The notes beneath the pieces are model-generated. The model was not told the origin of the DNA, did no database searches, and saw only the letters and a list, made by a program, of their open reading frames with translations. 42,373 nucleotides of DNA. It comes from Spirochaetia bacterium. Its GTDB lineage: Bacteria; Spirochaetota; Spirochaetia; PWKH01. Every line of letters starts with the position of its first letter. The first letter of the stretch is position 1. A program made the position numbers and the translations under genes. Shown piece after piece: positions 1 to 42,373 of the stretch. Location of the stretch: assembly GCA_007116075.1 (NCBI GenBank), contig SKJE01000052.1, positions 1 through 42,373 on the forward strand, written 5' to 3'.

Positions 1-263
1 ATCTGGGCTCCCCCGATTGCCTCCGAGAGTCTTCGGGCGTGGAATATGGGTGAAGGCCTTCCTACATAATGGGTATAGAGCAGGGCAAGTTCTTCCTGGA
101 AGGAGGGATCCCTGCGGCACTGCTCATAGGCCTGTCGTATTTCGTCAAGTATCGGCTCCAGGGATGGAGGTACAAATATCCCTCCGTAGGGGCCGAAATA
201 CCCCTTATTATCGGGCATCTGAAGGGTTGCCGGTTTCTGTTGCTGAAGTACTGTTTCTCCCAT
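1..263 (-). CDS. trpB: Tryptophan synthase beta chain, N-terminal part (cut by window edge)
   Basis: Translating the minus strand from the ATG at 263 gives 87 residues running off the window. They include the typical TrpB opening [19 protein letters not shown] followed by an [20 protein letters not shown] stretch, which matches the conserved start of the beta subunit (YVGRPTPLYHA-like). TrpB uses pyridoxal phosphate to join indole and serine to form tryptophan; its catalytic lysine lies outside the window. The ATG at 263 is chosen because a GGAGAT ribosome site sits 6 bases upstream; the next in-frame ATG (218) would lie closer to the end of trpR but has no such site. The start lies inside the 3' end of trpR, so the two genes overlap by 56 bases and are probably translationally coupled. 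The trpR-trpB order recalls the chlamydial trpRBA operon. Whether trpA follows cannot be seen. Confidence 0.9.
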
Positions 264-528
264 GGTCTATCTCCTCTATGATATGTTTACAAATTGAATA
301 CTCCTGCTTGAGTATCTTTGATCCCCGGGTAATCTTGCACAGGCTGATTCCCAGCTCATGGGCAATGTCCCGCTGGTGCTTACCCCGTTTCAGATCCTTC
401 AGCAGGCGCCACCGGAGGGCAAAATCATATTTTTCCTTCATGGTGAACAGCTCTTCAAAGAGTTTCTGCATTTTATCCCGGTCTGAGGTCCGGGCAAATA
501 CATCAATCAGTTCCCTCAGGTCATCCAT
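208..528 (-). CDS. trpR: Trp operon repressor TrpR
   Basis: The 106-residue protein has the length of TrpR family members. Its helix-turn-helix, roughly residues 52-72 ([20 protein letters not shown]), closely resembles the TrpR DNA-reading head, including the ITRGS..LK signature. TrpR is a dimer that binds tryptophan as corepressor and shuts off trp genes. An AGGAGC ribosome site precedes the ATG. The gene is the first of a leftward operon and overlaps the start of trpB by 56 bases, so the regulator is cotranscribed with its presumed target. Its promoter carries two palindromes suited to autorepression, listed separately. The C-terminal tail beyond about residue 88 is polar and its reading is constrained by the overlapping trpB start. 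The YerC-type relatives of TrpR are the alternative, but the ITRGS motif and trpB context favour a true TrpR. Confidence 0.9.
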
Positions 529-541
529 GTCAGCTCCTTGT

Positions 542-581
542 GATTCTATCTATAGAAACGTATGTTACTGTATATAGAAAC
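542..581. promoter_or_regulatory. Candidate tandem TrpR operator (two 18-bp imperfect palindromes)
   Basis: Two 18-base imperfect palindromes lie at 542-559 (GATTCTATCTATAGAAAC) and 564-581 (GTTACTGTATATAGAAAC). Each matches its own reverse complement at 14 of 18 positions, they share the half-site TATAGAAAC, and they are centred 22 bases apart, about two helical turns. On the minus strand the second covers the -10 box and spacer of the trpR promoter and the first covers the expected start of transcription, which is the classic position for a repressor. The sequence does not resemble the E. coli trp operator (ACTAGT core), so assigning it to this TrpR is inference from position. Confidence 0.55.
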
Positions 582-590
582 ATGAGTCAA
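562..590 (-). promoter_or_regulatory. Sigma-70-type promoter of trpR-trpB
   Basis: On the minus strand TTGACT (590-585), a 17-base spacer and TAACAT (567-562) form a good vegetative promoter. Transcription would start near 555, about 27 bases before the trpR ATG, leaving room for the AGGAGC ribosome site. The candidate operator palindromes overlap it. Confidence 0.6.
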
Positions 591-650
591 GAGGGTGATA
601 TAACAATTTGTTATTCTCCTTACTGCCAGGGGCTTTTCATTATAGAGTTA

Positions 651-679
651 TTGACTTTTTTCCCGACGATTACTATAGT
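651..679 (+). promoter_or_regulatory. Sigma-70-type promoter of the small zinc-ribbon gene
   Basis: TTGACT (651-656), a 17-base spacer and TATAGT (674-679) form a near-consensus vegetative promoter reading right. It lies 36 bases upstream of the ATG at 715, which has an AAGGAGA ribosome site. It is divergent from the trpR promoter in the same gap (529-714). Confidence 0.6.
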
Positions 680-714
680 CTTTTGAGACGGTGAGATGAT
701 AGAAGGAGAATTAC

Positions 715-897
715 ATGGCCAAATCCCATAGAGGTACAGGAATACGAGATCAAGTGAAACAAGGCCGGGGTACCTGCCCCCTGTGCCGGCGGACCGGTAT
801 AAAGCTGATGTATGAACGTGAGATGAACAGCAAGAAGACCAAGGTCTGTAAGCAGTGTGAATCTGCGGTCAAGAAGGGAACCCTGAAGGTCTCCTGA
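715..897 (+). CDS. Small basic zinc-ribbon protein, family not identified
   Basis: This 60-residue, strongly basic protein contains two CxxC pairs, CPLC at 21-24 and CKQC at 45-48, spaced as in a zinc ribbon, and begins MAKSHRGTGIRD. It is not a recognisable ribosomal protein: it does not match L28, L31, L33, L36 or S14 motifs. An AAGGAGA site precedes the ATG, the gene has its own near-consensus promoter, and a rho-independent terminator follows 18 bases after the stop. Such a small, basic, strongly promoted unit ahead of a cell-wall and transcription/translation gene run suggests a nucleic-acid or ribosome-binding role, but that is inference. From memory, spirochaetes carry similar short CxxC proteins annotated as hypothetical. 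The coding call is secure given the ribosome site, paired cysteines and transcription signals. Confidence 0.8.
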   Translation: MAKSHRGTGIRDQVKQGRGTCPLCRRTGIKLMYEREMNSKKTKVCKQCESAVKKGTLKVS

Positions 898-915
898 CGG
901 GACCAATCAGCGGTG

Positions 916-943
916 AAGGGGGACAAAAGGGTCCCCTTTTTTT
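916..943 (+). terminator. Rho-independent terminator abutting the murC start
   Basis: GGGGAC (919-924), loop AAAAGG and GTCCCC (931-936), extended by A-T/G-T pairs at the base, are followed directly by seven T residues. This is a textbook intrinsic terminator for the zinc-ribbon transcript. It ends 5 bases before the murC ATG at 949. Confidence 0.75.
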
Positions 944-948
944 CTGCT

Positions 949-2301
949 ATGATACCCCTCACACCGGGTTCAAATATATACTTTATCGGCATCTGCGGGA
1001 CGGGCATGTCCAACCTTGCCCGGTATTTTCATGCCCAGGGATTTCATGTGACGGGGTCTGATGCTGCTCTCGGTTTCTATACCGCAGAACTGCTGGAGGA
1101 GGCGGGGATCGGGCTCTATGAAGGGTTTGATCCGTCCAGGATATCCAGGGTACAGCCTGATGCGGTCATCTATTCAGCTGCATTCAGTGAGGATACCAAC
1201 GAGGAGCTTGCGAGGACTGTGCACCTGGCTGTTCCTGCTGCATCCTATCCGGAGGTTCTTGGTTTCATATCAAGGCAGCTGCCGACGATCTGCATTGCCG
1301 GCACCCATGGAAAAACCACAACTTCCTATATGACCCTGCTCGGTCTCCAGTACCTTGGAGTAGCGGCAGCTCCGCTGATCGGGGCACCCTTCCCGATACT
1401 TGAGAAGTCCCCCGCTGCAGCAGTTATCGAGGCGTGCGAGTATCGGTGGCATTTCCTCCGATATCGCCCGGCGGTATCGGTGATCACCTCCCTGGACTAC
1501 GACCATGTGGACTGCTATCCCACCAGGGAATCCTATCGGGAAGCCTTTGAATCATTTGCACAATTGACCACGGGGGAACTGATTCTTCATGGGGAGGCAG
1601 CGCTTGATACTGCTTCATACACCTGTAGGGTAACCAGGTACGGTCGGGACCAGATTGAACCTTTCGGCACCCTCCGGCGCTTCCTGCCTTGGGGGCTGAC
1701 TGCAAAGCCGGGTGTACCGGGCATGCATATTGCTGAAGATGCCCTTGCAGCCCTTCAGGCAGTCAGGGCATGGTGGCTTCATGTGCATCAACAGGAGCTT
1801 GATCTCCTGCAGCTCCAGGGAGTGCTTGATGCAATATGCTCATATCGGGGCACCTCCAGGAGGTTTGAGCAGCTTGGTGAATTCGGGGGTGTACTGTTTA
1901 TTGATGACTATGCCCATCACCCGGCAGAGATTAACGCCCTGCTGGAGGGGATCCGGGAGGCTTACCCCGCAAGAAGGCTGGTGGTGGATTTTGTTCCCCA
2001 CACAGTATCCCGGACCAGGGCCTTCCTGGACCAGTTTGTACAGGCACTTTCCCGGGCGGATGTGCTGATCCTTCAGGAGATCTATCTGTCCCAGAGAGAG
2101 ATGGACAGTACTGATCCCCTCTCCTCAAGGGACCTGGCCGACCGCATACCCGGAGCCCGGTACTGCCGGGACGGTCAGGAGGCCTTCCAGGTGATCAACG
2201 GTTTATTGCAGGAAGGGGATCTTTGTATTACCATGGGTGCCGGGGACAACCGCGATGTCGGCAGGGCCCTTGCAGCAGCACGGAAAGGAGAAAGAGCATG
2301 A
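949..2301 (+). CDS. murC: UDP-N-acetylmuramate--L-alanine ligase
   Basis: The 450-residue protein adds L-alanine to UDP-N-acetylmuramate in the cytoplasm, the first step of building the peptidoglycan peptide. Visible hallmarks are the N-terminal Rossmann motif IGICGTGMSNLA (about 13-24), the Mur-ligase P-loop GTHGKTTT (118-125), EACEYRWHFL, the TSLDYDHVD segment and DDYAHHP late in the protein. The EACEY variant resembles MurC of Firmicutes and spirochaetes; the related recycling ligase Mpl is a less likely alternative. ATG 949 is chosen because the family starts just before the IYFIG motif; an in-frame GTG at 913 would encode the preceding terminator hairpin. No good ribosome site precedes 949, which is odd. 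The stop overlaps the yicC start (ATGA). Confidence 0.88.
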   Translation: MIPLTPGSNIYFIGICGTGMSNLARYFHAQGFHVTGSDAALGFYTAELLEEAGIGLYEGFDPSRISRVQPDAVIYSAAFSEDTNEELARTVHLAVPAASYPEVLGFISRQLPTICIAGTHGKTTTSYMTLLGLQYLGVAAAPLIGAPFPILEKSPAAAVIEACEYRWHFLRYRPAVSVITSLDYDHVDCYPTRESYREAFESFAQLTTGELILHGEAALDTASYTCRVTRYGRDQIEPFGTLRRFLPWGLTAKPGVPGMHIAEDALAALQAVRAWWLHVHQQELDLLQLQGVLDAICSYRGTSRRFEQLGEFGGVLFIDDYAHHPAEINALLEGIREAYPARRLVVDFVPHTVSRTRAFLDQFVQALSRADVLILQEIYLSQREMDSTDPLSSRDLADRIPGARYCRDGQEAFQVINGLLQEGDLCITMGAGDNRDVGRALAAARKGERA

Positions 2302-3164
2302 ACAGTATGACCGGCTATGCCTACCGGGAGTACCAGGATGAACAGTTTCAGGTCACCCTGGAGGTCAAATCATATAATAACCGGTACTTGGATATCAGCG
2401 TGCACCTTCCGGGAATCCTCAGCCCCCTTGAACCGGAATTCCGGGAACGGGTACGCTCGGTTGTCTCCCGGGGACACGTTGATGTATCGATTCGGTACAG
2501 GAGTTTAGAGAGTGAAGTCCTGGTACACGTGGATCACCGTGCGGTGGAACAGTATCGCCGGGCATTCCGGGAAATCATTGATCTCTCCGGATGCAGCGGG
2601 GATGCTGTCCTCAGCGACTACCTGAGTATTGATGAGATCCTCAAGCCGATTCCCCCCCAGGGAGGTACCGCCCACGGAACCGAACTGCTGGAGCTCTTTG
2701 AGCAGCTGCTCTCCGAGTTCCAGGAGACCCGGTTAAAGGAAGGGGAGGCCACCCGCCGGAACGTTATGATCCAGCTGGAGGAGTTCTTGAAGGCCTTCTC
2801 CCTGGTCCGCAGCAGGGCTGATGTCCTGGAGAAATCCCTCAAGGATACTTTGAAAACACGTTTTGAGCAGCTGCTCGGCAGCGGATACGACGAGAACCGG
2901 ATTCTTTCTGAAGTAGCGGTCCTGCTGGTGAAGTATTCGATTCAGGAAGAGATCAGCCGGGTGGAGAGCCACCTTGAGCAGTTTCACAACATGATCCATG
3001 AAGCGGGGGTTGTCGGCAAGAAACTCGACTTTCTCTGTCAGGAACTCAACCGAGAAGTGAACACCATAGCATCAAAGAGTACCATGGCCGAAGTGAACCA
3101 GGCGGTGGTGACGATGAAGGACCATCTTGAGAATATTCGGGAGCAGCTGAGAAATGTCGAATAG
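2298..3164 (+). CDS. yicC: YicC family endoribonuclease
   Basis: The 288-residue protein begins with the family signature MNSMTGYAY and continues with VEVKSYNNRYLD-like residues (here LEVKSYNNRYLDISVHLP), and it ends with the conserved DFLCQELNREVNTIASKS and VVTMKDHLENIREQLRNVE blocks of the YicC/YloC family (YicC N-terminal domain plus DUF1732). E. coli YicC is an endoribonuclease that cleaves RNA and influences small-RNA turnover; the substrate here is unknown. The ATG at 2298 has an AAAGGAG site and overlaps the murC stop by four bases; an upstream in-frame extension into murC is not needed. Its own 3' end overlaps the next gene by 11 bases, so murC, yicC and the kinase gene form one coupled unit. 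Confidence 0.9.
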   Translation: MNSMTGYAYREYQDEQFQVTLEVKSYNNRYLDISVHLPGILSPLEPEFRERVRSVVSRGHVDVSIRYRSLESEVLVHVDHRAVEQYRRAFREIIDLSGCSGDAVLSDYLSIDEILKPIPPQGGTAHGTELLELFEQLLSEFQETRLKEGEATRRNVMIQLEEFLKAFSLVRSRADVLEKSLKDTLKTRFEQLLGSGYDENRILSEVAVLLVKYSIQEEISRVESHLEQFHNMIHEAGVVGKKLDFLCQELNREVNTIASKSTMAEVNQAVVTMKDHLENIREQLRNVE

Positions 3165-3702
3165 AAGAGCGATTGCAATCTCCGGGAAGAGCGGATGCGG
3201 GAACACCACCGTTAGTTCCCTGGTGGCCGGGGAACTAAGTTTTACCATGATCAACTACACCTTCCGTACCCTAGCGAAGGATTTGGGACTCACCTTTGAG
3301 CAGCTGTGCCGGAGGGCTGAGGAGGATGACTCCTATGACCGGATGCTTGACCAGCGGCAGGTGGAACTCGCCAGTGCCCAGGACTGCGTCCTCGGATCCC
3401 GCCTGGCTATCTGGCTGTTGGAGGATGCGGATTTGAAGGTGTACCTCTACGCATCCCAGGAGACAAGGGCGCAGCGTATCATGAACCGGGAGGGCAGCAC
3501 TCTGGAGGAGAAACTCCAGGAAACCATAGAGCGTGACCGCCGGGATACCGAGCGATACAAAAGGATATATGGAATAGACACCAGGGAGTATCAGTTCGCA
3601 GACCTTTTAATCGATACCGATGTCTGTGACCAGTATGAAGCTGCCCGGCGGATAGTGGAAGCCTTTAAGGAGAAGCTCCTTTCCCTGGTCCCCGGATCAT
3701 GA
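3154..3702 (+). CDS. Cytidylate-kinase-like P-loop protein with Asn in the Walker A position
   Basis: The 182-residue protein resembles the short archaeal-type cytidylate kinases. It opens with IAISGKSGCGNTTVSSLVA, has an MINYTFRTLA segment, VLGSRLAIWLL (substrate region), VYLYASQETRAQRI and a charged lid-like stretch with RDRRDTERYKRIYG (about 129-142) typical of this family, where CMP/dCMP would be phosphorylated from ATP. The Walker A loop reads GKSGCGNTT, so the usual lysine is replaced by asparagine; archaeal Cmk proteins have threonine there, so the family tolerates this. A GGGAG ribosome site lies inside the end of yicC, with 11 bases of overlap. From memory Borrelia carries a cmk-like gene in the same neighbourhood. 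Substrate is inferred, and the protein could have another nucleotide role. Confidence 0.75.
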   Translation: MSNRRAIAISGKSGCGNTTVSSLVAGELSFTMINYTFRTLAKDLGLTFEQLCRRAEEDDSYDRMLDQRQVELASAQDCVLGSRLAIWLLEDADLKVYLYASQETRAQRIMNREGSTLEEKLQETIERDRRDTERYKRIYGIDTREYQFADLLIDTDVCDQYEAARRIVEAFKEKLLSLVPGS

Positions 3703-3704
3703 GG

Positions 3705-3734
3705 TTTACATTCCCCGCGAATGTAGCGTATACT
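3705..3734 (+). promoter_or_regulatory. Promoter of rpoZ-miaA
   Basis: TTTACA (3705-3710), an 18-base spacer and TATACT (3729-3734) start just after the stop of the kinase-like gene. The predicted start near 3741 gives a leader of about 30 bases containing the GGAGG site of rpoZ. Confidence 0.5.
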
Positions 3735-3772
3735 GGATTCATTCTAAAATTATGCATGACGGAGGTTTCACC

Positions 3773-3970
3773 GTGGCTATACCCTTGAGGGATTTGATCA
3801 ACAAAGAAGATAACATGTATGAACTGACCTGCTTAGCTGTAAAGCGGGCAGCTTTTATTACCAAATACGGTGATCTCGAACTCGAGCAGCATGAGTACAA
3901 AGTGGTCTCTACGGCGATTACTCAGGTCCTTGAATCCCGTGTTGAATATTTCTACGAGTTCTCCGAGTAA
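3773..3970 (+). CDS. rpoZ: DNA-directed RNA polymerase omega subunit
   Basis: The 65-residue product reads as a spirochaete-type omega subunit: an N-terminal PLRDLINKEDNMYELTCLAV block with the N.YEL and A.KRA spacing of RpoZ, and KVVSTAITQVLESRVEY matching the helix that ends the family core. Omega helps fold and hold the beta-prime subunit in RNA polymerase. The start is the GTG at 3773, because GGAGG lies 7 bases before it; upstream in-frame extension to the ATG at 3752 would place that ribosome site inside the coding region. It has its own promoter and lies upstream of miaA, whose start is embedded in its 3' end. Sequence conservation in omega is low, so the call rests on length, these motifs and the remembered Borrelia gene order. 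Confidence 0.7.
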   Translation: MAIPLRDLINKEDNMYELTCLAVKRAAFITKYGDLELEQHEYKVVSTAITQVLESRVEYFYEFSE

Positions 3971-4862
3971 AAACCCTCCCTATCCGGTTATCCTGCTCTT
4001 TGGTCCGACCGGGGTGGGGAAGACTGACCTTCTCTCCCGGGAGTGCTCCCGGGGGTATGAGGTAATCAGTGCTGACTCCATGCAGGTGTACCGCGGATTA
4101 GATATTGGAACAGCAAAACCAGAACAAAACCTGTTAGATACCATTAAACACCATCTCATAGATATCCGGGATCCCCATGAACAGTTCCATGTGGGGGACT
4201 TTGTCCCCCTGGCGGATGAACTCATTGGTTCAATCAATCGGCGGGGCCGGATACCTGTGGTATCCGGAGGCACCGCCTTCTATTTCAAGCACCTGCTCTA
4301 TGGCCTCCCCGAAACCCCTCCCGCTGACCCGCAGGTGCGAGAGCAGGTACAAAAAGAACTTGATGCCTATGGATTGGAGGAGCTCTATCGTCGTCTTGAA
4401 CACGTGGATCCCCGCTCGGCCTGTTCAATATCTTCCCGGGATGCCTATCGTGTGATCCGTGCCCTGGAGGTGTTTTATACTTCAGGACATCCTCTCTCCT
4501 CATTCCGAATGCCCCGGCAGGTGAGATCCTTCATCGCTCCGGTGGTAATCGGTCTTTATCGTGAGCGGGAGGAACTGTCTGCAAGAATTGAAGGTCGGGT
4601 GGATATGATGATGCAGCAGGGTCTGTATGATGAAGTCCGATCCCTTATTGCCAGGGGAGCCCAGGCGCATTGGCCCGGCATGAAGGGGATTGGATACCGG
4701 GAATTTTTTATCTATCAATCCCTGGGTGAGTATTCGCTCCCGGGGATTGCCCGGCTTATTACAGCAAACAGCAGAACCTATGCTAAACAGCAGATGACCT
4801 TTTTCAGGAGCCTTCCCCATGTTCAGTGGGTGCATCCCGATGAAGTCTGCCTCTCTCAGTAG
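3939..4862 (+). CDS. miaA: tRNA dimethylallyltransferase
   Basis: MiaA transfers dimethylallyl to A37 of tRNAs that read UNN codons. The sequence has the P-loop GPTGVGKTDL, ISADSMQVYRGLDIGTAKP, HHLIDIRDPHEQFHVGDF, VVSGGTAFYFKHLLYG, SRDAYRVIRALEV and the C-terminal ITANSRTYAKQQMTFFR block, all diagnostic of MiaA. From the GTG at 3939 it has 307 residues, the family's usual length. Start choice is uncertain: TTG 3930, GTG 3939 or ATG 3891 are possible, none with a strong ribosome site apart from a weak AGG upstream of 3930, and all lie inside rpoZ. Coupling to rpoZ translation is therefore likely. Its 3' end overlaps the convergent membrane-protein gene by 7 bases. Confidence 0.93.
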   Translation: MLNISTSSPSKNPPYPVILLFGPTGVGKTDLLSRECSRGYEVISADSMQVYRGLDIGTAKPEQNLLDTIKHHLIDIRDPHEQFHVGDFVPLADELIGSINRRGRIPVVSGGTAFYFKHLLYGLPETPPADPQVREQVQKELDAYGLEELYRRLEHVDPRSACSISSRDAYRVIRALEVFYTSGHPLSSFRMPRQVRSFIAPVVIGLYREREELSARIEGRVDMMMQQGLYDEVRSLIARGAQAHWPGMKGIGYREFFIYQSLGEYSLPGIARLITANSRTYAKQQMTFFRSLPHVQWVHPDEVCLSQ

Positions 4863-6241
4863 ACCTGCTGCTGGGACATGACCTGGATATTGCTGATCAT
4901 ATAGTGGGTCCCCCGATCCTCCAGGATCAGTCGTTCGACCATCCGGGTTCCCCTGATAGTCAGTTGTTCCGGCGGATTGTGCTCATCCTCAAAGTCTGTG
5001 TCCGGCAGCCATATGATAAACTCACAGAGAAACTCCAGTTTCCCAATGGGAGTAATGTCCAGATCGGTTATCCCGAAGACCATGGTCCCCATATTCACCT
5101 CAGGTTTTCCGGCTTCAATCCACTGCTCTGCGCTCACCAACGGACTTCCACCGTAGGCCCTGTTCATAGAGTTCTGGACATGAAGAAACACAAGCTGCTG
5201 TTCCCGTACATTCTCGGCTGACCGGGTAAGCACTTCCTGAATCCCCTCCATGTTGATGTCCGACTGGCTCTCATAAAAAAAGGTGATCACCTCCTCCGGT
5301 CCCAGACCGGCAATGGAGGGGGGGCGGGACACTACAACGATTCGATGAGTTATTCCTGCTGCTGCTATGATTACGAGAAGAGCAATAACCGCCAGTGTAA
5401 ACCCCCGTTTTCTCAGGAAGGTACTCTTGTTTGCCTGCTTGCGGATACGCTGCTCAAATACAGCCCTCTGCTGCTCCGCAAGCCGCTGGCGGGATACCGG
5501 AACAGACCGGGTGATATTATAAGTCCAGCTGGATAGAAAACGGCGCAACTCTTCAATGGAGGGCAGGGGCTGCTTCAACTGGAGCCACTCCATAATAGTA
5601 TGAGAAGTTTTGTCATCCACTCCGGGATTGAGCATCCAGAGCGGCAGGGGTTCATAACCCGCATCCTGTACATGGGGATCTCCGAAGGGAGATCGCTGGG
5701 TGAGTACTCCGTAGAGCAGGGATACCAGCTGGTAGATTCCCCCCTGCTCCTTGTCCACCTTTGGATGGACCCAGTCATGCCACAACTGATCCCTCTGGGT
5801 ATCAGTTACTGCATTCATCATCACTTCAGCTATGGAGCGGGGGAGCACGAGCATTCCGGAATTTGGGATGATCCAGAGGGCTGTGAGGGGAAAGGATTCC
5901 CGCACCCAGACATCAGGCTGGGTAGAACTGAGCAACTGCCAGGAGGAAAGTAATTGGCTGAATAGGGCAAGCCTTGTTTCTATCGGCAGTGAAGAGGAGT
6001 GTAGAATCCCTAAGGGCTTCAGGTTCTTAACCGAGCTATAGATACAGCGCATGCCCTTGATGGACTGGATGCCCTCCCAGTACCAGGGGGAAACTTGATC
6101 TCCGGCCACCAGATACCCCGGCTCCTTGCCCCCCTGGAACATGCTTCTCGGCAGGGACATGGAGTCAGGTCCGAGGGGAATGGCTGTCATGGTCTTTCCA
6201 TATTCCGAATAGGGTATGGTTATGTTATTCACAATATTCAC
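4856..6241 (-). CDS. Membrane protein with degenerate kinase-like N-terminal domain and extracytoplasmic C-terminal domain
   Basis: The 461-residue protein is not assignable to a named family. Residues 1-245 vaguely follow a Ser/Thr protein kinase C-lobe: GGIYQLVSLLYGVLTQRSPFGD (about 167-188) mirrors the usual D.YSLGVLLYELLTGRPPF block, followed by a P..LNP. segment. The catalytic VAxK lysine, HRD and DFG motifs are not visible, so at most it is a pseudokinase. A basic RKR precedes one membrane helix at about 281-297, predicting a cytoplasmic N-terminus and an extracytoplasmic domain of about 160 residues. Start GTG 6241 or GTG 6232 are both possible; AGAGG suits 6232 better. An extended -10 (TGCTATACT, with TATACT at 6259-6254) in the 58-base gap suggests extra transcription, but otherwise it is last in the folC operon direction. 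Confidence 0.7.
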   Translation of the reverse strand: MNIVNNITIPYSEYGKTMTAIPLGPDSMSLPRSMFQGGKEPGYLVAGDQVSPWYWEGIQSIKGMRCIYSSVKNLKPLGILHSSSLPIETRLALFSQLLSSWQLLSSTQPDVWVRESFPLTALWIIPNSGMLVLPRSIAEVMMNAVTDTQRDQLWHDWVHPKVDKEQGGIYQLVSLLYGVLTQRSPFGDPHVQDAGYEPLPLWMLNPGVDDKTSHTIMEWLQLKQPLPSIEELRRFLSSWTYNITRSVPVSRQRLAEQQRAVFEQRIRKQANKSTFLRKRGFTLAVIALLVIIAAAGITHRIVVVSRPPSIAGLGPEEVITFFYESQSDINMEGIQEVLTRSAENVREQQLVFLHVQNSMNRAYGGSPLVSAEQWIEAGKPEVNMGTMVFGITDLDITPIGKLEFLCEFIIWLPDTDFEDEHNPPEQLTIRGTRMVERLILEDRGTHYMISNIQVMSQQQVY

Positions 6242-6299
6242 CTCTAAAAGGGGAGTATAGCATAGAAGACCCCGTAGACTATAGGTCGAAAGTCATGGA

Positions 6300-7070
6300 T
6301 TACCCGATGCATCCGGCATATCCGGTGCATCTTCCTCCATGGGTTGCAGAAGTGTTCTGCCCGAGAATCTGGTAGGCACCCTTCAGGATACCGGTCCTGC
6401 GAAGGGCCTCCAGGATAGTGATTCCGCAGGGTGATATCATGTTCTTTCGGAACAACTCCAGCAGCGGGGCATGGCTTGATTGGTGGGGAGTGCCCAGCAG
6501 TTCAAGTACCCGTACAAGGTGTTCAGCGGTCACATCAGGGGAAAGCACTCCTGTCATATTTGTTGATGCCGCGTAGAGTGTATTGGGGGTATCCAGGGAC
6601 CTGAGCAGTCTTGCTAACTGACCTGCCAGGCGGGAGCTTGTTCCGGATATAAAAAATACTCTCAGGGGAACCTCACCGAATAGCTTCCATATCATCGGCA
6701 GGCTGTTATCAAGGGCGGGCTCCTCAAGGAGATAGCGCTGATCTGTGCTCACCTCCTGGACAGGCACCACGGGATGGGATCCCAGGGGATGGTTGACCCG
6801 GTCAACTGGGACAGTGGTGATCGAATCCTCCTGTTCAGGGGTATGAACCGGCAGGAGCAGGGTTATTACCCTGGGCTGCATCCAGGAGACAGCCCCCCAG
6901 GCCGCTGCGGCCAGCGGACCGATAGATTCATACCAGCCGTGGGGAATTACAACTGTCCTTCGCCTGTGGGGATCGGTCTCTCTGTCTTTAAGCAGCTCTT
7001 TTGTCAACTGCTCAAGCACAGCCGGGGAACCGGGATAGAAAATATCCGGTCCGAGGGGCTCGTGGGTCAT
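6300..7070 (-). CDS. MEMO1-like (AmmeMemoRadiSam protein B-type) protein
   Basis: The 256-residue protein shows the MEMO fold pattern: VVIPHGWYESIGPLAAAAW (about 42-60) corresponds to the PH.GY.YSG..AA.A motif, LLLPVHTPEQED to the second histidine site, EPALDNSLPMIWKLFG to the E.SLE..LP.L motif, and SPCGITILEAL to the conserved cysteine segment. The His, His and Cys believed to bind metal in MEMO proteins are thus kept. The biochemical role of bacterial MEMO proteins is unsettled; they relate to extradiol dioxygenases and often accompany AMMECR1 and radical-SAM genes, neither of which is present here. The ATG overlaps the stop of the NFACT gene (ATGA), so it is translationally coupled. The C-terminus is rich in Gly and Cys (GGRCTGYAGC). 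Confidence 0.75.
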   Translation of the reverse strand: MTHEPLGPDIFYPGSPAVLEQLTKELLKDRETDPHRRRTVVIPHGWYESIGPLAAAAWGAVSWMQPRVITLLLPVHTPEQEDSITTVPVDRVNHPLGSHPVVPVQEVSTDQRYLLEEPALDNSLPMIWKLFGEVPLRVFFISGTSSRLAGQLARLLRSLDTPNTLYAASTNMTGVLSPDVTAEHLVRVLELLGTPHQSSHAPLLELFRKNMISPCGITILEALRRTGILKGAYQILGQNTSATHGGRCTGYAGCIG

Positions 7071-8494
7071 GAACTGCCTCCTAATAGACGGTCAAGCCGC
7101 TTCTGATCAAGTTCAATGTACAAATTCTTTTCATGGGTGGGAAGTACAGTACCAAGCTTAGCGTGCTTTCCCCGACGCAGATATTTTACCTGGGTGTAGT
7201 AGAGATCACCCTTGCCGCTGGAGCGCGCCTTTGAGAAGAACAGCGCGAGGTTACCCGCATCAAGGAGCGTATCCAGGGGGATGGTCTTGCCCTTTATATG
7301 TTTTATGAACACATATCCGCCGGGATAGTCCCGGGTATGAAGCCAGGAGTCATTGCCCCTTGTCCAGGAGCGCAGCAGCTGGTCGTTCTCCTTGGCGGTT
7401 CTGCCCACATAGATCTGGAAGTGTCCCGAGGTGAACTGGAGACCCGGCGGACCATCCTGGTCAGCCTTTGTCTGTACCGGAGCAGATTCCCGGGATATCA
7501 CGGCCTTGAGTGCTTCGATCTGTGGTTCAGGATGTTCCCAGGAAGCGGTCAGCCGTTTTCGTTCCCGGGATATCTCATTCAGGCTCCTGGTGATGTTATC
7601 TCTCTCCTGCTGGTCATGCTCCTGGGATCGATGTTCCTTCTGGTAGCGCCGATAGTACTCCTGTGCCTGCTCCCCCGGGGGATACTTCGGATTCAGGGGT
7701 ATCGTGACCTGCTTACCCCCATGATAAAAATCCTCAACAGTTATGGAGCTGCTGCCTGGACGAATCAGGTGAATATGTGCACTGAGCAAGTCTGCCAGCT
7801 CCTTGATGCGCTCTCCTCCCTGAAGGGACGAACGTGTTTCCAGACCCGAAAGTTTGGAGAGCAGCTTCGCCTCTTTGTCATCGAGCAGTGAGCGCACCTG
7901 TTCCGTCAGCCGGCTGATACGCTGGTCCAGCTCTTCTGTTGTGAAACTCCGGTCAATCTGCTCGTTAAAGGTCATGCCGGCTGTTCTCGGTCGAATCTCG
8001 CATTGGTGGGGAGTCTTTCTGGGAGGGACGGCTTCAGGGTGATAGGATGCACCGGAGGTCTCCCTTCGTCCCGGTCTGCGGTAAAATGCATCAAGGATGC
8101 GGTGGTCCCGGTCGCACAGCAATATGTTCCCTGCTCCGCCCCAGAGGCGGGTATAGAGATGAAAACAATCACCCTGTTTTTCCAGAGTAAACCCTATGAT
8201 CCGGTCACTGTGGACCTGCTCAGCGGAGGTGATCATGCTTCCAATCAAGTGAGCCCGCATGATCTGGGCAAACCGCTGAAGTTTCTGTGTCTGCCTCTCC
8301 ACCCGCTGGTAAAGCCTGTTGATCCTGCAGTGCTCTCCGGCGGGACTGATGAGCAGCATATAGCGACCGGAAGAGGGATGGTAGCACTCAATCAGAAGTG
8401 AGCGGAAATCCGGCTGAAGGATCTTCTGTATTTTTGATCCGGTCAGGGGCAGTTCTGAGAGTATCAGGTCGATCTCTTTCCAGTTCAATGACAC
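7067..8494 (-). CDS. NFACT family protein (RqcH/fibronectin-binding-like)
   Basis: The 475-residue protein has an N-terminal NFACT-N-type domain, including SDRIIGFTLEK (the DR pair conserved in RqcH) and GNILLCDRDHRILDAFYR, a central coiled-coil region (about 275-330, rich in E, R, Q), and the NFACT-R domain with GHFQIYVGRTAKENDQL, WLHTRDYPGGYVFIK and the GKGDLYYTQVKYLRRGKHAKLGTV block. RqcH binds stalled 50S subunits and adds alanine tails to trapped nascent chains. At 475 residues it is shorter than Bacillus RqcH (about 570), mainly in the middle, so the HhH part may be reduced and activity is not assured. Start is GTG 8494 with a GGAGG site 7 bases away, two bases after the macrodomain gene; its end overlaps the MEMO-like gene. 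Confidence 0.85.
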   Translation of the reverse strand: MSLNWKEIDLILSELPLTGSKIQKILQPDFRSLLIECYHPSSGRYMLLISPAGEHCRINRLYQRVERQTQKLQRFAQIMRAHLIGSMITSAEQVHSDRIIGFTLEKQGDCFHLYTRLWGGAGNILLCDRDHRILDAFYRRPGRRETSGASYHPEAVPPRKTPHQCEIRPRTAGMTFNEQIDRSFTTEELDQRISRLTEQVRSLLDDKEAKLLSKLSGLETRSSLQGGERIKELADLLSAHIHLIRPGSSSITVEDFYHGGKQVTIPLNPKYPPGEQAQEYYRRYQKEHRSQEHDQQERDNITRSLNEISRERKRLTASWEHPEPQIEALKAVISRESAPVQTKADQDGPPGLQFTSGHFQIYVGRTAKENDQLLRSWTRGNDSWLHTRDYPGGYVFIKHIKGKTIPLDTLLDAGNLALFFSKARSSGKGDLYYTQVKYLRRGKHAKLGTVLPTHEKNLYIELDQKRLDRLLGGSS

Positions 8495-8496
8495 AG

Positions 8497-9048
8497 TTAT
8501 GCCTCCTTGGGCAGGACAGTCTTAAGAAACAGTCGTTCATCCCGGGGCGAGAAGAACACCAGGAATACCCGCTTCAGGGATACAGGAGGGATTGCCATGA
8601 ATTCTGTAATCGCATTCCAGGCGATTCTGGCTGCCTGATCCTTGGGGAATTTGTAGACCCCTGTGGAAATTGCCGGAAAGGCGATGCTGGTACATCCCAG
8701 GTCATCTGAACGTTTCAGGCTGTTGGTATAGGCCGATGCAAGCAGTTGATGCTCCCCATGGGATCCTCCCTGCCATACCGGACCGACGGTATGGATGACC
8801 CAGCTGCACCGGAGTTTACCGGCGGTGGTTTCCACCGCCTCACCCGGGGGAAGCCCGTCAGGCAGGGTAGTGCGCCGAAGCTGCCTGCAGGCGGCAAGGA
8901 TGGTGGGACCCCCGGCTGCATGGATAGCACCGTCTACACCTCCTCCTCCTAGGAGGGAAGAATTTGCGGCGTTAACGACGGCATCGGCGGTAATGCGGGT
9001 AATATCCCCGCTGCAGGTAAACAATGTCTGATCAATTATTTCAGTCAT
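8497..9048 (-). CDS. Macrodomain ADP-ribose hydrolase (YmdB/MacroD-type)
   Basis: The 183-residue single macrodomain begins with GDITRITADAVVNAANSSLLGGGGVDGAIHAAGG, which holds the ADP-ribose-binding NAAN, the G-rich loop and the VDGAIH element of the MacroD/YmdB class, and later has VIHTVGPVW and the second loop AFPAISTGVYKFP. Members remove the acetyl group from O-acetyl-ADP-ribose or ADP-ribose from acidic side chains. An AGGAGG site lies upstream, and the start overlaps the end of folC by 8 bases. The gene sits between folate-polyglutamate synthesis and a ribosome-rescue-type protein, so the local context does not reveal its target. The call is firm at family level. Confidence 0.92.
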   Translation of the reverse strand: MTEIIDQTLFTCSGDITRITADAVVNAANSSLLGGGGVDGAIHAAGGPTILAACRQLRRTTLPDGLPPGEAVETTAGKLRCSWVIHTVGPVWQGGSHGEHQLLASAYTNSLKRSDDLGCTSIAFPAISTGVYKFPKDQAARIAWNAITEFMAIPPVSLKRVFLVFFSPRDERLFLKTVLPKEA

Positions 9049-10417
9049 AGGATACCTCCTGGAGGCATATGCTCCGAATTTCTGCTGCCATATAGAAAGA
9101 ACCGGTTACCAGCAGTCCCTCCCCGGGATAGAGCAGCTCCATGGACCGCTTCAGGGCCCGGGCGGGCTGCTGCTCAAAAAGGATTACCGGAGGAGCTTCA
9201 AGATCTCCTTCGGCAACCATTCGCTGGGCAGTGGAAATACAGAGTGTATACAGTTCTATGGGACTGCTCGGCTTAAAGGTTCCCGGAGTAGAGATGATGA
9301 GACGGTCAAAGGCCTTCAGCAAGGATTCAACCATGCGGGTATGGTCCTTGCCGGTGACAACCCCGAAGATCACTGCTCCGCCTGAGGGAATGAGCTCCCT
9401 GAAGGAATCAATAACCCGATCAATGGAGCGGGATGTGTGGGCGCCATCTATGATGATCACCGGGTCTCTGCCGATGGCTTCCATGCGGCCGGGAAGTACC
9501 GCCCGGGAGATTCCTGAAAGGGCAGCCTCCCTTCGTTCAGCAGTCGGTATCAGGTTGAGCTGCTCAAGCATAGCGATAGCGGTAGCGCAGTTTTCTCCCT
9601 GGAAGCTTCCCAGCAGTCTAATATGCAGATCATCTACTGTGTCATTGCTCCACATGAGACAGAGATGATGCTCCCTTAGGGTGGAGTGGGAACTGGTATG
9701 TACAAGCAGCTCCGGCAGGTAGATGAACTTACTTACCCGGTCTGCGGCAATATTCCGGAGCACGGTCAGTGCATCGAGATGCTGGGGTGCGGTTACCACC
9801 GGTACTCCCTTTTTAATGATCCCGCCCTTTTCTGCAGCTATTTTCGCTATGGTAGAACCGAGAATATTGGTATGCTCAAGTTCTATGGGGGTGACTGCAG
9901 TCAGTACCGGCTCAACAACATTGGTTGCATCCAGCCTGCCGCCGAGGCCGGTCTCAAGTACTGCATAGTCGCAGTCCGATTGCTTAAACAGCAGCAGCGC
10001 CAGCAGGGTGAGCAGTTCAAAGGTAGTCGGCCGGTCGTATCCCTGCTCTTCAGGAAACGTGAATCCTTCAAGATGGGAGAACATCCCATTGATCGCTGAG
10101 AGCACCATCTCATCACTGAACCAGGTCCCTGCGAGGGTAAATCGCTCCATATATGAGCTGACATGGGGAGATCCGTAGAGACCGGCCTTGAATCCAAGTG
10201 CCTGGAGAGCATACGCAACCATGGTACAGGTAGACCCCTTTCCCTTTGATCCCGCTACATGAATAATGCGGTAGGAGCGCTCAGGATGGTCAAAGAAATC
10301 CAGCAGCCGATGCATCCGGTCAAGCCGGTAGGTGCGCACCGTATACTGCTGACTTCGCTCGAGATTTGTAAACGATTCTATATAGGCAAAGGCCTCATCA
10401 AGTCGGCTGCATGTCAT
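9041..10417 (-). CDS. folC: Bifunctional folylpolyglutamate/dihydrofolate synthase
   Basis: The 458-residue enzyme ligates glutamate to folates (and possibly to dihydropteroate) in the cytoplasm. Visible features are the P-loop HVAGSKGKGSTCTMV (about 53-67), the GLYGSPHVSSYMERF substrate segment, ETGLGGRLDATNVV, TPIELEHTNILGSTIAKIAAEKGGIIK, and the C-terminal-domain motifs LPGRMEAIG and IIDGAHTSRSI. It matches FolC length and motif order. It heads a five-gene leftward operon and overlaps the macrodomain gene by 8 bases. The ATG at 10417 has no ribosome site, and a TTGACC/TACAGT promoter ends just 8 bases before it, so its mRNA may be leaderless. Whether it has both activities cannot be told from sequence. 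Confidence 0.93.
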   Translation of the reverse strand: MTCSRLDEAFAYIESFTNLERSQQYTVRTYRLDRMHRLLDFFDHPERSYRIIHVAGSKGKGSTCTMVAYALQALGFKAGLYGSPHVSSYMERFTLAGTWFSDEMVLSAINGMFSHLEGFTFPEEQGYDRPTTFELLTLLALLLFKQSDCDYAVLETGLGGRLDATNVVEPVLTAVTPIELEHTNILGSTIAKIAAEKGGIIKKGVPVVTAPQHLDALTVLRNIAADRVSKFIYLPELLVHTSSHSTLREHHLCLMWSNDTVDDLHIRLLGSFQGENCATAIAMLEQLNLIPTAERREAALSGISRAVLPGRMEAIGRDPVIIIDGAHTSRSIDRVIDSFRELIPSGGAVIFGVVTGKDHTRMVESLLKAFDRLIISTPGTFKPSSPIELYTLCISTAQRMVAEGDLEAPPVILFEQQPARALKRSMELLYPGEGLLVTGSFYMAAEIRSICLQEVSYD

Positions 10418-10425
10418 AGTAGCCT

Positions 10426-10455
10426 ACTGTAGTACAGCTTCAGTTTGTTGGTCAA
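10426..10455 (-). promoter_or_regulatory. Promoter of folC, start codon at or next to +1
   Basis: On the minus strand TTGACC (10455-10450), an 18-base spacer and TACAGT (10431-10426) are followed 8 bases later by the folC ATG. Transcription is expected to begin on or within a base or two of that ATG. Its -35 directly abuts that of the divergent phosphatase promoter. Confidence 0.5.
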
Positions 10456-10485
10456 TTGCAGGATCGGTCCCTTTCATGATATGAT
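10456..10485 (+). promoter_or_regulatory. Promoter of the phosphatase-kinase pair, start codon at +1
   Basis: TTGCAG (10456-10461), an 18-base spacer and TATGAT (10480-10485) are followed by six bases and then the ATG at 10492. No ribosome site is visible, so the transcript is probably leaderless. Confidence 0.5.
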
Positions 10486-10491
10486 GGATTG

Positions 10492-10953
10492 ATGAACATC
10501 TTGTTTGTATGTCTGGGAAACATCTGCAGGTCACCCGCGGCTGAGGCGGTGTGCCGCGACCTGCTGGAGAAGCGGAATATCACCGATCAGTTTACCCTCG
10601 ATTCAGCCGGAACTGGTGCCTACCATCTGGGTGAGCCCTCTGATGCAAGAATGCGCAAGGCAGCATCCCGGAGGGGCATCAGGATCAGCCATGCCAGCCG
10701 GCAGCTTCAGAAAGAGGACTTTGAACACTTTGACCTGATTCTTGCGATGGATCGGGATAATTATCAGGATATCATGGCCCGTGCTTCAAATGAGCAGCAG
10801 CGCAGCAAGGTCAAGATGTTTCGGGAATTCGATCCCCAGGGAGCCGGAGATGTTCCTGATCCCTATTTCGGGGGAACGGGAGGATTTGAGCTTGTGATGG
10901 ATATGCTGGAGCGTACCTGTGACAACCTGATAACCCGCATCCAGGAGCAGTGA
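10492..10953 (+). CDS. Low-molecular-weight protein-tyrosine-phosphatase family protein
   Basis: The 153-residue protein has the catalytic loop VCLGNICRSP (cysteine 7, arginine 13), the DSAGTGAYHLGEPSD segment and the general-acid DPYFGG motif near residue 124, so the active site is complete. Some bacterial members of this family dephosphorylate protein-bound ribulosamine 5-phosphate, and such genes are often paired with fructosamine-kinase-like genes. Exactly that pairing is present: the next gene starts one base after the stop. The inference is that this pair repairs glycated proteins, though tyrosine phosphatase activity, for instance in polysaccharide export control, is the other family role; no such export genes are nearby. 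ATG 10492 is chosen over TTG 10489. Confidence 0.9.
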   Translation: MNILFVCLGNICRSPAAEAVCRDLLEKRNITDQFTLDSAGTGAYHLGEPSDARMRKAASRRGIRISHASRQLQKEDFEHFDLILAMDRDNYQDIMARASNEQQRSKVKMFREFDPQGAGDVPDPYFGGTGGFELVMDMLERTCDNLITRIQEQ

Positions 10954-10954
10954 A

Positions 10955-11836
10955 ATGGGAGCAGATCCACTGAACACAGAAATTGCCCGGGTCGCCAATC
11001 TTGATGATCCGGACAGCATAAGCCTTAAGCCTGTACATGGCGGAGACTGCAATGAAGCCTACCGTATTGAAAAAACGTCATTCTTTGTGAAGGTTAACCG
11101 CAGTCTCGGGGATGACCTGTTCCCCGCTGAAGCCGATGGTCTCAAGGCCCTTGGGTCGGTGAGCGAAGCACCTCGGGTTCCCCGGGTTATCGGAACCGGC
11201 AGTGCCGACGGTGCTGCATTTATTGTAATGGAATATATTCCTGAAGGAAGACAGAACTCCCGCACCCAGGCAATCCTTGGTGAACAGCTGGCAAAACTGC
11301 ACATAAACAGTCAGGAGAGGCGATACGGATTTGAGCGGGACAACTATATCGGCCTGACCAGACAGGTGAATACCTGGGAGGATTCCTGGAAAACCTTTTT
11401 TACCCGCCGCCGGCTTGCGCCGATGGTTGAGTCGGCTTCACGTAAGGGACTGCTGGGACGCAGGGATCTCGGCAGCTGTGAAGAACTTCTTGAGGGAGCG
11501 AGCAGGCTGCTGCGTGAACCTGAACACCCCGCCTTACTGCATGGAGATTTATGGGGCGGCAACTATCTTACATCCCGGGAGGGGGAACCGGTGCTGATAG
11601 ACCCAGCGGTCTACTATGGAGACCGGGAGGCGGATCTCGCTATGACCCAGCTCTTTGGGGGATTCTCCGGGGACTTCTATGATGCCTACCGGTATCACTA
11701 CCCCCTGGACCCGGGCTATGAAAAGCGAAGAGACCTCTATAATCTCTATCATATGCTCAATCATCTCAATATGTTCGGCAGTTCCTATCGTGGATCAGTG
11801 ATGCGCCTGGTGGAGCATTGTCTGAGCATGCTGTAA
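10955..11836 (+). CDS. Fructosamine/ribulosamine 3-kinase family protein
   Basis: The 293-residue protein belongs to the fructosamine-kinase family: GGDCNEAYRIE near residue 29, SFFVKVNR with the ATP-site lysine, AFIVMEYIPEG, GEQLAKLH, YGFERDNYIGLTRQ, the catalytic HGDLWGGNYL (about 197-206) and LIDPAVYYGDREADLAM. The family phosphorylates the 3-hydroxyl of ketoamine sugars on glycated proteins so that the adduct falls off; most bacterial members prefer ribulosamines or erythrulosamines. It directly follows the phosphatase with a one-base gap, which supports a deglycation module: phosphatase converts ribulosamine 5-phosphate to ribulosamine and the kinase then destabilises it. Family assignment is firm, substrate is inference. 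Confidence 0.9.
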   Translation: MGADPLNTEIARVANLDDPDSISLKPVHGGDCNEAYRIEKTSFFVKVNRSLGDDLFPAEADGLKALGSVSEAPRVPRVIGTGSADGAAFIVMEYIPEGRQNSRTQAILGEQLAKLHINSQERRYGFERDNYIGLTRQVNTWEDSWKTFFTRRRLAPMVESASRKGLLGRRDLGSCEELLEGASRLLREPEHPALLHGDLWGGNYLTSREGEPVLIDPAVYYGDREADLAMTQLFGGFSGDFYDAYRYHYPLDPGYEKRRDLYNLYHMLNHLNMFGSSYRGSVMRLVEHCLSML

Positions 11837-11974
11837 TTAGACGATACCGACCTGATTGTCAGCATTGAAATCACCTGCAGGGTGTGTCAAAAACAATCAG
11901 ATATGACTGTAAAAATCGCCATCTATCGTATATACTACTGGGTATTACATAACTTTTGTCTAAGAGGAGTAAAT

Positions 11975-13711
11975 ATGGCACAGCAGAACACACACACACC
12001 GTGGCAGTTCTTGGAGGAATATCGGGGGTCGATGTTTCACGGGGAATGGCCGACGCTGGCTGAGATGTTCAGTATAAGCGTGAAGCGGTTCCCGGAACGT
12101 AGGTGCCTCACCGCTTTTAGTCCAGAAACCATAGAATTTACCTATCAGGAAGCCAATGATGTGATTATTGGTGTTTCCAATTTCCTGGTGAAATCTGGAA
12201 TAAAAAAGGGTGACCGGGTCGCAGTAACTGGAAAGAACAGTCCTGAATGGGCTATAGCCTACCTTTCAGTGCTCTTTGCCGGCGGAGTTGTTGTTCCCCT
12301 GGACTACCAGCTCTCCCCTGCCAATATGGATGGTTTGATGAAGCATGCGGAAGTCCGTATTGCCTTTGTGGATGAGGAACTCTTTAATGAGGTAGGGAAG
12401 GATGTCTCCCTTGAAAAAAAGATATCCCTCAGTCCCAAGAAGAAGCCCTACATCCTGAATATTGCAGATAAGACATACAAAGAGCGAAAGGCTGCCGAGG
12501 AAAAGGATCTTGCGGCCATACTGTATACATCCGGTACCACAGGAAGTCCCAAGGGAGTGATGCTCACCCACTATAACATGGTAAGTGACTGTTTCCTTGC
12601 CCAGACCCACATGACTCTCTATCCGGAGGATGTATTCTATGCCCTGCTGCCGATTCACCACTCATACACCATGCTGGCAGTGTTCATTGAAGGGTTGTCT
12701 GTGGGTGCAGAGCTGGTATTCGGTAAGAAACTGGTGGTCTCCCAGATATTTAAGGATCTGAAGCAGGGTAATGTGACCATGTTTCTTGGTGTCCCCATGC
12801 TGTTCAACAAACTGATCAAGGGCGTTATGGGCGGAATCAGGGAAAAGGGAGTTGTCGTCTACGGCATCATCCGTTTTCTTATGGGCGTCAGCGGCTTGAT
12901 TAAGAAAACCTTCAAGGTGAATCCCGGAAAAAAGATGTTCAAGGGTGTTTTGAAAAAGATCTCCCTGGACACCAACAGGATCTGCATCTGCGGAGGAGGA
13001 CCGCTGCCCTCATCTACGTTTAAGATGTTCAACCAGCTGGGAATAGACTTTGTCCAGGGTTACGGGCTGACCGAAACGTCCCCGATATTAACCCTGAATC
13101 CCGTGAAGGCCTACCGGGAGTCCTCGGTTGGACTGCCTCTTCCCCAAGTAGAGATGAAGATCATCAATGAGGATGAACGGGGTATTGGTGAAATCGCTGT
13201 ACGGGGTCCCATGGTGATGCAGGGATATTATAAGAATAAGGAAGCCACCGATGAGATTATGATCGGTGACGGCTGGCTCAACACCGGTGATGTGGGGTAT
13301 CAGGACCGGGACGGGTATCTCTACCTGACCGGGCGCAAACGCTCCCTGATTGTTACCGAGGGAGGCAAAAATGTATTTCCCGAGGAAATCGAAGATCTGT
13401 TCCAGCTCTATGAAGAGGTGGATCAAATCCTGATTCTCGGCTACATTATTGATAAGAAAGAGAAGTCCGAAGGCATACAGGCGCTGATTTATCCCGGAGA
13501 GGCCTATATCGAAAAGGTGACGGAGAGCGCCGGAGGCGAAGAGGCAGCGTGGAAGCTGATTGAACCGAGAATGCAGGAGATCATCAACGAAGTGAACCGT
13601 GGGCTTCCGGCGTACAAGAAGATCAACCGGGTCCATGTACTCAAAGAACCGATGGAGATGACCACTACAAAGAAGATCAAGCGGTTCAAATACGCCGACG
13701 AATACAAGTAG
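11975..13711 (+). CDS. Long-chain acyl-CoA synthetase (AMP-binding), first copy
   Basis: The 578-residue enzyme activates a fatty acid to acyl-AMP and then acyl-CoA. Motifs in order are ILYTSGTTGSPKGVMLTH (about 182-199), YALLPIHHSY, the QGYGLTETSP motif (about 361-370), GWLNTGDVGYQDRDGYLYLTGR and the C-terminal hinge, ending with TTTKKIKRFKY containing the catalytic lysine region. ATG 11975 follows a GAGGAG site at 7-base spacing; the longer reading from 11882 would run through the leader. A TATACT at 11931-11936 with only a weak -35 may be its promoter in the 138-base gap. A second, clearly related synthetase is at 22969. Closest members are the spirochaete and delta-proteobacterial acyl-CoA ligases; substrate chain length is not readable. 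Confidence 0.88.
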   Translation: MAQQNTHTPWQFLEEYRGSMFHGEWPTLAEMFSISVKRFPERRCLTAFSPETIEFTYQEANDVIIGVSNFLVKSGIKKGDRVAVTGKNSPEWAIAYLSVLFAGGVVVPLDYQLSPANMDGLMKHAEVRIAFVDEELFNEVGKDVSLEKKISLSPKKKPYILNIADKTYKERKAAEEKDLAAILYTSGTTGSPKGVMLTHYNMVSDCFLAQTHMTLYPEDVFYALLPIHHSYTMLAVFIEGLSVGAELVFGKKLVVSQIFKDLKQGNVTMFLGVPMLFNKLIKGVMGGIREKGVVVYGIIRFLMGVSGLIKKTFKVNPGKKMFKGVLKKISLDTNRICICGGGPLPSSTFKMFNQLGIDFVQGYGLTETSPILTLNPVKAYRESSVGLPLPQVEMKIINEDERGIGEIAVRGPMVMQGYYKNKEATDEIMIGDGWLNTGDVGYQDRDGYLYLTGRKRSLIVTEGGKNVFPEEIEDLFQLYEEVDQILILGYIIDKKEKSEGIQALIYPGEAYIEKVTESAGGEEAAWKLIEPRMQEIINEVNRGLPAYKKINRVHVLKEPMEMTTTKKIKRFKYADEYK

Positions 13712-13716
13712 GATCA

Positions 13717-13735
13717 GCCGGAGTTTATCTCCGGC
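13717..13735 (+). terminator. Hairpin after the acyl-CoA synthetase gene
   Basis: GCCGGAG (13717-13723), loop TTTAT and CTCCGGC (13729-13735) form a 7-bp stem six bases after the stop, extendable by ATC/GAT. No T-run follows, so it may be a weak terminator or a transcript-end stabiliser. Confidence 0.4.
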
Positions 13736-13755
13736 GATATGATGTGAACAGATAC

Positions 13756-13795
13756 GCACTTCGGCCTCATCAAAAGTGATGAGGCCGTATTGTGC
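13756..13795 (+). other. Strong extended hairpin in the leader of yhbY
   Basis: CGGCCTCATCA (13762-13772), loop AAAG and TGATGAGGCCG (13777-13787) make a perfect 11-bp stem, and GCAC (13756-13759) pairs with GTGC (13792-13795) below a small internal loop. No T-run follows, and yhbY starts 16 bases later. It could be a terminator-like or leader regulatory structure. Confidence 0.5.
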
Positions 13796-13811
13796 ATAGG
13801 GAAGGATTAAT

Positions 13812-14111
13812 ATGACTAGTAAAAAGCGAAAAATTCTCATGAGGGAAGCTCATCGCCTCAATCCGGTGGTTATGCTGGGGAAGCACGGTTTAACCGAGCA
13901 GGTGATAGTCCAGACCAAGGAGAGTCTTGATCAGCACGAACTGATCAAGATACGGTTCCAGGATTACAAGGATGAAAAACGGCAACTGCTCCAGCAGCTT
14001 GCAGAACAGACCGGCTCAGAGCTGGTATCCCTGATCGGCCATGTGGGTATTCTCTATTTGAGAAACCCCGATGTGGAAAAACGGACATACCACGGCATAC
14101 CGATGGAGTAG
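13812..14111 (+). CDS. yhbY: YhbY family CRM-domain RNA-binding protein
   Basis: The 99-residue single CRM-domain protein has the family pattern: LMREAHRLNPVVMLGKHGLTEQVI (LR..AH.L.P...IGK.GLT), ESLDQHELIKIRF and LVSLIGHVGILYLRNP. YhbY binds pre-50S ribosomal particles and takes part in ribosome assembly. A GAAGGA site precedes the ATG by 6 bases. It is followed closely by the alcohol dehydrogenase gene, whose ATGATG starts directly after its stop. A strong hairpin sits in its leader. The start at 13812 fits the family's usual length of about 97 residues. Confidence 0.93.
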   Translation: MTSKKRKILMREAHRLNPVVMLGKHGLTEQVIVQTKESLDQHELIKIRFQDYKDEKRQLLQQLAEQTGSELVSLIGHVGILYLRNPDVEKRTYHGIPME

Positions 14112-14114
14112 ATG

Positions 14115-15293
14115 ATGAAAGATTTTACGATTTCCGCACTGCCCCGGCTCGTATTTGGTTCCGGAGCGATCTATTCACTGCCGAAGCTGCTCAAGGAAGC
14201 CGGGGTTACCCGGACAGCTGTGATCACCGGAGGAGGATCCCTGGATGCATCTGGGTGGTGGAAGAAAATTGAATCATCACTGAATTCAGAACAGATAGCC
14301 TTCGAACGATATACTGTTGCCGGAGAACCCTCACCCCAGGTGGTGGATGAGATCACCACGGACGCCCGGAAAACAGGCTGCCGAGGGGTGGTAGGTATCG
14401 GGGGAGGAAGCGTCATTGATGCCGCCAAGGCTGTCTCTGCGATGATTACCGAACCTGCAGGGGTGCGGGAGTACCTGGAAGGGGTAGGGACCAGAAAGCC
14501 CTCCGGAACGAGGGTCTACCTTGCTGCAGTACCGACCACCGCCGGCACCGGTTCTGAAGCCACAAAGAATGCCGTAATCAGCCAGACCGGACAGGGTGGA
14601 TTCAAGAAGTCCCTGCGCCATGATCACTATATTCCTGACCTTGCCCTGCTGGATCCGATGCTGTCGCTGGACTGCCCTCCGGCAGTGACCGCAGCTTCAG
14701 GACTTGATGCGGTCACCCAGCTGCTTGAGTCCTACGTGTCGGTACAGGCTAATGCGTTTACCGATGCACTGGCTCTGGAGGGGCTTTCCAAGACAGGGAG
14801 AAGTCTCAACCGGGCGGTGAACCAGGGTCGGGATGAGCAGGCCCGGGGTGATATGGCCTTTGGTGCCTATCTGTCGGGCATCACCCTTGCGAATGCCGGT
14901 CTCGGGGTGGTTCACGGTGTTGCCGGTGTGCTCGGAGGCATGGTTGATATACCCCACGGAATAGCCTGCGGTACCCTGCTTGCGGAGAGCACCCGGATGA
15001 TCATTGATGCACTGAAGGATCGGGGAGATTCTGGACGGTATGCCCTGAAGAAGTTTGCCCGAGCTGGGTATGCGCTTACCGGAGAAGAGGGCCCCTTTGA
15101 CCGGGAGAGGGGGTGGAAGCTTCTGACGGACCAGCTGTTTGCCTGGCAGGACCTGCTGGAGAAGGGGAGCCTTTCACTCTATGGCGTAACCGCCGAAAGC
15201 GCCCGGGAAGCCGCGGTTAAGGCAGATAATAAGCAGGCTCCGGTATCCCTGAATACTCAGGAGATCACAGAGCTGCTGATGAAAAGACTCTGA
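14115..15293 (+). CDS. Iron-type alcohol dehydrogenase family protein with altered metal site
   Basis: The 392-residue protein has the group III alcohol dehydrogenase pattern: PRLVFGSGAIYSLPKLL, GVVGIGGGSVIDAAKAV (NAD-binding), PTTAGTGSEATKNAVI, SGLDAVTQLLESYVS, and VVHGVAGVLGGMVDIPHGIACG. In FucO-type enzymes the iron is held by an Asp and three His. Here the Asp of GLDAVTQ and the two later His (VVHG, IPHG) are kept, but the His four residues after the Asp is Gln, and the second His of the HGMAH-like motif is Gly. This variant recurs in a subgroup of the family by my recollection, so metal and substrate may differ. Start ATG 14115 is preferred to ATG 14112 because GGAG lies six bases before it. 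It probably serves fermentative alcohol or aldehyde turnover. Confidence 0.85.
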   Translation: MKDFTISALPRLVFGSGAIYSLPKLLKEAGVTRTAVITGGGSLDASGWWKKIESSLNSEQIAFERYTVAGEPSPQVVDEITTDARKTGCRGVVGIGGGSVIDAAKAVSAMITEPAGVREYLEGVGTRKPSGTRVYLAAVPTTAGTGSEATKNAVISQTGQGGFKKSLRHDHYIPDLALLDPMLSLDCPPAVTAASGLDAVTQLLESYVSVQANAFTDALALEGLSKTGRSLNRAVNQGRDEQARGDMAFGAYLSGITLANAGLGVVHGVAGVLGGMVDIPHGIACGTLLAESTRMIIDALKDRGDSGRYALKKFARAGYALTGEEGPFDRERGWKLLTDQLFAWQDLLEKGSLSLYGVTAESAREAAVKADNKQAPVSLNTQEITELLMKRL

Positions 15294-15302
15294 AGTATGA
15301 AA

Positions 15303-15329
15303 TACAGCCCCGGATAACCCGGGGCTGTA
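15303..15329. terminator. Shared hairpin between convergent genes
   Basis: TACAGCCCCGG (15303-15313), loop ATAAC and CCGGGGCTGTA (15319-15329) form an 11-bp perfect stem in the 49-base gap between the rightward dehydrogenase and leftward pfp. It is symmetrical and can serve both, although T-runs are poor on either side. Confidence 0.6.
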
Positions 15330-15342
15330 GAGTACTTTCCAG

Positions 15343-17001
15343 CTACTTCTGCTGTTCGAGGGTGAGGGTGATTGTCGGCTGGTCGCATACTTCAGGTGGA
15401 CCGAAGTACTGGATGGCGCCGGGGTACACAAAGACTGTTTCCTGGGCCCATCGTTCCCGCTCTGAAGCAAAGGTCTTGAATGGTGCTCCGTCGAGCTCTA
15501 CCAGGGCCTTCTTAATAACAGGTTTTTTTGAGCCGTGGCGCTGTTCCATGTTCATCATCATGGTGATGGGAATACCTCCTGCCTTCCATTGATCAGCGGG
15601 TGCTGAAAGATTGGTGACAGAAGAGATATATCCGGTCAGGCCTGAGGAGATGAGCATGAATGCATTGTAGCCCAGGGAATAACAGTAGTCGGCATCAAAA
15701 TTTGAAGGAAAGGCACAACGCCCCTCATATCCGAAGAAATGGTTCAGACTGCTGAAGGAACCGCTGAAGGTGCCCGCTTCCTTGTGCTCTTTGAGTCGAT
15801 GTTCGACCATCTGGATAAGCAGCTTTTCTGTCTCGATCCGGGAGACCTGCACATTGCCGTGGGGATCCCGGTCCATCAGCAGCTGGTACTGAATGTCCTT
15901 CGGGAGGGCGGTGAATACCTTCCGGTCGGTGCTGTCGAGAGCATCTGCAACCCAACGTGCCTGGGCATCACCCTGGTCAAGCTTGGAAAACTCATCGGCC
16001 CGGCGAGCCAGCATGTCATTGATCGTTGAGATAAGCGTGCCCATTTCAGGAATGAATTCAATCAGTCCCTCAGGTACCAGAACAACACCGAAGTTAAAGC
16101 CTGCATTACTTCGCATGATCACCACATCGGTTATCTGGTCGACAATTTCCAAGAGGGTCTGTTTCTTTTCGGCTACCTCCTCCGAAATAAGCGCCATGGT
16201 CGGCTGGGTCTGCAGTGCACATTCAAGGCCGATATGGGATGCGCTTCGTCCCATAAGTCTGATGAAATGCCAGTATTTGCGTGCGGAGTTTGCATCCCGC
16301 TGGATGTTGCCGATCAGTTCGGAATAGGTCTTGGTGGCCGTATCAAATCCGAAGGAGATTTCAATGTGTTCATTTTTCAAATCGCCGTCGATTGTCTTGG
16401 GACAGCCGATAACAGATACTCCGGCATCCACCTGCTGGAAGTACTCGGCGAGGACCGCAGCGTTGGTATTGGAATCATCGCCGCCGATGACTACCAGGGC
16501 GTCAATTGACCGTTTTTTGCACACCTCAGCGCAGCGGGCATACTGTTCGGGGGATTCAATTTTGGTCCGTCCGGATCCGATGATGTCAAATCCGCCGGTA
16601 TTGCGGTATTCATCAATGATATCATGGGTCAGTTCCAGCCTCTTGTCTTCAAGGATGCCAGAGGGTCCTCCCATAAATCCGTAGAGGGTATTCTCGGGAT
16701 TAGCCGCTTTCAGGGCATCAAAGATACCGGCTATAACATTGTGCCCGCCGGGAGCCTGTCCCCCGGAAAGAACCACCCCCACATTGATTTTTTTGCCCAT
16801 CTCCCGGTTCTCCCCTTTGGAAAAGGATATAAGCGGAAGACCGTAGGTTTTGGGAAACAGTTTCTTCAGTTCAGTCTGATCCGTTGCAGATTCTGTGGAA
16901 TCCCCGGTAACAGGGACGATTGCGTGGATCTCCTCCCTCAGGATGCTCGGCAGTTTCGGCTTGTAGAGATACCGTTGTTGCTGCAGGGGGGAATACTTCA
17001 T
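15343..17001 (-). CDS. pfp: Pyrophosphate-dependent 6-phosphofructokinase, long form
   Basis: The 552-residue protein is the long plant/spirochaete-type PPi-PFK, which makes fructose 1,6-bisphosphate with pyrophosphate instead of ATP and is reversible. Motifs are [19 protein letters not shown] (about 71-89), [13 protein letters not shown] with the GGDD that marks PPi use, [31 protein letters not shown] and [14 protein letters not shown] 17001 has an AAGGAG site and a strong promoter 35 bases upstream; a longer reading starting at 17073 would cross that promoter. Use of PPi saves ATP in fermentation and fits the acetate kinase and alcohol dehydrogenase in the window. It is divergent from manA, pairing two enzymes that feed fructose 6-phosphate into glycolysis. 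Confidence 0.95.
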
Positions 17002-17035
17002 AATGTCGCTCCTTACATGGTTATTACTCACCCCT

Positions 17036-17064
17036 TTTATACTTATCATTCCGGGGTTCGTCAA
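17036..17064 (-). promoter_or_regulatory. Promoter of pfp
   Basis: On the minus strand TTGACG (17064-17059), a 17-base spacer and TATAAA (17041-17036) make one of the best vegetative promoters in the window. The predicted start near 17029 gives a leader of about 28 bases with an AAGGAG ribosome site. Confidence 0.7.
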
Positions 17065-17073
17065 TAACCACAA

Positions 17074-17102
17074 TTGACCTTCCCCTCCGGTGCGGGTAGA
17101 CT
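17074..17102 (+). promoter_or_regulatory. Promoter of manA, start codon at +1
   Basis: TTGACC (17074-17079), a 17-base spacer and TAGACT (17097-17102) are followed seven bases later by the manA ATG (17110) with no ribosome site. Its -35 mirrors that of pfp (GTCAAT/ATTGAC inverted repeat), nine bases apart. Confidence 0.5.
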
Positions 17103-17109
17103 ATTCCCT

Positions 17110-18225
17110 ATGATATACCCCTTGATACCGGCACAGCAGCACTACAGCTGGGGTTCATCTACCCTGATCCCACACCATCTGGGTATAGAGAATCCAAAGA
17201 ACCTGCCCCTGGCAGAGATCTGGTTTGGCACCCATCCCAGAGGAACAAGTGTGATTGAGCACCGGGGAGAAAAGATCCCGTTGTCAGATGCAATTAACCG
17301 TGATCCCCGGTACTGGACTGGAGACGAGGGGGAGGAAGTACCCTTTCTTCTGAAGATCCTCGGAATAGGCTCCCCTTTGTCGATACAGTGCCACCCCTCT
17401 GCATACCAGGCCCGGGAGGGCTATGAAAGGGAGAATAAAGCGGGAATTCCACTGGAGAGTTCCCGGAGAACCTACCGTGATACCCGGGGAAAGCCCGAGA
17501 TCATCTGTGCCCTGACACCCTTTACTGCCCTGTGCGGATTTGTGCCCCTTGCTGAGGCAATATTACGGCTTCCGATGCTTGACCATGTGGAAGATCACCG
17601 CAGCCTGCTCAAGGCAGTATGGTCCTTAAGCCCGGAGGAGCTTGCCCGATGTACCAACACACTCCACAATATTCATACCCCCTGGGCTGAACTCGTCCGT
17701 TCCCTGGAGCGACTCTATCCGGGAGATCCGGGAATCCTTGCCCCCTGTTATCTTAATCTGGTTCAGCTGGAGCCGGGAGAGGCGCTGTTCCTCGATGCGG
17801 GAGTGCTCCACGCCTATATGGCAGGTCTTGGGGTTGAACTCATGGGCAACTCAGATAATGTCATCCGGGGAGGATTGACGGAAAAGTACATTGACCGGGA
17901 GGAGCTGCAGCGGATTGTCCACAACTCCAGCAGTGACGTGCCCTCAGTTGATTCGGTAGAGCTGTCCTCAGGGCATAGGATATATCCTGTACCGGTTGAG
18001 GAGTTTCTCCTTCACAGATTTTCAGAAGGGGTGAGTATCTGTAAAGACAGGGATATTCTCGAGATAGGGTGTGTCACCACGGGTGAAGTCTCTCTGACCG
18101 AAGACGGGGGGGACACATTCACCTTTACCAAGGGCTCTGCCTTTGTCATTCCTGCTTCCTGCAGTTCCTATGAAATCTCCACCGACGGTGAACTCTACGT
18201 AGCTTGTGCAGGAGGGCGGACATGA
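17110..18225 (+). CDS. manA: Mannose-6-phosphate isomerase, class I
   Basis: The 371-residue class I enzyme interconverts mannose 6-phosphate and fructose 6-phosphate. It shows YSWGSSTLIPHHLG, AEIWFGTHPRG, LPLLLKILGI-like (here VPFLLKILGIGSPLSIQCHPS, with the zinc-binding Gln and His), GKPEIICALTPFTALCGF, and GEALFLDAGVLHAYMAGLGVELMGNSDNVIRGGLTEKYI, where the later zinc His and catalytic Arg lie. ATG 17110 is used because the family begins at this point; the in-frame codon at 17074 lies in the promoter. No ribosome site is present. Its stop overlaps the next gene (ATGA). A monocistronic promoter is shared divergently with pfp. Confidence 0.93.
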   Translation: MIYPLIPAQQHYSWGSSTLIPHHLGIENPKNLPLAEIWFGTHPRGTSVIEHRGEKIPLSDAINRDPRYWTGDEGEEVPFLLKILGIGSPLSIQCHPSAYQAREGYERENKAGIPLESSRRTYRDTRGKPEIICALTPFTALCGFVPLAEAILRLPMLDHVEDHRSLLKAVWSLSPEELARCTNTLHNIHTPWAELVRSLERLYPGDPGILAPCYLNLVQLEPGEALFLDAGVLHAYMAGLGVELMGNSDNVIRGGLTEKYIDREELQRIVHNSSSDVPSVDSVELSSGHRIYPVPVEEFLLHRFSEGVSICKDRDILEIGCVTTGEVSLTEDGGDTFTFTKGSAFVIPASCSSYEISTDGELYVACAGGRT

Positions 18226-18668
18226 ACATCTGGATTGACGGGGACGGATTCCCTGCTCGTCAGCGTGAAATTGCCCTGCAGGCAGCCATTCGTGGACACA
18301 TAGCGGTCACCGTGGTTTCGGACCGTCTCCTCAGAGTCCCTGACAGCTCCCTGGTCCGGCAGATCGTCGTAAAACAGGGAGATGACAGTGCCGATGACGC
18401 AATTGCTTCATCGGTCTCTCCCGGAGACCTTGTGATTACCCGGGATATCCTGCTTATGGAGCGCTGTATAGAAATGGGAGCACGCTGTATTGATCATGTA
18501 GGGTCGGTCACTACAAAGGAGAATATCAGTGAACGGGTTTCCGTGCGTGCTGCCATGGTAGCATATCGGGAATACGGGGGTACGGTAGCCCCGAAACGAA
18601 AAGATGACCAGAAACAGCGGCAGGCCTTTGCCAATACCCTGGTAAAGGAGCTTGCCGGAAGGATGTAG
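18222..18668 (+). CDS. YaiI/YqxD family protein (DUF188)
   Basis: The 148-residue protein matches the YaiI/YqxD family: an N-terminal IWIDGDGFPARQREIALQAA (D-D cluster), VVSDRLLRVP, VKQGDDSADDAIASSVSPGDLVITRDILLMERCIEMGARCID, and the C-terminal KRKDDQKQRQAFANTL. The fold is PIN-like with conserved acidic residues, so a nuclease role has been suggested, but no function is established that I can state. It overlaps the manA stop by four bases with a GGAGG site upstream and lies 18 bases before the nitroreductase start, so the three genes form one operon. Family call firm, role unknown. Confidence 0.88.
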   Translation: MNIWIDGDGFPARQREIALQAAIRGHIAVTVVSDRLLRVPDSSLVRQIVVKQGDDSADDAIASSVSPGDLVITRDILLMERCIEMGARCIDHVGSVTTKENISERVSVRAAMVAYREYGGTVAPKRKDDQKQRQAFANTLVKELAGRM

Positions 18669-18686
18669 CATAGCATGGAGGTGCAT

Positions 18687-19205
18687 ATGGAATTTTATGA
18701 CGTAATTCGACAGCGAAGAAGTGTTCGGGACTATGACCCGGACAAGCAGGTAGAACCCCAGGTGCTTCAACGGATCCTTGAAGCCGGGAGGATAGCTCCC
18801 TCAGCTACAAATGCCCAGCCCTGGACGTTCGTGGTGATTACCTCGCCTGAAGGGCTCTCACGGGTCAGAGCAGCCTATGGATCCTCCTGGTTTCAGGATG
18901 CCCCGGCGGTGCTGACAGTTACCGGACGCAGATCCGATGCATGGACAAGACCTGCCGACGGGTATAATGCCCTTGAGACGGATCTCACCATAGCCATGGA
19001 CCATATGATTCTTGCAGCTGCTGCAGAAGGGGTCAGCTCTTGCTGGATTGCCGCATATCAGCCTGAGGCAATACGCAGCGCCCTGGAACTGGGCGAGGAT
19101 GAGGAGGTATTTGCCATTACCCCCCTCGGATATCCCCGAAAGGACGTGCAGCTGCCTCCCCGGCGGGGCCGGAAGTCTCTTGAGGAGATAACAAAATATC
19201 TGTAG
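18687..19205 (+). CDS. Nitroreductase family FMN protein
   Basis: The 172-residue protein shows the short-type nitroreductase pattern: FYDVIRQRRSVRDYDPDKQV (FMN-phosphate-binding RRSVR), GRIAPSATNAQPWTFVVI, the central MDHMILAAAAEGVSSCWIAAY, and ITPLGYPRKD near the C-terminus. Members are FMN-dependent NAD(P)H oxidoreductases acting on nitroaromatics, quinones or flavins; the natural substrate here is not deducible. ATG 18687 is preferred to ATG 18675 because GGAGGTG sits just before it. It ends the manA operon and is followed by a strong terminator. Confidence 0.9.
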   Translation: MEFYDVIRQRRSVRDYDPDKQVEPQVLQRILEAGRIAPSATNAQPWTFVVITSPEGLSRVRAAYGSSWFQDAPAVLTVTGRRSDAWTRPADGYNALETDLTIAMDHMILAAAAEGVSSCWIAAYQPEAIRSALELGEDEEVFAITPLGYPRKDVQLPPRRGRKSLEEITKYL

Positions 19206-19217
19206 TGCATAAGCTGT

Positions 19218-19247
19218 AAAACCCCGGAAATGCTCCGGGGTTTTTTT
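19218..19247 (+). terminator. Rho-independent terminator of the manA operon
   Basis: ACCCCGGA (19221-19228), loop AATGC and TCCGGGGT (19234-19241), flanked by AAA and a run of T to 19247, make a classic strong terminator. It insulates the manA-yaiI-nitroreductase operon from the LuxR gene. Confidence 0.9.
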
Positions 19248-19292
19248 CTCTTTCCTGAAGCAAAGTCGATATCACCGCCCTCCTCTTAGGTC

Positions 19293-19913
19293 ATGAAGGC
19301 TACAATAATTGGTTTATCAACGGTAATTCACAGCGGAATGATCCACATCCTGGAACATCATCTTGGATGCCGAGAGGTTGAGACCTGCAGGTATCTACAT
19401 GATGTACGGATTATCCGCAGTCAGATGGAGCCGCGGCTCTTTTGTGTGGACGCCGACATCCTAGGGAACCCTCAGGGTGCGGTGGATTCATTGGTGAAGC
19501 TTCAGTCCCGGGGAATCTTGATTGTCTACGGGAATCAGCGGGAGGTTCCGAGAAAAATCTCCCTGCAGCTGATTTCTCTGGGGGTACGGGAACTGCTGGA
19601 TGTGACCAGACCGGTGGATGAGGTGCGGCAATGGCTTGCTCAGCAGCTCCCATTGTATCCCCTGAAGGGGGTGAAGGAGGTATATGTAGGAGAGCCGGTG
19701 AAGAAAGTATCCCGGCTGACACCACGGGAGCGGGAAATATTGAAGCTTATCAGCAGGGGAGATACATCAAAGGAAATCGCCTATGACCTGGGTCTCTCCC
19801 TGCACACGGTTGAGTTCTACCGTAAGCGGGTTATGAAGAAAACAGGAGAGCACTCCATAGCGACCTTGACCAGATTGGCCTTACGTTCGGGAATATCATT
19901 CCTGTGGGAATGA
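19293..19913 (+). CDS. LuxR/FixJ-type regulator with degenerate receiver domain
   Basis: The 206-residue protein has a C-terminal LuxR helix-turn-helix, LTPREREILKLISRGDTSKEIAYDLGLSLHTVEFYRKRVMKK (about 144-185), the standard pattern. The first 125 residues follow the length and alternating helix-strand pattern of a receiver, with FCVDADIL where the phosphoacceptor Asp strand would be, but the N-terminal acidic pair is missing, so control by phosphorylation is doubtful. Only a weak AGG precedes ATG 19293 and no clear promoter is seen in the 45 bases after the upstream terminator, so it may be poorly expressed or read from a promoter I cannot identify. It lies 23 bases before a small exported peptide gene and probably regulates it or senses a related signal. 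No sensor kinase is nearby. Confidence 0.8.
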   Translation: MKATIIGLSTVIHSGMIHILEHHLGCREVETCRYLHDVRIIRSQMEPRLFCVDADILGNPQGAVDSLVKLQSRGILIVYGNQREVPRKISLQLISLGVRELLDVTRPVDEVRQWLAQQLPLYPLKGVKEVYVGEPVKKVSRLTPREREILKLISRGDTSKEIAYDLGLSLHTVEFYRKRVMKKTGEHSIATLTRLALRSGISFLWE

Positions 19914-19936
19914 AATACATTACTTGGAGGTTTTCT

Positions 19937-20296
19937 ATGAAGAAGATCGCAGTACTGCTGTTGATCATGATCCTGGTCAGTTCCAGTGTCTTTGCTGCTG
20001 GGGGAGGGCAGTTCTCCTCGGTAGCCGGGGTGCCCATGAGCGAAACCGAGATGGAGGATACCGAAGGGGAGGGGTTATTCATAACCATGCTCGGCGGAGC
20101 TGCCTTTGGGGCTCTTACCTACCTAGCTGACTGTATGAGCAGAAGCTCAAAGCCGACCTGGAAGGGAACGGCAACGTCTGCATCCATAGGCGCTATTGCT
20201 GCGGTAAGCCCTGTTCTTGGTGCGATGGCCGGACTGGGTGTTGCTTCCGGAACATCCTACCGGATCGGAACCCATTATCTACGAAACGAGCTGTGA
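19937..20296 (+). CDS. Small exported Gly/Ala-rich protein with bacteriocin-like double-glycine-type motif
   Basis: The 119-residue product starts with a Sec-type signal peptide (KK, hydrophobic core, SSVFA-A at about 20). Residues 34-46, MSETEMEDTEGEG, resemble the LSxxEMxxxxGG processing motif of class II bacteriocin leaders, and what follows is hydrophobic and rich in small residues, with GGAAFGALTYL (53-63), SIGAIAAV and GAMAGLGVASG. It ends in a basic YRIGTHYLRNEL. Together a Sec signal plus a double-glycine-like site is unusual. No C39 peptidase transporter is in the window, so export would rely on Sec. ATG 19937 has TTGGAGG seven bases upstream. It overlaps the next gene (GTGA), which encodes a membrane protein that could be an immunity protein. 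I do not recognise the family; bacteriocin-like is an inference. Confidence 0.72.
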   Translation: MKKIAVLLLIMILVSSSVFAAGGGQFSSVAGVPMSETEMEDTEGEGLFITMLGGAAFGALTYLADCMSRSSKPTWKGTATSASIGAIAAVSPVLGAMAGLGVASGTSYRIGTHYLRNEL

Positions 20297-20586
20297 GTGC
20301 GGACAGATGGTATCTCCTGTATTTCACGGTTCTGCTGATGCTGGTAGTCATCCTGCGCTTTCGTGGAGGATGCACGGAAGTGTCCTTGCAGGCGGTAGCT
20401 GCAGGTGCACTGACGGTGGTGATCCTGGCGCTTATACAGACTGCAACAGTGCTGGGTACGCTGCCTGAGGACAGCAGGGAACGTATGCTTGTCTTCGACC
20501 TTCGGCTCTATGTGATCTATATTGCATCACATATCCTGCTGGTGAAAAGCATATACCAGGGATTTCGGCAGATCTGCAGGGGATAG
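20293..20586 (+). CDS. Small three-helix membrane protein, possible partner or immunity protein
   Basis: The 97-residue protein begins at GTG 20293, sharing GTGA with the end of the peptide gene, so it is translationally coupled to it. Hydrophobic segments at about 6-22 (WYLLYFTVLLMLVVILR), 33-57 (LQAVAAGALTVVILALI) and 70-88 (LRLYVIYIASHILLV) predict three transmembrane helices with short loops. No domain is recognised. Coupling to an exported, glycine-rich peptide and its small polytopic nature resemble bacteriocin immunity proteins, but the same features fit a subunit that assembles with the peptide in the membrane. It is the last gene of the LuxR cassette and is followed by a strong hairpin shared with asnS. 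Confidence 0.65.
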   Translation: MSADRWYLLYFTVLLMLVVILRFRGGCTEVSLQAVAAGALTVVILALIQTATVLGTLPEDSRERMLVFDLRLYVIYIASHILLVKSIYQGFRQICRG

Positions 20587-20597
20587 TATTATCGACC

Positions 20598-20634
20598 ACC
20601 ACGAGGGGGAGTTTTTTTATACTCCCCTCGTGGT
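20598..20634. terminator. Hairpin between the membrane-protein gene and asnS
   Basis: ACCACGAGGGGGAGT (20598-20612) pairs with ACTCCCCTCGTGGT (20621-20634) apart from one bulged G, with a T-rich loop. It fills the 57-base gap between a rightward and a leftward gene, so it can act on both. Confidence 0.65.
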
Positions 20635-20643
20635 TTCATGGAT

Positions 20644-22029
20644 CTAGAATTCGGCGTTGCGTACGGTCCTTGGAAAAGGAATCACGTCCCTGATATTCTG
20701 CATCCCCGTGATATACTGGATAGCACGTTCAAAACCGAGTCCGAACCCGGAGTGGGGGACCGATCCGTACCGTCTCAAGTCGAGGTACCACCAGTAGTCA
20801 TCGGGATTCAGACCCTGATCCTTCAATCTCCGCAGCAGCAGGTCATACCGGTCCTCACGTTCGCTTCCACCGATAATCTCGCCGAGTCTGGGTACCAGCA
20901 CATCCATAGCCCGGACAGTCTTCTCATCGTCGTTGAGTTTCATATAGAACGCTTTGATCTCCCGGGGATAATCGGTCACTATCACCGGTCCTTTGCATAC
21001 CTCTTCGGTGAGGTACTTCTCATGCTCAGACTGCAGGTCCACACCCCAGCTGACGGGGTAGTCAAATTCCCGGTTCGCGCCCTTCAGTTCCCTGACCGCA
21101 TCGGTATAGGTGAGATGAGTAAAGGTAGATTCTACAACCCCCTGCAGGGAGTCTATGAGTCCCTTATGGATCCACTGGTTAAAGAATTCCATGTCATCAC
21201 CGCAGTGTTCAAGAACATACCGGAAGAGGTATTTCAGGAATTCCTCCGCAAGGGCCATGTTGCCGTCAAGGGTGCAGAAGGCCATTTCCGGTTCTATCAT
21301 CCAGAACTCTGCCAGGTGTCTGCTGGTATTTGAGTTTTCCGCCCGGAATGTGGGGCCGAAGGTATAGATGTGCTTCATCGCCAGGGCATAGATCTCCCCC
21401 TCCAACTGGCCGCTTACAGTAAGGCCAGCTGGTTTTCCGAAGAAATCCTGGGTGTAATCAACATCACCTTTCTTCTGTTTCGGGACATCGCCCAGGGGAA
21501 GCGTAGTTACCTGAAACATCTCACCGGCACCTTCACAGTCAGATGCAGTGATGATCGGGGTATGAATGTAGAGAAAACCCCGTTCCTGGAAAAAACTATG
21601 CACTCCGTGACTCAGGGCACTGCGGACTCTGGTGACTGCTCCCAGGGTATTTGTCCTAGGCCGCAGATGGGCTATATCACGGAGGAACTCGAAGCTGTGA
21701 CGCTTCTTCTGGAGGGGATAGCTTTCCGGCGGAGCTTCTCCAATCAGTTCAACCTTGTCAGCCTTCATCTCCACCCGCTGGTTCTTCCCGGGAGATTCTG
21801 CGAGGATCCCGGAAAAACTGACACTTGCGCCGGTGCTGATCCTCTGTATTGTCTGGTTGATCTCCTCGCTGGTCTTGTCTATGATGACCTGGAGACTCTT
21901 CAGTGATGAGCCGTCATTGATCTCAAAGAAACAGAAATGCTTGGAGTCACGCTTCGTGCGGATCCAGCCTTCAACTATCAACGGCTGGTCGGTAGGATCC
22001 GACTGAAGCAGTTCTCGAATTCTTTTCAT
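20644..22029 (-). CDS. asnS: Asparaginyl-tRNA synthetase
   Basis: The 461-residue class II enzyme charges tRNA-Asn with asparagine. It has the N-terminal OB-fold ([24 protein letters not shown]), a motif 2 region [41 protein letters not shown] and the motif 3 segment [15 protein letters not shown] near the C-terminus. The R.E.S.T..HL.EF.M.E pattern with the AsnRS-type KAFYM distinguishes it from AspRS. ATG 22029 is used because it has an AGGAGC site and the family starts there; the reading from 22068 would extend through the promoter. Direct Asn-tRNA charging implies the amidotransferase route is not the sole source of Asn-tRNA. Confidence 0.95.
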
Positions 22030-22058
22030 GCCTGTGCTCCTATGGTGGTTACCGTACA

Positions 22059-22087
22059 GGCATACCATAGTTTTACAACTTCGTCAA
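22059..22087 (-). promoter_or_regulatory. Promoter of asnS
   Basis: On the minus strand TTGACG (22087-22082), a 17-base spacer and TATGCC (22064-22059). Start near 22052 gives a leader of about 22 bases with the AGGAGC site. The gap to the divergent MBL-fold gene shows no TATAGAAAC half-sites. Confidence 0.5.
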
Positions 22088-22113
22088 TTTTACAAAAGGA
22101 CAAGGGTGCTGAC

Positions 22114-22899
22114 ATGAGAGGATTTGCAGTTCTTGGCAGTTCATCTAAGGCAAACGCCTATGCGCTGCAGTCACAGGATGCGGTGCTGCTGATCGATAAC
22201 GGGTTCTCCTGCCGGGAGCTGCTCCGGCGTCTGGATTCCATGGGTGCACAACCGGCACAGGTGTGTGCTGTACTGGTGACCCACAATCACATTGACCATA
22301 CCCGGGGAGTGCCCCTTCTGGCAAAAAAGCTGGGTATTCCGGTCTACCTGCCGAGACCCATGACCAGGGTGCTGCCTTGGAAGGACCTTGCGGTAAAACC
22401 TACGGATCCTGAGGAGGAGTTCATGGTCGGTCCCTTCCGGGTACTGCCCTTCAGGACCTACCATGATACAGATGCTTCCGTGGGATATTCAATAGCTTGT
22501 GAAGATCTCCGCATAACCATCATCACCGATACCGGCAGAACCGATGAGCGGATGGCCGAGATTGCAGGGGTAAGTGATTTGCTATGTGTTGAGACAAATT
22601 ACTGTGAGCATCTGCTTGCCTCAGGCCGATATCCCCCCTTCTTGAAACGCCGCATAGCATCCTCAGCGGGGCATTTGTCAAACAGCGATGCCCTGGCACT
22701 TCTTCAACAGCTTGATGAGGTGACCCAGTTTATCTTTCTATGCCACCTTTCCGGAGAAAACAACTCCCCTGAGACGGTGCGGGAACTGCTGGATCACCAC
22801 CAAGTGCCCTGCAGGGATCGGACGGTGATTTGCAGAAGAGGCGAGATGTACCTTCAGCAGCTTATGGACGTAAAGACTCGACGTAACACTGGTTTGTAG
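22114..22899 (+). CDS. MBL-fold metal-dependent hydrolase (YycJ/WalJ-type)
   Basis: The 261-residue metallo-beta-lactamase fold protein begins LGSSSKANAYALQSQDAVLLIDNGFSCRELLRRL, like the YycJ/WalJ subgroup, and carries the metal motif VTHNHIDHTRGV (HxHxDH, about 55-66), AGHLSNSDAL and FLCHLSGENNSPE, where further ligands lie. WalJ of Firmicutes is an exonuclease-like protein, linked to cell-wall signalling and DNA repair; a phosphodiesterase role is likely here but the substrate is unknown. ATG 22114 matches the family start; a longer reading from 21937 covers the asnS start. It is the first gene of a tight rightward unit with an acyl-CoA synthetase 69 bases on. Confidence 0.85.
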   Translation: MRGFAVLGSSSKANAYALQSQDAVLLIDNGFSCRELLRRLDSMGAQPAQVCAVLVTHNHIDHTRGVPLLAKKLGIPVYLPRPMTRVLPWKDLAVKPTDPEEEFMVGPFRVLPFRTYHDTDASVGYSIACEDLRITIITDTGRTDERMAEIAGVSDLLCVETNYCEHLLASGRYPPFLKRRIASSAGHLSNSDALALLQQLDEVTQFIFLCHLSGENNSPETVRELLDHHQVPCRDRTVICRRGEMYLQQLMDVKTRRNTGL

Positions 22900-22968
22900 G
22901 GTATATTACAGACAGGAACGACATAATTTGAATAAAAAAAAAGTGACCGGCAGTCGGTTGGAGGGTAC

Positions 22969-24642
22969 ATGATTTCCATAACAGAATTCACATTAACTGA
23001 ACTGTTTACCAAGGCGGTAGGATCCTATGGGCCGCAGCGGATGTGCGGAATGGTAGATTCAGAGGGATTCACCTACGCCCAGTGGGGATCCTGGGTCCTC
23101 AGTCTGCGGGAACGCCTGATAGCCCGGGGGCTCAAACCCGGAGACCGGGCGGCAATTCTGGGAGAAAACTCCCCCTACTGGACTATGGCATACTTTGCCG
23201 TTGTCACTGCAGGTGCGGTAGCGGTTCCCATTCTCAATGACTTTCACCAGCGTGAAATTGAGAATATTCTTATTCACAGTGAAGCTAAGATGGCCTTGGT
23301 AGCAAAGAAGTATCTGCCGAAGATAGGTGCATACGGTCAGGATGAGAGCAACCAGGTACTGGAGCTTGATGGGATAACTCCACCTGACCGTGAAATCGAT
23401 CTTGTACGAGAGCTTTCTGCCCTGCCCAAGGCATCCAAGGATGATCTGGCAAGCTTAATCTATACCTCCGGTACAACAGGTATGTCCAAGGGTGTTATGC
23501 TCACCCATGGAAATATTATGTATGACGGTGAGGTGTCCGCCCGCTCTTTTATCAAACTCAATCCGGGAGAGAAGATGCTTTCAATCCTCCCGCTCTCCCA
23601 CTCCTATGAATTCACCATTGGTCTGATTCTCGGGATGATCGGCGGACAGGACACCTACTACCTTGGTCGTCCTCCCATGGCAAGCGTGCTGCTGCCGGCT
23701 CTGGAGAAGGTAAAACCGCACATTATGCTCTCGGTTCCCCTGCTGATAGAGAAGGTGTATCGGGGATCGGTAAGGCAGAAGATACAGAAAAGCGGGCTTC
23801 TGCGCCTGCTGACACGAATTCCCTTTATGAGGAAGGTGATCCACAGGAAAGCGGGGAAGCAGCTCAAGGAGCGTTTCGGCGGCAGGCTGAAGTTCTTTGG
23901 TGTTGGAGGAGCTCCCCTGGACAGGGAGGTGGAGCGGTTTCTTCAGGAGGCAAAGTTCCCTTACGGTATTGGGTACGGTCTGACCGAGACCGCTCCGCTG
24001 CTGGCAGGGTGCGCTCCCTCCTGGACCCGCCTTGCATCTACTGGGAAGGTGCTCGATATTGTGGAGATGCGGATAGCTGATCCCCATCCGGAAACCGGGG
24101 AAGGGGAGATCCAGGTACGGGGTCCCAACGTAATGCAGGGATACTACCAGGATGAAGAGGCTACAAAGGAAGCCTTCACTGAGGATGGGTGGTTCCGTAC
24201 GGGAGATCTTGGCATTTTTGACAAGGACGATTTTCTGTACATAAAGGGCAGACAGAAAAACATGATTTTAGGACCGAATGGTGAGAATATCTATCCGGAG
24301 AGCATAGAATCGGTAATCAATTCCTTTGACTTTGTGGAGGAGTCAATTGTGCTTCCCTCCTCGGACGGGCTGGTAGCACAGGTGAAACTTGACTTAGAAG
24401 CGTTCTCGGAGCATATCAAGGACGCGGCTGACCAAGCGGGCACCCATGCGCGGGAATATGCAGAGTCCTTGCTGCACAGCATAAATAAGGAACTGAACGT
24501 CAATTCGAGGGTCAGGAAGGTGAAGCTGCTCATGGAGCCTTTGGTGAGAACTCCAACAAAGAAAATCAAGCGATTCCTCTATCGGGGAGATGAAGATGAG
24601 ACTAAACAAGATGAGAACCATGAAGATAAGAGGAAGAAATGA
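22969..24642 (+). CDS. Long-chain acyl-CoA synthetase (AMP-binding), second copy
   Basis: The 557-residue acyl-adenylate-forming enzyme has LIYTSGTTGMSKGVMLTH (about 163-180), LSILPLSHSYE, GVGGAPLDREVERFL, GIGYGLTETAPLL (about 332-344), GWFRTGDLGIFDKDDFLYIKGR and a C-terminal TPTKKIKRFLYRG carrying the lysine region. It is similar in layout to the copy at 11975, most clearly at both ends, so they are paralogues. The ATG is preceded by GGAGGG at a good distance. The start overlaps nothing upstream, but its stop overlaps aroF (ATGA) so both are translated together. It lies between an MBL protein and DAHP synthase, which is not a typical fatty-acid context; no thiolase or acyl-carrier genes are nearby. 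Fatty acid uptake or lipid recycling is a plausible role. Confidence 0.88.
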   Translation: MISITEFTLTELFTKAVGSYGPQRMCGMVDSEGFTYAQWGSWVLSLRERLIARGLKPGDRAAILGENSPYWTMAYFAVVTAGAVAVPILNDFHQREIENILIHSEAKMALVAKKYLPKIGAYGQDESNQVLELDGITPPDREIDLVRELSALPKASKDDLASLIYTSGTTGMSKGVMLTHGNIMYDGEVSARSFIKLNPGEKMLSILPLSHSYEFTIGLILGMIGGQDTYYLGRPPMASVLLPALEKVKPHIMLSVPLLIEKVYRGSVRQKIQKSGLLRLLTRIPFMRKVIHRKAGKQLKERFGGRLKFFGVGGAPLDREVERFLQEAKFPYGIGYGLTETAPLLAGCAPSWTRLASTGKVLDIVEMRIADPHPETGEGEIQVRGPNVMQGYYQDEEATKEAFTEDGWFRTGDLGIFDKDDFLYIKGRQKNMILGPNGENIYPESIESVINSFDFVEESIVLPSSDGLVAQVKLDLEAFSEHIKDAADQAGTHAREYAESLLHSINKELNVNSRVRKVKLLMEPLVRTPTKKIKRFLYRGDEDETKQDENHEDKRKK

Positions 24643-25700
24643 GAAAGATTCATGATATAAGAATCCAGGAAGTGACTCCCCTGGCTTCCCCGGATGAGCT
24701 TAAACGTCAGGAGACGGTCAGTGAGAAGACCCTGCTGGGCATCAGCCGATGGAGGGACCAGATTGAAGATATCATCCATCGACGGGATACACGAATCCTT
24801 GGTATCGTGGGACCCTGTTCAATCCACGATGAACAGGGTGCCTATGACTATGCCCGGAGAATGAAGGACCTCGCCGAGGAGGTGCAGGATGAAATACTGC
24901 TGGTCATGCGGGCATACTTTGAGAAGCCCCGGACAGTGCTCGGGTGGAGGGGATTGATTCTTGATCCCCACCTGGACGGATCCAATGCTATTGAGGAGGG
25001 GATCAGACTTGCACGAAGGATTCTGCTGGGTATCAGTGAAATTGGACTGCCGGTCGGCACTGAGATGCTCGATCCTATCCTTCCCCAGTATATCGATGAT
25101 CTGGTCAGCTGGGCTGCTATCGGGGCGAGGACTGCTGAGAGTCAGGTACACAGGAGCCTTGCCAGCGGACTCAGCACTCCCGTAGGGTTCAAGAACAGCA
25201 CCAGCGGGAACTTGAAACATGCAGTCAATGCCATCAAGTCGGCCGCCAGCCCCGCCAGCTTCATCGGTGTTGATCCCAACGGCATGACAGCAATTTACCG
25301 GACCACCGGTAATCCCTCCTGTCACCTGATACTGCGGGGCGGCAGTTCCGGACCGAATTACCATGAGGATGACGTGGAGCATGCGGAGAACCTGCTTACC
25401 CAGGCAGGGGCGCTTGCCTCAATCATCGTAGACTGCTCCCACGGAAATTCAAATAAAAAGTATGTTCGCCAGCAGCGGGTTCTTCGTTCTGTTGTCGACC
25501 AGCTCAATTTCGGAAACAGGTCAATCTCTGGTTTTATGCTTGAGAGTTATCTCTACGAGGGGCGTCAGGATGTCTGCAGTGATAAGCCCCTGACCTACGG
25601 CGTATCTATTACCGATCCCTGTATTGGATGGGATGATACTGAACTGATCATCCGCAGGGCCTATGAACGACTCAAACAAGGAGAGGAGGGCTTACTATGA
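24639..25700 (+). CDS. aroF: 3-deoxy-7-phosphoheptulonate synthase, AroF/G type
   Basis: The 353-residue class I enzyme condenses phosphoenolpyruvate with erythrose 4-phosphate, the entry step to aromatic amino acids. Motifs are VGPCSIHDEQGAYDYARRMKDL, VMRAYFEKPRTVLGWRGLILDPHLDGS, GARTAESQVHRSLASGLSTPVGFKNSTSG, LRGGSSGPNYH and IIVDCSHGNSNKKY, all AroF/G/H-type. It starts on ATGA over the end of the acyl-CoA synthetase and is overlapped by the DJ-1 gene at its own end. Which of the AroF, G or H feedback classes applies is not readable; the symbol is generic. With trpB/TrpR at the window start it indicates a tryptophan/chorismate route, although the two loci are not linked and no TrpR-like palindrome was noticed here. 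Confidence 0.92.
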   Translation: MRKIHDIRIQEVTPLASPDELKRQETVSEKTLLGISRWRDQIEDIIHRRDTRILGIVGPCSIHDEQGAYDYARRMKDLAEEVQDEILLVMRAYFEKPRTVLGWRGLILDPHLDGSNAIEEGIRLARRILLGISEIGLPVGTEMLDPILPQYIDDLVSWAAIGARTAESQVHRSLASGLSTPVGFKNSTSGNLKHAVNAIKSAASPASFIGVDPNGMTAIYRTTGNPSCHLILRGGSSGPNYHEDDVEHAENLLTQAGALASIIVDCSHGNSNKKYVRQQRVLRSVVDQLNFGNRSISGFMLESYLYEGRQDVCSDKPLTYGVSITDPCIGWDDTELIIRRAYERLKQGEEGLL

Positions 25701-26251
25701 AATCAGTACGAGCGGGAGTGCTGCTGGCTCCCGGTTTTGAGGAAATTGAAGCAATTACCCCTATCGACTTGCTCCACCGCGGCGGCGTTGAGGTGACCCT
25801 GGTCGGTGTGTCCGAAAGGGACGTTACCGGAGCCCACGGGGTCACGGTCAAGACCGATGCACTGATCAATGAGGTGGCATGGGAAGATTATGATGCGGTG
25901 ATTCTCCCGGGAGGCATGCCCGGTTCCAAGAACCTGGCGGAATCTCCTGAGGTGCAGGACCTGCTGGTTAATATGCACCAGAAAAAGAGGGTTATTGCCG
26001 CAATTTGTGCCGCACCGGCACTGGTTCTGGCTCCTTTAGGTATTCTTGATGGACGGAACGCGGTCTGTTTTCCCGGATTGGAAAAGCAGGCGCCCCAGGT
26101 AACGTTCCTGGACCAGGATACCGCCGTGGACGATCATGTGGTCACCGGACGCGGAGCAGGAAAGAGCGGCTCCTTTGCCCTTGAAATCCTGGCATTACTG
26201 AAGGGACGAAGCATCGCCGACGAAGTCGGTACCCGAAGCCTGTATCTTTAG
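25697..26251 (+). CDS. DJ-1/PfpI family protein
   Basis: The 184-residue protein has the DJ-1 pattern: VLLAPGFEEIEAITPIDLLHRGGVEVTLV (glutamate in the active pocket), VILPGGMPGSKNLAES, and AICAAPALVLAPLGIL with the nucleophile elbow cysteine followed by AAPA. The family has been connected with glyoxalase and deglycase activity, chaperone function and redox sensing; which applies cannot be decided. DJ-1's proposed deglycase role would match the glycation-repair pair at 10492-11836, but the two are not linked. It overlaps the end of aroF by four bases and is followed by a strong bidirectional terminator. Confidence 0.9.
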   Translation: MKSVRAGVLLAPGFEEIEAITPIDLLHRGGVEVTLVGVSERDVTGAHGVTVKTDALINEVAWEDYDAVILPGGMPGSKNLAESPEVQDLLVNMHQKKRVIAAICAAPALVLAPLGILDGRNAVCFPGLEKQAPQVTFLDQDTAVDDHVVTGRGAGKSGSFALEILALLKGRSIADEVGTRSLYL

Positions 26252-26270
26252 GTGAGTATAGGTTCAGCAA

Positions 26271-26305
26271 AACAACAGGCTTGCCGGAAAGGCAAGCCTG
26301 TTGTT
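26271..26305. terminator. Strong symmetrical terminator between convergent operons
   Basis: AACAACAGGCTTGCC (26271-26285), loop GGAAA and GGCAAGCCTGTTGTT (26291-26305) form a perfect 15-bp stem in the 74-base gap between the DJ-1 and ackA genes. It is symmetric and can terminate both. Confidence 0.85.
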
Positions 26306-26325
26306 ATTGATATAATTACCGAATA

Positions 26326-27675
26326 CTACGCCTTCGGCGGAGTGATCAGCAGGTCCTTCAGATGAGGACGTTTCTTCAGATCCTGCTCCAGCCGTTCAGC
26401 CCTGGACTTATTGATGAAATTGGGGCTCTGGAAGGAGTAGGTGAAGTTTGTATGGATGTCATAGGTGCCGTTGAGCAGCGCATAGGTGTCTTCGGTCATC
26501 ACCAGCTCCTCATCGGTAGGGATAACCAGGATCTTCACCGGGGAGTCATCCGTTGATATCACAAGTTCTCCGTTACGGCAGGTAGCCTGCTGGTTTTTCT
26601 CCTGGTCCAGGCAGATGCCGAGGTGTTCCATATCCGAGAGGGCTCCCTTCCTGATATGCGGAGCCATTTCACCGACACCGGCGGTCATGACCACTGCGTC
26701 AATCTGTACTCCCATCTCAGCAATGTATCCGCCGATGTATTTCTTCAGCCGCTGGCACTCCATGTCAATGGCAAGCTGGCACTGTTTGTCGCCTTCAGCT
26801 GCTGCATCCCGCACATCCCGGCGATCGCTGTAACGACCCTCGGTCAGGCCGATGAGTCCGCTTTTCTTATTCAGTGTGGTGTCGACCTCCTGAATTGTCA
26901 TGCCCAGTTCATTCATGAGAAAGTTTGCCATGGCCGGATCAATATCACCGGACCGGGTACCCATGACCAGCCCCTCGAGGGGAGTGAGCCCCATGGATGT
27001 ATCATAGGATACTCCGTTCTTCACAGCACACATGGATGCGCCGTTACCAATATGGGCGATTACCAGACTGGTTTTTCTGGGATCCTTGCCGAGGAGTACC
27101 GAAGCACGTTTTGCTGTATAGAGATAGCTTGTTCCGTGAAATCCGTAGCGGCGGATATTATGCTTAGCATACCATTCGTAGGGAACCGCATACATAAAAC
27201 TACGTTCGGGCATGGTCTGATGCCATGCAGTGTCCATGACGGCACAATGGGGTACATCAGGAAGAGTCTTCCTGGCGGCCTTGATGCCGAGAATGTTGGG
27301 CGGCATATGGAGGGGAGCAAGGTGTATGAAGCTTTCAAAAATCTTCAGCACCTCGTCATCGATGATGACGGACTTAACGAAATGCTCTCCACCATGGACC
27401 ACCCGGTGTCCCACCGCCTTGATCTCTGAGATATCCTTCAGCACACCGTGATGCTGGTCTAGGATCATCTTTGTTATCAGGGAGATGGCGCTATTGTGGT
27501 CCGGACAGCTGACTTCATCTTCATGCTGGTCCCGCCCGACTGCCTTGTGTTCGATAGTGGACACCTTCTGCCCAATACGCTCAATAACTCCAACTGCCAG
27601 TACCTCCTGCTGATCCCAGTCAAACACTTGGTACTTAACAGATGAGCTTCCGCAGTTCAATGTGAGAATTACCAT
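26326..27675 (-). CDS. ackA: Acetate kinase
   Basis: The 449-residue protein interconverts acetyl phosphate plus ADP with acetate plus ATP. It shows [79 protein letters not shown] and [17 protein letters not shown], all AckA signatures. ATG 27675 has a GGAGG site and begins the family sequence; upstream in-frame codons add only an unlikely leader. At 449 residues it is longer than most AckA (about 400). The extra residues lie at the C-terminus, ending in [14 protein letters not shown]. Acetate and alcohol production fit a fermentative spirochaete; no pta gene is visible nearby. Confidence 0.95.
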
Positions 27676-27835
27676 GTAAGAAACCTCCGGTGAAAGATAT
27701 GATATATAGACGAAATAATTGAACAAGATCATGTATCGATCTGATAGCATAGAATTTTTGCATGGATGGTTGAAAATATCAACAGAAGTTGCAGCGGATT
27801 GAAGCAGATTCGCCTTCCCCGGTGATCCATCTGGT

Positions 27836-29092
27836 ATGAAGATGCTGGTTATGCTGCTGCTATTGACCTCTTACACATTGGGTGCTGATGAACAGCCTCT
27901 TGTCCGGGTAAGCTATCGGCAGTTAGCTGCCGCACGAACAGTGGACCTCATCTCGGATTATGGTAATGCTCTCTCCGGGCAATTGCAGGTGCGGGAGTCT
28001 TCCTCTGGAGGCATCACTGGAGGAGTGCGCATGCAGGGTACATGGGAAGAGGGTCTGAGCCTTGATATTGGGACTATATACTACCGGGGAATCCTCAGGA
28101 TGACTGCAGATCCAAAACGGGTGGTTATGCCTGGGGAGCTACACCATCTTCCCTACAGCCTGCGGATATCCCGGGGTGTGCCGGGAGGCTCTGCCCAATT
28201 CATGAAGACGCACCAGAGTCTACGCCTGGTATGGGATCCCAGACGTACAGCCCTTGGGACACTGGTTAATTTCACCTATGAACCGGTAACGTGGGGTGCT
28301 GGGGTGATCTGCTCCAGAGCCCCTGATGACCGGAACAAATGGATGTATCGCTCCCTTTGTGAAGGCGCAACGCTGCTGCATCTTTCGTCATGGATCGGAT
28401 ATACGAAAAAGGATTTTTCACTTCTGGCGGCAGCGGGCAGTGCCGTCTCAGCAGAACAACCCCCGGGAGGGTGGGTGATGGGGAGCATGGAATCCTCCGG
28501 TCCATGGTGGAACATTCAGGGAGGGGGCTTTCATATTATTGGTGAACATCGGGTATTCGGTTCCGATGGTGCCTTCGTTTCCCGGGATCTGCATCTTGAG
28601 GGGGAAGCCAGGCTGCTCATGCAACTTCCTGCAGAGCTTTTAGTTACCCTGGAATACAGCCGGGACCATCCTCCTCTCTGGCCTGAGGAACCCTATCTTC
28701 CTGCTCAGTTTGACTGGAGTATTGACGGTCGGTATCATCGTGGAGGAATCATGATAGGTGCAGGGGCTGCGGGTATTCAGACCTGGAGTGGCCGGGAGAT
28801 AAGCGGATTCTGCAGATTCCGGGTCTCCCCGGCTCCCTTAGGCGGGTCGGTATTCGTGAGCGTTGGCTCCGACGGCAGTGTGGATGGTGAACTGCAGATT
28901 ATATGCCGAAATGAACAGGCTGAGATAACCGCTGATCTTGCCTGGGACGGAGAGATATCCTGGGAACTGTCTGGAGGAATCTATACACACTGGGGCAGTA
29001 TCGGGGTGTTCTGGAGCAGCAGGGGCCTGCAGCTCCGGGGGGAGGTAACCCTGGAGATCTATTCAAGCGGGCGGATCTCCTCCTCAAGGTGA
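27836..29092 (+). CDS. Putative outer-membrane beta-barrel protein, unknown family
   Basis: The 418-residue protein starts with a cleavable signal peptide ([19 protein letters not shown]). The rest shows no globular motif but a steady pattern of alternating hydrophobic and polar residues in short strands with Gly and aromatic residues, as in [48 protein letters not shown] and [19 protein letters not shown], as expected for a membrane beta barrel. No named family was recognised. It would sit in the outer membrane if so. No good ribosome site or promoter was identified upstream in the 160-base gap shared with ackA. Its final 34 bases overlap the convergent murB, and it ends in a Ser/Arg tail. 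Confidence 0.6.
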
Positions 29093-29964
29093 ATCCCTGT
29101 CTCCTCTTCAATCCGACGGTGCATGAGCTGTATAAGCTGCCTGACATCGCTGCTGGTTGCGTTGCCCGTATTGATGATAATATTCCCATGTTCCGGGGAA
29201 ACCTGTGCTCCTCCAATCGATTTCCCCTTGAGCCCGACCTGCTCGGAAAGTTCTCCGGCGGTGATCTCCAGCCCGAGAGGATTCTTGAATACCGAACCTG
29301 CAGAGGGGTGCCTGTAGTAGCCTCTGCGCCTGCGTTCACTGCGGGCACGTTCCATACTGCTGAGGATTTCAGTGGATCTGCCTACCTGCAGACGGAGTCC
29401 GGCTTCAAGTATGATGCTCCGGGCTGCAAAGGGAGCGCTTCGATAGGAGAAAGAGGCATCACTGGCGTGGAGTCGCCTCAGTTTTCCCGAGGGATCAATA
29501 AAATCCACCCATTCAAGCAGTGACGCAATATCTCTGCCGAAGGATCCTGCATTGCTGGCAACGGCTCCTCCGAGAGAACCGGGAATGCCTGTGAGGTGCT
29601 CCAGTCCGCTGAGTTCCAGTTCCGCAGCGGACTGGATAAGGTACTCCAGTCTGATACCTGCTTCGGAGAAGAGATAGCGTCCGCGGAAACTGAAGCGGGT
29701 ACATCGGTTCAGGTCAATAATGCACCCTTGATACCCCTCGTCGGGGGCCAGGACGTTGGAGCCGAAACCGAGGACAGTATAGTTGATTTCCTCTCTAATA
29801 AGATGCGGAATCAGGGAGAGCAGTTCCAGGGGTGTGTCCGGGACTACGACGGCCTCAGCCGGTCCGCCAATGTGCAGGGTGGTACGTCCGGAGAGGGGCT
29901 GATCGAAAAGGATTTCCCCCCGTATATTGATTTTTTGTAGTGATTCTCTTACATTGATACTCAC
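29059..29964 (-). CDS. murB: UDP-N-acetylenolpyruvoylglucosamine reductase
   Basis: The 301-residue FAD enzyme reduces UDP-GlcNAc-enolpyruvate to UDP-MurNAc, the step before MurC. It has TTLHIGGPAEAVVVP, YTVLGFGSNVLAPDEG, LEHLTGIPGSLGGAVASNAGSFG, SFSYRSAPFA, GSVFKNPLG with the catalytic Ser, and GKSIGGAQVSPEHGNIIINTGNAT. Size and absence of the extra loop make it type II MurB. The start codon is GTG 29964; no ribosome site precedes it, and the -10 box ends six bases upstream, so it may be leaderless. Its last 34 bases overlap the convergent barrel gene. Confidence 0.93.
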   Translation of the reverse strand: MSINVRESLQKINIRGEILFDQPLSGRTTLHIGGPAEAVVVPDTPLELLSLIPHLIREEINYTVLGFGSNVLAPDEGYQGCIIDLNRCTRFSFRGRYLFSEAGIRLEYLIQSAAELELSGLEHLTGIPGSLGGAVASNAGSFGRDIASLLEWVDFIDPSGKLRRLHASDASFSYRSAPFAARSIILEAGLRLQVGRSTEILSSMERARSERRRRGYYRHPSAGSVFKNPLGLEITAGELSEQVGLKGKSIGGAQVSPEHGNIIINTGNATSSDVRQLIQLMHRRIEEETGIHLEEEIRPLE

Positions 29965-29970
29965 AACTGT

Positions 29971-29999
29971 ATCTTACGACATGTTTCGAATCATGGCAA
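29971..29999 (-). promoter_or_regulatory. Promoter of murB, start codon at +1
   Basis: On the minus strand TTGCCA (29999-29994), a 17-base spacer and TAAGAT (29976-29971) end six bases before GTG 29964, so transcription is expected to start at or beside the start codon. Confidence 0.5.
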
Positions 30000-30018
30000 A
30001 GGCTGTGCGGGGAGTGGC

Positions 30019-31428
30019 ATGAATATTTTTCTCTATAATACTATGTACCGGGAACTGCGGGAGTTTAAACCGCTTAAGGACGAAGAAGCTGGGATGTATG
30101 CCTGCGGTCCAACGGTGTATAACTATGCCCATGTTGGCAATTTGCGGACATATATTTTTGAAGACATCCTGAGAAGGACCCTCGCCTATGCAGGATACCG
30201 GGTTACCCATGTGATGAATGTTACCGATGTGGGGCACCTCACCGATGACCAGGATGACGGAGAGGATAAAATGCTCAAGTCTTCCCGTGAGACCGGCATG
30301 AGCGTCTGGGATATTGCAGAGTACTATACCAAGGCGTTTTTTAAGGATACCACAAGGCTGAATATCCTGGATCCCCACGTGGTATGCCGGGCTACTGAAC
30401 ACATTGATGACATGATTGAGCTGGTCAAAAGGCTTGAAAAGCGGGGCCATACCTACGAAGCTGGAGGAAATATTTATTTCAGTATAGATACCTTTGATCA
30501 GTACGGCAGGATGGCGAACCTGAATCTTGAGGATCTCCAGTCAGGAGCACGTATTGAGGTTGACCAGAATAAGCGAAATCCCAAGGACTTCGTCCTTTGG
30601 TTTACCAAGTCAAAGTTCGAGAATCAGGTGATGCTTTGGGATTCTCCCTGGGGTAAAGGGTATCCTGGCTGGCACCTGGAATGCAGTGCCATGAGTATGA
30701 AATATCTCGGTGAGCAATTCGATATCCACTGCGGAGGAACGGACCATATTTCTGTGCACCATACCAATGAGATTGCCCAGTCAGAGGCAGCTACGGGTAA
30801 AAAGTGGGTGCGCTATTGGTGCCATGGTGAGTTTCTCCTTGATGATACGGGAAAGATGTCAAAGTCTAAGGGAGAATTTCTTACCTTGGATCTGCTGATA
30901 AAACATGGATTTGATCCCCTGGATTATCGATACTTCTGTTTGGGCGCCCACTACCGCTCCCAGCTGCGTTTCTCCTTCCAGGCCCTGGAACAGGCAAAAA
31001 CCAGCAGGAATAATCTTGCTGCACGGATAGCTGAACTCAAGAAGGACCAGGTTGAAGCTGCGGATACGCTGGATGCCCCGGCCCAGGCTTATGTGGACCG
31101 CTTCGAAGCCCATGCGGCCAAGGATTTGAATATGCCCCGGTCTCTGTCTGAGCTGTGGGGACTTGTGCGGGACAGCTCTATTGCTCCGGCACAGCGTCTG
31201 GCCGGGTGTTACCGGATGGACCTGATCCTCGGTCTCAGTCTTAAGGACATCGCACCAGCGGGGGAGGAACTCCTTGATGAGGAGAGTGCTTCGCTGATAG
31301 CTGAGCGGGAAGAGGCGAGAAAGGATAAAGACTTCGCCAAAGCAGATACAATTCGTGATATACTGCAGAAACGTGGTATAGATATTAAAGATACTCCCTC
31401 CGGTACAGTCTGGAGAAAAAGAGTGTAA
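30019..31428 (+). CDS. cysS: Cysteinyl-tRNA synthetase
   Basis: The 469-residue class I enzyme charges tRNA-Cys. It shows MYACGPTVYNYAHVGNLRTY (class I HIGH-like HVGN near residue 38, with the zinc Cys), VTDVGHLTDDQDDGEDKM, CSAMSMKYLGEQFDIHCGGTDHISVHHTNEIAQSEA (zinc ligands) and KMSKSKGEFLTL (about 279-290). The C-terminal DALR domain continues to residue 469, typical length. ATG 30019 has a GGGGAG site. It lies 27 bases before an ECF sigma factor gene and may be read together with it. The gap to murB also contains that gene's promoter. Confidence 0.96.
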   Translation: MNIFLYNTMYRELREFKPLKDEEAGMYACGPTVYNYAHVGNLRTYIFEDILRRTLAYAGYRVTHVMNVTDVGHLTDDQDDGEDKMLKSSRETGMSVWDIAEYYTKAFFKDTTRLNILDPHVVCRATEHIDDMIELVKRLEKRGHTYEAGGNIYFSIDTFDQYGRMANLNLEDLQSGARIEVDQNKRNPKDFVLWFTKSKFENQVMLWDSPWGKGYPGWHLECSAMSMKYLGEQFDIHCGGTDHISVHHTNEIAQSEAATGKKWVRYWCHGEFLLDDTGKMSKSKGEFLTLDLLIKHGFDPLDYRYFCLGAHYRSQLRFSFQALEQAKTSRNNLAARIAELKKDQVEAADTLDAPAQAYVDRFEAHAAKDLNMPRSLSELWGLVRDSSIAPAQRLAGCYRMDLILGLSLKDIAPAGEELLDEESASLIAEREEARKDKDFAKADTIRDILQKRGIDIKDTPSGTVWRKRV

Positions 31429-31455
31429 CTTTCCAGGGGCAGTGTTGTTAAGATT

Positions 31456-31983
31456 ATGGAAGTAAAAAGCAGCGGTTCGGAATCATTCCAAAGGGTCTAT
31501 CAAGAGGTGTTTCCCGTCATCATGAGGGTAGCCTATCATGTGACCTATAATGTTGATGCTGCGGAGGATGTATGCCAGGAGGCATTTATCCGGTTCTATA
31601 ACCGCGAGATTACCTTCCCGTCAATTGATGAGGCCAAGTACTGGCTGATCCGGGTTGCGAAGAATCTGGCCATCAATTACGTAAAACGGAAGGGGCGTGA
31701 ACAGGCTGCTTTTGATAGAATGAAGCGTCAGCCCCTGCCGGCTATGAAGACCGGTGAGGAACAGGTGCTTGGGGATGAGACCAGAGCGGTGGTGCAGCAG
31801 GCGATACAGCAGTTGCCGGAGAAACTTCGGACGGTGCTGATCCTCAAGGAGTACGGAGATTTGAATTATCGGGAGATCGGTAAGATTCTTCATATTACCG
31901 AGAGTAATGTGAAAGTTCGGGCCCATCGGGCACGGCTGCAGCTGATGAAGCTGATCGACCAGGAGGGAATACATGTGTCTTGA
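31456..31983 (+). CDS. ECF-type RNA polymerase sigma factor
   Basis: The 175-residue sigma factor has region 2 (VAYHVTYNVDAAEDVCQEAFIRFYNRE, then AKYWLIRVAKNLAINYVKR) and region 4 (LPEKLRTVLILKEYGDLNYREIGKILHITESNVKVRAHRARLQLMKL), without region 1 or 3, as in ECF sigma factors. Its last codons overlap the start of a zinc anti-sigma gene by 11 bases, which is the usual pair. No ribosome site is visible before ATG 31456. It probably directs a stress or envelope response; the regulon is not deducible. It lies 27 bases after cysS, so some transcription may come from cysS. Confidence 0.92.
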   Translation: MEVKSSGSESFQRVYQEVFPVIMRVAYHVTYNVDAAEDVCQEAFIRFYNREITFPSIDEAKYWLIRVAKNLAINYVKRKGREQAAFDRMKRQPLPAMKTGEEQVLGDETRAVVQQAIQQLPEKLRTVLILKEYGDLNYREIGKILHITESNVKVRAHRARLQLMKLIDQEGIHVS

Positions 31984-32683
31984 TGACCAGGTGTTATCAT
32001 CATATATCGATGGAGAGCTCCAGGAGCCTTGGAAAACACAAGTGGTAGAACATATTTCGCATTGTGCTGAGTGCAGAGGTAGGTACGAACAATTTGCTCG
32101 GTTGGACCAGATGCTCTATGAGACGCGTCTGAAAAGCGATGAGTTTTCAACCCAGCAGCAGCGGGTCTGGAAGTACCTTGAAAAGACCTGCATGCCCGCC
32201 CAGCCAAAAAAGTTCAAGCATAAACGGTTTGCTTTTTCCGCTCCGGCCATGGCAGCTGCAGCGGCTGCCATGGTAGTGATGTTGGGAGCAAATGTCTTTT
32301 TGATCCGCGGTGTGATTGGTGAACCCGGCGCAGAGCAGCCGATCCCGACACTAACCGCCGAGGTCCAGCAGGTACCCAACGGTATGGGTGAGGAGCCGGT
32401 AATCGGGGTCAGTGCCCGAGCCCATCGGGCCTCCGCCATAGCTCCCCAGGAGCTGACTGTGGATGAGCTGCTGGTTCTTCTTGAACAGAAAGGATTTGAG
32501 GTTGAGCTTAAACGAAGTGATTCTATGACGCCCGTACAATCCTACGGTGCAAGTCCTGCAGCCCAGCAGGATTCCCGGGGAACAGCCCGATTAGGGACCC
32601 CTGAAGAAACACCTGCAACGGAAAAAGAGGAAGAACTGCCTCCTGAAGAGCAGGATGGTTGGAGCGACTGGGAAGATTATTAA
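31973..32683 (+). CDS. Zinc-finger anti-sigma factor, membrane-anchored
   Basis: The 236-residue protein has an N-terminal cytoplasmic ZAS domain: H27-x3-C31-x2-C34 in VVEHISHCAECRGRY, the zinc motif of anti-sigma factors of the ChrR/RsrA group. A single membrane helix lies about 86-112 (AAAAAAMVVMLGANVFLI), and the rest is extracytoplasmic and ends with an acidic tail (about 216-236, EEELPPEEQDGWSDWEDY) after a Pro/Thr-rich linker. This layout, sequestering the cytoplasmic sigma factor until a signal releases it, fits the adjacent ECF gene, which it overlaps by 11 bases. The ribosome site is AGGAGGG. The acidic tail is unusual and could bind metal or a ligand. Signal unknown. Confidence 0.88.
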   Translation: MCLDDQVLSSYIDGELQEPWKTQVVEHISHCAECRGRYEQFARLDQMLYETRLKSDEFSTQQQRVWKYLEKTCMPAQPKKFKHKRFAFSAPAMAAAAAAMVVMLGANVFLIRGVIGEPGAEQPIPTLTAEVQQVPNGMGEEPVIGVSARAHRASAIAPQELTVDELLVLLEQKGFEVELKRSDSMTPVQSYGASPAAQQDSRGTARLGTPEETPATEKEEELPPEEQDGWSDWEDY

Positions 32684-32742
32684 GCAGCTCACACCAGATG
32701 CGCATACGGAGTTTTTTACTAGGGATATGTTGGTGTTTTCAT

Positions 32743-32768
32743 ACGGGGAAGTCCAGGGGCTTCCCCGT
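32743..32768 (+). terminator. Terminator after the anti-sigma gene
   Basis: ACGGGGAAG (32743-32751), loop TCCAGGGG and CTTCCCCGT (32760-32768) followed by TCTTGTGTTT form a terminator-like hairpin, ahead of the valS promoter in the same 170-base gap. Confidence 0.65.
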
Positions 32769-32770
32769 TC

Positions 32771-32799
32771 TTGTGTTTGACCCACCTTTTTGATATGAT
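32771..32799 (+). promoter_or_regulatory. Promoter of valS
   Basis: TTGTGT (32771-32776), a 17-base spacer and TATGAT (32794-32799). Start near 32806 gives a leader of about 48 bases that includes the AGAAGGAG ribosome site. No T-box or other long riboswitch structure is evident. Confidence 0.45.
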
Positions 32800-32853
32800 T
32801 GCCTATCTCGTCCTCTTTATGAGAGAACCTAACCCGAACAGAAGGAGCAGTGC

Positions 32854-35499
32854 ATGAAGCGCGTGGAGCTAGCCAAGGCGTATAACCCCAAGGAGTTTGA
32901 AGATCCTATCTATGAGCAGTGGGAGGAGCACAAACTCTTTGCACCCCGGGAATCTGATAAAGATCCCTATGTCATCGTCATTCCTCCCCCCAATGTCACC
33001 GGGGTACTCCATATGGGCCATGGCCTGAATAACTCTCTCCAGGATATTGTAATCAGGTATCAGCGGATGCAGGGACGACCAACCCTCTGGCTGCCGGGAA
33101 CTGACCATGCGGGTATAGCTACCCAGAATGTAGTGGACAGAATGCTGCGGGCCAAGGGAATAAATCGTCACGAGCTGGGGCGGGAACGTTTCGTTGAGGA
33201 GACCTGGAAGGTAAAGGAGACTCACCAACGGACGATTATAAATCAGCTGAAACGTATCGGTTCTTCCTGTGACTGGTCCCGGGAACGGTTTACCCTTGAT
33301 GAGGGACTCTCCCGGGCTGTTCGTGAGGTCTTTGTGTCCCTCTATGAGCGGGGATTGGTCTATCAGGGGAATTACCTGGTGAACTGGTGTACCTCCTGCG
33401 GAACAGCCCTTTCGGATGACGAAGTCGAGCATCGGGATGTGCCCGGCAGTATCTATCGTATCCGGTATCCCTTTGCAGACGGGGAGGGGAGCATTGAGAT
33501 TGCCACCACCCGTCCCGAGACGATGCTCGGTGATACCGCAGTTGCGGTACATCCCGAGGATGAGCGTTATGCACACCTGGTAGGACGGGAGGTGACCCTT
33601 CCACTGACAGGTAGAACAATACCCATTATTCAGGACGAATATGTCTCCATGGAATTTGGTACCGGCATGGTAAAGATTACCCCGGCCCACGATCCCAACG
33701 ACTGGGAAATAGGCAAGCGCCATGGACTTGATCAGATAAATATTCTTAATCCCGACGGTACCCTGAGCGATGAGGTGCCCGAGGCGTATCGTGGTATGGA
33801 TGTTCCTGCAGGTCGAAAGGCGGTGGTTCATGACCTGAAAGAGCTGGGGTACTTTATTGATGCTAAACAGCATGATCACCAGGTGGGGCACTGCTATCGG
33901 TGTGATACGGTTATTGAGCCCTATCTGTCGGACCAGTGGTTTGTCCGTATGGAATCCATGGCTGCCAAGGCACTGAAGGCATGGGAAGATGATAAAATCA
34001 AATTCTATCCGAAGCGGTGGGAAAATACCTATACCCACTGGTTGAGGAATATCAGGGACTGGTGTATCAGCCGGCAGCTTTGGTGGGGACACCGGATTCC
34101 TGTCTGGTACTGCCGCAGCTGCGGAAAGACTATTGTCTCCCGGGAGGATGTAACAGCATGCGACGGATGCTCCAGCAGTGATTTACGTCAGGACGAGGAT
34201 GTCCTGGATACCTGGTTCTCCTCCTGGCTGTGGCCCTTCTCAACGTTAGGCTGGCCGGACGATACTGAGGATCTGAAACGCTTTTTCCCTACCAACACCC
34301 TGGTGACAGGTTATGATATTATATTTTTCTGGGTTGCCCGGATGATCATGGCCAGTCTTGAATTTACCGGGGAGGTGCCCTTCCGTGATATCTATATCAC
34401 CGGGCTTGTCAGGGATATAACCGGTAAGAAGATGTCCAAGTCATCCGGAAACGGTATCGATCCCCTTGAGGTGGTTGACAGCTACGGAGCAGATGCCATG
34501 CGGTTTACCCTGAGCTTTATGGCAGCCCAGGGACAGGATATCCTTATCGATATGGATTCCTTCAAACTTGGCAGCCGGTTCTGTAATAAGATCTGGAATG
34601 CAGCCCGGTTTATTCTCATGAATCTTGAGTCCGCAGAACTGGTGGATATACACCAGGATGACCTCAATGATATGGACCGGTGGATCTATCATCGCCTTGG
34701 CGAGGCATCAAAACAGGTTGAGCAGGCATTTACATCCTTCCGTTACAACGACGCATCCCAGGCGGTCTATGAATTTTTCTGGAATGATGTATGTGACTGG
34801 TATATAGAAACCGTAAAGGCATCGCTCTACAGCAGCAGCAGCGCTGAACGCAACCGGGCGGTTTCGATCATCCTTGATGTCCTGGCGCAGTCAATGCGGC
34901 TGCTCCATCCCTTTGTCCCCTTTATTACTGAAGAGATTTATCAGAAACTGCCCAATACCACCGGCTATGTGGTGCAGGCGCCATATCCCGCACATAATCC
35001 CCAATGGCATAATCCTAAGCTTGCAGCCGATATGGAGAAACTCCAGGAGGCAGTACGCGGGGTGAGGACCCTGCGCAGTGAGTTCACGATTGCCCCCGAG
35101 AAGAAGATCCGTGCTGCACTCAGGTATGACCAAGGCTTCCCTTCGGCTGATTTCTTTCAGGCCAACCGGGACCGGATCGCTGCATTCATGCATGCAGATG
35201 ATTTGACAATTGCCGGGGACATTGCAGATACCGCCGGAAGCGTACCGGTAAGCGGTCTCGGCTATGAGGTGTTTGTCTATGTCCGGGACAGTATTGATGT
35301 CGATAAAGAAATTGCCAAGCTGGAAAAGGAACATAAACAGCTGGCCGGACAGTTCCAGGGAGTAGAGAAAAAACTGAGTAATGACGCATTCCTGAACAAG
35401 GCACCCCAAGAAGTTATTAAGAAGGAGGAGGGGAAACGGCAGGAATTTGCAGAACGAATTGAAAAAGTTTCCAGGTATCTCAGGGACCTGAAGGGCTGA
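32854..35499 (+). CDS. valS: Valyl-tRNA synthetase
   Basis: The 881-residue class I enzyme charges tRNA-Val. It shows PPPNVTGVLHMGHGLNNSLQD (HIGH-like HMGH at about 54-57), TLWLPGTDHAGIATQNVV, the editing-domain TTRPETMLGDTAVAVHPED, ITPAHDPNDWEIGKRHGL, DQWFVRMESMA, TGYDIIFFWVARMIM, and KMSKSSGNGIDPLEV (about 525-529 for KMSKS). It ends in the coiled-coil C-terminal arm (IDVDKEIAKLEKEHKQL) that is typical of ValRS. Full length, ATG 32854 with an AGAAGGAG site. It lies 77 bases ahead of glyA. No sign of frame disruption. Confidence 0.97.
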   Translation: MKRVELAKAYNPKEFEDPIYEQWEEHKLFAPRESDKDPYVIVIPPPNVTGVLHMGHGLNNSLQDIVIRYQRMQGRPTLWLPGTDHAGIATQNVVDRMLRAKGINRHELGRERFVEETWKVKETHQRTIINQLKRIGSSCDWSRERFTLDEGLSRAVREVFVSLYERGLVYQGNYLVNWCTSCGTALSDDEVEHRDVPGSIYRIRYPFADGEGSIEIATTRPETMLGDTAVAVHPEDERYAHLVGREVTLPLTGRTIPIIQDEYVSMEFGTGMVKITPAHDPNDWEIGKRHGLDQINILNPDGTLSDEVPEAYRGMDVPAGRKAVVHDLKELGYFIDAKQHDHQVGHCYRCDTVIEPYLSDQWFVRMESMAAKALKAWEDDKIKFYPKRWENTYTHWLRNIRDWCISRQLWWGHRIPVWYCRSCGKTIVSREDVTACDGCSSSDLRQDEDVLDTWFSSWLWPFSTLGWPDDTEDLKRFFPTNTLVTGYDIIFFWVARMIMASLEFTGEVPFRDIYITGLVRDITGKKMSKSSGNGIDPLEVVDSYGADAMRFTLSFMAAQGQDILIDMDSFKLGSRFCNKIWNAARFILMNLESAELVDIHQDDLNDMDRWIYHRLGEASKQVEQAFTSFRYNDASQAVYEFFWNDVCDWYIETVKASLYSSSSAERNRAVSIILDVLAQSMRLLHPFVPFITEEIYQKLPNTTGYVVQAPYPAHNPQWHNPKLAADMEKLQEAVRGVRTLRSEFTIAPEKKIRAALRYDQGFPSADFFQANRDRIAAFMHADDLTIAGDIADTAGSVPVSGLGYEVFVYVRDSIDVDKEIAKLEKEHKQLAGQFQGVEKKLSNDAFLNKAPQEVIKKEEGKRQEFAERIEKVSRYLRDLKG

Positions 35500-35576
35500 G
35501 TGGTCAGCGTTTGACATCACAGCTCACGGGTTTCCATGTGTCATGTCGTTAAGATGAAAAAGAAGAGGAGACAACT

Positions 35577-37106
35577 ATGCAGAAGTCGCTTTTAGAGCAG
35601 TATATTCAGGCAAATCAGGACAAGCTGGACTCATCCATGGTGATGTATCTTTCACAATTGGAACAGGTTGCATCAGTAAGTCCCAAAACAGCGGGACTGA
35701 TCGTACAGGAACTTTTTGACCAAAGAAGTAACCTGAAACTCATAGCCAGCGAGAACTACAGTTCCATGGCCGTACAGGCCGCCATGGGAAACCTTCTTAC
35801 CGACAAGTATGCCGAAGGTTTTCCCTATCACCGTTTTTATGCCGGCTGTGACAATGTCGATGCCATCGAGCAGGAAGCGGTTGATGCGGCCTGTAAGCTT
35901 TTTGGGGCCGAACATGCCTATGTACAGCCCCACAGCGGAGCAGATGCCAATATGGTTGCCTTCTGGGCCATCCTGCATACCCGGGTCGTTCTTCCAGAGC
36001 TGGAACGGTTGGGACAGACCAACCCTGCCCACCTCAAACGCGGTGAATGGAATACTTTAAGAAAAATTGCAGGGAACCAGAAACTGCTGGGAATGGACTA
36101 CTACTCCGGAGGACATCTTACCCACGGGTACCGGCACAATGTATCTGCCTTCATGTTTGATGCCCACAGCTACAGCGTGCATAAGAAAACCGGTCTGATC
36201 GACTATAACGCTTTGGAGCGGCAGGCTAAGCGGGTGAAACCGCTGATTCTCCTTGCCGGCTACAGTGCGTATCCCAGGAATATTGACTTTAAGCGGCTCA
36301 GGGAAATAGCCGACTCTGTCGGTGCAGTGCTCATGGTTGACATGGCTCACTTTGCAGGCCTGGTGGCGGGAAAGGTGATGACCGGTGTAAACAACCCGGT
36401 GCCCTATGCTGACGTGCTCACTACGACCACCCACAAGACTCTGCGCGGTCCCCGAGGCGGGATGGTGCTGACGACAAAGGAATTCGCCGATGCAGTCGAC
36501 AAGGGGTGTCCCCTGGTACTCGGCGGACCGCTTCCCCATGTGCTTGCATCAAAAGCAGTTGCCCTCAAGGAAGCAATGGGTGAAAACTTCCAGGTCTATT
36601 CACGCAGCATCGTTAATAATGCAGCCATCCTTGCCCAGGAATGTCAGGAGCTGGGTATCCCTGTAGCAACAGGCGGAACAGATAATCATCTCATGCTCCT
36701 GGATGTCCGCAGTTTCGGGCTCAACGGTCGGCAGGCTGAATCGGTACTGAGGGAATGCGGAATTACCCTTAACAGAAATGCACTGCCCTTTGATCCCAAC
36801 GGCCCCTGGTACACCAGCGGACTGCGCCTCGGTACTCCGGCGGTAACTACCCTCGGCATGGGTGAATTTGAGATGAAGGAGATCGCTTCAATCATCAAAC
36901 TGATCCTGCAGAACACCTCTGCTAAGGAAATTGAGAAGGGTCGGCTTGCGGGCCAGCTGAGCAAGGCAAAATACAATATTGATGCAACAGTCATTGATGC
37001 TGCACGGAAGCGGGTAGCCGCCCTGATGGAACGATTCCAGGTTTATCCACAGCTTGACCGGTCCCTGCTTGAACAGGTTATCCCGGAACAGACCAATCCT
37101 GAATAA
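35577..37106 (+). CDS. glyA: Serine hydroxymethyltransferase, long spirochaete/chlamydia-type form
   Basis: The 509-residue enzyme converts serine and tetrahydrofolate to glycine and 5,10-methylene-THF. It has NLKLIASENYSSMAVQAAMGNLLTDKYAEG, YVQPHSGADANMVAFWA, YSAYPRNIDFKRLREIAD, MVDMAHFAGLVAGK and TTTTHKTLRGPRGGMVLT with the pyridoxal-phosphate lysine at about 287. At 509 residues it is much longer than the usual roughly 420; the surplus includes an N-terminal lead-in of about 45 residues and insertions near residues 140-190 (HTRVVLPELERLG, NPAHLKRGEWNTLRK). That long form is known in chlamydiae and spirochaetes. An AGAGGAG site precedes the ATG, and a TTGACA at 35511 with a weak -10 may be its promoter. 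Folate links it to folC in the window. Confidence 0.95.
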   Translation: MQKSLLEQYIQANQDKLDSSMVMYLSQLEQVASVSPKTAGLIVQELFDQRSNLKLIASENYSSMAVQAAMGNLLTDKYAEGFPYHRFYAGCDNVDAIEQEAVDAACKLFGAEHAYVQPHSGADANMVAFWAILHTRVVLPELERLGQTNPAHLKRGEWNTLRKIAGNQKLLGMDYYSGGHLTHGYRHNVSAFMFDAHSYSVHKKTGLIDYNALERQAKRVKPLILLAGYSAYPRNIDFKRLREIADSVGAVLMVDMAHFAGLVAGKVMTGVNNPVPYADVLTTTTHKTLRGPRGGMVLTTKEFADAVDKGCPLVLGGPLPHVLASKAVALKEAMGENFQVYSRSIVNNAAILAQECQELGIPVATGGTDNHLMLLDVRSFGLNGRQAESVLRECGITLNRNALPFDPNGPWYTSGLRLGTPAVTTLGMGEFEMKEIASIIKLILQNTSAKEIEKGRLAGQLSKAKYNIDATVIDAARKRVAALMERFQVYPQLDRSLLEQVIPEQTNPE

Positions 37107-37132
37107 AACTTTAATTGAAACCATATCACCTC

Positions 37133-37159
37133 AGCACCCCTGTTTAACACAGGGGTGCT
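37133..37159 (+). terminator. Hairpin after glyA
   Basis: AGCACCCCTGT (37133-37143), loop TTAAC and ACAGGGGTGCT (37149-37159) form a perfect 11-bp stem between convergent glyA and the DUF3267 gene. It is followed by an AT-rich stretch without a T-run. Confidence 0.6.
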
Positions 37160-37199
37160 CATATATCTAGATGAGCTGTAAGAGCTTCTCAGCCAATGA

Positions 37200-37772
37200 T
37201 CACATTGGGGGGTAGAGGGTGAACTCAATCCCCTTGTCCCGTATAAGGGTTCCCTTTGGTGTCGATAAAACCCGATAGGAAATATAGGCATCCCCGACCG
37301 AACCGGAGAGATTGATCACTCCGGTGACGAAAAGAAGGGGAATCAGGTTTTTTGGTGCACAGTGAATCAGGGGCATCAGCAGCAGCGTGATGAGTACCGC
37401 CGGGGCCAGCCCGACGGCAATATAGCGGATGCGGGAAAAGACCACGTTGGGGGCTCCGGCATAGGCAAACCCGATGGAGAACCCGAAGGTGATTGCCGTA
37501 CGTCTCGGACCGAGGATTTTGAACATCACAGCATGGATAGCTTCATGCAGCAGCAGGGTTGCAAAGAAAATGCCGACCAGGATAATCCAGTCTAGGACCC
37601 TGGGGGAAAGTCCGATCGGTGTTGTGAGCATCTGCAGCGGGGATGAGAATCTGCTCTGTTCCGGAAGATAGAAAAGGTATGCCGCCGGGATAATGATCAC
37701 CAGGACGGCAATCTGCAGCCTGACCATCAGTGAGTTATTCTCTTCCAGATTAATGGTGATCTGTTGATCCAT
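37200..37772 (-). CDS. DUF3267 membrane zincin-like protein
   Basis: The 190-residue protein has several hydrophobic helices, the first at about 17-35 and another at about 62-76, then LLHEAIHAVMF (HExxH at 76-80), the zinc-binding signature of the DUF3267/putative zincin peptidase family, followed by RRTAITFGFSIGFAYAGAP. It is likely an inner-membrane metalloprotease-like protein, possibly cleaving membrane proteins, but the family has no firm function that I can state. ATG 37772 has no ribosome site; a promoter (TTGCTT/TACAAT) ends five bases upstream. It follows the U32-type gene in the same orientation, with a separate promoter. Confidence 0.78.
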   Translation of the reverse strand: MDQQITINLEENNSLMVRLQIAVLVIIIPAAYLFYLPEQSRFSSPLQMLTTPIGLSPRVLDWIILVGIFFATLLLHEAIHAVMFKILGPRRTAITFGFSIGFAYAGAPNVVFSRIRYIAVGLAPAVLITLLLMPLIHCAPKNLIPLLFVTGVINLSGSVGDAYISYRVLSTPKGTLIRDKGIEFTLYPPM

Positions 37773-37777
37773 ATTCT

Positions 37778-37805
37778 ATTGTATCTTTTACAGATATTTA
37801 AGCAA
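37778..37805 (-). promoter_or_regulatory. Promoter of the DUF3267 gene, start codon near +1
   Basis: On the minus strand TTGCTT (37805-37800), a 16-base spacer and TACAAT (37783-37778) are followed five bases later by ATG 37772. It directly follows the U32 stop. No ribosome site is seen, suggesting a leaderless mRNA; the region is AT-rich, so chance matches are possible. Confidence 0.4.
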
Positions 37806-38996
37806 CTAAAATATTTTTTTCCTGATGATATATCCCTCTCTGCAGGGTACTCCAGGGGTGATGGTGTATGCCTTTCCATGGTCAGCCTGGGTAACGGGTA
37901 TTCCCTGATCGTCCCTGATGATATATTGATCATCCGACAGGTAGGGTATGTCCGGTCCGATATATTCCAGCAGTTCGCCGCTGCGGATGTGGTTCCGTAC
38001 CTCCAGCGTGAATGTTCCCGGCGATATCTCTTTTGTGAGGGTACCGAGAAACAGGTACTCCCGCTGGTAGCTCTTCGTAGTGGAGCGGTCCATCTCGTGG
38101 GGTGAGAAGAAGAATCCTGTGGAATACTCCCGGTGACTCACCTTGAAAAGGTCTTCCCGATAGGCCGCCCAGGCAGTGGGATCATCCATGTGGTCCAGGG
38201 CTTTGCGGTAGGCTCTGGTCACCACTGCGGTGTAATACAGGGACTTCATCCTCCCCTCGATCTTGAGGGAGTTCACCCCGGCGTCCTGAAGCTCCCTGAT
38301 GTGATCAATCATGCAGAGGTCCTTGGATGAGAGGATCGTGGTGAACCCCCCTTCATCCTCCATAATCGGGTAGTACTCTCCCGGCCGTTTCTCCTCCTCC
38401 AGAAGCCGATAGTTCCACCGGCAGGAGTGGGAACAGTCTCCCCGGTTCGCACTTCTGTCCGCCATGTAGGAACTCAGCAGGCATCGTCCGGAGTAGGCGA
38501 GGCACATCGCACCGTGCACGAATACCTCAATTTCCATATCTCCTGCACGGTTCTTTATCTGCTCCACCTCCCGGAGGGATGTCTCCCGTCCGAGGATGAT
38601 CCTGGAAAACCCGAGATCTCCGTAGAGCTTTGCAGCCTCGCTGTTGAGGCAGTTCGCCTGGGTGCTCAGGTGGAGGGGAATGGATGGAAACCGGGATCTC
38701 AGCAGGGGAAGAATACCGATATCGCTGATGATAAATGCATCAAAGGGATACAGGGAGAGATAGTCCAAATGGGATTCCAGTTCGGCGATATCCTGGTCGT
38801 GGAAGAAGATATTCAGGGCACCGAAGAGCTTCTTATCTCCCTTGATGGTTCTGATCACCTCGTGTTCATCCGCATGGAAGTTATCTGCCCGGGTACGCAG
38901 GGAGAAACTGCGTACCCCTATATAGGCGGCATCAGCCCCGTAGGCATAGGCATAGCGAAGTTTTTCAAGATTACCGGCAGGGGATAGCAGTTCCAT
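37806..38996 (-). CDS. Peptidase U32 family protein (TrhP/RlhA-type)
   Basis: The 396-residue protein opens with MELLSPAGNLEKLRYAYAYGADAAYIG, has HLSTQANCLNSEAAKLY and GFSRIILGRETSLREVEQI, and then the cysteine signature FVHGAMCLAYSGRCLLSSYM with RSANRGDCSHSCRWNY, as in U32 proteins, plus SLKIEGRMKSLYYTAVVTRAY. E. coli TrhP and RlhA are U32 members that hydroxylate tRNA or rRNA; the four cysteines may hold an iron-sulfur cluster. This is closest to the TrhP-like tRNA uridine-34 hydroxylation type, inferred by layout. Its ATG sits one base into the lon stop (TGATG), so it is coupled to lon. Confidence 0.88.
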   Translation of the reverse strand: MELLSPAGNLEKLRYAYAYGADAAYIGVRSFSLRTRADNFHADEHEVIRTIKGDKKLFGALNIFFHDQDIAELESHLDYLSLYPFDAFIISDIGILPLLRSRFPSIPLHLSTQANCLNSEAAKLYGDLGFSRIILGRETSLREVEQIKNRAGDMEIEVFVHGAMCLAYSGRCLLSSYMADRSANRGDCSHSCRWNYRLLEEEKRPGEYYPIMEDEGGFTTILSSKDLCMIDHIRELQDAGVNSLKIEGRMKSLYYTAVVTRAYRKALDHMDDPTAWAAYREDLFKVSHREYSTGFFFSPHEMDRSTTKSYQREYLFLGTLTKEISPGTFTLEVRNHIRSGELLEYIGPDIPYLSDDQYIIRDDQGIPVTQADHGKAYTITPGVPCREGYIIRKKIF

Positions 38997-41377
38997 CAGT
39001 AGTCCTGCTTCTTGTGGGGAGAGGTTTTCTCGACAGAAAAGGCAATCTCAAGAACCTCATCCATGGTTGAAACCGGATGAAAGGTGATTCCCTTCTTTAC
39101 ATGGTCAGGAATTTCCTCCAGGTCCCGCAGGTTCGCCTTCGGTATTATGATCTCCTTGATCTGATTTCTCCTGGCCGCAATGGTCTTCTCCTTCAGTCCT
39201 CCGATGGGCAGCACCTTGCCGGCCAGGGAGAGTTCCCCGGTCATCGCAAGTCGAGCCTTCACCCGCTTGCCCCTGGCAAGGGAGAACAGCGAAGCAGCCA
39301 TGGTGATACCTGCCGAAGGGCCGTCCTTCGGTGTGGCTCCCTCGGGAATATGGAGGTGAACTAAATTGGTATCAAAGAAATTACGTTTGATGCCGTAGTA
39401 CTGGGCAATATGCCGTATATAGGAATAGGCAATATTTGCTGATTCCTGCATTACGTCACCCATCTTACCGGTCAGTTTCAGTCCCCCCTTTCCCTGGATA
39501 TTGATCGATTCGATCATGAGCGTGTCTCCGCCATAGTTAGTCCAGGCAAGACCTATGATAATGCCCGGGGTGGATGCCCGTTTCAACTCATCCTCCCGGA
39601 ATATCGGCTTTCCAAGGTATTTCTCTAAACCTTCAGGGTCTATTTTTATGGGCAGATCTGCCTCCTCCAGGACTACCGCCTTGGCGACTTTGCGGTGAAT
39701 TCGATCCAAGGCCTTTTCATAGTTACGCATCCCGGCTTCCCGGGCATATTCGTCAGCGATTGAGCGGAGGGCTTTTACACTGTACCTGATATGGGTCCGC
39801 TTCAGCCCGCTGCGCTTCAGGCTCTTGGGGATCAGGTATTTCTTCGCTATAGAGAGTTTCTCCTCGGCAATGTAGCCGGAGAGTCTGATCACCTCCATAC
39901 GATCCAGCAACGGTCGAGGCACGGTGTCCAGGGTGTTTGCCGTAACAATAAAGAGAATATGGGATGCATCAAAGGGAACATCCAGATAGTGGTCCCGGAA
40001 TGCATGGTTCTGCTCGGGGTCAAGCACCTCCAGCAGTGCTGATGATGGGTCCCCCTGGAAAGAGGCACCCATCTTGTCAATCTCGTCTATCATGAATACT
40101 GGATTCTTCGACTTCACTATCCTCAAGCCCTGGATGATTTTTCCGGGCATTGAACCGATGTAGGTACGGCGGTGTCCCTTGATCTCAGCTTCATCACGCA
40201 TGCCTCCTACAGAAAACCGGAAGAACTCCTTGCCCAAGGCCCGGGCTATCGACTGGCCCACAGAGGTTTTACCAACCCCCGGAGGACCTACTAAACAAAT
40301 GATTGAACCCTTGGAGTCCTGCTTAAGCTTCCGTACCGCCAGGTATTCAATAATCCTGTCCTTCACATCATCCAGTCCGTAGTGGTCCTCGTCAAGGATC
40401 TCCTTTGATCGCTTGAGGTCAATCTCTTCCTTAACCGGATCGTTCCAGGGAAGGGAGGAGAGAATCTCAAGGTAGTTTCTCGTGACGGTGAATTCTGCTG
40501 AATTAGGTTCCATGAGCTGGAACTTCTCCAGTTCCTTCTCCACCTGCTCCTGAGTTTCCTCATTGAGTTTCAGGGAATCAAAGAGCTCACGATACCGCTG
40601 GTAGTCACTGCTCTTGGGGTCTCCTGTGAGTCCCAGTTCCTGCTGGATTGCCTTGAGCTCCTCCTTGAGGAAATAATCCCGCTGGTTCTTCTCTACTTTA
40701 TCATTAATCCGCTGCTGGATTTTCTGCTGGATTTTCATCAGTTCCTGCTCTTTCTTGATAAAAACCAGCACTTGCTCCATGCGGTCACGCACATCCAGGG
40801 TTTCAAGGATTCGCTGCTGCTCATGTTTGTCGACATTCATGATGGAGGCTATGAAGTCAGCTATCTTGCCCGGGTGGTCGATGTTGACCATATTCAGGCG
40901 CATCTCCTCGGTGAACAGGGGATTGTTTTTTGAGATAGATCTCATTTCAGTGATCAGGGACCGGGTGAGAGCCTGCACCTCTTCGTTTTCCTGATTCTCA
41001 TCCTCAAGATATTCCACCGCAGCACTTAACGGGGATGAGTTGGAGAGATATTTCACTACTCTGAATCGCTTCAGGGTGGATATGAAGATATTGAGCCCTC
41101 CGTCGGGGAGGTTGATTTTCTTGACGATCTTGGCCACCGTTCCCACTTGATAGAGTGAACTGCCGCCCTCTTCTTCTGATTCATCGGAATTCTGGGTAAG
41201 CAGCAGCCCAATGAGATTATCCCCCTGAAGGGATTCATTGACCACGGCAATATCCTGTTCGGATTCAATAATCAGGGGGGTAAAAATACCCGGGAATATA
41301 GGGTTGCCCACCAAGGGCAGGACCAGCAGTCTGTGGGGTAACATTTTATCAGCTGGAATGATGTGATGTTCTTGCAT
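38996..41377 (-). CDS. lon: Lon ATP-dependent protease
   Basis: The 793-residue protein degrades misfolded and regulatory proteins in the cytoplasm. It has the N-terminal LON substrate domain (LLVLPLVGNPIFPGIFTPLII), a coiled region, the AAA module with Walker A VGPPGVGKTSVGQSIARALG and Walker B MIDEIDKM, and the Ser-Lys protease domain with PEGATPKDGPSAGITMA (catalytic Ser) and the lysine in LAGKVLPIGGLKEK. Length is that of standard bacterial Lon (about 780-800). GGAGGAG precedes the ATG. A TTGATA/TACATT promoter sits upstream; no CIRCE element is seen. Its stop overlaps the start of the U32 gene. Confidence 0.97.
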   Translation of the reverse strand: MQEHHIIPADKMLPHRLLVLPLVGNPIFPGIFTPLIIESEQDIAVVNESLQGDNLIGLLLTQNSDESEEEGGSSLYQVGTVAKIVKKINLPDGGLNIFISTLKRFRVVKYLSNSSPLSAAVEYLEDENQENEEVQALTRSLITEMRSISKNNPLFTEEMRLNMVNIDHPGKIADFIASIMNVDKHEQQRILETLDVRDRMEQVLVFIKKEQELMKIQQKIQQRINDKVEKNQRDYFLKEELKAIQQELGLTGDPKSSDYQRYRELFDSLKLNEETQEQVEKELEKFQLMEPNSAEFTVTRNYLEILSSLPWNDPVKEEIDLKRSKEILDEDHYGLDDVKDRIIEYLAVRKLKQDSKGSIICLVGPPGVGKTSVGQSIARALGKEFFRFSVGGMRDEAEIKGHRRTYIGSMPGKIIQGLRIVKSKNPVFMIDEIDKMGASFQGDPSSALLEVLDPEQNHAFRDHYLDVPFDASHILFIVTANTLDTVPRPLLDRMEVIRLSGYIAEEKLSIAKKYLIPKSLKRSGLKRTHIRYSVKALRSIADEYAREAGMRNYEKALDRIHRKVAKAVVLEEADLPIKIDPEGLEKYLGKPIFREDELKRASTPGIIIGLAWTNYGGDTLMIESINIQGKGGLKLTGKMGDVMQESANIAYSYIRHIAQYYGIKRNFFDTNLVHLHIPEGATPKDGPSAGITMAASLFSLARGKRVKARLAMTGELSLAGKVLPIGGLKEKTIAARRNQIKEIIIPKANLRDLEEIPDHVKKGITFHPVSTMDEVLEIAFSVEKTSPHKKQDY

Positions 41378-41405
41378 GTAAACTCCTCCAAATTATACTA
41401 TCTGT

Positions 41406-41434
41406 AATGTACTCAAAGAATCTTCGTGTATCAA
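41406..41434 (-). promoter_or_regulatory. Promoter of lon
   Basis: On the minus strand TTGATA (41434-41429), a 17-base spacer and TACATT (41411-41406); start near 41399, leader about 22 bases with the GGAGGAG site. A TATAAT right before the ribosome site lacks a good -35 and is the alternative. Confidence 0.45.
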
Positions 41435-41435
41435 C

Positions 41436-42254
41436 TTAAAAATGGGGTGGTTCTGCTGAGTTTTTCTCCTGGAGGTTGTAAAGGCGACTGAGCTCCTGCT
41501 CATAACCAGGATAGTGATCCCTGAAAGAGAACAGTTTCCACCAGGGACGTTCTCCGATGCGTATCAGTCTGCCGCCGTGACGATATCCGAGGCAGGCAGG
41601 GGGTTGAGAAGCGTATACATCCCTCCCCATAACTACCCGGATTACCTGGTCCTCCTTGCTGTCCAGGTAGGAGGCGGTCCTTCGGTTCACCGATCTGGGT
41701 GAACCGAAGGTGATCACCCTGAAGTGAATATCGGGAAAGACCCTGTAAAGGTCGAGATAGGCAACTACAGCGGTCATACCCCCGGAGCTGTGACCAGTAA
41801 GGATCACCTCATGCCCATGATATGAGGTGATGCGCCGGTGCAGCTCGTCCTGGAGGCCCTCATATTTCTCCTGCATGCCCCTGTGTGCCCGAAAGGATGA
41901 ATCCGGAGAGAAAAACAACGGATCAAGGGAGATGCGCAGATTCTGCCTGGTATCGACAGGATCGCCGGTGGACCTGAAGGAGATATAGAGTACCCCCTCA
42001 TGTTCTACCGCCAGGGCAAGGGAATTGGTCGGTTCGTGAGAATAGTAGGTAAGCTCCCACCCGGTATCCCTCCAGGTGGAGCGCTCTCGCCACACAGCCC
42101 TGCACAGGGAATAGCAAGTATACAGCAGTTCAGCCGTCACTGCCTTATCATCGCTGATTCCGGATATATGCTCACCCCGTTCATGGTCCCTGAAACAGAG
42201 GATGAGTCCAATACAGATAACAAGCAGCAGAACCGCTGCGGCTTTACGGGCCAT
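41436..42254 (-). CDS. Class 3 lipase-like exported hydrolase
   Basis: The 272-residue protein has an N-terminal hydrophobic segment (about 5-20, AAAVLLLVICIGLILC) serving as signal or anchor, then a class 3 lipase core: LYISFRSTGDP (oxyanion region), the nucleophile elbow VILTGHSSGGMTAVVAYLDLY (Ser156), FRVITFGSPRSVNRR, an Asp in VVMGRDVYASQPP and a candidate His in FRDHYPGYEQEL. Ser-Asp-His order matches alpha/beta-hydrolases of the Lipase_3 family. The Cys20 is not in a standard lipobox, so lipidation is doubtful. Function is likely extracellular or periplasmic lipid hydrolysis; the ribosome site of ATG 42254 is weak (AGGGCTAGGG). Its upstream 119 bases show no clear promoter. Confidence 0.82.
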   Translation of the reverse strand: MARKAAAVLLLVICIGLILCFRDHERGEHISGISDDKAVTAELLYTCYSLCRAVWRERSTWRDTGWELTYYSHEPTNSLALAVEHEGVLYISFRSTGDPVDTRQNLRISLDPLFFSPDSSFRAHRGMQEKYEGLQDELHRRITSYHGHEVILTGHSSGGMTAVVAYLDLYRVFPDIHFRVITFGSPRSVNRRTASYLDSKEDQVIRVVMGRDVYASQPPACLGYRHGGRLIRIGERPWWKLFSFRDHYPGYEQELSRLYNLQEKNSAEPPHF

Positions 42255-42373
42255 ACCCTAGCCCTGAAGGTGAAGCTTCATGATCATAGTATTTCTCCCC
42301 GAGCCAAAGAGGAGATGGTAAACCTTTCTTTTCTACTTTGCTGTTCCCTCATACCTGTTATGGTATCATCGAA
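42255..42373. other. Non-coding end of window
   Basis: No credible coding region is seen. Small palindromes (TGAAGCTTCA near 42272, and ATACC/GGTAT around 42350) are present, but I cannot assign them. A neighbouring gene may begin beyond the window. Confidence 0.3.

Follow-up and report, generated by a model that had tools for sequence, protein, structure and literature searches.

The locus examined here lies in a stretch of spirochaete DNA of 42,373 nucleotides (hereafter the window) and carries three ORFs, all on the forward strand. The first, at positions 19293–19913, encodes a 206-aa LuxR-type regulator with a GerE domain (E 1.2e-16). The second, at 19937–20296 and preceded by GGAGG at 19926–19930, encodes a 119-aa peptide precursor that combines a Sec signal, a bacteriocin-type leader and a Gly/Ala-rich hydrophobic core. 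The third, ORF3, at 20293–20586, begins with GTG and encodes a 97-aa three-helix membrane protein; its start overlaps the stop of the peptide gene in GTGA, which bears out the translational coupling proposed in an earlier note on this DNA. On the left, the locus is bounded by an intrinsic terminator that belongs to the preceding nitroreductase gene (19218–19244, forward strand), an 11-bp stem plus T-run folding at −17.7 kcal/mol (z −3.7 versus shuffles), and a strong hairpin between ORF3 and asnS (20598–20634, no strand assigned; −25.1 kcal/mol, z −5.3 versus shuffles) is a probable bidirectional terminator. Both hairpins folded far better than shuffled sequences, and the three ORFs were as the earlier note had described them. 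No RNA families or tRNAs were found in the window.

Residues 1–20 of the precursor (19937–19996, forward strand) form a Sec signal peptide, with a helix over residues 2–20, a hydropathy of 2.56 and a cleavage-like site, VFA-A, read by eye. Residues 34–46 read MSETEMEDTEGEG, and within them residues 34–45, MSETEMEDTEGE (20036–20071, forward strand), make up a leader motif with M-12, E-8, M-7, T-4, G-2 and E-1. Thus, the joining of a bacteriocin-type leader to a Sec signal, as claimed earlier, was borne out. The predicted mature peptide of about 73 aa (20075–20293, forward strand), delimited by a putative cleavage site, contains two hydrophobic Gly/Ala-rich segments, compared with three hydrophobic segments in ORF3, and a single invariant Cys (C66). 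No domain that would explain the precursor in another way was found: neither the peptide nor ORF3 had a significant match in Pfam, NCBIfam or PHROGs, nor did the peptide in PDB. The AlphaFold model of the peptide was poor (pLDDT 58). A degenerate DNA pattern for E[ML]xxxEG[DE]G matched once in the 2.2-Mb genome, with no match for the reversed control. A looser leader pattern, which demanded G, D or E at −1 (A or S variants lay outside its coverage), matched at 69 places, among which the window peptide was the only convincing ORF with a leader behind a Sec signal.

Three other genomes, of which two belong to the same genus and one to the same family, encode homologues of the peptide. They are labelled Spirochaetaceae/Spirochaetia, and from their CSSed isolate names we take them to be soda-lake sediment MAGs. 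Only these three relatives were returned from the search of genome contigs, and no homologues were found in viral contigs, phages, plasmids or other sampled Spirochaetia genomes; sub-threshold matches in many spirochaete genomes were discarded, nearly all of them being signal-peptide matches. The peptide is 55–63% identical to its three relatives, with 44 invariant columns in the alignment. None of the four homologues lacked the leader, which read L/M-12, E-8, L/M-7, T/A-4 and G-2 with class II spacing; E-8, E-3, G-2 and the G after the −1 residue were invariant, and the −1 residue was E or D. In all four genomes, the regulator and peptide genes lay between the nitroreductase gene and asnS. 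A mobile-element reading was rejected, since the flanks were identical in kind in all relatives.

The earlier note had treated regulator, peptide and small membrane protein as one unit, and this was upheld in part only. The regulator gene was directly upstream of the peptide gene in every genome (4/4), whereas ORF3 was present just in the window genome and in G003 (25% identity). It was absent from G001 and G002, both of the same genus, where the peptide gene and asnS are about 39 and 97 nt apart, respectively, and no relative of ORF3 was found elsewhere in these two genomes. With ORF3 lacking from half of the genomes, immunity would not be obligatory and the regulator-toxin-immunity triad is not the conserved unit. 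An obligatory toxin-immunity pair was rejected on the same ground, and ORF3 is a candidate for an optional immunity protein rather than an obligatory partner.

For the regulator, the GerE/LuxR DNA-binding domain was the sole domain recognised, and the domain search gave no Response_reg or receiver match even at E<=10. The column of the would-be phospho-acceptor held no conserved Asp among the four homologues, which makes the earlier description of an unphosphorylatable-looking receiver a fair one. Of the two parts of a LuxR-type response regulator, a GerE helix-turn-helix and a phosphorylatable receiver, the protein thus has the former, and its N terminus appears to be a degenerate, unrecognised receiver-like region. 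Identity of the regulator among the relatives was 38–44%, below that of the peptide.

A Pfam search found one C39 peptidase domain in each of the four genomes, in every case standalone and with no ABC transporter. These C39 proteins have about 200 aa, an N-terminal hydrophobic stretch from which the Sec signal was judged, and the invariant Gln, Cys, His and Asp. They scored above the Pfam C39 cut-off, and their best NCBIfam matches, FapD and FilB, were both well below the curated cut-offs; for the FapD equivalog (NF058616) the best score was 49.1 bits, where the cut-off is 330. No match was obtained from a PDB search with the C39 alignment. In three genomes the C39 gene overlaps a gene for a Sec protein of 217–230 aa, and in the fourth it is cut by the contig end. 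This coupled protein, which has no Pfam match, is probably an outer-membrane barrel protein (OMP). The pair sits at recO-lon, in the order recO-C39-OMP-lon, and is thus unlinked to the peptide at nitroreductase-asnS. Of the features of a FapD-type system, then, a standalone, Sec-exported C39 whose catalytic residues are intact occurs in the same genome and is coupled in three genomes to the gene for the presumed OMP, while linkage of the substrate gene to the C39 gene is lacking. The co-occurrence of peptide and C39 is drawn from four related genomes. The earlier suggestion of export by Sec rather than by a peptidase-type ABC transporter therefore stands as regards Sec, and no C39-ABC protein was found; the part to be corrected is that a C39 peptidase, standalone and encoded elsewhere in the genome, is probably involved.

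Among 395 Spirochaetia genomes, standalone C39s separated cleanly from ABC-fused C39s, and several of the former had neighbours with a Sec signal followed by a leader: LGEKELNAIEGE (L085), LTDAQMQGISGR (L089), LSETEMEEATGA (L093), LGEQDSAAVKGG (L123) and LSIDDAEIISGG (L124). In this first spirochaete set, the enrichment of a leader regex near C39 was weak (p 0.06 for the strict and 0.20 for the relaxed form), and a few Sec proteins matched the motif by chance. An independent second set, of plasmid records picked by C39 similarity alone, gave a stronger result: the previously fixed regex matched 5 of 27 Sec neighbours versus 1.03 expected from shuffles (p=0.0015), and a broader regex, defined afterwards, gave 9 matches versus 1.4 expected. 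The matches included Acinetobacter (LSRQEMKDTQGA, LSNQEMKDTQGA) and two Deinococcus loci (LSDEELDGVTGE, LSDAELDEVKGE), to which the broader form added Vibrio coralliilyticus (MTPEEAEGTEGK) and Fap-type operons with a FapE-like protein (LTDDEMSSLRGG). In a prospective check of a new genome (G585), a protein with a Sec signal and LTETEMEGIVGG started directly beside the standalone C39, divergently; a second new C39 locus (G432) had no such neighbour. As in the window family, the −1 residue is acidic in both Deinococcus precursors and in L085, and such a residue, unusual for C39 sites, may mark a sub-specificity.

In the majority of spirochaete loci with a standalone C39, no adjacent gene encoded a protein with Sec signal and leader, and no adjacent substrate was visible at the Campylobacter and Thermus plasmid C39 loci. 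Separation of substrate and C39, as for the window peptide, is therefore no exception. On two Campylobacter plasmids (L211:3162-4594, L220:111-1549) an OMP-like gene overlaps that of a standalone exported C39, and no leader-bearing substrate is linked to the pair. A conserved six-gene cluster shared by two spirochaete families (L091:1585-7330, L092:2032-7308) encodes a protein of about 300 aa, a Sec protein, a membrane protein, an ABC transporter, an exported C39 and an OMP-like protein, again with no obvious leader-bearing substrate. An apparently decaying locus (L087:5977-7760) retains a truncated C39 and a frame with a Sec signal and LSDSEIVIITGG that lacks a good start codon.

Two natural swaps, one of leader and one of cargo, argue that the second leader works. 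The cargo at L089 and L093, which have Sec signal, leader and standalone C39, is homologous to that at L130 (BLAST E about 5e-8), and an LRR partner is shared as well, whereas L130 has a classical non-Sec N-terminal GG leader and a C39 that belongs to an ABC exporter. The same leader swap was seen in a second cargo family, between L230 and L130 (E 1e-4). The cargo swap involves two syntenic Deinococcus plasmid loci (L217:3889-4924, L224:4216-4872), whose leader regions are 58% identical over 38 residues. One carries an Ntox33 toxin (E 3.7e-23) and, behind it, DUF4279, reported as a probable Ntox33 immunity protein (PMC13304343); in the other, a Gly-rich hydrophobic peptide precedes a membrane protein of 63 aa. 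The window peptide and ORF3, as predicted from their sequences, share the form of the latter pair. At L130 itself (L130:2058-8529), the C39-ABC exporter gene was apparently split by a transposase-like ORF, with an LRR protein nearby, and two precursors had the same GG leader, with 65% identity over the first 74 residues and different cargo downstream.

A double-glycine leader is normally taken as a cytoplasmic signal for export by a C39-ABC transporter, and classical C39 sites have G, A or S at −1. The window peptide resembles class II bacteriocins and microcins (PF10439, TIGR03949) in leader spacing, in its Gly-rich two-helix core and in having a small membrane protein as neighbour, and the consensus L-12, E-8, L/M-7, V/I/T-4 and G-2 was found in all four homologues. 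It differs from them in the Sec signal in front of the leader, in the E or D at −1 followed by the invariant G, in the lack of an HMM match, in the inconstancy of ORF3 and in export, since the Pfam search of the four genomes found no C39-ABC transporter and the sole C39 is standalone. The comparison with the Fap system is complementary. That system comprises FapD, a periplasmic C39 peptidase, FapF, an outer-membrane pore, and the subunit FapE (PMC5557850, PMC6173800); FapD is Sec-exported and its catalytic Cys is needed for Fap secretion (PMC5557850), its cleavage substrate has been stated to be undetermined, and five further phyla have been noted to possess FapD-FapF pairs (PMC6173800). As in Fap, the window family has Sec-exported substrates, a standalone periplasmic C39 and an OMP gene adjoining it, and FapE-like proteins have the same second leader behind a Sec signal. 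Unlike in Fap, the cargo is a Gly-rich hydrophobic peptide rather than an amyloid, its gene is unlinked to those of C39 and OMP, and the C39 scores far under the cut-off of the FapD equivalog (49 versus 330 bits). The precursor is therefore one whose leader is like that of a double-glycine bacteriocin and whose route is like that of Fap, and it departs from both in defining features.

The FapE-like proteins adjoining FapD-type C39s have a leader of GG type behind the Sec signal (LTDDEMSSLRGG, ITDYELATMRGG, LADGELAHLRGR, LSEEVLARQRGG; L225:5588-6094, L216:5576-6259, L223:5590-6234, L215:5582-6298), which is a concrete candidate for the FapD substrate site.

Parallels in layout occur on plasmids. 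Like the window family, the Deinococcus loci have a regulator, a precursor with Sec signal, leader and an acidic −1 residue (E), a small partner gene, a C39 and an OMP, and the cargo is interchangeable; unlike it, they hold C39 and OMP in the same cluster and their regulator is a full two-component pair. Two Acinetobacter plasmid loci (L213, L214) share a Sec signal, an EMKDTQGA-type leader, a Gly-rich core, an exported FapD/FilB-like C39 and an OMP, but have Ala at −1 and, in L213, two precursors per locus. By hhalign, the window cargo matched those of Acinetobacter at 82%, Deinococcus at 68% and Vibrio at 3%; the likeness to the first two is suggestive, and homology between the window and Deinococcus cores is no more than possible. 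The bacteriocin-like layout proposed earlier is thus strengthened by its recurrence in Deinococcus, with exported C39 and outer-membrane barrel, by a peptide and small-membrane-protein pair in Vibrio, and by the toxin domain and likely immunity protein that fill the same slots in the syntenic Deinococcus locus; the absence of ORF3 from two of four genomes weakens it.

Taken together, these data suggest the following course, conditional at each step. The LuxR-type regulator would set expression of the peptide cassette. The 119-aa precursor would cross the inner membrane by Sec, and its second leader, MSETEMEDTEGE, would be recognised in the periplasm by the standalone, Sec-exported C39 of FapD/FilB kind from recO-C39-OMP-lon. 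Cleavage near the G-E/D-G site would free the Gly/Ala-rich, presumably membrane-active peptide of about 73 aa, which would exit through the outer membrane, perhaps via the C39-coupled barrel protein. Among readings of the leader, maturation by Sec and a periplasmic C39 has the best support, and we consider it probable. The nature of the cargo is an even call, in which we lean towards a bacteriocin-like toxin on account of its composition, the slot that such a peptide shares with a toxin in Deinococcus, the small-membrane-protein layouts in Vibrio and Deinococcus, and the weak profile similarity to Acinetobacter and Deinococcus; counted against it were the absence of ORF3 from two of the four genomes and a vertically stable locus, which is unusual for bacteriocins. 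Our best explanation as a whole is that the precursor is bacteriocin-like, exported by Sec and matured by a periplasmic C39, that its processing machinery is unlinked and that ORF3 would serve as an optional immunity protein. Confidence in it is evenly balanced; E or D at −1, the unlinked C39, ORF3 in two of four genomes and the core without a domain match all count against it.

The same route might instead deliver an envelope, adhesive or amyloid-like surface component, with the barrel as exporter. FapE-like proteins share the layout of Sec signal and leader (LTDDEMSSLRGG, ITDYELATMRGG, LADGELAHLRGR), and a dispensable ORF3, a vertically stable locus and the constant pair of regulator and peptide (4/4) would suit such a role; we nevertheless regard it as rather unlikely, because the window core lacks N/Q-rich amyloid repeats and is a Gly/Ala-rich, two-segment hydrophobic peptide like that in the Deinococcus toxin slot. 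It is improbable that the peptide is an ordinary small Sec-exported membrane protein whose leader likeness is coincidental, the exported C39 having other substrates. The acidic −1 residue, the unlinked C39, the uninformative AlphaFold model and the chance motif matches in other Sec proteins would all fit this, but the motif is unique in the genome at the strictness applied, occurs in 4/4 homologues with invariant E-8, E-3 and G-2, and the same layout recurs beside standalone C39s in several phyla, cases with E at −1 included. Peptide signalling, in which the processed peptide or leader is a pheromone sensed directly or indirectly by the LuxR-type protein, is marginally less probable still, since the strict linkage of the regulator (4/4), its receiver-like region without phosphorylation features and the two-component pair that adjoins a gene of this kind in Deinococcus are offset by the lack of a linked membrane receptor or importer, by a 73-aa hydrophobic product unlike known pheromones and by the presence of that two-component pair with the Ntox33 toxin too.

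Our preferred reading thus remains a bacteriocin-like precursor exported by Sec and matured by a periplasmic C39. No description of such precursors was found in the open-licence literature, where FapD studies were found, and their novelty is provisional. More broadly, there is about an equal chance that the window belongs to a widespread route, spanning Spirochaetota, Deinococcota and Pseudomonadota, in which the bacteriocin-type second leader of Sec precursors is cut by a periplasmic FapD-like C39 coupled to an outer-membrane barrel and which carries toxins, bacteriocin-like Gly-rich peptides and Fap-type subunits, the window substrate being one that has become unlinked. If this is true, double-glycine leaders behind Sec signals would explain what FapD-type enzymes cut, and a class of secreted peptides and toxins would come to light that is expected to escape bacteriocin search tools relying on an N-terminal leader or an ABC transporter.
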